Source: Amanita rubescens
Taxonomy: Eukaryota > Basidiomycota > Agaricomycetes > Agaricales > Amanitaceae
Assembly (NCBI GenBank): GCA_015039365.1
Contig: WION01000023.1
Coordinates: forward strand, 1 to 64,000
Direction of reading: 5' to 3'
Length of the DNA stretch: 64,000 bases
The notes beneath the pieces are model-generated. The model searched no databases. It had not been told where the DNA came from and saw only the letters and a program-made list of their open reading frames with translations. Shown here piece after piece: positions 1-64,000 of the stretch (within the stretch, counting starts at the first letter, position 1; each line of letters opens with the position of its first letter). The position numbers and the translations under genes are program-made.

Positions 1-299
1 GAGGACAAAGAGATTGTTACTACACCTGGCGCATCCTCTCCTCCCTCTTCCGGCTTCCCAACAACTCCATCCCCATTTAGACCACCCCTCCAGGCCCTGT
101 TGTACCCCGCCTCCCCAATGGCCGTAAGTATCCCATCTCATTAAGTATAACCTTAGCGTACTAAGCACTGCCTTAGATCGTCCGCATTTGCATTCAAAGC
201 ACCACCCAGCCTTCCCAACGTTTCGTATATATGCTACCTATTGCTGCACCCCGCCCGACGCGTCTAGACGAACCAAGGAAGAGGTGCAGGAATCGATAA
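1..299 (+). CDS. 3' end of an unidentified protein gene (partial)
   Basis: Reading frame 1 is open from the window edge to base 123 and codes for a Pro/Ser/Thr-rich stretch. It meets a clean intron at 124-176 (GTAAGT donor, CCTTAG acceptor). The second exon, from 177, continues in phase to a TAA at 297-299 and gives a basic tail rich in Arg and Pro. The phase match and the canonical intron support a real C-terminus of about 80 residues. No domain is recognisable and the family is unknown. The 5' part lies outside the window. Confidence 0.55.
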
Positions 300-1700
300 T
301 CGCCAGGTTTGATGTTCTCTCAGTCACTGTTCTACGTTCGCGATGCTTGTTCTCACTCTATACATAGCTAATTCTTATCAAACTCCAATGACTACCTCAA
401 AGCGAGGCATTCATTCATCCCCCATTTCTACGGTGCCCTACTCAACTTCCTCTCCCGCTAGCTGGGTGCTTCAATCTTAAACACATTTATGTTTAATACG
501 CTAACTATTATCCTACCCTGTACAAAAAGCACCTCACCATCACCCTCGACCTTTTCTCTCTATACCAGCATTGCCCACGCCCCCTGGTTTGCCCTGCAGC
601 GATCGTTTTACAAGATAGGCGCTTCCCAAATTGGGAAGGCGAGTCATCACATCCGTCACATGTCACAATTGGCAGTCCAGTCCACGGTACGATCAGCCCG
701 GGTGTAAAGGTGGTAGCCAGACGCTGGGCAGAAAAGTCAGTATCCTCGGGCTTGGACTCCCCTCGGATATCCGGCTGCCGACGCTTGGAGGCACCTCTTC
801 CATTGTCTCGGCGACCGCACAATCGAACTCTAACCGGTTGAAGCTGTCGAGGCTACCGCTGATCTCCTCGCACATGCAAGGGAGGAAGACGAGCAGGTGA
901 GAGAACGAGGAGATGGAAAGGCTGATGAGGGCTAGGATGGACATGAAGGGTTCTCTCCGGGTGTCAATCCGAGATGGATTGGAACGAGAAGGAAAACGAG
1001 AACGACGACGATGGGAGTAGAACTTTAATGAGACTCATCGCTCACTTCCTCAAACTCGCTCGTAGACATTGGGAGACTCCATTGCATGTCCGCTGCACCC
1101 CATCTCCTCAGGCGTGCTTGCCATGTGGTTCAGCTTTCTGACAGTTAACAGTGAGTGGTTGGGAGAGATATATTGAAAGTGCCCAACACGTTTATAAAGG
1201 GGCAGAAGCGGGTGTGAAGAGGTTGATTGACTAGTGCGAAGGAGATGGCGACGACGAATGTCGTCGTTGACCGTTAATAACGTCGTTAGTTGTATTATAA
1301 TCTTGAATCTTATCTAAATCCGACGCCTTCGATTAAAATCACTTGTAAGATGAGCTGGTTCCGGTTGGTAGCACTGAGTACTGAAGTACTGATGGCTGAT
1401 GATTGCTAGCCTGTGACTGGTGTGACAACGGCTCTGCTGCCATTGAAGCAGGCTCGGACTTCCAGCCTGGCGGCAGCAACCTCTTCTTCTCTCCTCGCTC
1501 TCCTATCATGCCCTTTCGATACTCAAGACCACCGCGCAGAAAGCACAGGAGTTAGACGTTACGTCGCTCTCAAAGGATAGCTAGACTCTCGAGTCGCCCT
1601 TTCTCGGCCGAACATGCGCATACAGTATTTTTTCAATCTGAATAGTTGTCTCGATGTTGGATCCAGTTTCATTGGTTGAGTTTTTGGCAAGGTCACTATC
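300..1700. other. Intergenic stretch without a confident gene
   Basis: Short overlapping frames on both strands (for example minus 944-693 and 822-508) show no domain, no convincing splice pattern and no agreement in phase, so I call none of them. Visible structure is limited to a short inverted repeat at about 1,246-1,263 (ACGACG and CGTCGT around a 5-nt loop), a GTACTGAAGTAC palindrome near 1,377, and the left copy of a repeated promoter-like motif at about 1,554-1,603. Confidence 0.4.
1554..1603 (+). repeat. Copy 1 of a dispersed ~48-bp motif
   Basis: This stretch resembles 8,172-8,219. Both copies share TTACGTCGC, then CTCAA with GG, then TAGACTCTCG and GTCGC, in the same order and almost the same spacing. 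Neither copy lies in a called coding exon. The similarity could reflect a shared promoter element or a small decayed repeat. Confidence 0.45.
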
Positions 1701-1706
1701 CTCTCG

Positions 1707-1889
1707 TCAACTCTTTTGTGATAGAATCTGATATTTTTTCACGATATTCTCATCAATGATTCCGGATCTCACCTGCTCTCTCATTCTTTGTGCAAGTAAA
1801 TGTTCTGCTTGCGAATTGGATGGCAGGTTAAGTATAGCATAAACGCCAGTGTAGTAGTTTCTCAATGCGAATTCAAGCTCTGGAGCCAT
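1707..1889 (-). CDS. Possible exon or fragment of an unidentified protein
   Basis: A 60-codon minus-strand frame has a protein-like composition, with mixed amphipathic stretches such as LLAQRMREQVRSGI. The frame stays open upstream of its ATG for roughly 35 further codons, so this may be the last exon of a longer degraded gene rather than a complete small gene. I found no domain and could not resolve a matching upstream exon. Confidence 0.25.
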   Translation of the reverse strand: MAPELEFALRNYYTGVYAILNLPSNSQAEHLLAQRMREQVRSGIIDENIVKKYQILSQKS

Positions 1890-3340
1890 TCGACTGACGT
1901 GTTGTCGCCCGCCATCCCGGTTTCTAGGAGGTGAAGTGAGACGGTGAAAAGGGTCCGAAGTTTGTCCAACGCGCCATCAAAGGCGGCTATCGCAGAGCTC
2001 CGTTTCGCTGTCACGAGTTAGTGGAGGATCAGGGTGCCGAAGAGATCGCCAGGAAGAGGTCACGCAAAGACCTTTAGTGAAGGTAGAAGATGCCTGCTTG
2101 GACGATGATGCGGCGCCTACACTGAGTTCGTCCTTGGAGCAATTCCCATAGGGTGAGGCGAGGCCAGTTGCGATGTATGGTAACGGTGAAGGTAAATGGC
2201 ATATTTTATTTATGTCCGCCCAAGACTCTGATCCTCCTGTGCGTATAGGTGTCGTGCCTGCCTTGGACGCGGCAACGAATAGAATGACCTTGCGCGGGTG
2301 ATTGTGATCTTGAATTTGGAGGCAATGCCTGGCGCTACACCCAAGTTACTCCAGAGAACGTCGTCTATATCTTCTCTGACGTAGTATTGGGTGGACCCAA
2401 GGATCGAGTGAGTCGGCAGGCGAGGTCTTCATTGACCAGGAGATTTTACCTTGGTTGAAGCTGTTGGAAGGAACTTCGTAACAATCGCAGGTTCTTTAAT
2501 TGTCACTGAGGGTGAAACGGAGGTACTTGGTCTTGCCGCGGGTGTTCTGCAGAGCTCCCGAGTTCCAACCACGCCAGTCTGGGAAAGGTGCGAAATATCC
2601 AGACAGGGTGGGCAGAAAAAATAATCAAGGTTGTAGGACGGGGACGATGGATAACTAACAGGAAGGCCTACCTCGCTGCGCTTGCCGCCCAATGCTTCAA
2701 CATAGTACATTTGCCGTACTATTGCAGAACCACGCTTTCTGACTCCATTCCCTGTCGGAGATATACTAGTAGTAACTAAGCCTTCAGCAACAAGTCTTCG
2801 TTTAATATTTCAAGGCTATCAAAATCGTATTTCCTTTATTACAGCAGTAATTGCAGATAAGGGAGAGCCTGCCATTGCACCCGAGGCCAGCACCATCGGG
2901 AAAGTGGTAAAGTGTGGGAAAGGCGACAAGAAGCGTAGGGGGCGGGAAGTTCCTCTGCACGGGTCGTCTACCGCTAACATAGTGGCACTGTGGCAGCAAC
3001 TGGTGGACTGTACTACTAGTAGTACTAGTCCAATGATCAATCGGAGCCAAAGAGAGGGCCAAAGAGAGGGCCAAAGAGAGAGTCTGTCACGTAAATGTTA
3101 CCATTCGAGTCGGCATCCCGACTCGTAGCGATCGTATACCTCCTGTCGCTCTCTTATTGTCCCTCCCTCTTTTTCAGGATCTACTCATTCACCACTTAGC
3201 TGGGATTTTGGACTTCCTGCGCATGAACCAGATACATCTATCGAGATTTGTCAATTAGAAGGACAGCACTTCTACTAAAGGGAATAAAGGAGCAATCATG
3301 GAAATTTCATCAACCGTATTTCTGCAACCGTGCTTCGTTA
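1890..3340. other. Region without a confident gene
   Basis: Several frames of 60-90 codons overlap on both strands without domains. Local structure includes a direct repeat of CCAAAGAGAGGG-like units near 3,048-3,082, a TACTACTAGTAGTA palindrome near 3,011, and a strong hairpin near 3,105-3,126 (GAGTCGG and CCGACTC around a tiny loop). The hairpin is of the same style as the dense array further right. Confidence 0.4.
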
Positions 3341-3346
3341 CCCCGG

Positions 3347-4346
3347 TCAGTCGGATAGCTCCGAGTCTGAACCAGACTCATCCGTCGTTTGCGGCCTACA
3401 GCAATGCTTATGAAACATGTGATGTGTAGCAATGAGCCCACACGCGTCACACTTGACAAACAAGCCGAGGAATTGCTCTTCGGTTAATCCAGGCTTTTCC
3501 TTAAGCTCCAGCTGCCATAAATTCCACCAGTCGGTTCGGCGACGCAAATCCATCCCTTCAAACTCAGGAGCAGGGAAGGGCGGGTCCATCATATCTGCTG
3601 CACGCTTTTCATCACAACCGATCCATCTTTTAAAGGATATCCTCTACATACCAACTCGAGAATATGTCCGCCCTACGGCTATACCCCTCTCCTCCCTTTC
3701 GGTGAAGACTTGTGGAGGGCAGGGTGTACCTTGCAATCCGTAAGTGCCAGATTGGTATAGAACTGAAAACGTTAGAAACTAACCTCTCAGGGGATAGGTC
3801 TTCAAAAAGACACCCTTCTTGGGGTATATCCTCTCTATTGGTACTGCGTGAGGAAGGCGTCAGTTCTCGCTACGCCAAAGGACTTGTGAAATGAAGACGA
3901 ACCCAAATAACCGCACTGGTGCTTCGCGCATTCGGCGACATACTCTCCTTTGTACGGACCATCTATAGCTAAGTAGATGGCTGCTTCCTTATACGGTGCT
4001 TTTTTACTGAACCGTTCCAACAGGGGGCATAGGCATCCTGGCCCAAGGTACTCATGAGTTTGACGATATTGGCGCAATCCATCTGGTGGTACACGGGCTC
4101 CATCATTGATCGGCCTATGAAGAATGCAAGTTCAATAATCATAGTAATCGTGGAAGTCATGGTTACTTGCCAATAATGCGTGACTAAGTCCTGTTTAGCG
4201 GGATCGTAGGACAAGACGTGGTAGGTCAACTCATTGACAGCATACAGTAACTTTTGTCTGTAGGTTGGGATAGTTGAGAATGGTAACGGTCTGGGATTTC
4301 TGGACATTCGGGATAGATCGAGCGGGTCGGTGTCCAATTTCAGCAC
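3347..4346 (-). pseudogene. Degraded copy A of a tandem-duplicated mushroom-type gene
   Basis: Three blocks match the neighbouring copy B (4,745-5,941) in order: an N-terminal block with SYDPAKQ, HYWQV and TSTIT; a central block with GPGCLCPLLE, KEAAIYLA, GEYVAECA and CGYL; and a C-terminal block ending CDACGLIATHHMFHKHCC, which looks like a small metal-binding cluster. An intron at 3,844-3,902 joins CGYL to VPIERIYP, exactly as in copy B. Between the N-terminal and central blocks the reading frame shifts, and copy A is about 10 nt shorter than copy B there. Either an unresolved intron or a frameshift lies at that point, so I call it probably degraded. The family is common and uncharacterised in agaricomycetes as far as I know; its function is unknown. 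Confidence 0.5.
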
Positions 4347-4744
4347 TAAGGGATGATGTTGACGTCTCTGGCTAGGAATAGGCTCTTATATTTCGGTCGC
4401 CTGGTCATAATGAGTCACCTTGGCGTCCCTGAACAATCCGTCTCCCACGTGATTCAGTGCCATTGAATGCACATGCCAAGGGCAGCAGGAGAACAACCCA
4501 GTATACACTCAACGAATATAAAATAAAGCTCCGGTTCAAATATTGTCAATTGCAGGTGACCTTTTGGCGTGGAATGCCGCCAACCTACGTCGATCAGGCT
4601 TTGGAAATCTCTGCGTGCATAAATAGTATACGATCGTCTATTGAGGGATGTACTCTAGAGGGTCGGGATAATGGTAATATCGTTAAATTGTGGAGAATCA
4701 TGAAGTTCAAAGGAATATCAAATATCCAGCTGGTTAGTTTCAAG

Positions 4745-5941
4745 TTATGGCTCACAACTATGCTCGTAGAACGATCGATGCATAACGATGAGCTTGCATA
4801 TGTCACACTGGACGAACAAGCCCAGGAATTCCTCTTCGGCTAGTCCAGGCCTATGAAAACTGCCAACCTTTTCGAATCTCCGCCAGTCAGTCAGTGTCCG
4901 ACGCCTCTTCAATGCAGGGAATGGTGGGTCGAGCAGACCTATTCCGCAGTCGTCGTAACTAATCCACACTAATAGGATTATCATCACATACCGGCTTCCG
5001 CATGTGTCCTCTTCAGCGGCCTCGTGGTGGTCGCAGGCTCTACCTCCTGGGCGAAGACTTCTGTGAGGCAGGGCCCCTCAACATCAGCTCTCACCTCGTT
5101 CTTGGCACAGACTTCCGGAGGGTAAGGTGTACTGACATCTTGCAACCCAGGTTCGTAAGTTAACCTAGAATCGAAAACCTGGATACTGACCTCGCAGGGG
5201 ATATGCCTTCTCCGGGACTCTTCGCCTAGGATATATGCGCTCTAACGGTACTGAGTGATACACCAGAGCATTAGTACTCGCTTCATCGAGGCCGGAAAAT
5301 GGAGACAAACCCAAGTAGCCGCAACGGTCGTCTGCACATTCGGCGACGTATTCCCCTGGGTACAGACCATTTACAGCCAGGTATATCGCTGCCTCCTTAT
5401 GTGCTGTGAGTGGTTCTAGCAGCGGACATAGGCATCCCGGCCCAATGTATTGGTGGGTTTCACGGTATAGACACAATTCGTCCGGGGGCACTCGCTTGCC
5501 ACCCGGAAGGACGGGCCTATCGAATCAATGCAAGGTCAGTAAAACATCGTAGTTTATCACGGTGGAAGTTATGACTACGTGCCAGTAATGTTCAACTAAG
5601 CCCTGTTTGGCAGGGTCATAGGACGTTACGCAGCGGTTCGACTTGATCACATGCAGCAACTTCTGGCAATAGGTTGATAATAACATCGGTACGGGAACGC
5701 TAGGCATCATGGTAAGCTTGAGCGCTAAGCGATGAATCTGATGTAACTGGGTAGGGATGGGATTTCCGTCGCCCCAGTCATAATGAGTCACTTCTGCCAG
5801 CGTCCCTGAACGTGACTCACATACCAGGGGAGCCTGAGATACAAAGGCAAAGCCTCCCTCAAGAACACTCGTTCTCGCGCCTGCAATGTCTGGGGCCGAA
5901 AACGATCCTTCTCCGGTCAACGCTCTAAAGCTTGGAAGCAA
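4745..5941 (-). CDS. Copy B of the tandem-duplicated mushroom-type gene, possibly broken
   Basis: A paralogue of copy A lying directly upstream of it on the same strand. The N-terminal part ends in SYDPAKQGLVEHYWHVVITS, the middle has GPGCLCPLLEPL, EYVAECADDRCGYL and VPLERIYPRRR, and the end has LTDWRRFEK followed by CDICKLIVMHRSFYEHSC. An intron at 5,251-5,310 joins CGYL to VPLER in phase and is conserved in copy A. One in-frame TGA lies near 5,525, between the N-terminal and central blocks, at the same place where copy A shifts frame. So either both copies decayed there or an intron with unusual boundaries is present. The regularly spaced Cys/His residues at the end suggest metal binding. 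The role is unknown. Confidence 0.5.
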
Positions 5942-5981
5942 GAAAAAGCCGTGAGACTATCTGACCACTTCTCCGCTAGAC

Positions 5982-7301
5982 ATGGCATTCACAGAAGCCC
6001 AGTCGCGCAGGTGGTCCTTTCGTTCACCATGGGCGACACTTTGGCAGAACAGTACATGCGATGTGTAATGTCCAAGCACTTATTGCAAATTGCCTCATTC
6101 TTTTCGGCCAAGACGGGGAAGTTGCCCTAGAAGTGCTCACAACGCAGTCCATGTTCAGCCTCTTTCTTGCATCCTGACATTTGACATACTCATTTCCTTC
6201 TATACTAGGCAACGAAAGGAGTTAAATGTGTTTCAGCAACTGTTGGAAATGGTGCCCCATCTACAGGAGCGTCTTATGGAAAGCTCGGAACTTGAAGAAT
6301 ACATGACGATAGCAGATTCGGTACGTCTACAACTTGAGAGCTCTCAAATTTATGCTTATCGTTTACCACTAGATTCAAAAAGGCATGTCAAGCGCAAGAT
6401 CTGACGACACCAAGAGTCTCAAGGGGGTCGTGCTGGACTGGATAACTCCCCGAGACAAGCCTTTGAATCCACCACTTTCCCGTAGTGTCAAGACGAACCG
6501 TGGCTTCAACCACCCCGTCACCGGAGCGCTCCTCTGTCCAGCTGGCCTAGATTGGAATGATCCCGAGTGACTCACTTTATCCCCCTTACATGTTGGTTAC
6601 GCTAATCCGCTATCATAGAACTCGCACAAAGCTTACCAGCGGTCAACTAGCTGTGAAGGGGGACCAATGGCCGTTGATATTATACGCAAAGCAGGAGTTC
6701 GACTCTGAAGATCCATGGGATGGGCTCTTTAGAAGTGAGCTTCTTGTCTGGGTTCGTACTCGTTTGTTCTCTTTTTGGGTTATTCACTACTGGGCGTGCA
6801 GGCCTTCAAGCATATCTTCACTTCGCCCAGCTCTGTGGAGAAAGAGAACAAAGCGACGAGATCCGGCAACGCTCGTATCCACGGCATGACCCGGGTCACG
6901 ACGGCTTCCTTAGCCTACGTTGCTACACAGGCGAGTCCAAGTCTGACCGTCCTTGTAGCTTCAATCACTGAACATCCAAGTAGCTTCGTTTCGCCTTGTC
7001 ATCCACATCCGTCTTCAGCCGATCTGACACTTCAACCGACTCGGAAAGATTCTACGAGAGCGTATGTGACTTTTTGAACGATCCCGATGAGAAGAACGAG
7101 GTTACTGATTTGCTGAGCTGGTGGGATTGGTAGGTCTTTCGTTAATACATCCAGTGCCAGTCTTCTATCTCATCTTTTTGTAGTCAAGTATTCCCCAGCT
7201 ACGTGAGCCGTGAAGGTGGAATAACGAAGGAAAGCGCACTAGCGAAGTTGAAGGAGAAGAGGGAAAAGCTGAAGCAATTGCAGAACAGGCGAACGTCGTG
7301 A
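5982..7301 (+). CDS. Multi-exon gene of an uncharacterised agaricomycete family (5' end uncertain)
   Basis: From about 6,190 the plus strand codes for FDILISFYTRQRKELNVFQQ and a leucine-rich helical segment, followed by five introns whose phases all agree: 6,321-6,372, 6,567-6,618, 6,752-6,801, 6,931-6,983 and 7,130-7,183. The exons give SARSDDTKSLKG, VVLDWITPR, GDQWPLILYA, AFKHIFTSPSS, KATRSGNARIHGM and a charged C-terminus ending at TGA 7,299-7,301. I know this motif order from many mushroom genomes, always without an assigned function. The intron at 6,931 starts with GC rather than GT. Upstream of about 6,185 the expected frame is one base out, so the 5' end may carry a frameshift; the ATG at about 5,982 is a guess. 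Confidence 0.6.
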
Positions 7302-8440
7302 TACCCAGTAAGCTAATTTATGCAAAGACAGAACTCAATAACCCCCAGCCTCTTGTTCTGCGAATATTCAGGAGATGCACGATAGCTTGAATTGGTCCCG
7401 TTGTGCTGCATCAAACCGTAGCTTAACCTTATTGGACTTCCATCCACCGGCCTTCTTTTTTTTACCAGAATGGGGTGTCCCCCCACCCAGCAATAATTAG
7501 TTCTACTTTACTGTCTAATGTACCGACTCTTGCGATTTGCGCCGCGTACGGGTTGTGAGCATCATTGCACCATGCTTCAGATCGGACGCCATTTTCCTGC
7601 AAACTGTACATCATGTAGGTGACATTGAATTCTTCCGCCAATCATAACCGGCCACAGCGCGAACAAATCCATTCACCTCCCTGCAAAATCCCGTCAACAA
7701 CGCACCACCAACACATCTTCTTCGTCGATTCAACCATCTCAATCCTGGCATCCCGTCGTAAGTTCGACGCATCCTGAACTTGATATCCCGGCCCTTACGC
7801 CTTACCATGCTATTTGATGCGCAGCGGGTGAAAAAGACATCGGCCGAGCATGAAAAAGAACGGAAGGTTACCAGAAGCACCGTTCCCCCAAATTCGAGGT
7901 GAAAACAAGCTTCTCCTTCAGCAGCACGTGTAGTCGGTCCCGCCCCGCAAGTATACTATGTGCCAGTGTCAGTATTGGAGTGGACAAATAGAGTGCAAAG
8001 AGACAGCACAAATAGAGCGCAAAGAGAGAGCACTTGAAAGAGAGCGAAACCCAGGCTTTGCGCATGTTTTGACCGCACTTAGTATGATCTGACTCATCAC
8101 CACCACCGTGGTCTGTTCGTTTCTTCGTCTTCGTCATCCCTACGATCCACGGCACAGAAGAATCCAGGGGCAGACTTTACGTCGCCCCTCAAGGGGTAGA
8201 CTCTCGCGTCGCTCTTTCACAACCGTGACCCAAACTGTGCCAGTTCCGTCTGCCGACTTCATCATGTATGCATTGATTTTTTGCCTTATTTCCATTAGAC
8301 TGACTACGCTACCCGCGCTTTCCACCTGTTACTGCCCTGTTCACCTGCATTCAATTTGTTTGGTAATGTTACTCACGTCTCGTATTTAAACTAACTTATG
8401 GATACTGTCGCGTACATTCCGAGGCACTTGTGTCATTCCT
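7302..8440. other. Region without a confident gene
   Basis: I see only short frames without domains on either strand. A purine-rich degenerate repeat (AAAGAGAG-type units) spans about 7,990-8,045. The second copy of the ~48-bp motif lies at 8,172-8,219. Confidence 0.4.
8172..8219 (+). repeat. Copy 2 of the dispersed ~48-bp motif
   Basis: Matches 1,554-1,603: TTACGTCGC, CCCTCAAGGGG, TAGACTCTCG and GTCGCTCTTTC occur in the same order. The inner CCCCTCAAGGGG is palindromic here, whereas the other copy has CTCTCAAAGGA. Confidence 0.45.
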
Positions 8441-8589
8441 TCAACATTGTGCCATTGGTACAAGGACCTAATGAAGCTGAAGTCGAAGCTGGAACAAGGC
8501 CAAGTGGACGTCCATTTATGCCTAACCAGTAAACGTCCCCAGACACATGCCGCTTTTCTTTGTCCACAGTGGCGGATTCTCCATCATCT

Positions 8590-8895
8590 TCAGGTACCAG
8601 GCCTCTCCGTGATTTGCAAACTCACCACCGACAAAATCAGGCACCAGGTGAGCCATGTCAATCCCTGCTTCGCTGTTGCTGACCCGTCCACTACTTTTGG
8701 TTGGTCATCCATTGCTTCCCATATAGTTATCCTGTCCTTCGGGTGGCAGCTGGTGAGGGCGTCGAAATCGTCCTCTCTCTTTTTCAGCGTCTTTACACTA
8801 GTTTCAAACATACGATACAAGTTGAAAGCTATCCAACAGCGTAAGCGCTTTGTCCAGTACTTTGCAGTCCCCCCCCCATTCCTCGAGGAATCCAT
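8590..8895 (-). pseudogene. Minus-strand coding remnant interrupted by the KDZ element
   Basis: The frame reads REDDFDALTSCHPKDRITIW followed by EAMDD, which looks protein-coding but has no certain family. A weak resemblance to the C-terminal part of KDZ transposases is possible. The element boundary at 8,855 cuts the frame, so its first residues derive from the element. I could not join it convincingly to sequence on the other side (from 15,403). Confidence 0.25.
8847..8854. repeat. Target-site duplication, left, of the KDZ element
   Basis: GCTTTGTC, identical to 15,395-15,402. Confidence 0.85.
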
Positions 8896-8945
8896 GGATT
8901 CCGTGGATTCCGCGCGGAATTCCCACGGATTCCGTGCGGAATGAT
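8875..8945. repeat. Left subterminal palindromic array of the KDZ element
   Basis: Repeated GGATTCC/GGAATCC half-sites, several combined as ATTCCGCGCGGAAT. The same words recur at 15,205-15,372 near the right end and in the KDZ-family element at 43,154. Such arrays are plausible transposase binding sites. Confidence 0.6.
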
Positions 8946-9325
8946 GGGGAATAACATCTACTTTTAGTAAATAAGTATATACAACACCATATTACATTAT
9001 TTTGTGATGTTTTCACACAGGAAACCACATTTACAAGGAATATACATGTATGTATATGCATCTGAAAGATATTTCCATGCTCTTTTTAACTGTGATGGTG
9101 ATTAATCTTGTTTCGCATTGTTTGTACATGTGTAAACATTTAAAAATACACTTACAAGGAATATACATGCATCTGAAAGCCCTTTTCTTACTGATTTCAA
9201 CTGTGATGGTATTTGTCATTGTTTGGACATGTATTGCATATTCCAAGACCACTACAAAAAACTAAAAACAACAGATACAAGATAAATGTATTTCTAAGGC
9301 AGTATCTGACTAAGTATAGTACAGC
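8946..9325. repeat. Non-coding tail of the KDZ element with a direct repeat
   Basis: Two copies of a block of about 100 bp (around 9,033-9,125 and 9,150-9,235) share ACAAGGAATATACATG, GCATCTGAAAG and AACTGTGATGGT. No gene is present; this is probably the 3' flank of the transposase gene. Confidence 0.5.
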
Positions 9326-9328
9326 TAG

Positions 9329-11455
9329 CTACTCATCACCATCATCACCATCATCACTATCAGAGCTATCCTGCCATTTCTGCTTTCTCAGTACTTGCAC
9401 TGTATGATAAGATAGCATTGTGTGCAAGAACCAGTTGAAATTTCCTGGTTTCATCCTTTTCAGAATTGATTCAAAGCCACCCAACCAAGCATTTAGCTGT
9501 TCACAGGCTTGAGTGTTAAATGCACGTTTCTGATAGGCCTCTCCATCAGCATTTGTCCCTGTGATTACTAGGTTTGGTGCTGAACCATTTAATGGTGCAG
9601 GATTGCAAAAGTCTCGGCAAAGAATGTCTGTGGCCTGATGATTTGTGTAGTGATAAGAATCCACAATGAATCTTGTCTGCTGCCATCTGTTCCAACTACC
9701 ATTAGCAATACTACTCCTCAGGACAAGGCATGCTTTATCAATGCAGATATAATTTGGCCTTGATTCACTGGTTGGGTAAACATGGTCTAAAAATTGGAGA
9801 ATATTTGTTGGAGACTCTGCTTTTGCAAACTTTGCCCATGCTACTACAACACCACATGGGGCACATATGGTTTCAATACAATAGATTCTATCTGGCACAA
9901 ATGCATCTCTGTCTCTGCTTGCATCAGCTTCAACATCATGTGGCTGTTGCACTTGTTGATTTACATGCATCCAAGGCCAATTATCATCCTGCCTTCTAAG
10001 TGCCCTCTTATATCCATTCAAGCTCCTCTGTCTATGGTTTTGTAAAAATCTGGTCCATTTATTTTGGTGAACCTGACAGGCTAGTGTGCCCTGAACAATA
10101 ACATTTGGACAATTAGCAGCATGACATATTCCTCCATGCTGATCTTCATGTATGGCACAGTATACACCTCCTCGTGCATTCACAAGCTCTGAGCTACACT
10201 CTGGATATGCACATATGGTGTGTCCCATAACAATTCCATCCACTACAACCATCTTGACTGGTGCCATACTTTCTTCAAATTCTTCTGCAATGACATTATT
10301 TGCAGGATCCATTCCTACAGTACCTGATCCATCTTCTGCTACTGGTTGGTCTGATCTCCTTCTGAATTTTTGTGTGCATTCCTCACAGGCATGTCCATCA
10401 GCAGCTCTGACCAAACCACCCTCCCCTAGTGTCTGGTATGCACCCTTTGTCACTTCATCAATAGCAAGGTTGTCCCTCAAAATCAAGTTGATATCAGCCA
10501 TGGATGCCATAAACCTTATTGATTCCTGAACAAAGGCCTGCCATATGTGCCTGTGGCCCACTTTTCCAGAGTCAGATACTTCATCACTAAAGACATTGTT
10601 CCAAAATGCAGTATATGCTGCAGTGGATGCATGGAAGTGATATACACCACTCATTACTGCAGAAGTGAACTTCCGATCAACCCATAAGTTGTGACCAATT
10701 TTTATGTACTTTGCTGAATTCAGGTAAACCTTGTCATATTCACGTGATTGATCAGAAAGTGCACGCTCATGATCAGCATAGTATGTTGTTTTACAGCCGT
10801 CACAATATCCTGCCAACACTTGCACATTTTCATAGACAGAGAAGCCTTTAATCAAAATCACCAATGGTATATCCCTTATCTTGGTAGACATGGGAAGGGA
10901 TCTTGGTTTGCACTTTATGGTCTCACAGACAACAGCATCTGGACATATGATATAAATGGGCTGAACATCCTTATGTGATACTGGTTTGAGTTTGCCAGTA
11001 AATCTTCCAGCATTATTGTATGGAAAAAGGTCCAGCAACTTTGCCAACTGATCAAGCTTTGAAGCCACTGAAATTGTAATTTGTTCATCATTCTGATTGA
11101 CTGGTAGGTCTTCCTCTTTCAATAAATGGCTGCCATCATATTCAAGTCTTTTCCAAAGTGGTCTAGCAAGAGCCCTTATCCATGAGGTGGCAAATGTAGA
11201 TTTTTCTCCATCAAACTGCTTTTTTTGCTGACGTCCATGTAAACTCAGCAACTGCACATTTTCTGTTATGCTGAACAAGATGACAAGAACACTTGTTAAT
11301 GAAATTGATGAATTGAAGTTCTGCTCAATGAATGTACTAAATTCCTTGAAAGATATGTCTGGGAATGGTCTCTCATTCACTGGTGCTGCTGAGACCCAGG
11401 GAATGAATAACAACATAGAGAGCAGTCTTATATGGTGACTTTGAACCATAGACAT
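9329..11455 (-). CDS. KDZ transposase with CxC5 and CxC6 cysteine clusters
   Basis: An uninterrupted frame of about 708 residues from ATG 11,455; an ATG at 11,584 would overlap the neighbouring gene's end. Order of parts: an N-terminal helical region; a CxC5-type cluster around YCDGCKTTYYADHER; a CxC6-type cluster beginning CEECTQKF and continuing with ICAYPECSSELVN, YCAIHE, CHAANCPN and CQVH; then the KDZ catalytic core. Candidate acidic catalytic residues are D in YICIDKACLV, D in FIVDSYHYTNH and E in QACEQLNAWLGGFE. The tail ends in an Asp-rich run. KDZ (Kyakuja-Dileera-Zisupton) enzymes move DNA transposons, and the associated cysteine clusters are known from fungal members. No stop or frameshift is visible, so the enzyme looks intact. 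Confidence 0.85.
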   Translation of the reverse strand: MSMVQSHHIRLLSMLLFIPWVSAAPVNERPFPDISFKEFSTFIEQNFNSSISLTSVLVILFSITENVQLLSLHGRQQKKQFDGEKSTFATSWIRALARPLWKRLEYDGSHLLKEEDLPVNQNDEQITISVASKLDQLAKLLDLFPYNNAGRFTGKLKPVSHKDVQPIYIICPDAVVCETIKCKPRSLPMSTKIRDIPLVILIKGFSVYENVQVLAGYCDGCKTTYYADHERALSDQSREYDKVYLNSAKYIKIGHNLWVDRKFTSAVMSGVYHFHASTAAYTAFWNNVFSDEVSDSGKVGHRHIWQAFVQESIRFMASMADINLILRDNLAIDEVTKGAYQTLGEGGLVRAADGHACEECTQKFRRRSDQPVAEDGSGTVGMDPANNVIAEEFEESMAPVKMVVVDGIVMGHTICAYPECSSELVNARGGVYCAIHEDQHGGICHAANCPNVIVQGTLACQVHQNKWTRFLQNHRQRSLNGYKRALRRQDDNWPWMHVNQQVQQPHDVEADASRDRDAFVPDRIYCIETICAPCGVVVAWAKFAKAESPTNILQFLDHVYPTSESRPNYICIDKACLVLRSSIANGSWNRWQQTRFIVDSYHYTNHQATDILCRDFCNPAPLNGSAPNLVITGTNADGEAYQKRAFNTQACEQLNAWLGGFESILKRMKPGNFNWFLHTMLSYHTVQVLRKQKWQDSSDSDDGDDGDE

Positions 11456-11531
11456 CAACCTGAAGATTGCAAACATAAAACAAAAGCTATCACAATAAAC
11501 TACACATTTCAATGATATACAGGTTTCTAGC

Positions 11532-11591
11532 TTACATCTTGCCCTTGCTCCTTGTGAAATGCTTCTTGGATTTTCCTTCCTCATTTATCTT

Positions 11592-11622
<31 letters not shown>

Positions 11623-13881
11623 TCTCCATCATCAGAATCAGAATCAGAATCAGAATCAGAATCATCAGAATCATCTTTTCCACTTTTCTTTTTTCCCTTC
11701 TTGTATGTTGTCTGTGCTTTGCCTTTGCCCTTCTTGTTAATTCTGTTATCCTCCTCAACTATCCACCTCCTGAAATCTTGAAAATTAAATGATGCTTTCT
11801 CTCTCCCCCAAATGTCAATGGTAGACATTGCATCTTCATCATCATTCAACCACTTTTTCATCTCTGGATATTTTGACACTTGAGGGAAAATTTTAGTGAA
11901 GTCCTTATGCCACATTGTTTTCCCAATAAACAAATGCACTATCTCAGTCTCTGTAGGCCTCCTTATAACCCATTCTTCTGCACTTGCCATTTCCTCAGCA
12001 GTTAAGAATGCTTGGATGCAGGCCTTGTATTTCTGATAATACAGTTTTACTTCTCCATCCTGGGCATCCCTTTGCAAGTGCTTAGGGATGCAAAAAATGA
12101 CAATAAGTTCATCCCTGTAGCCATCATCTAAGTGAATGTGATCCTCAAAGGGTCTGAGAGCACTAGATGATTTTCCCAATTTGGGAGCAGCCTGAGTGGG
12201 TGCAGAGCCCCCAGACATTCCCTCCAAGTCATCCTCCTAATCAATGTCAGAAATTGTCAGAAAAACCAGCAAATAAACAATTTTACCAAGGCAACAAACA
12301 GACTATATTCCCCAGCTTCATTGTCCCAGATAACAGGATCATCTAGCTCCAGTGCCATGTCAAAACGGCCTTTGACAGACCAGTTACCTTCTTCATAAAC
12401 AAAAATCCTCTTGTTCTTGTCTACCAAGGAAGCATAAATTTCCATTTAAAATGGTAGCTGAACTTGCTTACTTTTGATAGGGGAAAAACGCTTTGCTAAC
12501 TCATTCAGCACAGGAGCCAGTTTGGCACCAACCTTTACATTCACTGTCATGTGAGGCTTATGGGAAGAAGGATCCTGTCCAGCTTTGAAAAGCTTCAACT
12601 TGCCAGTCTTTGGGCTATCAACCTCAAAAACTTCCTTAGCATCCCCAATGTTGAAGACATTTCCATGAGCTCTTCCACGAAAAATGCCTCCTGTAGTGCG
12701 AGAAGCACCTTGGAGATCTGAAGCCTCCATGTGAAGATCTTTTACAAATATTTGAGAACAGAATCCCACAAACATATAGTTACTTACCTTCATCCTGACA
12801 AAAGAAATTGGAAGTTGCAACTCCCTATTATACCAGATAAATTTCTTCATATCAACTTATAAGTATTCCTTACCTCTCCCAAAATTTCACTATTTAGTTG
12901 TCCTTCAACAAGAGGCCCAGCTGAAGTCTTTTCCTTGATCATGTTAGGGTAATGATTGAAATTGTAGTAATAAAGATCATAATACCTTTGATTTACCAGA
13001 TTCATCAAGAATACTCCCATTGTCACCATTTTTCTCCTCATCACACTGACTCTCCTTTTCACCAAGCCCAGTTGAAAGGTCAGTGACCTAAAGCATGTTA
13101 ATGTAATTTCTAGCCTCAGAATAAAACATACATGGGGTGATAAGTCATCTCCTTTGTTGTTCTTGCCCCTTTCCTCTCCCTTGCTCTCTTTTCCCTCACC
13201 ATCACCATCATCACCCTCACCTTCCTTATCCCCATTCTCACTCCCTTCACCCTCACCCTCACTCTCATTCTCACTCTCTTCACCCTCACTCTCAGAACTG
13301 CCACTTTCTTCATACTCACTCTCACTGTCCACTGCATCCTCTGAATCACTTTTAGCATCAGAGCGTCGAAGACGTGATGTTGATTGACTAGGTTTTGATG
13401 ATATAAGATGAATATGTGCAGGACGGATGTGTTCTGGTGGTGCAACTGTTGTCTTACTCTGTCTTAACACCAATTCAGCTCTATGGATGTGTGGACATCA
13501 CAAGAGGGCAAGAAATACCATAAGTCAATCTGTAAACAAAAGGGAAGTCAGCCAACTCACCCTGTGGCTATCCGAGTCTCTGGGGTACTAGCCTGAGCTG
13601 CAGCATCCTCACGGGAACGTGCTGCAGATGTTTTCCTGGGGGACTCAGAAATATTAGTTGAAAGTGAATTGGAACAACAACAAGGTCACGCACCTCACCC
13701 TTCGTCTCCTCTTTGAACCCTTATCCTCATCTCCCTCATCTCCCTCTGTTGCTTTTCGTTGCTTCTTTGCTGCTCGCTTCTTGGTGGATCGTTCTGATGC
13801 CTCAGATGCACCACGTTTTCGGCCAGTTCTTGACTTGGGGGGTGAGCCATTGGAGTTGGATTGTGCACGAGTGCGAGCCAT
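11532..13881 (-). CDS. Second gene of the KDZ element: multi-exon protein of unknown function
   Basis: The start at ATG 13,881 gives a basic, Ser/Lys-rich N-terminus (MARTRAQSNSNG, KKRAAKKQRK). Later exons encode an acidic Glu/Ser/Asp-rich segment (about 13,140-13,380), a block with FRGRAHGNVFNIGDAKEVFE and PHMTVNVKVGAKLAPVLNEL (about 12,500-12,760), a short exon with IYASLVDKNKRIFVYEEGNW (about 12,300-12,445), and a long last exon with RDELIVIFCIPKHLQRDAQ, EWVIRRPTE and TMWHKDFTKIFP. It ends in a Ser-Asp repeat and a poly-Lys run. Exon joins between 12,850 and 13,650 are not certain. It lies immediately upstream of the transposase on the same strand inside the element, so it is probably an accessory DNA-binding or regulatory protein; this is inference. 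Confidence 0.55.
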
Positions 13882-14089
13882 GATGATATCTGATCTCGCG
13901 TGTGACAATGTGACATGTGATATTCAGCCTAGGGTCAAGGGCTTTGCACACGGGGACAGGGAAGAAATAGAGTATTATTACATTAATAAACTACTATTAC
14001 ATTGTATAACTAAGTGCGGAAGGTTCGACAGGGTGGTGGGAACGATCTGCGGGCATACGTGAATGCCAAAAAATGGGGGGCGGGAAGTG

Positions 14090-14790
14090 TTTGCTTACCC
14101 GGTGCAGGCATCTCGCCAGGGCATCGAGGAGGGTACGTTGGTGGACAGTGGAGGCAACGGAGGCAACGGAGGGTGGGGTGGACCGTCTTACCGGCCGTTT
14201 CCTGGGGGTGCATATGGGTGGTGCCGAAGGGGTACGGCACGCTTTATGGGATACGGTACGTTTGCGCGAGGTGGTTGAGGGTGAGGCAAGTGCGGTGGAG
14301 TAGGTGTTGGCACGGGTGGGCAAGGAGTAGAGGGGGTAGGGTCGTTAGTACGGAAGATACAGGTAGGGGTGGGATCCTCTTACCATGTATCTGGCTCCCA
14401 TTTGCGGAGAGCCGTGGACGGGTGCAGCAGTGAGCTGGAGGGGTACGACACGTTTTCGGGGTGCAGTGGAGAGGTGTAGCACGCCGGGCATTGAAGGAGT
14501 GGAGGGTCTAGGGTTGTTAGTGCTGAAAATACGGGTGGGGGTAAATATCTTACGTTGTACGCCTTGGAGGGGTTGCAGGGAGCGGGAGCGGTGCGAGAGG
14601 GGTGCGACGTGTTTTCGGGGTGCATCTGGAGAGGTGTGGCACAGTAGGCAAGGAGCGTTGGGCGTAGGGTTGTTAGTACGGGAAAATACGGGTGGGGAGG
14701 TTCGTCTTACTGTGTAGCTGTCTCCCTAGGGCGTGGTTGGGTTCATTTAGGAGTGGCAGGTGTGTTGGAGGTGCAGTGGGGTCGTCGAGG
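14090..14790. repeat. G-rich degenerate tandem repeat with splice-like joints
   Basis: Units of about 157-170 bp repeat the order GGTGT(A/G)GCAC, TAGGGTNGTTAGTAC, (A/G)ATACGGGTGGGG, then CTTAC, then GGGTGCGACACGTTTTCGGG. Clear copies sit at about 14,300, 14,470 and 14,630, with a weaker one near 14,130. On the minus strand each unit offers GTAAG, about 45 nt with a TTTTCAG or CCCTAG, then a roughly 120-nt open stretch. It could therefore act as repeated exons or simply be a minisatellite upstream of the partner gene. Confidence 0.5.
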
Positions 14791-15204
14791 ATGGTGGAGA
14801 AGCGTAAAACCGTTAGCAATAAAAAATAAACTGAGATGGGGGGCATACCGGTCACTGCCTGCTAAATGGGGGCATAGATGGGCTCTACAAGCGACCGAGC
14901 ATGCGTATATGGTGCGTTGGAGTGACCTCGCGCTGTGGAACGCACGGGATGGTGGCCGATGGGAGTGGATAGGTGCTGGGGCAGTTGAGGAAGGGGTTGG
15001 CCATGTACTGCGGATTGAGGGCGCGTGGGGATCCTTTTGGGATCTTTTGAGGTGGAATTGAAGGTGCACGGATCTTGGGAGCGTGGATCGACGGTGAATG
15101 GGCGTGTTGTGAGTGACGCTGGCGGCTGACAACGGCGGCGAGCTGTGGGAAAGCAGGAGGTAACCCCATGCCCAGCTAGGCAACAGGCGTGGGAAGTCGC
15201 GCCT

Positions 15205-15372
15205 CGGTAAATGCCGCGAGGAATATTCCACACTCCCATTCCGCGAGAATTCCGCATTCCGCGCGGAATGAGTGTAGGTGTACCAGCCAAAGCTCACTGA
15301 AAATATAGGAGCACGGATTCCGCACGGATTCCGCGGAATCCGCATTATTCCGCACGGATTCCGCGCGGAATT
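15205..15372. repeat. Right subterminal palindromic array of the KDZ element
   Basis: Dense GGATTCCGC/GCGGAATCC half-sites, including two ATTCCGCGCGGAAT palindromes, next to the poly-G run and terminal repeat at the right end. Confidence 0.6.
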
Positions 15373-15394
15373 GGGGGGGGAGCGCAAAGTGCTC

Positions 15395-15402
15395 GCTTTG
15401 TC
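15395..15402. repeat. Target-site duplication, right, of the KDZ element
   Basis: GCTTTGTC, identical to 8,847-8,854. Confidence 0.85.
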
Positions 15403-16185
15403 GTAAAAATTGCAGGGACTCACACATCTGATAGAGTTACTACAATAGCCAGCTTACCTAGGGTGAGGCGAAGTGCGAAGGGTGCACATGGGTGTGACAG
15501 GGCATGGGAGGGTGCAGCGGGGCAAAGTTGAATGGTAGAGGGCAAGGGAGGGTGATGGGGCCGTCGTCAGCGTATACGAGGCGCGTTTTGGTAATACGCG
15601 AGTCGACGATCTAGACAATTAAAGTACTTAGTCGCAAGCTAGCGCCTTTAACACATCTCAAGGCTTACCAAGATCCCGCTCAAGATGAAATGACGAAGAG
15701 ACTTTCCCAATCCTGGAGTTGGAGATGCTCAGTTGGCGAATACGGAATGAATTTTGAGGACGGGCAGTGCGTAATACAGCGTTTATATGCGAAATAAACT
15801 CACTGATGATGTAGAATACGCTTACGTACCATGAATGGCAACGGTGATGAAGATGGTGCACTCGGCTGTGCGTATCAGGTTCTATAATGAGTTTACAAAG
15901 TGGCACTCTCGCGATAGATAAGTTGGCACACGCCGAGTTCGCTTTGCTTAGCGGTTAGGCACATAATGCACTGGCGAAGCTCCGCATGGCAATCCGTGCA
16001 TACACTAGCTGCGTTGACTTCAAATGCGACAATGTTCGAGGTCAGTGTGCGATGACTCGCACAGAAAGTTTGATTCATACATTAGAAGCAAGCCGTAGAA
16101 GTGTATGCCTATTCGGCGCTTCTGCATCTTGGTCTAGTGGTGGATGATCGTTCACTACAGCCTTTGGCCAGCTCTTCATGAAGGA
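15403..16185. other. Region without a confident gene
   Basis: About 15,480-15,550 is G-rich (AGGGCAAGGGAGGGTG) and resembles, in inverse orientation, part of 17,940-18,060. A minus-strand frame at 16,078-15,893 has clustered cysteines (VCTDCHAELRQCIMC) but no other support. Nothing else is called. Confidence 0.35.
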
Positions 16186-16189
16186 CACG

Positions 16190-16587
16190 ACTAGGCCGGG
16201 GAAATTAGGTGGCAACAGGAGTGAGGATCCTTGGTTTTGGCAGGTGGAACGTCTTTGTAGCTCGAGTATTGAGGATCAGGCATGGATAGTTGAAAGTAAG
16301 TTCCTATCCGCATTAAGAGTGCGTTACTACTAACTGAGATTAGTGGACAGAGTGGAATGGTTCCGGGATCGGGCTGCCAGGCACGAGAAGAAAAGGAGGA
16401 GCTGAATTTGACCGTACCATACAATTTTTTTACCAAGACGAGTGACGTTTGGACTGATCTGGCAGCTAAGAATGCAAGTAAACTTAGTAACGCAGCATAC
16501 GCGCGCAAACAGGCTGCGTACAACAAGGCTATTGCTCTACGAGTGGTTCTACACAAATATGGTTCAAACGTAAGTCCCCTCCTGTAG
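16190..16587 (+). pseudogene. Relic of a KDZ transposase C-terminus
   Basis: The plus strand reads SSSIEDQAWIVE, an intron at about 16,292-16,342 (GTAAGT donor, GATTAG acceptor), then DRVEWFRDRAARHE. After a one-base frame change it continues EEKEELNLTVPYNFFT and VWTDLAAKNASKLSNAAYA. The pattern DRVxWFRxRAxxxR followed by a tryptophan and an AAYARKQAA motif is what I know from the C-terminal end of KDZ transposases. The frame change and the absence of the catalytic core mark it as a relic, older than the intact element 0.8 kb to its left. Confidence 0.5.
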
Positions 16588-16772
16588 CCATGGTCACCGT
16601 GTCTTACGATAGCCATTCTACTAGACGTCTACTTAGCGTATTCACTCACCTCCTAAGGTAAGCTTTATAAATGATTTCGGACATACGTTAATCGTCTTTC
16701 TAGACTACATATTAGCGAATACTTATAACCTAGTGATACAACCTACTCAACTATGTCCTACAAAGTGATACA

Positions 16773-17575
16773 CTATAGCCTATAGGAATATGGCTTGCGT
16801 GGTATCTTGCATTTTGGATATATATCAAGATGTTCGTTCAAATCGAATCCCCGTTGCATTCGGCTCTGCCTGTACATCTCCTGTGTTCGTCTCCGCCTCT
16901 CCCCTCGATCCTTGCCCTTCATCATTCCATCTTGCCTAGCAACGACATCGGTTTCTTTTAATTTCCAACACCTCTTCGTCACATCCAGCGATCGTTCCAG
17001 CCAGCTCTTGCCATCGCCTTGCCACCCCTCTGACCTCTCCGTGCCCGGGAAGACGTGGAGAGTATATTTCGGATGACCGTCCTCAAAGCCTCGCGCCGTC
17101 CAACAGTCTTTGTCCACGGTATGCGCTTTCGATCCCCCCCTCCTCAAGGTCAATGGTATCGGCCGACGAACAAGAAATTGACTCACGTTATCACCCCGTC
17201 AACATTTCTTTCGTCGTCGAATGCCTTCCTTGCATCGCTCGCATGTTTTTCCAACGCCAGGGAAGTCTTCTCCAGTGCCTCCTTCTCTTCTGACCATGGC
17301 AATTCAGGGTCCGTTGTTTTTGAGGGCGAAAATTCGGGGTTGGGAATCGTTTGACATGTGAGTTTAGAAGCGTGTGAGTGATAAAGTGAGATGGGAGAAG
17401 GCAGAGAATGACTGAGGATACTGGAGTTGAAGCAGCCTGAGTGATGCGAGTGGTGGGGGAAAATGGAGAAGGGCAGGCAGGGAGCGACTGAGGATGCTGG
17501 GGCAGGAGTGACTTCTCGATGTGGCGTTGATTCGCCCACCGACGCCAGCTTCACTGCTTGTGCAGCTGCCAACAT
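16773..17575 (-). CDS. Small two-exon gene of unknown function
   Basis: The upstream exon ends in a helical, charged segment (SEEKEALEKTSLALEKHASD). An intron at 17,140-17,186 has a GTGAGT donor and the phase matches exactly. The second exon reads SKAHTVDKDCWTARGFEDGH, then TLHVFPGTE, SWLERSLDVTKRCW and a very basic tail (GKDRGERRRRTQEMYRQSR). The start at 17,575 is uncertain because the first 60 residues are Ser/His/Pro-rich and may not be coding. No family recognised. Confidence 0.4.
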
Positions 17576-17829
17576 TGCACGTCGACAGTGCCGTTCTCAA
17601 AGCAAGTTCAACTTTATACTGCCAGACTTATGCCACCCAGCCGCCAACATTGCATATTGACCGTAAGCGGAAATTTAACTTCGTCACAAATATGCCCTGT
17701 CATTCCTTCTATAGATTTCATATTTGCTGCCTGCCATAACCATGGTAGCCAAACCTGTCCGACTTACGTTGCACTCTTCATTTTATATAAGGTAAGATTC
17801 TACGACGCATTTCTTGTAGGGCTCTGATT

Positions 17830-18110
17830 TGTGTGCCATAGCCAACTTTTTGACGTTGTTGACCAACCATCCCCTCTTTCGCCCTCCAACTGCTCAACTA
17901 CATGATGCACTCCACCCCATACGTTGTCCAGGTAGGCCGGATTTCGATGTTGCTGACTCACCACCCCCCTCCCTTGCCCTCCACCACTCAACCACGCTCT
18001 CCTGCACCCCACTGCACCCACTGTGCCCTCCCATGCCCAGGCTCCTGCACTCTCCCACATCCTGTTGCACCCCTGCGACACCTGAGCAAGCCGAGCACCT
18101 GAGCACCAGT
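17830..18110. repeat. Degenerate tandem repeat of about 92 bp
   Basis: Two adjacent units share TTTTGACGTTGTTGACCAACC-like and TTTCGATGTTGCTGACTCACC-like starts, then CTCC or CCCTCCAC runs and CTCAACTAC or CTCAACCAC. The pyrimidine-rich right part resembles the complement of 15,480-15,550. Confidence 0.4.
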
Positions 18111-18114
18111 CACT

Positions 18115-20530
18115 AGTCATGGACAGCCCTCGAATAATATATAACTGGTTACACCTGGTTTGGGCTGTTTCATAACCAGTTACGGTTACGGTTGGCATTG
18201 GTGACCAGACTTGACCAATTAGATGTGACATTGTAATGCTTGACAGTGTACCTCTACAGATGGTAGAGTTTTCATTTGGGACAGAGTATTACCATATGCA
18301 ATAATAATTGTCTGTTCTACTGTGCTTGAGCATATGAGATCATGCCTTATCAAACCATGACTGCCTGACAGTGCCTGATCAGAAGCACTATCACACCAAA
18401 TCCTGCCATCCAAAGAACAGGAATTGAAAGTCTGATGCACATTGCACTTTTTACAAACCATTGTGGTCCTTGAGCAGAGGCACAGTCAAACCAATACTGG
18501 TATGGTTCAGGTAAAGCTGGATCAATGTCACCATCCTGCTACCAGTGATGTAACTTATTATCCTTGATCCAATGGTTAACAAGCTGATGCCCCTGATCTA
18601 ACCCCTCAACACTGGGAGATCTTACAAACCATGGCTGCCTGACAGCACTGATCAAGGGTATCATCAAGGCAAACTCAGACATTCAATGGCCAGAAAACAA
18701 CAGGCTGACACTCATTATCTGCCATCCCATGTCTTGCACATATGATAATATTGTAACTACCAGATGGCATTTGGTCAGAGGTCCCTTTGCACCAATGATG
18801 GTATGGTCTGGTAGACATAGATCAGTCAATACCTTCCTGTTGTTGTTGATGTTCATGATCTGTCTGTGACACCATGAAAGAATTTGATCAGAGGTACCAT
18901 CCTTGTAATGAGTGAGACACCTGACTTTTTTGGGTTATTCTGGCAGTCCTTATGCAAGTTAATATGTCTGGCATCTCATGACCTATGTAGTCACCCTTAC
19001 ACATCTTTGCAAGTTGTAACTACTGGTATCCATTGGTCACACTCTGATATCTGTGATGTAATCTGCCATCACTACCGTGTCTTATCTACCCTGAGACAGC
19101 TGGTAGGTTTTCATAAATATTATACATAATTGACAAGAATTGTCATACTTATTACTCCTGATCATTATATTATAGCCTTTTTCTCAGATAGTCCCACACT
19201 TGTGAGAGAGCCAATTCTGGGCTACCTTGTGAAATCTACCAACCCTACCGTCCTTTATATTACATTATCAATCGATACATCAGAGTTGTATATATTATAG
19301 TTTTTTTGGTTGTTATAAAGCTTTATATACCCTTATCCATTTTCAACCATTTTCCTGATGTAAAAGATGGTAAGTACATCGATTTAATAGTAATCTCTAG
19401 TTCACAACTTAGTGTATGACTCTCAGGGCTTTATTGAACAAGCTAATTTCATTTTGTATGCTCTGCTAATAGCATAAAATAATCAGTGCTTGCTTGTAAA
19501 ATTTAAATTGTACTGCAGCTAGACATTGAAATTCTCACAAAGCTTTCTCCAGCCCATCATTTTACATGAACAACTGGTACATCTGTCCCCCATGTCAAAT
19601 ACATTACATGTTTAGTAGTGTGCAAGACAATATGTACCTTTCAGCATCAACCTTTCCAAATGTATTCTAGGACACTTTGCCAAGTTGACAATGTGTTTAA
19701 TAGTGTACAAAACAATATGTAATGTCCAGCACGAACCATTTGTATATGTCTTAGTACACATAATTACATGCTGCTCTGAGGATATGTCTTCTAGTCAATC
19801 ACTTAATCTTTCAAGCAGATGCACTATGTTCCCTTAAGCTGCCCCAACATCTGGTCAATCATGTATTAAGTCAAGCATGTGAGATGTTCTTACATTCTCT
19901 GGTTGAGCAGCTTCTTCCAGTCTCATATGTCTTTTAGTTGACCAATCCTACATTCAATCAGGCTTCAGCAGCTGATCCATTCTGTAAGTCCATCCACTCA
20001 ATTGTGCAGGTAGTTGAGCATGTGAGATGTTATTATGTTCTCTGGTCAAGCAGGTTCTTCCAGTGTCGCATGACTTTTAGTTGACCAACTCCACATTCAA
20101 TCAGGCTTCAACAGCTGATCTGATCTGTAAGTCAAACAGTCAAAGTGTCAAATAGTTTTTAAGTTAATATTATTTTTGGTTCAATCAGTTACATATTGTT
20201 CCTTTAAGCTGTTGCAACATATAGTTGACAATGTGTTAAGTCAATGATGTTTCATGTCCTTCTGTTCTCCAATCAAACCATTTATCAGTTCTCAAATGAA
20301 ACAATGAGATAGTTAAATAGTTTTCATGACATAGTCTTTCCAGCTGTTTTGTTTTCACTTATATTACAAGTTAAGTCCAGTCAACTTGACTTATCAATCA
20401 TAAAGCTTCTGCAGTCTACAGCCCATAATGTGAAACAGTCAAAGAGTTGCTTAATTGATTTGTTTTCTGGTCAAACAGTTGATCAGTTGGTTCCAGTCGA
20501 CAAGTTTTCACAACAATGACAAATAAACTT
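18115..20530. repeat. AT-rich non-coding repeat tract, probable element remnant
   Basis: Base composition changes sharply from the GC-rich neighbours and no frame exceeds about 80 codons. Near the left end is an inverted pair TAACTGGTTA and TAACCAGTTA. At about 19,875-20,160 a block of roughly 150 bp is repeated in tandem (CATTCAATCAGGCTTCARCA, CAGCTGATC and CTTTTAGTTGACCAA occur in both). I searched for terminal inverted repeats and a target-site duplication and found none. Confidence 0.4.
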
Positions 20531-20639
20531 CATCTAGCGCATCATAGTAGCAGGTTGTTTTTGTAATGTTTCTTACTTGTTTGGAACCTAAGTCTATCCC
20601 CCATAAAAGTGAACATCTACGATATTGTTCACTTGGAGT

Positions 20640-21400
20640 TTGAGCCTGCGGGGCATTTGACGGGCGCGTCGAAATTTGGCATACCTTCCGAGTATGGAAG
20701 GTAGTCACCCGTATGTGACAGCAGGCTGAGATGGGCGTGTCGAAGTGAGTTGCGCTCGGCTGGGCGTTGCTGAGGAGGGTTCCGACTTGAATAGGATGCC
20801 ACTTATGATCAGAGCATTGCTTGTGCGAAGTTTGAAGTCAAATGGTTGAGATAGGAACGTTCCAGAGGCTTTCGACGTAGAGGTCGGTACCGGTTGAAAG
20901 GGAGCGGCTGGTATCCGGTGGTCATGTGATGCGCGCGACTTGCGCGTCGAAATCGCTAGGGGCTCTAGCAATAATCTATAGCGGAAGGGAGCTCCGAGGC
21001 CAGGAGCTTGCCGAGATCCGGTACAGCTTCAAGAGCCGTGTAATATCCATCGATCGAGAGGAGAGAGAGGAACTTGAAGGAGTAAGGCGCGTCTCTTCAT
21101 TTCTTCCTTTTGTTGCGTTCAGTGACCAGTTGACTGACTTCATTGCTGGGTCAGGATGCGATGGATCTTCAACTCTGACCGATGATCCCCAATGAGAAAT
21201 GGCGCGCCAGCCAGCCGCGGGAAACCTCCAGTATCCGGCACAGCCTCCGTGAGCCGCGTGCTGCGTCACCACCATTTCGCCCAACATGTGCCGTCCTCAC
21301 ACATCCGCCCATAGCCGCTTCTTGTCTCCTAACATACGTTTCGCATGTACCTTCGACTTTGTGAATGAAAAAAAACTTGTTTGTGTACCAAGTCCGTTCA
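20640..21400. promoter_or_regulatory. 5' region of the Tnp2-like gene with repeated GCGYGTCGAAAT sites
   Basis: Sites GCGCGTCGAAAT (about 20,655), GCGTGTCGAAGT (about 20,733) and GCGCGTCGAAAT (about 20,942) precede the transposase gene. The inverse ATTTCGACGCGC lies at about 25,175, between the transposase and its partner gene. Repeated subterminal sites are usual in CACTA-like elements, so these may be transposase binding sites. Confidence 0.4.
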
Positions 21401-21421
21401 CCACGTGAAGAATTCTGCCCA

Positions 21422-24400
21422 ATGCCACCAACCTCCTCTATAACAGATAAGCACACCAAATGGTGCACTTGTCAGCGCATTTGCAGCGGGGGGGCTTATG
21501 TACATCCAAGAACATACAATCGGCACAAGAAATATCGAGATGTGGTCAATAGCGGTGGAGATTATGGTACTATCCCGAGCACATCTTCTCGTGTAAAACA
21601 GAGAAAACAGAAGGCAAAAAAGGTGCGTAACTACTCCGTATGCATGTTAGATGTACTTAACAAGTACTTAGCCTCTATTGCCAAGTACCTCAGGCTCTAT
21701 GGAATCTAACGAAGCGCTTGACCACTCCCTCCCAATTACAACCTCGAATATGCTCCAAATCGACTCTGAATGCGAAGGGGAGTGCTGGGAGGGTCATCCC
21801 GATCCGCCGCCCTTGCAGATACCTGATTGCGAGATGGACAGTATACCTCTCCCGCTCGACAATGATTCTAGTCCTCCCATCCCTTTCCCACCTGTTCCAA
21901 CTCAGGATCATGGCCTCAATCACGCTGGTGAGGCTCATGAGGAAGAAAGTAGAGTCGATGATGGCCAGCATAAGGAGGATGACTACGAGGACCGAAGTTT
22001 GCAGGATACAGAGTCACGAGAGCAGGAACAGCTCCCTACAGCGACTCTTCCAAACCTTGCACTCGCACAAGAATTTATAGAAGCTGTCAGGTCCGCAAAA
22101 CTCGAAGATGACATCAAGAATGAAGATCTATTGAATTCTCTCAAGAAACCGGCGAAAACTTGTCAATCTATGGATATCGTCACAAAGGTCTCCATCGCCG
22201 TTTTCAAGGCGCTCATCTTAGGATCCCAACAGATGTACAATGAGATACGCGACGCGCTTATTCTCCATCTCAACATCGAACTCCACTCATACCACGTTAC
22301 TCGCAATAAGTTGGAAAAGTCTACGGGAATCACAGAAATACAGACCGATATGTGTCCCGAGAATTGCATAGCCTACACTGGTCCCTTTGAAAGCCTCGAC
22401 ACGTGCCCTGAATGTGGTACATCACGATATGACGAGAATAGCAGATCTTCGGCTTCACGAGGGAATAGCGTACAGAAGAAGGTGCCACGCAAGCAATTTT
22501 ACACCATTCCACTCGGCTTCCAGCTTCAGGCGCTCTGGCGCATGCCGGAAAGTGCATATCGCATGCGATATCGAAACCGCAAAACTGAAGAGATTATTCA
22601 GCAACTCGAGTTGAATAACGGTGACTTACCATTCTACGACGACACTTTTCACGGCAGGGAATATCTCAATGCGCATTTTTCAAAACAAATATGTGATGAC
22701 GACACACTGCTCCTATTTGCATGGGATGAAGCACAACTCTACCGGGACAAGGTTTCTGACTGCTTCTTCGCAGTCTGGGTCCCATTGGATCTCAGTCCAG
22801 AGCTACGGTACAAGAAGAAATTCATTATCCCAGCTTTCATTATCCCCGGACCGAAGACACCCAAAAACATCGAGTCGTTCCTGTTGCCGAGCTTCCGGCA
22901 TGTCTCTGCGCTCCAGAGAGACTACCTCAAGGTTTACGACGGTTATAACCAAAAAGAGATCTTAACCCGTCCCTTCTTTGCGTTTGGCGGTGCTGATTTT
23001 GTGGCCTTGCCCAAACTCAGTGGACAAGTTGGGCATAAGGGCGCGCTTAGTTGCCGTCTAGCGTGTGGTATGAAAGGACGACGAACTGAGAAGAATTCAA
23101 GGTATTACCCTGCTAGGTTAAAGGTAACAATTCGAATCAAACCGAAACCCACCGATCCCCCATTAAAGCCCTTACCTGTGAATCACGATGACATCAACAT
23201 AAATACAATAGGTGGTCCAGACCCTGACAAGTATGAGTCCGATTTGAGGATTCTGCTTGTCTCAAGGACCACCAAGGCATATAACGAGGCGCGGCGTTTG
23301 ACGGGGATCAGCAGCCCAAGTCTTTGTCTTGGATTTCAGACCACAGCTACATTTCGTGTGCCGATGTGTTTCCCAATGGATTTGATGCACTTGGTTAGTA
23401 TAAACATCCCCCAGCACCTTGTTCATATCTGGCGAAATTCTTCCAATGTCAAAATCCCCTTTCTTCGGAACGAAAAGCCAGATTTCATCGTCCTTGACTC
23501 GGAACAAGTTTGGAACAAACATGGAAAGCTTGTCGAGTCAACCCATCGGTATCTACCGGCTTCAATTGACCGTCTTCCTCGTAACCCTGCAACCAAAATC
23601 AATACACAGTACAAAGCCTGCGAATTTATGATGTACCTCTGGTCTCTCGGCCCAGCACTATTTCGGCTCGTCCTTCCCCACCATCTCTGGCTTCACCTTT
23701 GCAAGCTCATTTGCGCTGTCCGCTTACTACATCAACGTCGTATCACCAGTCCACAAATAAAACACGCCCACAAGCTACTACTAGAATGGGAAGATGAATT
23801 TGAACGTAAATACTATGCATGCCGAGAAGATCGCCTACATCTTGTGCGTCCCTGCATACATGCGCTAATACATCTCGCTCGCGAGACTGTAAGATGTGGT
23901 CCTCTAAACCTATTGGCTCAGTGGTCCCTGGAAAGAACGATTGGTAATTTGGGAAGCGAGATTCATTTACATTCAAATCCTTATGCGAATCTGGCTGAAC
24001 GCGCACTTCTACGTGCACAGATGAATGCCCTGCAAGCACTGTACCCAGAGTTTGACACTAAAGAAGCCAATCCTCGGGGTTCAATCGAGCTCAGGAATGG
24101 CTATGTTTTGTTAAGAGCGCGAGACAAGAAGCCTTACCAAATATCAGATAACAATGAGCTGGCCGCCATTCAGTCTTTCTTCACCCAGCGGCGCATGCCC
24201 ATTCCTGATTCAATTGTCCGATGGGCCCGGTTGCGATTACCAACTGGAGATATAGTACGCTGTGCCTGGAAAGAGATCGAGAATAAGAATACTCGTAATT
24301 CTCGTAATGTCCAGGTGTGTTCAAGTTATTTTTTGACAAGTCTTTAGACGTCTAGTAATAATACACCTTAGTTCAGAAACAACAATTTGCTATGTTACGG

Positions 24401-24923
24401 GGAAGTTCAATATTTTTTCCGCATCAGAAGGGATGCGTTCGCAGTTGTATCATGTTATGATGAACCCGATAAGAAATTTCTTGAAGAATCATGTCAAACG
24501 CTCTATGTTTCCCGCTATCTTGGTAAACAAGCACTCGAAATCATTAATGTTCAATCCATTCGATCTGTTGTGGGAATGGTTCCATTCGTGTTGTCGGAGC
24601 CTGAAGAACAAGATGAAGAGATATGTGCAAAATATAGTGATTGTTATTTTGTCGCTGAAAACCCAGCAAGAAATTTCTCCTCAGCAGATTCTATCCAAGA
24701 TTCCCCTGTAGATCCAGGGAACAATTCTCAAGTGGCTCCAGAAGATGAATCTCAGGGGGAAATGGACATGGCACTGGATGACGAAGATGATGAAATTGAA
24801 GACGATGATGATGATGATGATGACAGAGATGATGATATTGATGGTGACAAGAGTGATGATGACCGGGACCATGTGGATGAGGAAGATGCATATGAGGATG
24901 GATGGGAGCAAGACGACCAGTAG
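21422..24923 (+). CDS. Tnp2 / Plavaka-like (CMC superfamily) transposase
   Basis: Three exons in phase, with introns at 21,623-21,671 and 24,315-24,371, give about 1,131 residues. Exon 1 has a short Cys motif (KWCTCQRICSGG) followed by a His/Lys-rich helix. The long second exon carries CPENCIAYTG with CPECGTSRYD (a CxxC pair), the core with DTLLLFAWDEAQLYRDK, FRVPMCFPMDLMHLVSINIP and GPLNLLAQWSLERTIGN, which I recognise as the basidiomycete Tnp2-type core, and ends near RWARLRLPTGDIV. Exon 3 ends in a long Asp/Glu run. There are no stops or frame breaks, so the enzyme looks intact. I could not find the element's terminal repeats. Confidence 0.75.
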
Positions 24924-25247
24924 GTGCAATGAGGCCGAAGGCAACGAGTCCGGTTTTCGAATGTAAGCACCAACACAAAATGATTTTACCATGTACCTAA
25001 CTAGTACATCTCAGAAAACAGAATGACTACAATACAATTGTGTGATTTGGCATTATCGGTGTTGTTGAGTAGCATTGAATGTGTGCACATCGCGTATGGT
25101 GTCAGTGGTCTTGAAATGGCAAAGTCCGAGTTGCCAAATATGGATTGCGTGATATGGTGTCACACGCTTTCGACGTCATTTCGACGCGCTTGGCTTGCAT
25201 CCTCCTTCCATACCCCCCACACCCACAGCATACCCTTATTTATCCAC

Positions 25248-28200
25248 ATGAACGGACCAAGAAACAGACCAATAAATGGAGGAAATCATAATAATAATGT
25301 TTATTACAGGAATAACAACATGGGTTTTATGCCAGGACAAAGCGGCTACAGCGCTAATGGCCACACAAATACCCATACAGATATTCAGGTAAGCAATGCA
25401 TGTGCTATGGTTTCACATTATAGTGCTACTAATTGATCTTACAGATGGACTTATTGCCCAACGAACAAAAGAAAGAAATTGATGAGATAGTTACCATCGT
25501 TGCAAATGCGCCACATGAGCTGCTTGTTTCGAGTGGAAATCAAGCATATCAAGCATATATGCATTCTCACCACCAGATTTTAGAACTACGGTAAGTATTA
25601 TTTCATTCAATGATGCAATATATCGACTATCAGCAGAAACGAGTTGGAAAGAACCAAGAAGGAGTTAATATCGGAGAAGGAAGCTCATGTTATGGAAGTG
25701 AATACCTGGAAGTAAGTTCTAATGTGCATATATTTACTTTATGGCGCTCACCGTACTAATGTACTAGGGATGTTGCTAATACTTTGATGAAAAATGCGTC
25801 GTCAAACACCGTTCAGTCCCATCTCACCTCAAAGATGGGAAAACGACAAGAGGCCCTTCAAGCGGCCTTTCCTACTGCGTACAACACCACAACAACGTAC
25901 GATGATGATGATATAGACGAAAAGAATGACAAGACAAGACACCTGGAATATCCTGAAGTGAAATATTGGACGAAGGATAGATACAAGCAATCGGATGCAG
26001 ATGCGAACTCATCCGAGCCATTTCCAAAGAAGTTACGGTTCCTGGAAGACGAGGACGGGAATTTGATTTCTCAAGACCTTCTCGATGAAATGCGGTCCCA
26101 TCTACTACAGTCATTTGAAGAAATCCGATCATCAATGCCTTCTCTCCTTGAGGGCAGTTGGCTGAAATGCAACCCGGAGCTAATCAAGATGTGCTACAAA
26201 GAGATGCGTCGTCTTTTCCCCGGACTCACCCTCTGCGCTAAAAATTGGAAAGCGCGCCAATTACTCGTTGTATGGTACTCAAACTACAGTAAAAACCGGA
26301 ATTTGGGAAAAGCTGGCCACAACAATGGATCCGATGTCTCGGATGATGATGAAGCGGAGGCAGCAGCTATTCCAGCCAAACGAAAGAACGTGAAAAAGGA
26401 AAACAACATTCGGAAAAAGGCTAAGCAAAACACGGGGCTGGACATGGATAGGGATGAGGACAGTTCATGGGGAATTCCTGAACAGACTCGCGAACCGGTA
26501 CGCAAGGTTTTTCGACTTAACGACCCACTGGCATCCCCCACTGGCAACACGAGCTCTAAATCGGATCAGCGCGCTCGAGCCTCCGGTACCGTTTCGTCAA
26601 TCTCAACTACCTCAAATTTCAATAGCAGTACAAACTCCGAATTCAGTGATCAACGCGCTCGAGCCTCCAGCACCGTTTCTTCAATGTCAACTTCATCAAA
26701 TAAGAATTCAAGCACTACATCGTATCATCTTTCTTTTATATTCATATACGCTAACTATTAATTGAATAGTGCAAAGACACAAAACTACAATGGGCATGAA
26801 TTGAACAAGCAGATACCAGTCGCTGTCCCCACCCCTTCAATGACGCCCGCTGTCAAGAACAAGAATCCTTCTGTTTTGACAACCACCAACATTGCTTTGA
26901 TGATGACTAAATCAACTTCAAAACCCACTTCTGCTCCGGGGATGGCCGTCAAGACCGTATCAAAAACAGCTAAACCCACTTCTGCTCCGCCGTCGACAGC
27001 TGTCAACGTCATTCCAAAAATGGGTGCCACTAAGCCGACTTCTGCTCCGGTATCGAAAATGGGCGCGCCAAGGGCTTCTATACCTGCCAGTGCATCGATG
27101 ACCACCAATACCAAACCCACCTCAAATGGAGTCTCCCAATCTGCCGCCCCTACTAGTAGTGCTTCAGCGAATTTGACTTCAGTCTCAGGCACTTCCGCTG
27201 CAATCACAATAACTAACACTAGGGCCAAAAATGCTCGCATACTACCTGCCTCAACTACTTCAACATCAAAGGCTTCTCCTGTCGCCGTGACTAATACCAG
27301 TACAACTGAGGCTAACCGAAGCACCAAATCGATTCTCCCTAGAATCAAGATACCAGCGCGAACAGCGGCTGGGACCAACATCTACTACAGTAATCAACCA
27401 TTCAAAGCGCCGCTTCCTGTTAATCGTGCGCCCATTGACGAGTTCGATTTGTCATCTCGAGCGAGTCCAATTACTGCCTTTACTACCATCACTGATGAAC
27501 AACTTGATGCGTTTGAGCAGGCCAATCAAAGACGACATGAAGAAAATCATGATGCTAACGAAGATGACTCGGAGACTATACCAACTGCTGGCGAGGATGA
27601 AAGAGTCTTACATACAGACGAAGATAGCGCTGGTGATGAAGATCTGATCATGCAAACCAATGAAGACGGGATCCTACACAGTGCTGGAGAAGATGGCGGT
27701 GCATGTTACTCGGGTAACTCAACAGGTGATGGCGACATCATAGATGAGATCATGCAAACCGGTGGTGAAGACAAGTCCCTGGACACTTTGGACCGAGATC
27801 CTGGCGCAAATCACGCTGATGAAGTTGAAGACAATGCTTTCAATGATTTGGATGAAGATGGTGCCGGCGACGCACATTGCAATGAAGATAATGAAGATGG
27901 CAACAACAACGACGCAGTTGAAGATGGATTAGCCCCCAATAACGAAGAAGCGCTAGTTGAGGGTCCCAGCGCAGATCGAGTCGGACTTATACTTGCCGCA
28001 CTCGAAGTTGAAGACGGCCCGAACAATGCAACGTACGTGCCTAAGTTCTTTTTTCTTCATCAGACTTTTGAAGTACATTGCTAAGGGACTTGTTTGCGCG
28101 AAATTGGGCAAGGGAACACAACTCTACGATGGAGGCCGGCAAGAAAACATGGCTCAAACTCTCCAAGTCCGATAAACAGGTACGTTCCTCTTTTACTTTC

Positions 28201-28560
28201 ACGCATTTGCTCATTTTCTTGGCTTACTAGTATTGGAAAGAGCTTAGTGCTTTACTTAAAGTACGTCTTTTTATTGTGCTAGTAGGACTTGTTACTAATT
28301 CTACTGTACCCGAAGCAAAAGAAAAAGAAGAACAAGACAGAACGGATGGGGAAGGCGAAGCGAGGCTAGTAGCGGATGGGAACCGTGGGAGGAGGATGGA
28401 GAGGATGGGAGCGGTAGAACGAGGATGGGAGCAGCTGAAGAGAAAAAGGAAAACGAAGGGGAGGTTGGGAGCAGTTGGTGGAGGCGATGAGCGGCTTGAA
28501 GCGGCCAAGGGAGAAGGGCAAGGAAAGCAGCGGTTGAATGAGGACAAACGCGGTTTTTGA
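25248..28560 (+). CDS. Partner gene of the Tnp2-like element: coiled-coil, low-complexity protein
   Basis: ATG 25,248 opens an Asn/Gly-rich first exon. Introns at 25,389-25,444, 25,591-25,633, 25,712-25,767, 26,722-26,769, 28,033-28,085 and 28,180-28,230 all keep phase. Exons 2-3 give a helical segment (LPNEQKKEIDEIVTIVANAP and ELERTKKELISEKEAHVMEV). Exon 4 has YPEVKYWTKDRYKQSD, PELIKMCYKEMRRLFPGL and a basic cluster. Exon 5 is a Ser/Thr/Pro-rich stretch with repeated KPTSAP units and then an acidic tract with repeated GEDG and DEDGAGD words. The end has FARNWAREHNSTMEAGKKTW. The gene follows the transposase on the same strand, as in other Tnp2-type elements I know of in mushrooms. It is probably element-encoded; its function is unknown. 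Confidence 0.55.
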
Positions 28561-28729
28561 CGGCTTGTAGCAGATAGAAAACGAGTAATAGAAATCTGTG
28601 CTTTTCCAAATTCTCCTCGAGCGCGGATATCCTCAAAACAGGACACTTTGACCGACGGCAGCCTCGCGAAGCCGCGGTTGCGGCCGGGAGAAGCCGGGAC
28701 CGGCCACGGGCGGCCATATTTCCCATTGG

Positions 28730-29394
28730 GGATGATCGATTTACGGATAAGAAAGGGACTAGGGACCAGATATACACAGTGGTCCTGGGAGAGTAGAAGG
28801 GTTTCTCCCCCACACGATGTGCTTTGGGGAGAAGGGAATAGTGCAAATACCAGGTAAGTGCCTGATATTATTCCCGTCGACGTGGCTGACTAGCATCTGA
28901 GTGTAGATGCATATAACAGGTTGATAGCGGGGGTTTGATCCCTTGCGTGTTTCGACAGGAAGGAACGGGCTTAGGAACGGCCCATTTGACGCTCGATGAA
29001 GAGGTGGCTAATATAATGCGAGAAGGGATGCGGGAGAACGAGACGGGGCGAGGACTCCGGGAAAGGTATGTTATTCCTTTCCTTTTCTCCGATTCTCGCT
29101 GACTGATTCTTTCAGCTTGGTGATTGTTCGACTATCTCTCTTTCAGCGTAACGCAGTTGGAATACGAGAGGTTGGGCATAGAGCTGGAAGTGCTGCGTGG
29201 GTGCAGCTTCAGGACTTGAGGTAAGTCCTATGGCTCTCTTTGCTCCTATGCCTGTAACAACTGTGTCATGTAGGTGCAGTATCATGTGCAAGTCAACCAT
29301 TCAACATCAGGGAGTGGGACTCGTTCGAGTCCCAAATGTATTCGGAGAGTTCGTTCGAACTCTCCATCGTTTTAGAACGATTGAGGTTAACTAG
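28730..29394 (+). CDS. Possible small multi-exon gene, structure uncertain
   Basis: Candidate exons read YTQWSWESRRVSPPHDVLWG (before a GTAAGT near 28,855), LTLDEEVANIMREGMRENET (about 28,985-29,066), LVIVRLSLFQRNAVGIREVG and SAAWVQLQDL (about 29,117-29,220), and a last exon ending at TAG 29,392-29,394. The last two joins keep phase; the first join does not, so the 5' part is doubtful. The last exon already contains the first two hairpins of the array described next. No family recognised. Confidence 0.3.
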
Positions 29395-29591
29395 TAACGC
29401 GCCCAGCTGCAGTGTCTCTTCCCCTTCAAGAGAAAAAAATGGGCGTATGGATTGATCGAAGCAACTCTCGTATGAGTTCCCATGTAATGTTGAGGGTATA
29501 GGTAGGTTTCTTTATACCCGGGAATGATGGTTTACTGACGACGTAACATAGCGTCGTCTTTTGTCCGTTATGGTTGCTTTGGCTGGGAGAA

Positions 29592-29599
29592 GTAGTAGA
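29592..29599. repeat. Target-site duplication, left, of the small hAT-like element
   Basis: GTAGTAGA, identical to 30,655-30,662. Confidence 0.75.
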
Positions 29600-30654
29600 T
29601 AGGGATTGGCTTGGGTGAACCCCTGGGTATCCAGATGCATACCCACACCCACACCCTGTGACATACCCATACCCTCACTCTGGGTATGGGTTTGGATCAG
29701 GGTACATGGCAAGCTGACCCATACCCACACCCACTTCCATACCCACACCCACACCCTTATGGGTTATACCCCTTGATGAAGGTAATGATATGTGTAATAC
29801 AAGTTAATTAAAATGAAAAAGGAAAAAGGAAAAGGAAAGAAAAAACTAGTAATTGAAACTAAGGTGAGTCCCACCTTCCCTTTTGGCCTTTCCATTCAAA
29901 ATCATATCCCATCAACATCCCCCTACTCTAGTAGGCCCAGTCCAGCCTCCAATGGTGCCCATCACTGCCACCTCCTTTAAGCCATGTGAGACTCCAATTT
30001 GAAGCAAACAGGACCAGGAGTCTCCTTCCCCTCCATTCCCTCTGTCCCTTTCCTTTGCTGGCTGACAGAGAAGTGACCCCACAGGCCCACCAGCATTGCA
30101 CCCATGGACCACCAGAAGGAGAACACACTCCTGATCCCCCACCCTCCACCTGAGGTCCCCACTGCCACCCCCAATTCAACTCTCTAGCCACACCTGTTCT
30201 GGAGCAATCCAAACAGTGAAACCCCACCCAGCAGCCCACTACTCAGGCTGCCACCCTAAGACCTCAGGTGTACAGGCCACACCCAGGTCCAGCCTCTGTA
30301 ATTGCCACCTTCTGCCATCATCATGACCCATGGAGTGAGCCACTGATGCATGTGGCCCAGTGGCCCTTCACAGGTTCTGCTTCCAAGGCTCCCCCTGCCC
30401 CCCTGCAACTATCAGACACCCACACAGGCTGCATTTGTGACCTGGGCCTGGCCTCTGTCCCAACAGAGCTACCCACATCCCACCTTATCCTGACATAGGA
30501 GTGGGTACAGGAGTGGGTATGCCTGATGATACCCAAACCCACGTTGAGGGTATGGGTTTGAATGAGGGTCCATGGAGTCTGTACCCCCACCCATACCCAC
30601 TGTACACCCACACCCGAGACCCTCAAGGGTTTGGCCAACCCATGCCAGTCCCTA
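29600..30654. mobile_element. Non-autonomous hAT-like element, 1,055 bp
   Basis: The left end is TAGGGATTGGCTTGGGT and the right end, on the other strand, is TAGGGACTGGCATGGGT; AACCC follows a few bases inside on both sides. The flanking GTAGTAGA is a perfect 8-bp duplication. Subterminal stretches are rich in GGGTATGGGT/ACCCATACCC units. The interior has no domain-bearing frame, so movement would need a transposase from elsewhere. The TAGGGAT start is shared with the large hAT element at 50,075. Confidence 0.75.
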
Positions 30655-30662
30655 GTAGTAGA
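30655..30662. repeat. Target-site duplication, right, of the small hAT-like element
   Basis: GTAGTAGA, identical to 29,592-29,599. Confidence 0.75.
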
Positions 30663-32870
30663 CGAGGTAGACGAGGGATGGCTGCGAGAAGGCAGCACTG
30701 GAATGAAGTACGTCCTCGTTTCCTACTTGTTTGAATTGTATTAACTGCATCGAATAGATGCAATTATTCCGGTTCGTCGGACGTTAAGGGGAGAGGACTC
30801 AGTGCGAGTTCTCTCCAGGATTCTTGTTTGAGACCTGGACAATTTGTCTGTCTGTCTCGAGGGTCGCCCTCTCGCTCATTGTATTATTGTATCGGAACGA
30901 ACAAGGGCCAGGAGGGTATTCCAGAGGACGCGGTGTCAAACGGATGGACGGGGAGGACTCAATAGTAAGTCCTCGATAAATGTTTATGGAGAGTTCATTG
31001 TAACTCTCCGATCAAGTTGCCTAGAATCCGAATCGGGTTCTACGGCTCTATCGGGTGGACCCTTGGGGATTCAACAAACGGGTTTGTCACAGGCAAGGGA
31101 GCGTCGACTAATACGCTCCCGAATATATGCCGCAGCTCTCGCGAGCTGTCCTCCTTCACTTCTCGAAGGAGTTATCAGTTGTTGGGACCATCTTCGAGCA
31201 GTCCCAGGATAAGGTGAGCTTGGATCACTCGCCAATGATATCTTATCGACGACGTTTAGGATACGTCGTCTAGGTACCACTTCAACAGGTGGTGAAGGCT
31301 CGTTCGAGGTTGGACGAGTGGATGTGGCTGGCGCAGGATGTATGGATGAGGGAATGGAAGTAGAGAGTGGCAGCGTGGAAGCTGCTGTAACTTCAGGTGA
31401 GGGTTTTTCTTCACTTCTGCTTCGTAGATCCGCCATTTCTCCCCAATTTCATCTGAGAAGGAGAGGGTCGGGACTCGTGTGCCAACGAGTCTTTGATATT
31501 GAGTAGAGTGCTCAGCGGAACGCTCATGGATTCCGGAGGACTAGGATGATCCTCAATATGAGTCAGTGTGGCTTCTCCCGCAACGGGAGAAGACGAGTTT
31601 TCACCAGACAGTGGTGAGAGGGATCCATTGGAGACCCGAGAGGGGGTCTCCGACAAACGGTGTGTAGTATTGATATCTACTACATGATTTGTACTTATGA
31701 CGCTCAACGTGCGTTGTTTTGAAACTGCAGGGAAAGGTGATGAAGCCCTGTCGTTGGAAGGATGAGTAGGAGTGGCCCGTGTTGAGGATACAATGACGGG
31801 CGAGGGTTTCGACAGCGAGGAAGCTGTTTTGGATGCAGTTAAGTGTTTAGTAGCTGCACTCGTTCCTTTCGTGAGGCTGATTTCTGTCCTTCCAATAGAT
31901 TGTTTCTCGACATCCCGGCGTTTCGGAAAGGGAGTCGAGACGGCTCGGCTAGGCGGCTTAATGCCAATATGAGAACTTCCTTTCGGGGGCTCTTTGGTAT
32001 TGAGACTCAGAATGACCTCTTGAGTGGCTTGAAGGCAGATTTCTTCCAGAGAAGAATGTTGCAATAGACCAGGATGGATGGGAGAGGTGATGGGAATGGG
32101 TATTGGCAGCGTGAAGGCTGCCGAAGCTTCAGGTAAGTCCAGGATATTTTCGGGAAGTCTGGAAGGACTTCCGAGTGGTTTTACAGCTCGGGTGAGCTGT
32201 TCCGACTTTCCTAAACTTGGAGAGGAAGGTGTTTTACCAAACGGCCAGTTTGCGTTTAGTAATGATACTCTAGAACGAGATCAACTCTTTGGTGAGTTCT
32301 TCTGCTCGTCATTTGTTTCGTATTGACAATGTTAGGCGTACGCTGTTCAGAAAACGTTCGAAAGGGTCGGATTAGGCTCGTTTAAGAGCCGGTTTGAAGG
32401 ATGGGCCCGTAAAGAGGAGACGGGCAAGAGTTTAGACAGCGCGAGGGCTGTCTCGGTCGAAGGCGCGTGTTCCGAGGTGTTGACTTGTTCCTTTGTACTA
32501 ACAATTGCGTTTCTCATTTGAGGTATCAGCCTGGACGCGGCTTCTGAACGAGGAATGCAAGATATAGCTGTGGCAACAACTTGGGACTTGGCCAGCTTTT
32601 TGACAGGCATAGACAGTCTGTGTAGCTGTCGATCCTCAACACCTGCAGGGAACTTCGACGAAGTACGGGAGACGGCTGGTGCTGTCTCCATTATCAATTC
32701 TGAGGGAGGTTTCGCATGGAAACCATTATTACGAGCCTTGTAGCTCATTATCCTTGGTTAGGGAACTCCGGGGGTTCCTGTGGAGTTCCAGAGGTATTGA
32801 AAGGGAGTCCAGCTTCAATGAGCTTGGACATGTTGGGAACGGGTCGTTTGAACTCGTTTCGGTGCATTTC

Positions 32871-32891
32871 GAGACTCAAAAACTGAGTCTT
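32871..32891. repeat. Hairpin with a covarying counterpart, repeat copy 1
   Basis: GACTC (32,873-32,877) and GAGTC (32,885-32,889) around a 7-nt loop. The homologous site in the next repeat copy, 33,894-33,914, has GATTC and GAATC. Confidence 0.65.
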
Positions 32892-33893
32892 TCTTTTCAG
32901 CAGGCTCGTACGTGACTTGTGTACAGTCGTGTTTCACGGGAACGGCTGAAGGAGAGGGTTTGGGCGCATCACATGTGATAACGATAGGTGAGGAGATAGG
33001 AAGGTGTCTGGGTAGCGTGTGGGTTGCCAGGACATTATCAGGTGAGGAAATGGCCTCGCTTCTTGCGTGTATATTAACGACGGAGTTGTAGACCCGTCGT
33101 TCCTCTCCAATTTCACCGGAAAGAGAGGGAGTTTGAACTTGCGCATCGGCAAATCCAAGTATTGATGTGGAGTGCTCAGTTACGCGCTCCTTGGGCATTT
33201 CGGGAAGCGTACTAGGTGCAGTCGTGGGTCTTCGAGCTGGTGTAGGGGTGCAGGGAGAATGTCCAGCTCCACGGTAGAGTGAGTCGGACTTCCTTTAGAA
33301 CGAGCTGGCAGTTGATTCGTTCTGGCGTGATGAGTCGAGTCTTGTGAGCTGAGACTCTTCTGGTTGCAGGTTGTTCGCGGGGAGATTCCTTTGTAGGAAG
33401 CAGACCGTGGTGGGCCGGAACGGATGGGAGCATAAGCGGAGCGAGTCGGCATTGTCGTCTCTTTGAGCTTGCTTTCTATCTAGCGTATAAGTTCTTTGTA
33501 GAACTTGTCCTGCCTTCCCGTGTGATCCAACCATCTAGCCAGAGTACTCGGTGCGATGTTTGGTATGGCACGTCCGAGTTTGCGTGAATTAGGAGAAGGG
33601 CCCATGGGGTCCTTGATGTTTAAGCTTTCCCGAGGGCTCGTTTTCCTCGGGGTGTTCATTTGTGGAGGCTCCAAATCTCGAGTTGTAGGAGACAGTCGTT
33701 GCTGTCTCCATTGATGACCCCGAGGGGAGTTTCTCTCGGAGATCAGTATTACGAGCCTTGGCCAGCTCGTTGTCCTGGTTTAGGGAACTCCGGAAGTTCC
33801 TGTGGAGTTCCCGAGGTGTTGAAGGGGAGTCCAGCTTCGATGAGCTCGGACGTATTTGGGAACTGGTCGTTTGAACTTGTTCCGACGCATCTC

Positions 33894-33914
33894 GAGATTC
33901 AGGAGTTGAATCTC
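33894..33914. repeat. Hairpin with a covarying counterpart, repeat copy 2
   Basis: GATTC (33,896-33,900) and GAATC (33,908-33,912) around a 7-nt loop. Compared with 32,871-32,891, both arms have changed and pairing is kept. Confidence 0.65.
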
Positions 33915-34217
33915 TCATCCTCCTAACCTCATGCATAACTGGTGGAGAGTTACGTTTGCATGACAGGGTTGAAGGACAAGGCTTGGGTGTAGCACACGCG
34001 ACAGGGATAGGCGAGGAGGTGGGAATGGGATCAGGCAGTGTGCATGCTGCCGAAGTGTCAGGTGTTCAAATACGCGTCGCGGTAGTCATGTTGCAATGTG
34101 CATGGGGGCTTGTCGAGATTGAACCGAAAGTTGAGGTAGGTAGTCCGCGACAAAATTGTCAAATCGCGTAGTCCGAGGAAATGAGATGAGAACACTCAGA
34201 GTAGTAGTGGTGTTCTA

Positions 34218-34466
34218 GTTCGTGAGCGGCAAGGATTTCAAGCCAGCAGAGGCGAGCAGATAGTATGAGCAGAATATCGGGTAGGTGCCAGATTTAGGCA
34301 GTGCGTGACAGGTCGGTAACAGATTTCTCCGGTCATCGTTCATCGTTCAACGTTCAATGTTTAGGAAAGAGATGCACTTTGAGATTTTCATTATGATTAT
34401 TATGGCACCCTAATACTACTCTACCTTGAAACTAATAAAAACGAATCACATAAACATCCGAGTCTG
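34218..34466. other. Short spacer without a gene
   Basis: Contains CGTTCATCGTTCAACGTTCAA-like short direct repeats near 34,339. This is the 3' flank of the minus-strand gene that follows. Confidence 0.4.
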
Positions 34467-37400
34467 TCAGAAGCACATTGCATGACCTGAACCATTCCCA
34501 AGCAGCATGACATCAACATAATTTTTCACATATTCATCAGCCGCTTGATACACAAACTTGTATTGTTTTGCTCCTTTCATTATTAGCATCCAGTTATCCT
34601 TGGATAGGTTACTAATGGATAGCATGCACTCCACAGTGGCAAAGCCCCAGCATCTTTGGTCAAATCGTGCACGAACCTTGGTGTGAGGTTTATATAAACC
34701 GTCATGCCATTGTTGGAACGCACGCTCAACCTAAATATGTGGCCAAAGGTGAGCCTCTCAATCCATCTGGTATGAAGCTAAGCCTTACAGCAGCTGTCGC
34801 TAGCGCAAGAGCAGCACCAGGAAAATGACCCTTCTTTGATAGCTCCTGCTGATTGTATGGTAAGGAGTCAATGGCCTCTAGGTACAGCGCAAACGTATCA
34901 AGGATACATTGGTGTTGAAAAGGGCCTTCTGGTTCAACTTCGTCCTTCAAAGACAAAGTTAAATTTAGGAACTTTCATGCCGCTGACGGTAACATCTAGT
35001 ATTCACATACCAGTTCAGTTTCATCAGGGCACTCTTTCCACATAAATGGTATAAGTTGTGGGCGTTGAACAGAGGTACGTTGTCCAAACTTGTTCGAGGT
35101 TGACTTGCTCTGGGGAACAGCCCATTCAACATAGTCTTTTCTCGTCTCTGGGTTCTGATAATCCTCATCAAAGGAGTCAAAGAAACTCTCAACTGCGCGC
35201 TCTGCTCGATCTGCAAAGCGACCACGGAGCTCATAGATACGTTGTCGGAGCTGTCAAGGTTGCAAGGATCATTGAAAATTCCTGCAGCTGTAAACGGTTT
35301 TGCTTACCAAGAAATATACAGGCTCTCCTTGGGCCGCCAGTTGATGCTTACAGTGGAATACTTCGTCCCAAATCTCCTGTGCTGCGGATACAAGGTTGCC
35401 GAACTGCCATGGGTTCTCCGACACGGAGAATACGTGGTCAATCCAACGGGGAACCATCCCAACGGTCCATTTCACAACTTCTTGTGAGTCCCCTGCATTT
35501 GGGAGGTCTGACATTGTAAACTTTTTACGTACGACAGCCACCTCTGCTTCTGGGTTAGCATCTTGGCCTCTAGAGTTAGGTTTAGCCAAGACTCCAGCGC
35601 GGGTTGTGGTCGCCTGGGACCCTGCCTCTGGCGCTGCCAGCTGGCTGAAATTTCTCTGTAGAATGGGAATGAACGTAGCTTCAAAAATTAGTGGAATAGA
35701 CGGACACGTTGATTTCGAAGCAGTCCCCTAGCAGCTCTGCCGTTGCTACGTTTGAGCTGTCCTGTCATAGCTGGGACTTGCAGGCCACGGCGTCCTGGGG
35801 CTGGCGTGGGTTGTGAGGCTAATGCAGATTGTTGAGAAGGGGCCGCCGTCCGAGATCGGGAACGGCGTGGTTGTCCAGGGGGAGGGGGGGTTGTATCGCT
35901 ATTCTCTGAATGGCCCTCAGAACCTTCATCGTCAACGTCCATCCATTCAGGTTTTTTATTCTTTTTAACCCCTACTGGGATTGGCCGCTCCAATTCTGCC
36001 AAGTCTTCTTCAGATTCATCCAACTCCGCGACTGAGCCATGCTGGGGTTTAAAAGTTCCATTTTCTTGATTATCGTTCCCTACAACTGGCTGCTTTGATT
36101 TGTTGCCTTCTCCAGATTCGTCTGAGCTAGTACTAGTATGTCGTGAGTCATTACAGCTCTTAGATTTTCCGTTCTCTGTACACGATGCAGTTGGAGATAG
36201 CAGCTTCTAAAACATTGAGATTAAACATGAACCAAGCCAGATGGTACTGTGCCACCAAGACGTACAGATTTGTTACTATGGGTGCTTGCTGTGGGATCAG
36301 AAACAATGAGTCCGTGTCCTAAAGCATCCAAAGACATGGACAGGCCACTAGTAGTATCAGCAGACTCTGTAGTAGTATCGGGATCTTCAAAAGAACGGTT
36401 GAAAATTTAAGTTAGTTGCATGGGTATTGAATACGTTGAAAGATAGATGTTACCCTGAGGGCCCTTGGATGCAGCGGTCTTTGAAACCGCGTTCTTTGTT
36501 GCTGGCGAACATGCTTCTGGAAATTCAGTGCCAGTGGGCGCTGACTCTGCGATAAGTTTGACAGTTTAGAGCTGGTGCCAGGCACATGCGGTACTAATCC
36601 TCTTACCGTTCTGGCTGGTGACCCCGTTCAATGACCTTGCCTCAGGCACCGAAAATTCTTCGTCGTCATCATCCCGTTCTCTTACACTTATACCTATGAT
36701 AAGTTTGCATCAGAGAGATATATGTAGAATCAGCTCATGTATCACGATTCACCATCATTTGGCGCAGCCTTTGTGCCAGCGTTTGACTTTGACCTCTGGC
36801 CAGAAAAAACCTGGCACCCGTCCACCTTTGCACGTTTACGCCAGTCGTCATATGCACCACTATGAAATGGCACAATGGCGGATGTAAGGAAGCTGGTCGA
36901 TGGATGGGGAGCAGAGTTTGGCTTCTTCACTGCGGGCCTTGGTGCACGTATGAAAGGTATTCGGATGAAGTAGTATGTTTGGGAGTCCATGTGACATGAT
37001 GAGCGTGCATGGGAAATCGTTATTTAAGTACCCAGTTCTGACTCATTCAAGGCAGTGCAACATACCACTCTAAACCCGTGCCTTTCCTTTTCAAGCTTGT
37101 TATCTCCTCACTCACTGAGGCTCGCCTACCACGCCGGGGATTGACCGCTTGTTCTCCATTATTCGCCGCCAACTTAGACTGGGAGCCCAAATTCTGACCT
37201 CCATCTGACGTCACGGTCTTGCTGCCACCGCAGTGCTCCTGAGCGCCATTCCCAGCATCCAAGTCTTTATACCTCACTCGTGAGCAATTCATCATATACC
37301 ACAGGATGGGTACTTACTGCCATTTGCCATGGTAGTTACAGGCGCATCACCATCTGCTGCTGCCGCCCATGATCTGGGGTTGGACTCCAAGTTCTGCAGG

Positions 37401-37531
37401 TTGCCGTTTGAGTTGTTGCCAGGTTCACCAGTGGCACCATCAGCATCAGCCATCTCAGCATCCAAGTCAATCACATCGGCTTGTCTAACTTCAAGACGCC
37501 GCATCCCAACAGAATCAACGGTGAGTGGCAT
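34467..37531 (-). CDS. Multi-exon host-type gene of unknown function
   Basis: The 3' half is well resolved. Introns at 35,656-35,705, 35,251-35,307, 34,945-35,010 and 34,731-34,788 all keep phase and join TMSDLPNAGDSQEVVKWTVG, PRWIDHVFSVSENPWQFGNL, IYELRGRFADRAERAVESFF, YVEWAVPQSK, QLIPFMWKECPDE, PFQHQCILDTFALYLEAID, KGHFPGAALALATAAVERAF and YVKNYVDVMLLGNG, ending at TGA 34,467-34,469. I have seen this C-terminal pattern in repeated mushroom gene families of unknown function. The N-terminal half (35,706-37,531) is split into several Ser/Asp/Asn-rich exons (for example DLAELERPIPVGVKKNKKPE) whose joins are less certain. ATG 37,531 is my choice of start. The left LTR of the gypsy element begins only 76 bp upstream. 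Confidence 0.55.
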
Positions 37532-37606
37532 TTCAACAGTAGTGATAGCATGATGTACTCACTGTCTGTTGACTTTTGCTTGCCATTGAAGATACCTCTC
37601 GGCCGC

Positions 37607-38058
37607 TGTTACAACACGGTACGGACTCCCGCATTATGCTTACATGACACGTCGGACATGTTCATTTCCTTTATGCCTACCTTACTTGTCGTCTCCCTTA
37701 TGCTCGATTCATACGGACAAGCTCGTTTCCTTACTTATACCATCCCTTGTTCCACATATGATGCCATCCTTATACTTACTCTCGTACTTACCATTATACA
37801 TTAATTAGTACGTCTCATTGTACTTGCTAGTATAAATACCGCATGTATTCTAGAGTCGAACCCTAAGTTCGACTTAGCTGTTTATTGTCGTCTGGCAATA
37901 TTATCTTACTCCTCACTCATCAACCACAATCGTCCTCAGATCCTAAGTCAACGCTTTGACTTAGTATTGAACTTGTAATCTTAACGTTTGACTTAAGACT
38001 TGTAATCGTGACTAGAGTTGCCGTTGCAACTTAGGTTGAGATTAACGAGTTCGTAACA
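37607..38058 (+). repeat. Left LTR of the gypsy element
   Basis: 452 bp, TGTTAC...GTAACA. A TATAAATA box lies at about 37,831-37,838, so transcription probably starts roughly 25-30 bp further on. Several TTTGACTTA/TAAGTCAA words lie in the right third. Confidence 0.9.
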
Positions 38059-38070
38059 ATTAAGTCAAAC
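38059..38070 (+). other. Candidate primer-binding site, self-complementary to the LTR
   Basis: Directly after the LTR comes A then TTAAGTCAAAC. It does not start with TGG, as a tRNA-primed site would, but it is the exact complement of GTTTGACTTAA at 37,986-37,996 inside the LTR. Self-priming is known from Tf1/sushi-type gypsy elements; here it is inference. Confidence 0.4.
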
Positions 38071-38148
38071 TTTTCAACAAGCCTGAACATCGATTCATTG
38101 GCATTTGATAAACACACTTTAACGAACTTCCGGAAAGCCAGCCCGTAG

Positions 38149-39891
38149 GTTACTGGCCACGTTGTCAAAACGGATTGGAGAGCTCCACCAAATAGAGCTA
38201 CACGAGATCGTAAAGGGAACTACGTTCTTGACGGATACTACGTCAGACTAAACGGTGCAAAACGAATCTGGGAAGATACAGGAGGAAATCCAGTTAAAGA
38301 ACAAGAATTCTGGATACCACAAAAAGAAACTAGACCTCCGAACGAATCATATTATTACTTCGCAGATCTATATCTTCAGGAACAGCACATCAGATTCGAC
38401 CACCTCACAGAACGTTGGATAGCATCCGAAACACAAGACTTTGTCCCTAACGAATACTTCAACACCCCTACTTGGATAAAAGGGACTGTTGACGCTCTAC
38501 CAGAGAACTTAAGACCAAGAACTCTCCTTCCCACACCGACAACTACAAAAGGCAAAAAGAAAGCAAACTTTGGCCTAAACGATAGTGAATCCGAGAAAGA
38601 GGGAGATACAGATCAAAAACCCGATCTATCCCTTAGTTTTCTCAGTGACCTTTCAGTTGGAACGACACCAACACCTGCCCAACAACCGACCAATCCCGAA
38701 TCAGGTCCTTCGAACCCTAAAGAACAAAAGGACGAAGAAGACCCGTTTGACCCCGACAGAATCGAAGTAGACGAACCTAAACCCGACCCAACTCCACCTC
38801 GCAGAGATCCATCACCCCCACCATTACCAAGAATGTCTGGAGGAATCACAGACCCTGCACCTAACCCACGAATCCCTAGTCTCATCGGAGATCTTCCTGA
38901 ATTCAAAGGAAAGCGAAAGGATGCCAACACATTCATAGAAGATATCGAAATCTTCTTTGATATGAACCCGGAACGGATGAACACAGACCGTTTAAAAATC
39001 CTTGCCGCCCTGAATAAAATCTCAGATGGAGCAAGACAATGGAAGAAGAATAAATTAGCAGATTTATGAAAATCTCACGCTACCACCGAAGGAGGCGTTA
39101 CGAGACCTGCTTTATTCGATGATTGGGATGCATTTAAACTGTCATTCTTGACAGATTGGGGAGAAGTAGATCCAAGTGGAAACGCGTATACGAAGATTCT
39201 CAATCTACAGAACAGATCGTCCATGAAAGGAAAGAAACAGATGACCTTACCTAATTACGTCAACCAGTTCAAGGAACAAATTACGAAAGCCGGAATCGAA
39301 GGAGAAGCAGCATTCCATATGTTCGGAAAAGGACTTACAGCACCTGAGTTCGAAAAAGCAATGCTCATGAACCCAAAAACATTGCAAGATTGGTACGACA
39401 TTGCTATCAAACTCGACAACATCCGAACCCGTTCATACGCTTATTCCCCTCGATCTGGAAATGGTTACTCATCATCCTCTCACAACGACGAATCATGGGC
39501 TATGCAGATCAATCATAAATATCTAGAAAAAGACGAAGACCCAGAATTAGAACTTATGATCAGATCTATGTCCAAAGAAGAAAGAGAACGCTATATCAGA
39601 GACGGTTTATGTTTTATCTGCGGAATTAAAGGACACATGTCAGGGCAATGCCCAAAGAAGAAAAGAAACAAAGGGAAAGGTCGATTTAAAGGAGGAAAGA
39701 AAAGAGGATTCACGCCCAAACGTCACATTCGAGCCACATCAGAAGATGGTGACAGAAACTGGGAAGAAGAAGAAGTCCGAGAGTCTAAACCAAATTACAC
39801 CAAGAACATCCGAGCGCTGATGAAAGGAATGTCAACCGACGAAAAGAATGATCTATTACTATCTCTTGCCGATGAAGACGAGGATTTTTAA
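38149..39891 (+). pseudogene. gag region with zinc knuckle, interrupted frame
   Basis: One frame stays open from 38,149 to 39,891 except for a TGA at 39,067-39,069; a TAG at 38,146 closes it upstream, beyond which it is again open to the LTR. The N-terminal part (GNYVLDGYYVRLNGAKRIWE) has no ATG before 38,833, so the true start is unclear. Then come an acidic Pro-rich linker, the capsid-like helical region (LPEFKGKRKDANTFIEDIEI) and a CCHC knuckle (CFICGIKGHMSGQC) before a basic tail. The frame ends GAT TTT TAA. The next frame (protease) is in the -1 phase and overlaps at that T-run. The product would package the RNA. Confidence 0.65.
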
Positions 39892-39902
39892 CAGTGGGAC
39901 TC

Positions 39903-42236
39903 ATGACGGTGGATGAAGTTCCAGAAACATCAGATTCAACTCTCGATATATCCCATGTAACAGTACAATCTATTTCAAAACAAAGATTATCTGTCCCTAT
40001 CAAAGTTGAAACTGAAAACAACACTGAAAACCTCGTTGCCCTTATCGACTGCGGAGCCGAAGGGATATTTATCGACAAAAGGATAGCACACAAATGGAGA
40101 AAACGAAAAACTTCACGACCAATCAGAGTTTATAACGTCAATGGCACCATAAACAAAGAAGGAGAAATTGATGAACAATGTCTTATCACCTTCGAAATGA
40201 ACGGAAAACGCATGACCGAATGGTTTTACGTATCAGCAATAGGAAAACAAATGATTATACTGGGGCTTCCTTGGCTAGAGAAGCATAACCCTGACGTAAA
40301 TTGGAGAGAAAAGACTCTAGAGTTCCGAGACTCTGAACAGGACAAGATCAAGGCATCACTTCAGAGCATCTGTCAACAGATTGACAGAATAGCTATGCCT
40401 GAATGGGAAGAAGAACTAGTCATCAGATATTTGATGTCACACAAAGGATCACAGATGACAGATCACGGATGGAACACGCATACATTTGAGGACATAGGAA
40501 GCTGGTCAGAAGACGAATACGATCAAGTAACTATCGCACGATACATGCCAGCTCAACAAATGGAACACAAATACCATCAAACAGAGGAGGTTTACACGCT
40601 CCCTCCTGAATACTCGGCATGGAAAGATGTATTCGAGAAAAAAGCAAGTGAACGATTCCCAGAAAGCCGATCCTGGGATCACCAGATAGAACTTCGCGAT
40701 GATTTCATACCAAAAAGAGGAAAAATCTATCCCTTATCTCCGAAACAGCAGAACACACTGGACGAATGGATTAAAGAACACGTAGAAAAAGGCTACATCA
40801 GACCATCGAAATCGCCGCAGGCATCACCTTTCTTCTTTGTAGAAAAGAAAGAAGCACAAAAACTACGACCCTGCCAAGACTATCGATATTTGAACGAATA
40901 TACTAAACCAAACGCATATCCATTACCCCTTATCTCCGACCTTATGATCAAACTCAAAGATTCGGAATACTTTACGAAACTGGATATCCGTTGGGGATAT
41001 AATAATGTTCAAATCAAGGAATCCGACAGATGGAAAGCCGCCTTTATCACCAACCGAGGTTTATTCGAACCTAACGTTATGTTCTTTGGACTACGAAATT
41101 CACCAGCAATGTTTCAAGCTATGATGGACGATTATTTCAGGGATTTTACAGAAAAAGGATGGCTCGTCATCTATATGGATGACATGCTAATACACGCGCT
41201 GAAACGATCAGAAGAAGGCCGATGCGGAAGTGCGTTCGGCCAAAGGGACTACGGAGGTCAGTCCGAAGGGAGTCTCGGGTGCAGAGAGGGTGCCGAAGCC
41301 GCCTTTATCACCAACCGAGGTTTATTCGAACCTAACGTTATGTTCTTTGGACTACGAAATTCACCAGCAACGTTTCAAGCTATGATGGACGATTATTTCA
41401 GGGATTTTACAGAAAAAGGATGGCTCGTCATCTATATGGATGACATGCTAATACACGCGCGCACTAAAGAAGAACTCGAGATTCGAACAAAACAAGTACT
41501 TGAACGATTACAGAAACACGATCTTTACCTCAAGCTTGAAAAATGTAAATTCGCTGCCAAAGAAGTTGATTTTCTAGGCACCGTCATATCCAAAAATACA
41601 ATAAAAATGGACCCAATCAAACTTGCCGGAATCAGGGACTGGCCAACCCCTACTACCGTTAAACAAGTTAGATCATTTTTAGGATTCGGAAACTACTATC
41701 GAAGATTTATTTTCGGATTCGCCCACCTTGCACGACCCCTGCACGACCTAACGAAGAAAAATAAACTATGGACATGGACCGCAGAATGCCAAGTCGCATT
41801 TGATCTATTAAAAGAACGCTTCACATCCGCACCTGTCTTAATGATGCCCGATGTTAACAAACCCTTTATTCTACAACCAGACGCATCAGACCGCGCTATC
41901 GGAGCAGTTCTCATGCAGAAAGATGACAATGGCGACTTACACCCATGCGGATACCTATCCCACGCACTAACACCGACTGAGACACGATGGCAAATCTACG
42001 ACCGAGAGTTATTCGCCATCTACTACGCTCTTTATAACGAATGGAGATACCTGCTTGAAGGAGCAGAACACCCTGTCATTATTCATTGCGACCACAAGAA
42101 CCTACTCTATTATCGAGAACCACAACGTCTTACAAACCGCCAAGCACGATGGTGGAACGACTTGTCTCGATTTAATATTAAATTAACGCACGTTCCCGGA
42201 GCAAAACTAATAATAGCGGATGCCTTATCCCGCTGA
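39903..42236 (+). CDS. pol: protease, reverse transcriptase and RNase H, with an internal RT duplication
   Basis: The open frame extends in the -1 phase from gag; the first ATG is 39,903. The protease motif is ALIDCGAEG, with Cys where Ser or Thr is usual. The RT runs from about 40,740 with LRPCQDYRYLNEYT and FTKLDIRWGYNN to the catalytic YMDD. A 165-bp segment holding YMDD (41,035-41,199) is repeated at 41,296-41,460 with one visible base difference, separated by 96 bp of unrelated sequence, all in frame, so the protein has two YMDD motifs. RNase H follows (LQPDASDRAIGAVL, YDRELFAIYYAL, IIHCDHKNLLYY). A TGA at 42,234-42,236 ends the frame just before integrase. The duplication probably disables polymerase activity. 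Confidence 0.85.
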   Translation: MTVDEVPETSDSTLDISHVTVQSISKQRLSVPIKVETENNTENLVALIDCGAEGIFIDKRIAHKWRKRKTSRPIRVYNVNGTINKEGEIDEQCLITFEMNGKRMTEWFYVSAIGKQMIILGLPWLEKHNPDVNWREKTLEFRDSEQDKIKASLQSICQQIDRIAMPEWEEELVIRYLMSHKGSQMTDHGWNTHTFEDIGSWSEDEYDQVTIARYMPAQQMEHKYHQTEEVYTLPPEYSAWKDVFEKKASERFPESRSWDHQIELRDDFIPKRGKIYPLSPKQQNTLDEWIKEHVEKGYIRPSKSPQASPFFFVEKKEAQKLRPCQDYRYLNEYTKPNAYPLPLISDLMIKLKDSEYFTKLDIRWGYNNVQIKESDRWKAAFITNRGLFEPNVMFFGLRNSPAMFQAMMDDYFRDFTEKGWLVIYMDDMLIHALKRSEEGRCGSAFGQRDYGGQSEGSLGCREGAEAAFITNRGLFEPNVMFFGLRNSPATFQAMMDDYFRDFTEKGWLVIYMDDMLIHARTKEELEIRTKQVLERLQKHDLYLKLEKCKFAAKEVDFLGTVISKNTIKMDPIKLAGIRDWPTPTTVKQVRSFLGFGNYYRRFIFGFAHLARPLHDLTKKNKLWTWTAECQVAFDLLKERFTSAPVLMMPDVNKPFILQPDASDRAIGAVLMQKDDNGDLHPCGYLSHALTPTETRWQIYDRELFAIYYALYNEWRYLLEGAEHPVIIHCDHKNLLYYREPQRLTNRQARWWNDLSRFNIKLTHVPGAKLIIADALSR
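41035..41460 (+). repeat. 165-bp direct duplication inside the RT core with a 96-bp filler
   Basis: Copies at 41,035-41,199 and 41,296-41,460 are offset by 261 bp (87 codons). The one difference I see is ATG versus ACG (Met or Thr before FQAMMDD). The filler 41,200-41,295 has no similarity to RT and contains its own inverted repeats (GGCCG/CGGCC; GGACT/AGTCC). Confidence 0.85.
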
Positions 42237-42245
42237 CCCGATCAT

Positions 42246-43145
42246 ATGACAAAAGACGAACCAGAAGAGTTAATAACAATGCTCCCAAAAGAACTCTTTG
42301 TTCGCACGATCGCCGAAGATCTCCATGACAGAGCAATAGAAATAACTGTCAAAGATGAATTCGCTCAATCAATCAAGAAATGTCTAAAAGAAAAAGGAAC
42401 ACCGCCTTTACGCACAGCCCTTTCTGATTGGACCCTTGACGACAAATTAATCCTGTACAAAGGGAAATCTTTTATCCCTCCTGATGCCGATCTTCGCCGA
42501 GATATTATTAAAGATTTTCATGAATCACCAACAAGCGGACACCCCGGTTTCTTCAAAACCCTCGCCTTATTAAAGGAATATTACTGGTGGCCATTGATGT
42601 CTAAAATGGTTAAACAGTTTATTGACGGATGCACGGCATGCCAACAAATGAAATCAAATACACACCCTACTGCCGCACCTCTGATGCCAATCAAGTCTCA
42701 CGCCCACCGACCCTTCCAACAAATAACTATGGATTTCATAACCGACTTACCCCAAAGTGACGGTTTTGATTCTATCTTTATCGTGGTCGATCAAGGACTT
42801 ACAAAGGGAGTAATTCTCATGCCTTGTAATAAAACTATCACCGCCGACGAAACCGCCGACCTCTACATTCGGAATGTATTCAAAAACTTCGGTTTACCCG
42901 ACATTATGATCTCCGATCGAGGACCACAGTTCGCATCACATGTCTTTAATGGCATAATGGACTCATTAAAGATTAAACACAAAATGAGTACCGCTTTCCA
43001 TCCACAAACAGATGGACAAACAGAGCGATATAACGCCGAATTAGAAGCTTACCTCCGAATATTCTGTGCCTACGAACCAGATACCTGGAACAAGATGATA
43101 CCAATAGCACAATTCGCGCATAATTCACGCACTCATGAAGCGTTG
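42246..43145 (+). pseudogene. Integrase, N-terminal and catalytic parts (split by an insertion)
   Basis: In the same frame as pol after the TGA at 42,234. It has the HHCC zinc domain (HESPTSGHPGFF and CTACQQMK), then the DDE core: D in QITMDFITDLP, D in IMISDRGPQFAS and E in TERYNAELEAY. The frame is cut at 43,154 by a KDZ-family element and resumes at 46,129. The three residues after KQS come from the element. Confidence 0.85.
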
Positions 43146-43153
43146 AAACAATC
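43146..43153. repeat. Target-site duplication, left, of the KDZ-family element in integrase
   Basis: AAACAATC, identical to 46,121-46,128. Confidence 0.8.
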
Positions 43154-43752
43154 GAGGTCTTTACACTGAGCCACCTATTCCTAGCAGATTCCGCGCGGAA
43201 TGCTAGGAATCCGCGGAATCCGCTGGGAAATTCCTAGCATTCCTAGCAAATGCTAGGAATGGGTGTTTCCCCCCCAAAAAAGGGGAAAATGTCCCAGTGT
43301 ATTCCCAATGATTTCCCAGCACATTCCCACCCCAGTGCAAGGAATGGGTAGGCCATTCCTAGGAATGCTTTCAGCTGGGACTGGTAGGACTGGGTAGGAC
43401 TAGGAATGGACTGGGAATGAAGGTGATCATGTGACTTGACATGGTCTGTGCGCAGGTCCACAGGTATATAAGGAGGGGACATTTGGCACATATTTCCCCC
43501 CCACCACCCCCTTCAGGATGGGGTGGCAGTGCTGATAAGATTAGATAGATTAGATAGATAGATAGATAGAGTACTTGTTTGATATAGGATAAGCAAATTA
43601 AGTAATGCAAAAGGGTTAGATAAGATAAGATAAGATAAAAATAGATAAGATATTTTTAGAATTTCCTTTTTTGGAAAAATACTCTTTTGCTTCAAATGAA
43701 TATGCAAAGTTTATTATTGTTTGTTTGTCCTTGTTTTTCTTGAGATAAAATT

Positions 43753-43857
43753 ACCAAAAAATCTTCAAAAAATGCGGAAAATTCGTGTGATCCAGATCAT
43801 ATAGACTTGGTGAAGCCAAACAAAGCCAAACTTGAGATATTGGCAAAATAAGTTTTG
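43753..43857 (+). repeat. Shared ~100-bp module, copy in the integrase insertion
   Basis: Holds AATGCGGAAAATTCGTGTGA, AAGCCAAACAAAGCCAAACT and TTGAGATATTGGCAAAATA in order, matching 59,050-59,158 and 55,731-55,843. Confidence 0.6.
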
Positions 43858-44499
43858 GACTTTCAATTCATTACATATTTCCACCATACTGTCCAAGGGT
43901 GCCATTTATATACACATGATATATGTTCCATATAGCATCCTTGAATCAGGTGAAGGTCATGTGAAACCCATTCAGACTGTGCTTCAAGTTGGACATGTTC
44001 ATTCCTTATGCCTTCCTTATCCATTCTTACCCTTATGCTTGATTCATACAGACAAGCACATTTGGATACAATCCACTTGTCATCACTTATCATCCACACT
44101 CTTCCTCAGGTGCTTTGAAGTTGCTATCTGCTTTAGTATTGACTTATATAGGATCATGACTTGAAGTAGATTGGAATTACCATTGTAAATCGGTCACTGG
44201 ACTCACAAGTTTGTAACAACAGGCTGTCTTGCCACCTGTCTGTCTACCTGTCCACACCACCACCCATCTCACAAAACTGCCATCCATCTTCAATGCACTG
44301 GCACCAACCACTGGCACTGCTCTGGGAGCCTGAACTTAAGCTCAGATTGGGTGGGACTCAAGTCTTAAGTTGCACTTGGACCAGGATCAAACAATCTTTT
44401 ACATTTTTACAAATTGTTTTGGGATTTTGTCATGAGTATGACAATCCCAACCAATGCCAAGCAACTGCATCAGGAAAATTGCCAAATTTCTGATAATGT

Positions 44500-45400
44500 C
44501 TGAGGTGCTAGAATACAGTAATACTATGTAGTTGTCTAATTTTCTGATCATCTGGCCAGTTCTGGAACACTAATTGTCTGATTGGCTAGCCAGCACTAGA
44601 ATACTGGTTGCCTGATTGTCTGATTGTCTGACAAATTATCAGATGTAGTCAGATGATGTCAGACAATCAGATAACTAGCATTCCAGTGCTGGCCAGACAA
44701 TCAGACAATCAGACAATTAGTGTCCCAGAACTGGCCAGATGATCAGACAATCAGACAGCTAGTGTTCCAGATTATCATTGGACATCATCAGAATTTTGGC
44801 AGTTTTCCTGATGCATGCACACCTACCAGAAAATATATCTGTGAAATGCACTGCATGAGTGACTCGATCCAGCTCCAAAGCCAAAGTGTAACAAGGCTTT
44901 GGTCTTATATTGTCCAGGTTGCTGTCTGATTTTGTAATGGACAGTTCAAAGCACCTGAGATGTGGCTTGTCATGCCAGAGCAAACAACATAGCCACCACT
45001 CACCTCAGGCCTTGGACATGCACCATGAAGTGGCAGCCCATAGGCCATCAGCAAACAAGGCAAACATCTAATTTTGTCTGTGGCATCATTAGACCTGATT
45101 ATTACATCAGTTCACTTCAACAGTGGCTGTTAGATAATCAGGCAGTCAGACAATTAGTGCCACAACACAGCCTGTCAGTGCTTGTCAGATGGCTAACAAT
45201 CAGACATTTAGTGCAACAGTGCCTGTCAGATTGTCAGACAATTGGATAATCAGTGCAACAGCACCTGTCAGATAGTCAGACAATCAGACAAAAGCTAGTG
45301 CAATAGTACCTGTCAGATAGTCAGACATTCAGACAAATTGCATGACAGACTCTATCAGACTGATCAGACAATCAGGTTTTTGATGTGTTTGCTGCTACAG
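44500..45400. repeat. Interior of the KDZ-family element: CAGACAATCAGACAATTAG-type repeats
   Basis: Many short words TCAGACAATC, CTGATTGTCTGA and CCAGAACTGGCCAGA occur in both orientations, so the interior can fold on itself. No gene. Confidence 0.5.
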
Positions 45401-46120
45401 GCCAAGCCTTATACTTGGGATGAAATAGATGTTAAAATCTAACCAAGTGTTTGTTACAACTGATCACTAATGTTGTAACAATTGTCTAGCCCTCAGGCAG
45501 ACTTACTAATAGGATGCTTTAGATGTTTAGAAATGCAGTCTATAACAAGCAGTATCAAGAGTGGTAAGTTTGTAACCAATCTAGTGTAGCCTGAGAGTAC
45601 TCCCTACAGGTAAGAAGAGCTGGTCTGTTTGGTGCTGTTTACTACAAATCCCATAGGTGTGAGTTTAGCTGTCCACTACATGTCACATCTACTAGCATGT
45701 GTAGGTAAAGCTCTGCACCCAAACACAGCATCAGAACAAAAGATCAAACATAGTAACACAAATATGTGTCCACTGGTGTGTCAAGTACACCACTTTTATC
45801 AATAGGAACAGCAGGAAATGAGTAGGAATCCATCAGCAGGAAGTTTCCATGAATATATGGATGTGGTGGGAATGAATTAGGAATGAGCTGGGAATGAGCT
45901 GGGAATGAGCTGGGAATGAATTAGGAATGAGCTGGGAATGAGCTGGGAATGAGCTGGGAATGAATTAGGAATGAGCTGGGAATGAGCTGGGAATGAGCTG
46001 GGATGTCCTAGGACTCCATCTGATTTTGGTAGGAATCCTAGGAATTCACTGGGATTCCTCTCGGAATCCTAGGAATCCACTGGGATTCCAATGGGAAAGG
46101 TGGCTCAGTGAAAAGTACTG

Positions 46121-46128
46121 AAACAATC
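46121..46128. repeat. Target-site duplication, right, of the KDZ-family element in integrase
   Basis: AAACAATC, identical to 43,146-43,153. Confidence 0.8.
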
Positions 46129-46735
46129 GCCCTTTCAATTGATGTATGGAACATCTCTGGTTGCACTTCCCCTTGTCTCAAATAAGACAAATACACCAAC
46201 CGCTGACAACCGCATCAACTCCTTGTTCCGCGCACGAGAAGAAGCACTCGCCGCACATGATCTAGCACGAGCTAAGATGATGGAGAGAACAACGAGAAAG
46301 ACCAAACCATTCAAAGTCAATGACAAAGTATGGTTAGAGTCTAGGAACCTGAAGATTCCTTATCAGAGCAGAAAGCTCGCACCTAAACGAGAAGGACCCT
46401 TTTCCATCAAAGAAGTCTTAGGACCAGTGACATATCGTCTCACACTGCCAAGACAATGGAAAATTCATAACGTATTCCATGCCGCCTTACTAACGCCGTT
46501 CAAAGAAACTTCCTTTCATGGAACAACGGAAACGAGGCCCCCTCCCAATCTGATCGAAGGAGAACAAGAATACGAAGTAGAAGCACTGCTTGCACATCGC
46601 AAGTTCAGAGGAAAATTACAATTCCTTGTAAAGTGGAAAGGCTATGACACCAGTGAAAACACATGGGAACCAGAAAATAACTTGACGCATATGGAAGACC
46701 TCCTTCTAGAATATAAAAGACGAAGGAAACTCTGA
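46129..46735 (+). pseudogene. Integrase C-terminal part with chromodomain
   Basis: Continues the integrase beyond the insertion: LMYGTSLVALPLVS, a helical linker, the SH3-like KVNDKVWLESRNL and RKLAPKREGPFSIKEVLG, the HNVFHAALLTPF motif, and a chromodomain (VEALLAHRKFRGKLQFLVKW, KGYDTSENTWEPENNL). It ends at TGA 46,733-46,735. Chromodomains direct integration of this retroelement lineage to particular chromatin. Confidence 0.85.
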
Positions 46736-46761
46736 AAATATCATTCACACCTCAAGTAACT

Positions 46762-48486
46762 ATGCAGAATGGAAACGACACCACCGACGCTGTTCAGCAC
46801 TTCCCCTGGTCCGAATTTTATGCTGGAGAGACTACCGACGCCCGACTCCCCACTCCCCTTGACTCCTACCGACCCCGACTCGTTCTTCATACCACCGACA
46901 CCGACGAAGAAGACGCTGACCCGAACGACTTCATTGATGTTTCCCACAGATCTCCCGATCAAACCACGTCTCAGACGATCCCAGTCACTCCCACCGAAGC
47001 CGAGGAAACCCAAGTCGGAACATCAGAAACTCTGGCTGTACCTGGACGAATTGAGGAAAATCGCACTAGCCGACCGATCCCACCTAGAAACGCTGAAGAC
47101 ATTAGCGTTACCCTACATAGAGAGACGGTACTTGCCGGTCGAGCTCCGACTCAATCTCGTCAAGAACCTATTCGAAGCGACGACCAGAGTCACGGTACAG
47201 ATGGGACTCACCGCGATATGGCTGGCCCCATCATACGAACCACCCCCGATCTCTATCTCAGTTATCACGGAGTTACTACTTACACCAAGGTTAGAGATCG
47301 AGTCACTTTAATCTGCGACGCAGCGAGATTACAGATCGACTACTTTGACCAAGAAAGGATAGCCCGAGTCTGGCGACTTCTCATGGATTTCCGAACCGCC
47401 ACTACCCTTGCCAGTCAAGCCCGAGATCAGTACAACTATCATTGTGCCGATTTGATCGAAACATTTGTTAACGTTACGTCACTCTACTGGGAAGATATTC
47501 ATCCGAAAGGAGGAAACCTAGATCAACTGGCGATAGATCTATTACGACGACTTCTCACGGCTGACATCGAACGCTACATCATCCTCGCCATAGACAGCAT
47601 CAAAGATCCTAGATTCGGAGTAAAGATACAACCTCAGGACGAAAACAACCGTATCCTTGTCAACCATTGGTTTCGCGCTACCGAAGCTACACCTGACAGA
47701 CACCGAGCAACTAGATGCATTATGGAAACGGATCGTAAGTCAAGAGAAATCTGGTGTCTCACCGGAAAGATCCGAGACCTCCTGTCCAGTATCCAAGGAG
47801 ACACCGAATGGACAACAAGCGAATTTGCAGATGGAGTTCCCCTCTTCGAGCTCACTAGTGACAACGTTTCGCAGATCAATGATGCGATCAGCGATCTCGA
47901 TCTTCATCGCCGAATCCGTACAACAGGCGATCTCACTACGGAGAAACCGAAACAAGATAAGAAGGCTCCTCTTGCTCGTCGATCCCCATCACCCCCCACC
48001 ACCACCGTTATTCGCCACGGAGTCTGGAATATTCCTATCCCCATTACTCGATGAAACGACGCTTCGCCTCCTCGACGACCTCAGACCCGCAGTATGACTA
48101 ATGCCGCCAACAACCGCCCCCACCACTATAACCGCTGCATCCACTGCCGAGGTAAACATGCCTCTGAGGATCACCATCTCGCTACTGCAATTCCTCCTAT
48201 GTCTACTGTACCTCCACGCGCTGCCACGCGCCGACACGACCCGACGCCCGGTCTTTCCACTAAGAAGAAAGGACGTTCTCGAGATGCCACCACTACCTCC
48301 GCTACCACTAGCCGCCGCCCTCGTCAGCCGAAGAAGAAGGGAAAGAAGAAGGAACACCATGCGTCACAATGTCAGGCCTGCGTCAATGGACGACAATGCG
48401 ACGGAGCAGACGACGACGCCTGCTACGACTACGGCACTTACGGCTACGACTACGGAGACGACGCGACCCACAACATGAACACTTAG
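46762..48486 (+). pseudogene. Third reading-frame region downstream of integrase, overlapping frames
   Basis: Frame 1 is open from 46,762 to 48,486 except for TGA 48,052-48,054. Its middle part (LICDAARLQIDYFDQERIAR, NYHCADLIETFVNVTSLYWE) looks genuinely coding. Its tail has CIHCRGKHASEDHH and CQACVNGRQCDG, possible small metal-binding motifs. Frame 2 from 46,769 to 47,311 also looks coding (LWLYLDELRKIALADRSHLE, VELRLNLVKNLFEATTR), more so than frame 1 in that stretch. So either the region is dual-coding or indels moved the frame. An extra 3' frame after integrase is known in some gypsy elements; its function is unknown. Confidence 0.45.
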
Positions 48487-48526
48487 ACGGTTTGTTGTTG
48501 CGGTCAACAACGTAGGGGAGAGCTAG

Positions 48527-48978
48527 TGTTACAACACGGTACGGACTCCCGCATTATGCTTACATGACACGTCGGACATGTTCATTTCCTTTATGCCTAC
48601 CTTACTTGTCGTCTCTCTTATGCTCGATTCATACGGACAAGCTCGTTTCCTTACTTATACCATCCCTTGTTCCACATATGATGCCATCCTTATACTTACT
48701 CTCGTACTTACCATTATACATTAATTAGTACGTCTCATTGTACTTGCTAGTATAAATACCGCATGTATTCTAGAGTCGAACCCTAAGTTCGACTTAGCTG
48801 TTTATTGTCGTCTGGCAATATTATCTTACTCCTCACTCATCAACCACAATCGTCCTCAGATCCTAAGTCAACGCTTTGACTTAGTATTGAACTTGTAATC
48901 TTAACGTTTGACTTAAGACTTGTAATCGTGACTAGAGTTGCCGTTGCAACTTAGGTTGAGATTAACGAGTTCGTAACA
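48527..48978 (+). repeat. Right LTR of the gypsy element
   Basis: 452 bp, almost identical to 37,607-38,058. A purine-rich GTAGGGGAGAG just before it (about 48,512-48,522) is a candidate polypurine tract. Confidence 0.9.
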
Positions 48979-49360
48979 AATAGTTCTCAAGAACCACGGA
49001 TGTGTTAGTGTAAGAAAACCGCGGGCGGTGACGTAGCGAATGGTTCCAAAAGACCATGGGGGCGGTGTGGGAAAACCATGTGCGAGGGTATGGGGAATAG
49101 TTCTCAAGAACCACGGATGTGCTAGTGTAAGAAAACCACGGGCAGTGACATAGCGAATGGTTCCAAAAGACCATGGGGGGCGGTGTGGGAAAACCGTGTG
49201 CAAGGGCATGGGGAATAGTTCTCAAGAACCAGGGTGGTGCCGGTGTAAGAAATTTGCTGGCGAGAGCTTGGGGAATGGCTCTCAAGAACCATTGTGGTAC
49301 TGGTTTAAGAAAACCGCTGGCAGACGTGTGGAGAACGGTTCTCGAGAACCATGGGGATGC
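48979..49360. repeat. Palindromic minisatellite of ~59-bp units
   Basis: About six units begin AATAGTTCTC, AATGGTTCC or AACGGTTCTC, contain the palindrome GGTTCTCAAGAACC (perfect GGTTCTCGAGAACC near 49,336), then GTGTAAGAAAACC and a GGGCGGTG-like part. The first two 59-bp units recur together as a unit of about 118 bp. The tract abuts the right LTR exactly. Confidence 0.7.
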
Positions 49361-50066
49361 GAAACTGGGTATAACGGTGAGTGATGGTAACCTTCCTTTG
49401 ATACGGGTGAGCATGAAATATTAGCATCAATAGTGCTGGGGAACCTACCATGCAAGGTGTAGGGAAACCACGGGTGGGATGCAAGCAATGGTTCCACAGA
49501 ACCCTCCAAGCGAAAAGGCGTAAACAATGCAGGGGTGGGCGTGCTCAGCCGAAGATAGGCAGCATAGACCTAGCTCTTAGGAGCAACTAGACGGCACTGA
49601 TTGACCACGATGGCGCTGTGCGCACTCAACTACAGTACTATGGTTTTAATGTACTGCGGAACACACCGATTGATGACTAAATGAGTACCTGATGGTATCG
49701 ATAAACCACCCAGCAAGTTGACGATGCGGAATACTGGGAGTGTGCGTTCATCGATCGGTAGTGATGAACTACGATAAAACAGGTGTCATGTGCCAAAACT
49801 TGTGCGTTTGCCGTCGTGGTGGTGGTGAGGGAAAACCGAAGGAGTGGTAAATCTGAGCAGTCGAAAGGAGACATGTGGTAGTGGGGGAAACCGTAAATCA
49901 GTGAACAGTTGAGCCTGAGGGAATGGACGGGCGTTCCAGAAATTGGCATGAAGTCCGTTACTGTTTGTAACGGCTGGGAGGTCACGGGTTATCTGAGCTA
50001 GTCCTTTTAGGGTGGTTTGTAATTCCGTCATGTGAGATCCATCAATGGGGGTTTGATGGGTTGAAC
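49361..50066. other. Region without a gene
   Basis: Decayed minisatellite-like pieces (AGGGAAACCACGGG, GGTTCCACAGAACC) extend to about 49,510. Beyond that I see no coding signal. Confidence 0.4.
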
Positions 50067-50074
50067 CAAAGCAC
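50067..50074. repeat. Target-site duplication, left, of the large hAT element
   Basis: CAAAGCAC, identical to 57,815-57,822. Confidence 0.85.
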
Positions 50075-52690
50075 TAGGGATGCGCCAAAAACCCCCCTTG
50101 GGTTTCTTACCAGTAAATTACCACGACCCCCTTCTAGCCCCAGGTAAATTACAGGTAATTTACTGCAAGCAAAATGCACGTGATTTATATTATGTAATAT
50201 GATATCCCTGAAATTTCCTTTTATGGAAGGTACGAGCGTCGAAATTTGATGTGCGTCGCAATCAAGGAAAGGGTATGATTCTGTATTCTATTATCGTGTA
50301 TAAGTACTACATTATGAATGTAAAGTCATTATCCTGGGAATCAGGGTTTGAAACTAAGATAGAAGTGCTAGTGGAAGGTTTGTCATCATTAGTAGAATCC
50401 TCCACCTCAGATTCGGGAGAGAGGATTTCGGGAAGTAGCTTGCAATTAAAATCAACATAAGACTCCTCAAGTGCTTCAAGATATGAGCCCCCTTGTATTG
50501 TCTGCTCACCGGTATTTGCATTCGACGGCTCGTCATTGTCGCTGTCGTCAGCCTCGGTTAACTGAAAGGTATTGGGCTCATCAAGCCACTGCCGGCGCAT
50601 CTTCTCCGCAGCTTTAGCATATTTCAGACGAGGGACGTGGGGTGATTTGCTTGATGACCTCTCTGTCTTGTAAAATTGTCGTATTTGTGTCATTCGAGTC
50701 ATAGAGGCCACGGAAAGTCTTGCGCGACAAGTCGGTGTTATCCAAGTAAAGTTTGAGACGGTCCGCTCCTCTGCCATTGAGTTTACATGAACCGCAAAAA
50801 TCTTCTGAGCCATGATCTAAGAAAATAGTCTGAAACAACTAAACAACAAATTTTGTTGCATGTACCGGAAGTATCTGCGCAAACTCACGTCCATTGATCG
50901 CCTTCCACCAATTCATCGCAGACTGGTCCCGTTCAATGGGCTCATTGTATGGATATTGTTGTCGAGCATATCGCTTCATCTCGTTCAAAAAGGCGTTCTT
51001 GTACTCGGTTGCTCGATTTTGCCACTGAGTTAGCATCAGTTTATGCCCCTTCTGGATCTCTTTGATGGCGACATTTGATAAGAATAGAGTAACCATCCGG
51101 AAAACACCCGGGTGTTGTATCCCTGTGTAGTCAAAGTCGACAGTGGCGGTTGAGCGGGGTACTTCAGTACGCTTAAAAAAATCATCGGAGCGCAGGATAG
51201 CTGGCAACATTCACATTTAGTAAATGATACTGTAAGATTTTTGAACGTACTTGGATCCAGATATGCACCAACATAATATAACTCAGCAGCAGATGAGATA
51301 CGGCCGTCACCAAAAAGCTCGTTATGGCGAAGATTGAGAATACTATATATTTCGTGCACCGCATCATTGGGGATAGTACGTTCGGGATCGCAGAGAACAG
51401 AGTTGACTTCGTAAAGGAGTGCATGCCAGTAGACGCATATGTCGCCGGGTGTTGCCTCATTAGCTTCTAGGCATGTTAATACCTTCAATGCGGGCCAGCC
51501 GATGTCAATGAGTTGCCCGAGTATAATTTCGAACTCAGAGCTGGTATAGTTTGTTTTCGACGGGAAATACTTGGCCAGATCCTAGTTACGATAGACATAG
51601 CGCTCGTGAGAAGTTGAGATTTTGAACATTGAACAACTTACTGGGCCCAAACTAAATGCTCCCCTTTCAACGACCTTTTTGATAGCAGGGAGGCATTGGT
51701 TGAGTGACCGTGCAGCTCGGACCATAGTTCCAAATCGGGTTTTACTTATCGCCTCGAGGCCATGCTTGATGCCGGCTTCCTTCCTTGCCAGGTTGAGCTC
51801 CGCTGCACCAATGTGGGATTTATGAAACTTGCTGATAATGCCCCTCACGATTAAGATAACCTAGCTTATAGTGAATTTTGCTTAGAAAAAAAATATCAAT
51901 TCATAGACCTTACCTTCCGAAAGTAAGATATGTTCATAATATTTTTAATTGTGTTTCCGATGTGGTGGCAAATGTCTGGAACATTGAAAGCAACAGGTAG
52001 GTCATTCTCCAGTAACTCCCTGGAAAGCCGAGTATTGCCGGTGCTATCACAGACGATGGCAGCAAACCGTGTGGGACCAATCTCTTTTACTACCTGAAAA
52101 GGAATGTCAACTCCGTCAAGGATGGAGATAGTATGGAAATATGCTAACCGTGTTTACTGCGTTCCTTATCCATTGTCCAGTATGCGACTCATGCATTGCC
52201 TCCCATCCTGCCACAAAAGACACGTGGTGCTCAGAAGTTGACACATGTATTGTCCAGAATGCCTCACGGCCTCTCGACGTCCCTCCATCATACGACACGG
52301 TCAAGTCCTCCTCAGCTCTCAAAATGTCAAGCATCTTCTTTCGCACATAAGGTGTGCATCCCACGACACATCTTCGAGAATCTTGAGAGCATTGTACGCA
52401 TGTTCCTTCTTCAACCATTCTATAGCACACATCCACTGATGCTTTCCCTTACAGACTCTCGCCAACTCCTCCCAGTATGTGAGTACCCAAAACGGCAACT
52501 TGAGCATGCCACCCTGTGGTAAGGGGTAATCGAGGGAAATGAAGCCAGCTGATGCTCCTTCAACAGCAATTGACTTGAGCTGCCTCAAGTCCTCTGGCTG
52601 TGGGACACTGAAGGCAAGGAGAACGGATGCAGAAGTCGCATTTACGATGTGGGAGACAGTCCTGGACAGGACAAGAGGATTGTCGGACAA

Positions 52691-52698
52691 AAAGAGCA
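52691..52698. repeat. Target-site duplication, left, of the foldback element
   Basis: AAAAAGAG, identical to 57,473-57,480. Confidence 0.75.
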
Positions 52699-54935
52699 CC
52701 TGTTCAGCCGGCGAAATTTTGCTAATTAGCAGTGGTGACTCATTGAGTCACGCTTGCCAGTTAGCAAGCATTCAGGCTTTGTGGCACACTTTCAATAATT
52801 ACTGAAATTATATAGAGCGATTTTGCACCAAGTCCAGTTTCCCACACCTAAAAATGAAGCATTACCATTTCTGGAAGGTGGGGATATGTTTGTACATGTT
52901 ATGACATGGGAAATGGATCAAAAGAAAGGAACAAGGGGATAATTGCCTTATTTGGTAAGATGGGGAAATTCCAAATAAGGAAAGCAAGCTAGGATGCCAT
53001 TTTTGGAAGGTTGTGAGGGTGTTTGTACATGTTATGGCACAATTTCCTTTTTTGGAAAAAGTGTCAAACTTCCAAATAAGGCACAAAATGGGGGTCATTC
53101 AGGGTCGAATTTCCTAAAAAGGAAATGATTACATAATTTCAGGGTCAATCAATTGTGTAGCCTTGGTCAGTGGCTTTCTAAATGTGGTTGTATGACAGTG
53201 TTTGGTGTTGATTTCATTGAGATATCCACTGATTGATTTTCAGGGTCAAATTTCCTAAAAAGGAAATGATGACATAATCTCAGGGTCAATCAATTGTGTA
53301 GCCTTGGTCAGTGGCTTTCTAAATGTGGTTGTATGACAATATTTGGTTATGATTTCATTGAGATATTCACCAATTGTTTTTCAGGGTCAAATTTCTAAAA
53401 AAGGAAATTGATAATGTAATGTGCGCTTTAGGATCCAGTGGCGCATTTCCAAAAATGGAAATAGCGCCCTTCGGACTTGCCATTTTGGGACATATCTGCT
53501 CACTGTTGGTAATGATGAGCAGAAAGAAATTGCAATATCTCCCTTAATACTGAATGTTTTTGTCACCTGTACAGCCGGCAAAGTCCGGCTAATTAGCCGG
53601 GGTCACGGGATGAGTGTCCCTGGCAAGTTAGCGAGGATTTTTGGCTTTTCCCTTCACTTTCAATAGCTCCCAATAAATATAGTGGGGACTTAGACAAATT
53701 TCGAAGTTGTCACATATACAGATGTGACATATGTCCAAAACAGGAAAGTAGGTGAGTTCCCACACCTGTTTGGCCATGTTTTTGGTCGTGTGACATGGGA
53801 AAATGATATGGGGCTCATCAAATAGTGTTTTTTCAGGAGATTTGTGACAAGGGGACATTCCCACAGTTGTTTGGTTATGTTTGACAACATAAAATGATAT
53901 GGGGCTTATCAGATAGCATTTGTTAAGGAGATTTGCATAGGCAGATGTTTGTACATGGAAGGGTGGGAGGGGTGACACAATGATGGAGGGAGAGGGGGGT
54001 GAGATGATGGAGGAGTGAGAGGGGTGGGGTGAGAGTGATGAGAGGGAGGGGTGTGATAGGGGTGCACCATCTTGATCACATGATTTTTCAGGATTTTTCA
54101 AGATTTTTTGGCAGCCTGTAAAACAGTATTTTGCAAATATCTTGTGTTTGGCCCTGTTTGGGAATGTAATTCTTGCACCACCATGATCACACGATTTTTC
54201 AGGATTTTTCAAGATTTTTTTGGCAGCCTTCAATTTTTCAACACGAAGCGTTTAAAACAGTATTTTGCAAATATCTTGAGTTTGGCATTGTTTGGCATGT
54301 TCATTTCCATGCCGCTCTGATCACACGATTTTTCTGCATTTTTCACAATTTTTTCAATTTTATTCCCACGGTCACACTGTACTCTTGGCAAATGGTATGA
54401 GACTACAAAGACTACATTAAAAAGTGCGGATTTTCCAGGGTCAAATTAATGTGCACTTTAGGATCCTGTGGGCGGGTTTCCAAAAATGGAAATAGCGCCC
54501 TTCGGACTTGCCATTTTTGGAAATATCTGCTCACTGTTGGTGGTGATGAGCAACAAGAAATTGCAATAACTCCCTTAATACCGGATATTTTTGTGGCGCT
54601 TTTTTTGGAACATATTCCTTACATGTATATGCACCCATTCACCATGTTGGAATGCAAAAAATGCAAGTGGTTTCTGTCAGAATGCAACATGTCTTGCTCA
54701 CTGTTGACAACAGTGAGGAGCAACAAATGACAATATCTTCATCAATACTGGTTATTTCTGTGGCGCTTTTTTGGTATGTCCCCATTAGGCACATAGGAAG
54801 GCACTTGCAATGTTAGAATGCAAATACTATGTACTAATCATGCCACAAATAAAATTGGTGTGCTCACTGTCTGCCACAATGAGCAGCCATATCTCCACCA
54901 AAACAAGATCTTTCTGTGGCGCTTTTTTTGATTTG

Positions 54936-55151
54936 GGATCACACATAACAAAGATAAACATTGGGAGGGTCACAACAGAGGATCCCTAGGCAAGATCAAG
55001 TGGAATGTCCCATTTTTCCTGACATGTCAACTTGTCAGCCACTCTTTCTGTATCATGTTCAGTCTTTTATCATGAAACTGAAAATTACACATTAATCAGC
55101 AGGGCAATCTGCTTCTGGATACCCTGAATGACACTCTGTTATGATAAGGAA
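54936..55151. other. Unique centre of the foldback element
   Basis: About 215 bp that separate the two arms. No gene and no visible symmetry. Confidence 0.6.
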
Positions 55152-55730
55152 TCAAAATCCAAAAAAGCGCCACAAAAAGATCTTGTTTTGGTGGAGATAT
55201 GCCTGCTCATTGTGGCAGACAGTGAGCACATCAATTTTATTTGTGGCTGATTGGTACATACTATTCGCATTCTGACATTCCAAATACCTTCCTATATGCC
55301 TAATAAGGACATACCAAAAAAGCGCCACAGAAATAACCAGTATTGATGAAGATATTGTCATTTGTTGCTCCTCACTGTTGTCAACAGTGAGCAAGACATG
55401 TTGCATTCTGACAGAAACCACTTGCATTTTTTGCATTCTAACATGGTGAATGGGTGCATATACATGTAAGGAATATGTTCCAAAAAAAGCGCCACAAAAA
55501 TATCCGGTATTAAGGGAGTTATTGCAATTTCTTGTTGCTCATCACCACCAACAGTGAGCAGATATTTCCAAAAATGGCAAGTCCGAAGGGCGCTATTTCC
55601 ATTTTTGGAAACCCGCCCACAGGATCCTAAAGTGCACATTAATTTGACCCTGGAAAATCCGCACTTTTTAATGTAGTCTTTGTAGTCTCATACCATTTGC
55701 CAAGAGTACAGTGTGACCGTGGGAATAAAA

Positions 55731-55843
55731 TTGAAAAAATTGTGAAAAATGCAGAAAAATCGTGTGATCAGAGCGGCATGGAAATGAACATGCCAAACAA
55801 TGCCAAACTCAAGATATTTGCAAAATACTGTTTTAAACGCTTC
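55731..55843 (+). repeat. Shared ~100-bp module, copy in the foldback arm
   Basis: Holds AAAAATGCAGAAAAATCGTG, CCAAACAATGCCAAACTC and AAGATATTTGCAAAATACTG in order, matching modules at 43,753 and 59,050. Related copies stand in tandem next to it and, inverted, in the other arm (about 54,080-54,345). Confidence 0.6.
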
Positions 55844-57472
55844 GTGTTGAAAAATTGAAGGCTGCCAAAAAAATCTTGAAAAATCCTGAAAAATCGTGTG
55901 ATCATGGTGGTGCAAGAATTACATTCCCAAACAGGGCCAAACACAAGATATTTGCAAAATACTGTTTTACAGGCTGCCAAAAAATCTTGAAAAATCCTGA
56001 AAAATCATGTGATCAAGATGGTGCACCCCTATCACACCCCTCCCTCTCATCACTCTCACCCCACCCCTCTCACTCCTCCATCATCTCACCCCCCTCTCCC
56101 TCCATCATTGTGTCACCCCTCCCACCCTTCCATGTACAAACATCTGCCTATGCAAATCTCCTTAACAAATGCTATCTGATAAGCCCCATATCATTTTATG
56201 TTGTCAAACATAACCAAACAACTCCCTTGTCACACATCTCCTGAAAAAATGCTATCTAATGAGCCCCATATCATTTTATGTTGTCAAACATAACCAAACA
56301 ACTGTGGGAATGTCCCCTTGTCACAAATCTCCTGAAAAAACACTATTTGATGAGCCCCATATCATTTTCCCATGTCACACGACCAAAAACATGGCCAAAC
56401 AGGTGTGGGAACTCACCTACTTTCCTGTTTTGGACATATGTCACATCTGTATATGTGACAACTTCGAAATTTGTCTAAGTCCCCACTATATTTATTGGGA
56501 GCTATTGAAAGTGAAGGGAAAAGCCAAAAATCCTCGCTAACTTGCCAGGGACACTCATCCCGTGACCCCGGCTAATTAGCCGGACTTTGCCGGCTGTACA
56601 GGTGACAAAAACATTCAGTATTAAGGGAGATATTGCAATTTCTTTCTGCTCATCATTACCAACAGTGAGCAGATATGTCCCAAAATGGCAAGTCCGAAGG
56701 GCGCTATTTCCATTTTTGGAAATGCGCCACTGGATCCTAAAGCGCACATTACATTATCAATTTCCTTTTTTAGAAATTTGACCCTGAAAAACAATTGGTG
56801 AATATCTCAATGAAATCATAACCAAATATTGTCATACAACCACATTTAGAAAGCCACTGACCAAGGCTACACAATTGATTGACCCTGAGATTATGTCATC
56901 ATTTCCTTTTTAGGAAATTTGACCCTGAAAATCAATCAGTGGATATCTCAATGAAATCAACACCAAACACTGTCATACAACCACATTTAGAAAGCCACTG
57001 ACCAAGGCTACACAATTGATTGACCCTGAAATTATGTAATCATTTCCTTTTTAGGAAATTCGACCCTGAATGACCCCCCATTTTGTGCCTTATTTGGAAG
57101 TTTGACACTTTTTCCAAAAAAGGAAATTGTGCCATAACATGTACAAACACCCTCACAACCTTCCAAAAATGGCATCCTAGCTTGCTTTCCTTATTTGGAA
57201 TTTCCCCATCTTACCAAATAAGGCAATTATCCCCTTGTTCCTTTCTTTTGATCCATTTCCCATGTCATAACATGTACAAACATATCCCCACCTTCCAGAA
57301 ATGGTAATGCTTCATTTTTAGGTGTGGGAAACTGGACTTGGTGCAAAATCGCTCTATATAATTTCAGTAATTATTGAAAGTGTGCCACAAAGCCTGAATG
57401 CTTGCTAACTGGCAAGCGTGACTCAATGAGTCACCACTGCTAATTAGCAAAATTTCGCCGGCTGAACAGGTG

Positions 57473-57480
57473 AAAAAGAG
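57473..57480. repeat. Target-site duplication, right, of the foldback element
   Basis: AAAAAGAG, identical to 52,691-52,698. Confidence 0.75.
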
Positions 57481-57814
57481 TGGTAGTGTGTTGGTAGGTG
57501 TATGAAAATGAATGAGATGGTGTGGCGAAAGGCTGTCCAGTGGCAGGATTTTTTTCCTTATGTCCAGAGGAATGTCAAATGCCATTAAGTGAATGAGGGA
57601 ATTAATTGGAAACTAGTACATCGAGCATTGGTCTTACAACGTTCAACCGTTCGGCGTAGTTGCCGCGGCCGGCGCTATGATCATCACGTGACTATGTAAT
57701 TTACCCCAAACTTTTTGGTCAGCAGTGGCCGAGGTTATTTACCAGGTAATTTACCGTAATTTACCGGTAAAAAACCTGACTGGTAAAAAACTACACATTT
57801 TTGGCGCATCCCTA

Positions 57815-57822
57815 CAAAGCAC
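57815..57822. repeat. Target-site duplication, right, of the large hAT element
   Basis: CAAAGCAC, identical to 50,067-50,074. Confidence 0.85.
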
Positions 57823-58213
57823 CCCGTGTGTTGCTGCCAGTGAAAGCAAAGAGGATCTTAGAACCAAGTGAGGCCGCCATTCAAGTTCAAGTTCTAATTA
57901 TAGGTAGGTATGGCAATTTTAGGTCAATTGAAACTCAGTTCGCTACTCACCTACATACTTATAGATAGCGCGCCCACATCCCCGGAGGCGCATGGGCATA
58001 TAGCTTCCGTTCTGTTACTCTGCCTCCATCGAGCTGAACGCCCAGAACCAAGTCACCATGCGGGTACAATGTCTACCCTTTAACGTGAGCGCAGCCAGGC
58101 TTTGTCAAGCTTTTTCTACGTTCTATGCATAGCATCATTTCGAGAAGGAATATGCCGTGTACTGTAACACTCCGCTTTTAAGGAGACCTTGCTCACCGGA
58201 AGCAATCCCACCC
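57823..58213. other. 5' flank of the transporter gene
   Basis: No domain-bearing frame. It lies between the hAT element and the transporter start and presumably holds the promoter; an ATG at 58,058 is followed by a short frame only. Confidence 0.35.
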
Positions 58214-61200
58214 ATGGATCCTAAACCCTCAGAGGTCGTTATCCACCAAGCGCAATCTGAGGTTGTCTTCGAGGAATACCTCTTTTACGCAGCGTTGCAA
58301 CGAAATAAAGAAGGCGGCCTACCAGTCTTTCCGCTCAATTTGCAAATCGATATCCCTCCTGACTCGAAAGAGACCTGGATGAGCAGGACAGACAAGCTTC
58401 CGTCCATGACCCCAGATCAACATGGGAGAGCGGAGGCATCCCGCGCGCTTCGAATAGCTTCTTGGATGTCTGTTTTTTGGTTGCTTACCACTGACATCGT
58501 TGGGCCATTCACCGCCCCGTACGCAATCTCCCAAGTAGGCTGGGTCCCTGGCGTTATTCTCTTCGTCTTCCGTTGAGTCTATCTCTTGATAACCTCCTTT
58601 GCGCTTATTCATTATTACATGTTTCCAGTGGGGATACTATCGTCATACTCCGGGATTCTACTATGGGCATTGTTCCTTCGACTTGATTCTCTCTGGTACC
58701 CACTCAAAACGTATGCCGATATTGCGGATAGGATATACGGGATATATGCCCGCCGTGCTTTCAATCTTTTGCAATCAGTACAATTAATGATCAATGTATG
58801 CTTCTTCTGCTCCGATATCCTCGCCAGCCTCAGCACTTTACACTCCCCCCCCTGTCCGAATAGACTCCGAGTCCAGTCCGAGGACTCCGAGGACTCCGAG
58901 TAGACTCCGAGCTCAGTCTGAGTCCAGTCCGAGTCCAGTCCGAGGTGTGCTCGGAGTCCGAGTGGAGTCCGAGTGGAGTCTGAGTAGACTCCGAGTAGAC
59001 TCCGAGTTCAGTCTGAGTTCACTCTCAGTTGTTTATACTTGCAGTAAAATACCAAAAAAATGCTTAAAAAATGCAGAAAAATCGTGTGATCCAGGTCATA
59101 TAGGAATTGTAAAGCCAAACAAAGCCAAACTTGAGATATTTGCAAAATATGTTTTCAGATGTGAGTGTAATCTTAAGAAGTGTACAAAAATTATGTGATC
59201 TGCATATGGTACACTCATACACCTGTCATTCCATACTGGTGGTTATGATGAATGTCACCTCTGCCTGCATGCCCACAGCAGACTTCTGGCAGTTGCAGTT
59301 CAGCATCCACTTGTTTCACAGTCAACTTCCACAATCCCACCTGTTACCAACAACCAATGACATTGCAGAGAGTTGTTAGAGCTCATGAATAAATGTGAGA
59401 GGGTTGGAGATGTGACTCATGGGGTCTGTGAATATATTATCTCAAGGGAGAAGGGGGTGGATATGAGTTCTTGACAATTCTTTGGTGATGGTACATGGTA
59501 GTGAGTAGTTGTTAACAGCATATTGTGTTATGATCATGATGTTCTAGCATTTGCAGCCTACCAAAGCTTTTACAGTAGTAGAAGCATCCTGAGAGCCTCA
59601 CCTTGCACAACTTTGGTCATGTATACCTCCAGCAACCACTCAGTCTGTTGGTGGGGAAGGTTGGACATCCTAGATTCCTAGCAGTATTTGAAGACCCTCA
59701 TACTCCACCACAATCATCCGAATCCATAGGGGACCAGAGTTTTGTTTATGACAGCCTGGGTAAGGTAATAAGGAAAGTGGAGATGAACAGGATTCAGTGA
59801 TTCTGATGCCATCTTTATTGTATATTAACTTGGAACTTGAAGATCATAGATTCATAGCAAACATCTTACAAACTTTTGCACACCAAGTTCACAAGTCCTT
59901 CCTTCACTTAATTTATACTTATTAAGGATGCTATATTGGATGAAGAAACTATCAGTGGCAATGCAAATAACACCCTTGGACAATTTCTCACTGAGAAGTT
60001 GGAAGAGTCAGCATTGCTGGTGACTCTATTTCAGATGTGCTCAGTATGTGGAAGCACACAAGCCTTGAACTTGATGGTTGATGAACTGTTTGATCTAAGA
60101 GGTTGTAAGGCTGGAGAGAAGTAATAGTGCTATCTTGAAAGATGTGGTGATTTGTGCAGTAAAGAAAGCTGCACAGCCAGATTTGTATGTAAGATTGAAG
60201 AATTGTGGAAGGCAGGTCACATCAGCATTAAAACTTCATAATGATCCACATTGTACTATACTAGCCACACTGTTTTGTATGCCAGTGCCCCAATCAAACT
60301 TAGGTATTTTGCAAATATCTCAAGTTTGAGTTTACTCAGCTTCACCATTCTTATATGACCTGGATCACATGATTTTTCCGCATTTTTAAAGATTTTTTGC
60401 AGACTTTTCAAATTTCTCACATGAAGCGTCTGAAAAAGTATTTTGCAAATATCTCAAGTTTGGGCTTGTTTGGCTTTACCATTTTTGTATGACTGGAATC
60501 ACATGATTTTTCTGCATTTTTTAAATATTTTTTGGGATTTTATTGTAGGTGTAGACAATTCCAAATAGTGCCAAATAGTGCCAAACAGACTGGCCATATG
60601 TATATAAGGCCCTGTCAATGTCGCCACTGCCCCCCCTGCTCTTGCCACTTGGGGGTGCTCGGACTGCTCGGACTCCACTCGGATTGCTCGGACTCCACTC
60701 GGACTCCGACATCCTCAGTCCGAGGACTCCAAGTCCAAGTCCGAGCTGAGCTCGGACTCAGCTCGGATTGAGCTCGGACTGAGCTCGGACTCGGACTTGA
60801 GGATTTGAGTGGCATCCCTGCCACTTCCTCAGTCCGAGGAGTGAGCTCGGACTCCGAGCTCACTCCGAGCTGAGTCCTAGGACTGCTCGGATTCTGCTCG
60901 GAGTCCGAGAATCTTAGGGGGGGGAGAGTAAAGCGCTCGCCAGCCTGATCTTTTCTCCGCAGGTTGGCGGGATCAGCTTGGCACTTGGACAGAGTTTATC
61001 CCAAATCACTCAAGGACGGGTGAGTGAGCATTATTAATCCCTGTGATGAATCCCCTGAAAGCTTTCTATAGTTATGTTTCTCAATTTGCGTTCTCATCTT
61101 TCCGATAATCAACATGATCCTTGGTCAAATTCGAACGCTCAAGGTGCGATGTTTCGTATACACTACCCTACCTCATCGCTCAATTTATACCCATCAGAAT

Positions 61201-62695
61201 TTTAGTTGGTTCGCTATATCTGTTATATGGTGCGGTGGTATTACTTATTAACATTTAATGTCTAATCGATTTACTATCAGGATTAATATCGCCATAATGT
61301 GCATATCCATGGTGATAGTAACTCGTAGTCTGCCTGATTATGCCGCAGCTGAGAAATCATTGGGAGTTCTACCTGGGCCCGTCGTCACCCAGACTTTCAC
61401 CAAATTACCATTGTATGCAAAGGTAGCATCATTTTCCTCTATCGCGTAGATATGAACATCTCTCAACGTTTGCCTAGGTGAATGGAGTTATGAACCTGGT
61501 TAGCGTTGCACAGCCTTCACTCACAACTTTATCTCATATCACCTCATAGGTTCTCGCATACGGAGGCGCTATAATTTTTCCGGAGATTGTCAGCATCTTC
61601 AACAGAATCTTAGGTTTCAATTTGCTCATCAACATTATCATAGATGGCTGAAATGAGGAGGCCAATGGACTTTTGGAAATGTCTGGTTCGTCCTAATTCT
61701 TTTCGCTTTACGAAGCACGAAGGCTTACTCTCTTCCTCATAGGTACTTACACAGACCTTTTGCATTATCGTCTACCTCCTCTACGGCTGTTTTATCTACG
61801 TGCGTTCAAAGCAATTCTCGGAAAGGCAAAACTAACGTACGATATTCTAGGTATATCAGGGACAATTCACCCTGCCTCTTGCGTATCAAGGCATTAGCGC
61901 GTACGCATGGCAAACAGCTGGTCAGTTCTACTACCTTTGTGATATATATCTAGTCATTAAATCAACGCTTTAAAAGGAAACATTCTGGCGCTCGTTGTTG
62001 GTATGACCGCCGCAGGACTTTATGGCAATATCGCAATCAAGGTTATATACACCAATATAGTTGAAGACATGTTTAAAGGCCCTCGGCTTATGAGTTTCAA
62101 AGGGTATTTTGTTTGGATGGGTAGGCAATTATTACAATTTTTTTACGTTATCACCGACTGATGCGTGCGATTAGGCCTCGTCATTGTATACTGGGCGATT
62201 GGTGCGTACTAAATCCACCCCCCCCCAACGCGTATTTGTACGGTTAACATCGACTTTCCAGCATTCATAGTTGGCTCTGCCATTCCTCAAGTCCAAACAA
62301 TCACTGGTATCATCGCCGCAGCTGCAATCATGCAATTTACATATACGTTCCCTCCTCTTCTTTGGTTTGGATACCAAGTTAAAGCCGACGCCATGATCGA
62401 GGACAAGGCATACAGTCCAGGTGACGGAAGTAAAGGGCGGATAGACACTTGGAGAAATTGGTCACGTTGGAAGAGGGTAAAAGCCTCTGCTTGAAATATT
62501 CGATGTTTGATGTGCTTACAAAGGATACAGGGACTCTTTAGCGGACGATGGCATTTCAAAATGTTCAATCTGACACTTGGCTTGGCGAGCTTTGCAACAG
62601 CTTGCTTGGGAATGTGGGCCGCTGCTAAAGTGATTCAGGCGGCGTTCGCGATTTCTGGTGCTGCGACATCGTTTGGATGCACCGCACCCGTGTAA
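58214..62695 (+). CDS. AAAP-family amino-acid transporter (Aa_trans), about 13 exons
   Basis: ATG 58,214 lies in good context (CACCCATGG). Exon 1 holds the cytosolic N-terminus and the first membrane segment (WMSVFWLLTTDIVGPFTAPY). An intron at 58,572-58,628 joins it to GILLWALFLRLDSLWYPLKT and YADIADRIYGIYARRAFNLL. The next intron, from 58,796 to 60,962, holds a whole transposable element. Later exons give LGQSLSQIT, ICVLIFPIINMILGQIRTLK, YAAAEKSLGVLPGPVVTQTF, VNGVMNL, LAYGGAIIFPE, MAEMRRPMDFWKCL, VYLLYGCFIY, YQGQFTLPLAYQGISAYAWQ, MTAAGLYGNIAIKVIY, IVGSAIPQVQTITGIIAAAA, TYTFPPLLWFGYQVKADAM and a last exon ending FGCTAPV at 62,695. The product is a multi-pass membrane protein that probably moves amino acids with protons or sodium. 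Every splice junction I checked keeps phase. Confidence 0.8.
58823..58830. repeat. Target-site duplication, left, of the intronic KDZ-family element
   Basis: GCCAGCCT, identical to 60,939-60,946. Confidence 0.8.
58831..60938. mobile_element. Non-autonomous KDZ-family element in a transporter intron, 2,108 bp
   Basis: The left end is CAGCACTTTACACTCC and the right end, on the other strand, is GAGCGCTTTACTCTCC, both followed by a C run, nearly the same as the complete KDZ element at 8,855. GCCAGCCT is duplicated at the borders. Subterminal arrays use CTCCGAGT/ACTCGGAC words (58,866-59,030 and 60,655-60,905). The interior has the shared ~100-bp module forward on the left (59,050) and inverted twice on the right (60,300-60,545). 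No transposase frame is present. Confidence 0.8.
59050..59158 (+). repeat. Shared ~100-bp module, copy in the intronic element
   Basis: Holds AAAAATGCAGAAAAATCGTG, AAGCCAAACAAAGCCAAACT and TTGAGATATTTGCAAAATAT in order. Inverted relatives lie at about 60,300-60,415 and 60,420-60,545. Confidence 0.6.
60939..60946. repeat. Target-site duplication, right, of the intronic KDZ-family element
   Basis: GCCAGCCT, identical to 58,823-58,830. Confidence 0.8.
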
Positions 62696-63540
62696 TGTGT
62701 GCGCATCGCGTGCTACGAACTGCGTCCATCTCTGGTTCCAGGTGTTTGGGCCGGGTACATCTGTTGAGGTTGGTATTCTGAGATTAGCATGTTATCGATA
62801 GATGTGGCACGCAGATTGCCATCAGACCTTGAGCGTTTCTCTCCCCAAACTGCGGCATGCTCCAAGATTTCCTTAGGCTGACATCGTCACGTAAATCAGA
62901 CATTATGCTGAAATCCTTGAATCTTTCGAACCATCCGCCCTCTCTCGGGGCAACACGCAGGCTGGCAGGCGTTCGGATTCAGGGACAAATAAGTGGCATT
63001 GCCTGATGGTATTATAATATTAATAGGTATCGAAACACGCACCGGTTCCAGGGGTCCCTCGTCGCGCATTCTCAACTCTTTGACAAACTCACCCCTTGCT
63101 ACACTCGCACTGCCCTGCGCGAGGCTCTCGACTCTTCGTTCAAACGTAGCAGTTTTACGCTGTCGCTTGAATTACTGTCACACGCGACGCGTGACACCCG
63201 CGTCCAACCTCTCTGATCGCACCCGGGCCATCTATTCCAAGCCTCACATACTAGTAGGTCGAGCCACATGACTCACAGCATGCTTATCACTGCTCTAGCA
63301 TCCATCTTTTTCTGAACCAGACACTCCATTCAAGTTCTTGCTTCACACACTCAATTCTCAACTGTGAACCGTCCAAACACATTATTGTTACTCCTTTCCT
63401 CTTTCTCATCTTCGCCCAATCCCGGCATCACTGTAGTCTCTTGCACTATCCCACTGCCAAACACTTTATTGCTAGTGATGGCAGATAGTGCACTTTCATT
63501 GAGTAATCCAATATGATATCTTTGGCATTATCATCCTCTA
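62696..63540. other. Intergenic region without a confident gene
   Basis: Only short frames without domains, including a plus frame at 62,993-63,271. A small direct repeat, CAAACAC(A/T)TTATTG, occurs near 63,375 and 63,458. It separates the transporter's 3' end from the G-domain gene. Confidence 0.4.
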
Positions 63541-63544
63541 ATGG

Positions 63545-64000
63545 ATGGAATCAGGCACAGATGAGACACATGTTAAACTGCTCAGGGAACAATATCTATG
63601 CCCATACTTTCGTATACTTGTCATTGGGAGGGCTATTGCAGGCAAGACAACCATCCTTGAGAAGGTTTGTGGTGTAGCAAAGGGGACAAAACCCATCATA
63701 TATGACAAGGATGGTAAGTCAGTCTGAGCTTGCTTGCGCTTCTTTTGATTGTTGAGTTTGTTGCAGGTAATCAGCTTGAACAGTCTGAAATACATTTGGT
63801 GCCATCACTTGAGGTGAGCCAGATAATGGTGTATGGATGTATCCATACACATGCAATGATGACAGAAACGCTTGCATAATATTGAGCATCAAATTACATA
63901 CCCTGGAAGTAACTTTATCTTCCATGACTCTCAGGGTTTTGAACCTGGTTCAACTGAGGAATTGGAGATTGCTTGGAAGTTCATTGAAAGGAAGTATGCA
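63545..64000 (+). CDS. G-domain (P-loop GTPase-like) protein, partial at the window end
   Basis: ATG 63,545 opens a frame with YFRILVIGRAIAGKTTILEK, a P-loop (GxxxxGKT), then GTKPIIYDKDG before an intron at about 63,714-63,766. A short second exon (QLEQSEIHLVPSLE) and a second intron at about 63,813-63,866 lead to LHNIEHQITYPGSNFIFHDS and QGFEPGSTEELEIAWKFIER, with a DxxG switch motif (DSQG). This pattern is that of the small G-domain proteins expanded in basidiomycetes. It binds and probably hydrolyses GTP; the cellular role is unknown. The remainder lies beyond the window. Confidence 0.7.

Follow-up and report, generated by a model that had tools for sequence, protein, structure and literature searches.

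What raises the question at this locus is the crowding of short perfect hairpins: within a 64,000-nt window from Amanita rubescens (the whole stretch of DNA that was analysed), do they exceed what composition provides, and what would they serve? Hairpins were counted over 29316-29602 and 30665-34217 (3,840 nt), with a nested element excluded. At minimum stem lengths of 5, 6, 7 and 8 bp and loops of 3-12 nt, non-overlapping perfect hairpins in the tract numbered 62, 38, 24 and 11, compared with means of 25.2, 6.5, 1.5 and 0.5 and maxima of 30, 11, 6 and 2 in 30 dinucleotide shuffles of the tract. The original prediction of a hairpin-dense tract therefore holds (24 vs 1.5±1.4 at stems of at least 7 bp), as does its statement that different stems occupy different sites and no single palindrome was copied. 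The density of 7-bp hairpins was 6.3 per kb in the tract against ∼1.3 per kb in the rest of the window (102 in the whole window); it mostly dropped back in the flanks of other fetched copies, and just 4 hairpins occurred over ∼2.5 kb of a transposon inserted in a further copy (L036:714-3184). Mean folding z-scores in 120-nt windows lay between -1.27 and -2.25 on both strands of the tract and of four copies, against -0.09 and 0.12 in the control; pervasive structure thus exceeds dinucleotide composition in these sequences. Regular spacing was not found (coefficient of variation 1.07 for 258 spacings in five copies). Stem lengths stayed within a narrow range, with a longest perfect stem of 9 bp in the tract, nested element aside; a strict 9-bp ceiling is weakened, since 4 of 29 distinct stems extend from 9 to 10 bp.

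Comparison with related loci shows a many-copy gene family to which the tract belongs as a decayed copy, broken and interrupted by a nested hAT-like MITE (Table 1). The earlier reading was correct about the hairpins but missed that a broken gene-family copy lies here, with intron signals on the plus strand and a long frame on the minus strand. Repetitive and diverged, the family forms many-copy DNA in the 75.7-Mb genome and has so far been seen only in A. rubescens and in sequences from other sources; no relatives were found in IMG/VR. Its alignments span ∼28731 to ∼34205 (by eye ∼34250), so that the interval first proposed, 29316..34217, stands for the hairpin excess but not for the limits. 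Fifteen of 20 fetched loci align to some of the upstream part, in which indels within 29309-29599 are often not multiples of three, and block P has 40 matches in its own genome, the window copy counted. At the deletion junction other copies are longer by ∼1.7-1.9 kb, a part coding for the C-terminus (e.g. 1266 to 3147 in L026 and 1416 to 3161 in L033). Sequence shared by other copies extends beyond the left end of the window copy, and no terminal inverted repeats with a target duplication were seen among the 25 inverted pairs listed of 61. A tandem telomere repeat, as expected for subtelomeric placement, was absent in the six loci examined; two single CCCTAA occur within 6 kb of C471 sequence. 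On either side of the nested element, at 29592-29599 and 30655-30662, stands the 8-bp target duplication GTAGTAGA, read by eye, and other copies, which lack it, continue across the insertion point. The duplication and the short terminal repeats would place it in the hAT class, in agreement with its earlier recognition.

Table 1. Features of the window copy and its nested element
Feature	Position	Strand	Remarks
Upstream part of predicted plus-strand transcript	28731..29599	+	hairpin-rich, non-coding; 3' flank of minus frame in intact copies
Predicted intron, CCAG/GTAAGT .. CTGAC .. TAG	28854..28906	+	pattern search
Predicted intron, GGAAAG/GTATGT .. CTGAC .. CAG	29066..29115	+	donor inside hairpin 29060-29082
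Two adjoining hairpins, 8 and 9 bp stems	29315..29365	+	hairpin count
Predicted intron 29502-29551	29494..29558	+	donor in loop of hairpin 29494-29519, acceptor in loop of 29537-29558; pattern in 3/5 aligned copies
Nested non-autonomous hAT-like element	29600..30654	.	terminal repeats TAGGGAYTGGC; outside hairpin family
Block P of plus-strand unit	30655..31010	+	holds predicted intron 30708-30757, pattern in 5/5 aligned copies
Deletion junction	31010..31015	.	comparison with other copies
Long-frame remnant	31015..34205	-	internal duplication 32668-32893 / 33688-33916
Hairpin run 31097-31120, 31133-31148, 31151-31171, 31183-31206, 31248-31270	31097..31270	+	within alignment A3
Predicted intron, donor GTGAGT, branch TTGAC, acceptor TAG	32292..32335	+	pattern in 9/9 aligned copies
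Predicted intron, donor GTGAGG, branch TTAAC, acceptor TAG	33042..33091	+	pattern in 7/9 aligned copies; acceptor in loop of hairpin 33076-33101

Nine of the 20 fetched copies contain one stop-free minus-strand frame of 1,511-1,721 codons, of which the window keeps fragments (longest stop-free stretch, 289 codons). The encoded protein is rich in Ser, Thr, Pro and Arg. Its N-terminal domain gave a helical model (pLDDT 73.6, pTM 0.53) with no relatives among solved structures, and Pfam returned no domain in the three frames tested or in four relatives. Related families B and C (P0008-P0015) lie at ∼37% protein identity. With a dN/dS of 0.60-0.77 (15 pairs), the frame is best read as a real but loosely constrained gene.

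Candidate splice signals are conserved on the plus strand, antisense to this frame. With a regular expression of our own choosing for fungal introns, 10 positions on the plus strand were conserved, at a threshold of 60% of copies or more, compared with 0 on the sense strand and 0 and 0 in the reversed controls; five of the 10 rest on 3 or 5 copies each, and two of the six segments had no conserved position. The pattern occurred 7-11 times antisense to the frame and 1.2-1.4 times after synonymous shuffling, with 0 on the sense strand. Hairpin loops (stems of at least 5 bp) contained 53 of 122 candidate acceptors while making up 14% of bases, and many of the recurring patterns have their AG in loops that otherwise change fast. 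A plus-strand protein was set aside: the exons placed by hand in L026 do not stay open together, 14 of 17 having stops in all three frames and 3 having a stop-free frame (of the 16 introns applied, two have no YAG acceptor, and further introns may have been missed), and in one plus frame pN/pS simply tracks that of the minus frame.

We therefore favour, with a probability of roughly 0.45, a family with information on both strands, in which a minus-strand long-frame gene is overlapped by a folded, spliced plus-strand antisense RNA under selection. The minus strand would encode, in a single unbroken frame as long as 1,721 codons, the Ser/Thr/Pro/Arg-rich protein with its predicted helical N-terminal domain. 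From sequence we infer that the plus RNA is transcribed, spliced and functional: some ten short introns of 44-64 nt, or more, would be removed from it, with a short hairpin (at least 6 bp) about every 65 nt, and selection would act on the folded RNA. In the mechanism that seems to us likeliest, local folding would keep this RNA compact, and its hairpins could hide or present splice sites; they could also hinder pairing with the overlapping mRNA and therefore, we propose, leave less Dicer-length dsRNA, after which the antisense RNA would tune expression of the family. The avoidance of dsRNA is conjecture.

Since the same hairpins can fold on either strand, we considered whether minus-strand RNA might be the folded product, a reading that we regard as unlikely, if the best of the rivals. 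The hairpins extend through the frame and its flanks, and in four of five comparisons the minus-strand z-score equalled or undercut that of plus, being lower for the window tract, L026 and L038 and approximately equal for L030 (plus was lower for L036), so that folding z-scores give no support to plus over minus. Wobble pairs, however, moderately favour the plus strand. Pair columns read on that strand had 80 G.U against 47 A.C, positions just outside long stems 27 against 6, and singleton stem changes made 71 G.U against 49 A.C (summed); one pair in alignment A3 is U.G in 12 of 12 copies, and segment 3p_a runs the opposite way (1 against 3). These substitution-based counts were retained with the caveat that the plus strand is G- and T-rich, composition alone predicting more G.T than A.C among single mismatches, and the G.U preference is partly composition. 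One-mismatch hairpins (73 G.T vs 45 A.C, 8 or more pairs) were dropped as strand evidence because of the same G+T richness. The 10 conserved plus-strand intron positions, against zero in three controls, and the many AGs held in fast-changing loops also count against minus-strand folding. That the plus rather than the minus strand is the folded RNA is nonetheless supported less firmly than what the computations show directly: the hairpin excess, conserved and compensating stems, antisense intron patterns, loop-held acceptors and the open frame.

An origin by mutation, through quasi-palindrome correction or arm-to-arm template switching at a repeat family with no selection on RNA, would suit the narrow range of stem lengths and the repetitive, diverged nature of the family. 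Consistent with it, double changes in stems exceeded the independent-change expectation in five of six segments, the exception being 3p_b (0.024 vs 0.023 expected). In support of selection on a folded RNA, 331 of the 427 double-change cells from six segments regained a Watson-Crick pair, cells that are not independent because the copies are related; one such change, C-G to T-A, is found in L029 in the alignment of the two adjoining hairpins. Copying between arms should keep the rate per site as it was, which is not what we observed. In three tested segments, change in stems ran at about half the level of loops or of the remaining sequence (divergence 0.10/0.11/0.06 in stems, 0.24/0.25/0.18 in loops, 0.22/0.22/0.18 in the rest), although 3p_b shows no such difference (0.183 vs 0.185) and two of five measures in alignment A3 were not above shuffles. 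One-sided stem changes are also commoner than two-sided ones, and wobble asymmetry and the association with splice acceptors are not accounted for. This origin is thus already disfavoured and, in our judgement, quite improbable; palindrome-forming repair or copying, suggested at first, finds no support as a main cause, since the half-divergent stems and conserved splice signals go unexplained. A structured-RNA role, also suggested then, gained support from stems more conserved than loops, pairing mostly kept in double changes and wobble pairs that lean to one strand.

Perfect stems of 10 bp or less are too short for a Dicer substrate. Among 648 distinct perfect stems four reach 10 bp and none is longer, and Rfam, the sole search for long imperfect stems, gave no match at its thresholds. 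A template for small RNAs (a miRNA-like array), another of the roles first listed, is therefore unsupported and very unlikely, despite many hairpins within one region and the frequent association of fungal hairpin small RNAs with coding genes described in one report (PMC9757828); a miRNA or milRNA precursor was rejected for want of a long Dicer-feeding perfect stem. Least probable of all is that hairpins are a by-product of complementary codons in the protein motif [RQ]RxxxxVV[SN], which recurs and, by eye, coincides with acceptor hairpins, because synonymous shuffling keeps the protein yet removes about nine tenths of the hairpins (29-43 per open frame reduced to 2.8-4.2 in five open frames) and most antisense intron patterns, the non-coding flanks are likewise hairpin-rich, and the protein is loosely constrained.

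A more specific form of the two-strand reading, rather doubtful as a whole, would have one DNA yield two selected products: a protein of 1,500-1,700 aa and, from the opposite strand, a spliced RNA of some 80-100 short hairpins, with splice sites often in loops. Taken jointly with this, the recurring protein motif would be the reverse complement of a 3' splice site together with its hairpin and branch point, the antisense RNA would be the dominant product and outlast loss of the frame, and sub-Dicer stems would let sense and antisense RNAs coexist without mutual silencing. If the two-strand reading is true, a cellular gene family would carry virus-like long-range RNA structure under selection, probably opposite the coding frame, and hairpins would harbour its splice sites; such a family would offer a natural many-copy system for studying how sense and antisense RNAs avoid dsRNA and how local structure gates splicing, and RNA constraints would shape the protein, its repeat motif being dictated by opposite-strand splice signals.

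Literature searches, as far as the texts they returned extend, gave no description of this family and linked the arrangement to nothing known. It resembles fungal natural antisense and transposon-antisense lncRNAs (PMC10648671, available portion) in its predicted non-coding transcript, antisense to an open frame and tied to a repeat family, but those are expressed transcripts, the transcript here being predicted from sequence, and that portion mentions neither hairpin arrays nor hairpin-borne splice sites. As in GORS, structure extends over much of a long sequence beyond composition; there it is linked to lower recognition by host sensors and the carrier is an RNA virus genome, whereas here the carrier is nuclear many-copy DNA with no viral domain in the frames tested, the structure leans toward the strand antisense to the frame, and intron signals lie within hairpins. 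Single-stranded RNA phage genomes contain dispersed packaging hairpins of comparable size, spaced by some tens of nt, but the present ones are DNA-borne in a eukaryotic nucleus and no coat or replicase domain was found. Structured introners are known, and introner-like elements and stwintrons of fungi, in the excerpts consulted, resemble the predicted introns in being short, interrelated and locally structured. Here, however, the introns lie antisense to the frame, the predicted exons are filled with hairpins as well, and duplication, within one family, of the unit that holds the introns seems to be why they recur.

The original prediction that the tract is packed with short perfect hairpins was confirmed and can be extended to the many-copy family of which the tract is a broken member. 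With the nested element excluded, the tract contains 24 perfect hairpins (stem of at least 7 bp, loop of 3–12 nt), compared with 1.5 ± 1.4 and a maximum of 6 in 30 dinucleotide shuffles, and their density is 6.3 per kb versus ~1.3 per kb in the remaining window. The excess above shuffles falls at stems of 5–9 bp, 4 of 648 distinct stems reach 10 bp, and most loops measure 3–15 nt. In four copies, 82–98 hairpins of at least 6 bp each were counted, with a median centre spacing of 62–67 nt; no regular spacing was found for 7-bp hairpins (CV 1.07). Hairpin density drops within a transposon nested in one family copy (L036), which provides a natural control.

The family carries a long minus-strand frame, and in 9 of 20 fetched loci it is free of stops over 1,511–1,721 codons, measured from stop to stop with no start codon required. 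In the window copy the frame is broken: the longest stop-free stretch is 289 codons, ~1.7–1.9 kb is missing at 31010/31015, and an internal duplication is also present. The frame looks real, since 76 of 79 gaps in the aligned block B1 are multiples of three, stops number 0.0–0.3 per 60-codon window in frame (broken copies included) versus up to 6.6 in other frames, and family B proteins align to it with ~37% amino-acid identity over ~800 residues. For 15 pairs, dN/dS was 0.60–0.77, all three codon positions had changed to nearly the same extent, and pN/pS of the true frame was not clearly below that of other frames; judged by these ratios, the frame is only loosely constrained. Searches of 5.8 billion proteins (~8,000 best candidates scored each) returned 13 and 7 relatives, and every one with an organism name (8 of 13, P0009 among them, and 4 of 7) is from A. 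rubescens. No Pfam family was matched by three frames or four protein relatives, and the N-terminal 178 residues are modeled as all-helical (pLDDT 73.6).

The hairpins in the frame cannot be put down to the protein it encodes. Five open frames contain 29–43 hairpins, versus 2.8–4.2 with synonymous codons permuted and 2.0–2.6 with codon order permuted (40 shuffles each), and hairpins extend beyond the frame into non-coding flanks. When stem columns were defined in one copy and divergence was measured among the others, stems in three of six segments diverged by 0.10, 0.11 and 0.06, compared with 0.24, 0.25 and 0.18 for loops and 0.22, 0.22 and 0.18 elsewhere. A simpler comparison of all six gave the same direction in five; segment 3p_b showed no difference (0.183 vs 0.185). 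Where both sides of a pair had changed, 331 of 427 cells were again Watson–Crick, and double changes exceeded the independent expectation in every segment except 3p_b. In alignment A3 (12 copies, seven consecutive hairpins), 96.6% of 587 cells are paired, versus 35–45% with partners slid, and none of 500 shuffles reached A3 in the number of paired cells, the number of cells changed on both sides or the covariation score. Pairs changed on both sides showed no excess in A3 (145 of the 500 shuffles were as high), nor did pair types (500 of 500). RNA-level constraint acts on many short hairpins. Among the roles originally proposed, structured RNA therefore fits best, ahead of a small-RNA template or palindrome-forming repair or copying. 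In the broken window copy, unique changes fall in 14 of 327 stem positions vs 70 of 796 outside (ratio 0.49; 0.00–0.92 in the other eleven copies), and 193 of 223 pairs are retained (0.865), near the low end of the 0.843–0.928 seen in the others. These figures include the period before the copy broke and are therefore suggestive only.

RNA stems tolerate G.U, whose complement on the opposite strand is A.C. In mostly Watson–Crick pair columns of the six segments, with terminal pairs dropped, the plus strand shows 80 G.U vs 47 A.C (binomial ~0.003, at sites that are not independent); without filtering the counts are 161 vs 85. Singleton changes make 71 G.U vs 49 A.C in plus-strand stems, compared with 192 vs 217 outside stems, and all 12 of 12 copies have U.G at one pair. 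Composition confounds the single-mismatch counts. Positions just outside stems of at least 8 bp show 27 plus-strand G.T vs 6 A.C, where composition alone predicts ~1.7 to 1. Segment 3p_a runs the opposite way (1 to 3), and folding z-scores did not favor the plus strand. Overall, we favor the plus strand as the folded RNA with odds of roughly 2 to 1.

Conserved splice patterns lie opposite the frame. Using a fungal intron pattern (GTRNG-YTRAY-YAG, 42–70 nt), we found 10 plus-strand positions where 60% or more of the copies share the pattern in matching alignment columns (3 and 2 in segments of nine copies each, 2 among three copies, 3 among five, none in two segments), versus 0 on the minus strand and 0 in both reversed controls. 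Within the five frames the antisense strand shows 7–11 such intron patterns, a number that drops to 1.2–1.4 when synonymous codons are shuffled; the sense strand shows 0. Donor variants frequently stay within consensus (GTGAGT, GTGAGC, GTATGT, GTACGT, GTGCGT), and candidate sites are lost in single copies. At 16 candidate positions, some overlapping, variation at the acceptor AG was 0.014 for G and 0.112 for A against a background of 0.194, with 0.25–0.37 at five upstream and 0.18–0.22 at three downstream positions, figures that are partly circular because candidates were picked by pattern. As far as tested, no coding frame runs through the predicted plus-strand exons.

Among 122 candidates in nine copies, which are not independent, acceptors lie in loops of hairpins (stems of at least 5 bp) in 53 cases, where loops account for 14% of bases, and the donor falls within a hairpin in 61 cases, vs 36% coverage; in the remaining window, 11 of 47 candidate acceptors lie in hairpins (20% coverage), 7 of them in loops. 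A typical acceptor runs from the branch CTAAC into the arm AACGACGG, through a TATAG-bearing loop, to CCGTCGTT in the following exon. On the opposite strand, by eye, this form reads as the motif [RQ]RxxxxVV[SN] that recurs in the protein, also found at the protein level in families B and C.

We infer that a spliced antisense transcript would arise from the plus strand, perhaps initiated between neighboring copies, since in two loci (L024 and L038) the next copy's upstream block is found past the point where the plus strand starts. By folding densely at the local scale, the transcript would pair more slowly with the overlapping mRNA and hold its stems under Dicer length, and donor and acceptor hairpins could gate splicing. 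In some RNA viruses, according to one report (PMC3950689), pervasive structure accompanies weaker recognition by host sensors; this concerns animal cells and is hence an analogy only for a fungal family. Judged on the literature searched, the hairpin family, with its predicted spliced antisense transcript, appears novel; we do not claim that it belongs to any named family.

Locations of the tract, family blocks and neighboring features
Feature	Location	Description
Hairpin-dense tract	window 29316–34217	
hAT-like MITE	window 29600–30654	~1.05 kb, ACCC-rich subterminal repeats, inserted in hairpin family
Block P	window 30655–31010	346 nt
Large palindrome	window 52697–57472	near-perfect; arm segments 976, 851, 398 nt, 99–100% complementary; spacer a few hundred nt
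Clustered GC-rich perfect hairpins	window 60698–60866	stems 7 to 13 bp, some exceeding the family's
Transposon nested in family copy	L036:714–3184	4 hairpins in ~2.5 kb
Repeated single hairpin	L040:30–414	GGGTACA cccccga TGTACCC, x8, 52 bp apart; apparently unrelated to hairpin family
Head-to-tail neighbor	L024:9652–10000	further copy's upstream block, same orientation
Head-to-tail neighbor	L038:9751–10000	further copy's upstream block, same orientation
Family block	2069–3081 on C471, C462, C441, C430, C158, C78, C21	identical coordinates
Family block	C492, C496, C499, C503	nearly identical coordinates

The window is part of a 408,926-bp contig in a 75.7-Mb genome. The tract matches at least 93 segments of its own genome (E ≤ 0.001, the window's own counted), a lower bound from 40 of 117 candidates scored, and block P has 40 matches (39 of 39 candidates scored). 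The family was sampled from 20 regions, each 10 kb or less in length, and mean identity among non-redundant copies is 79–91% depending on segment. Certain long stretches match at 100% identity across contigs (L026/L027 and L024/L025) and may represent two haplotypes within the assembly, so family copy numbers may be inflated. The same-coordinate family blocks would be repeated contigs or one large repeat; the initial 6 kb of C471 showed no telomere array. The nested element is read as hAT-like from its terminal repeats (TAGGGAYTGGC) and 8-bp target duplication (GTAGTAGA), both read by eye and as expected for hAT, and other family copies continue uninterrupted over its insertion point. The large palindrome elsewhere in the window looks recent.
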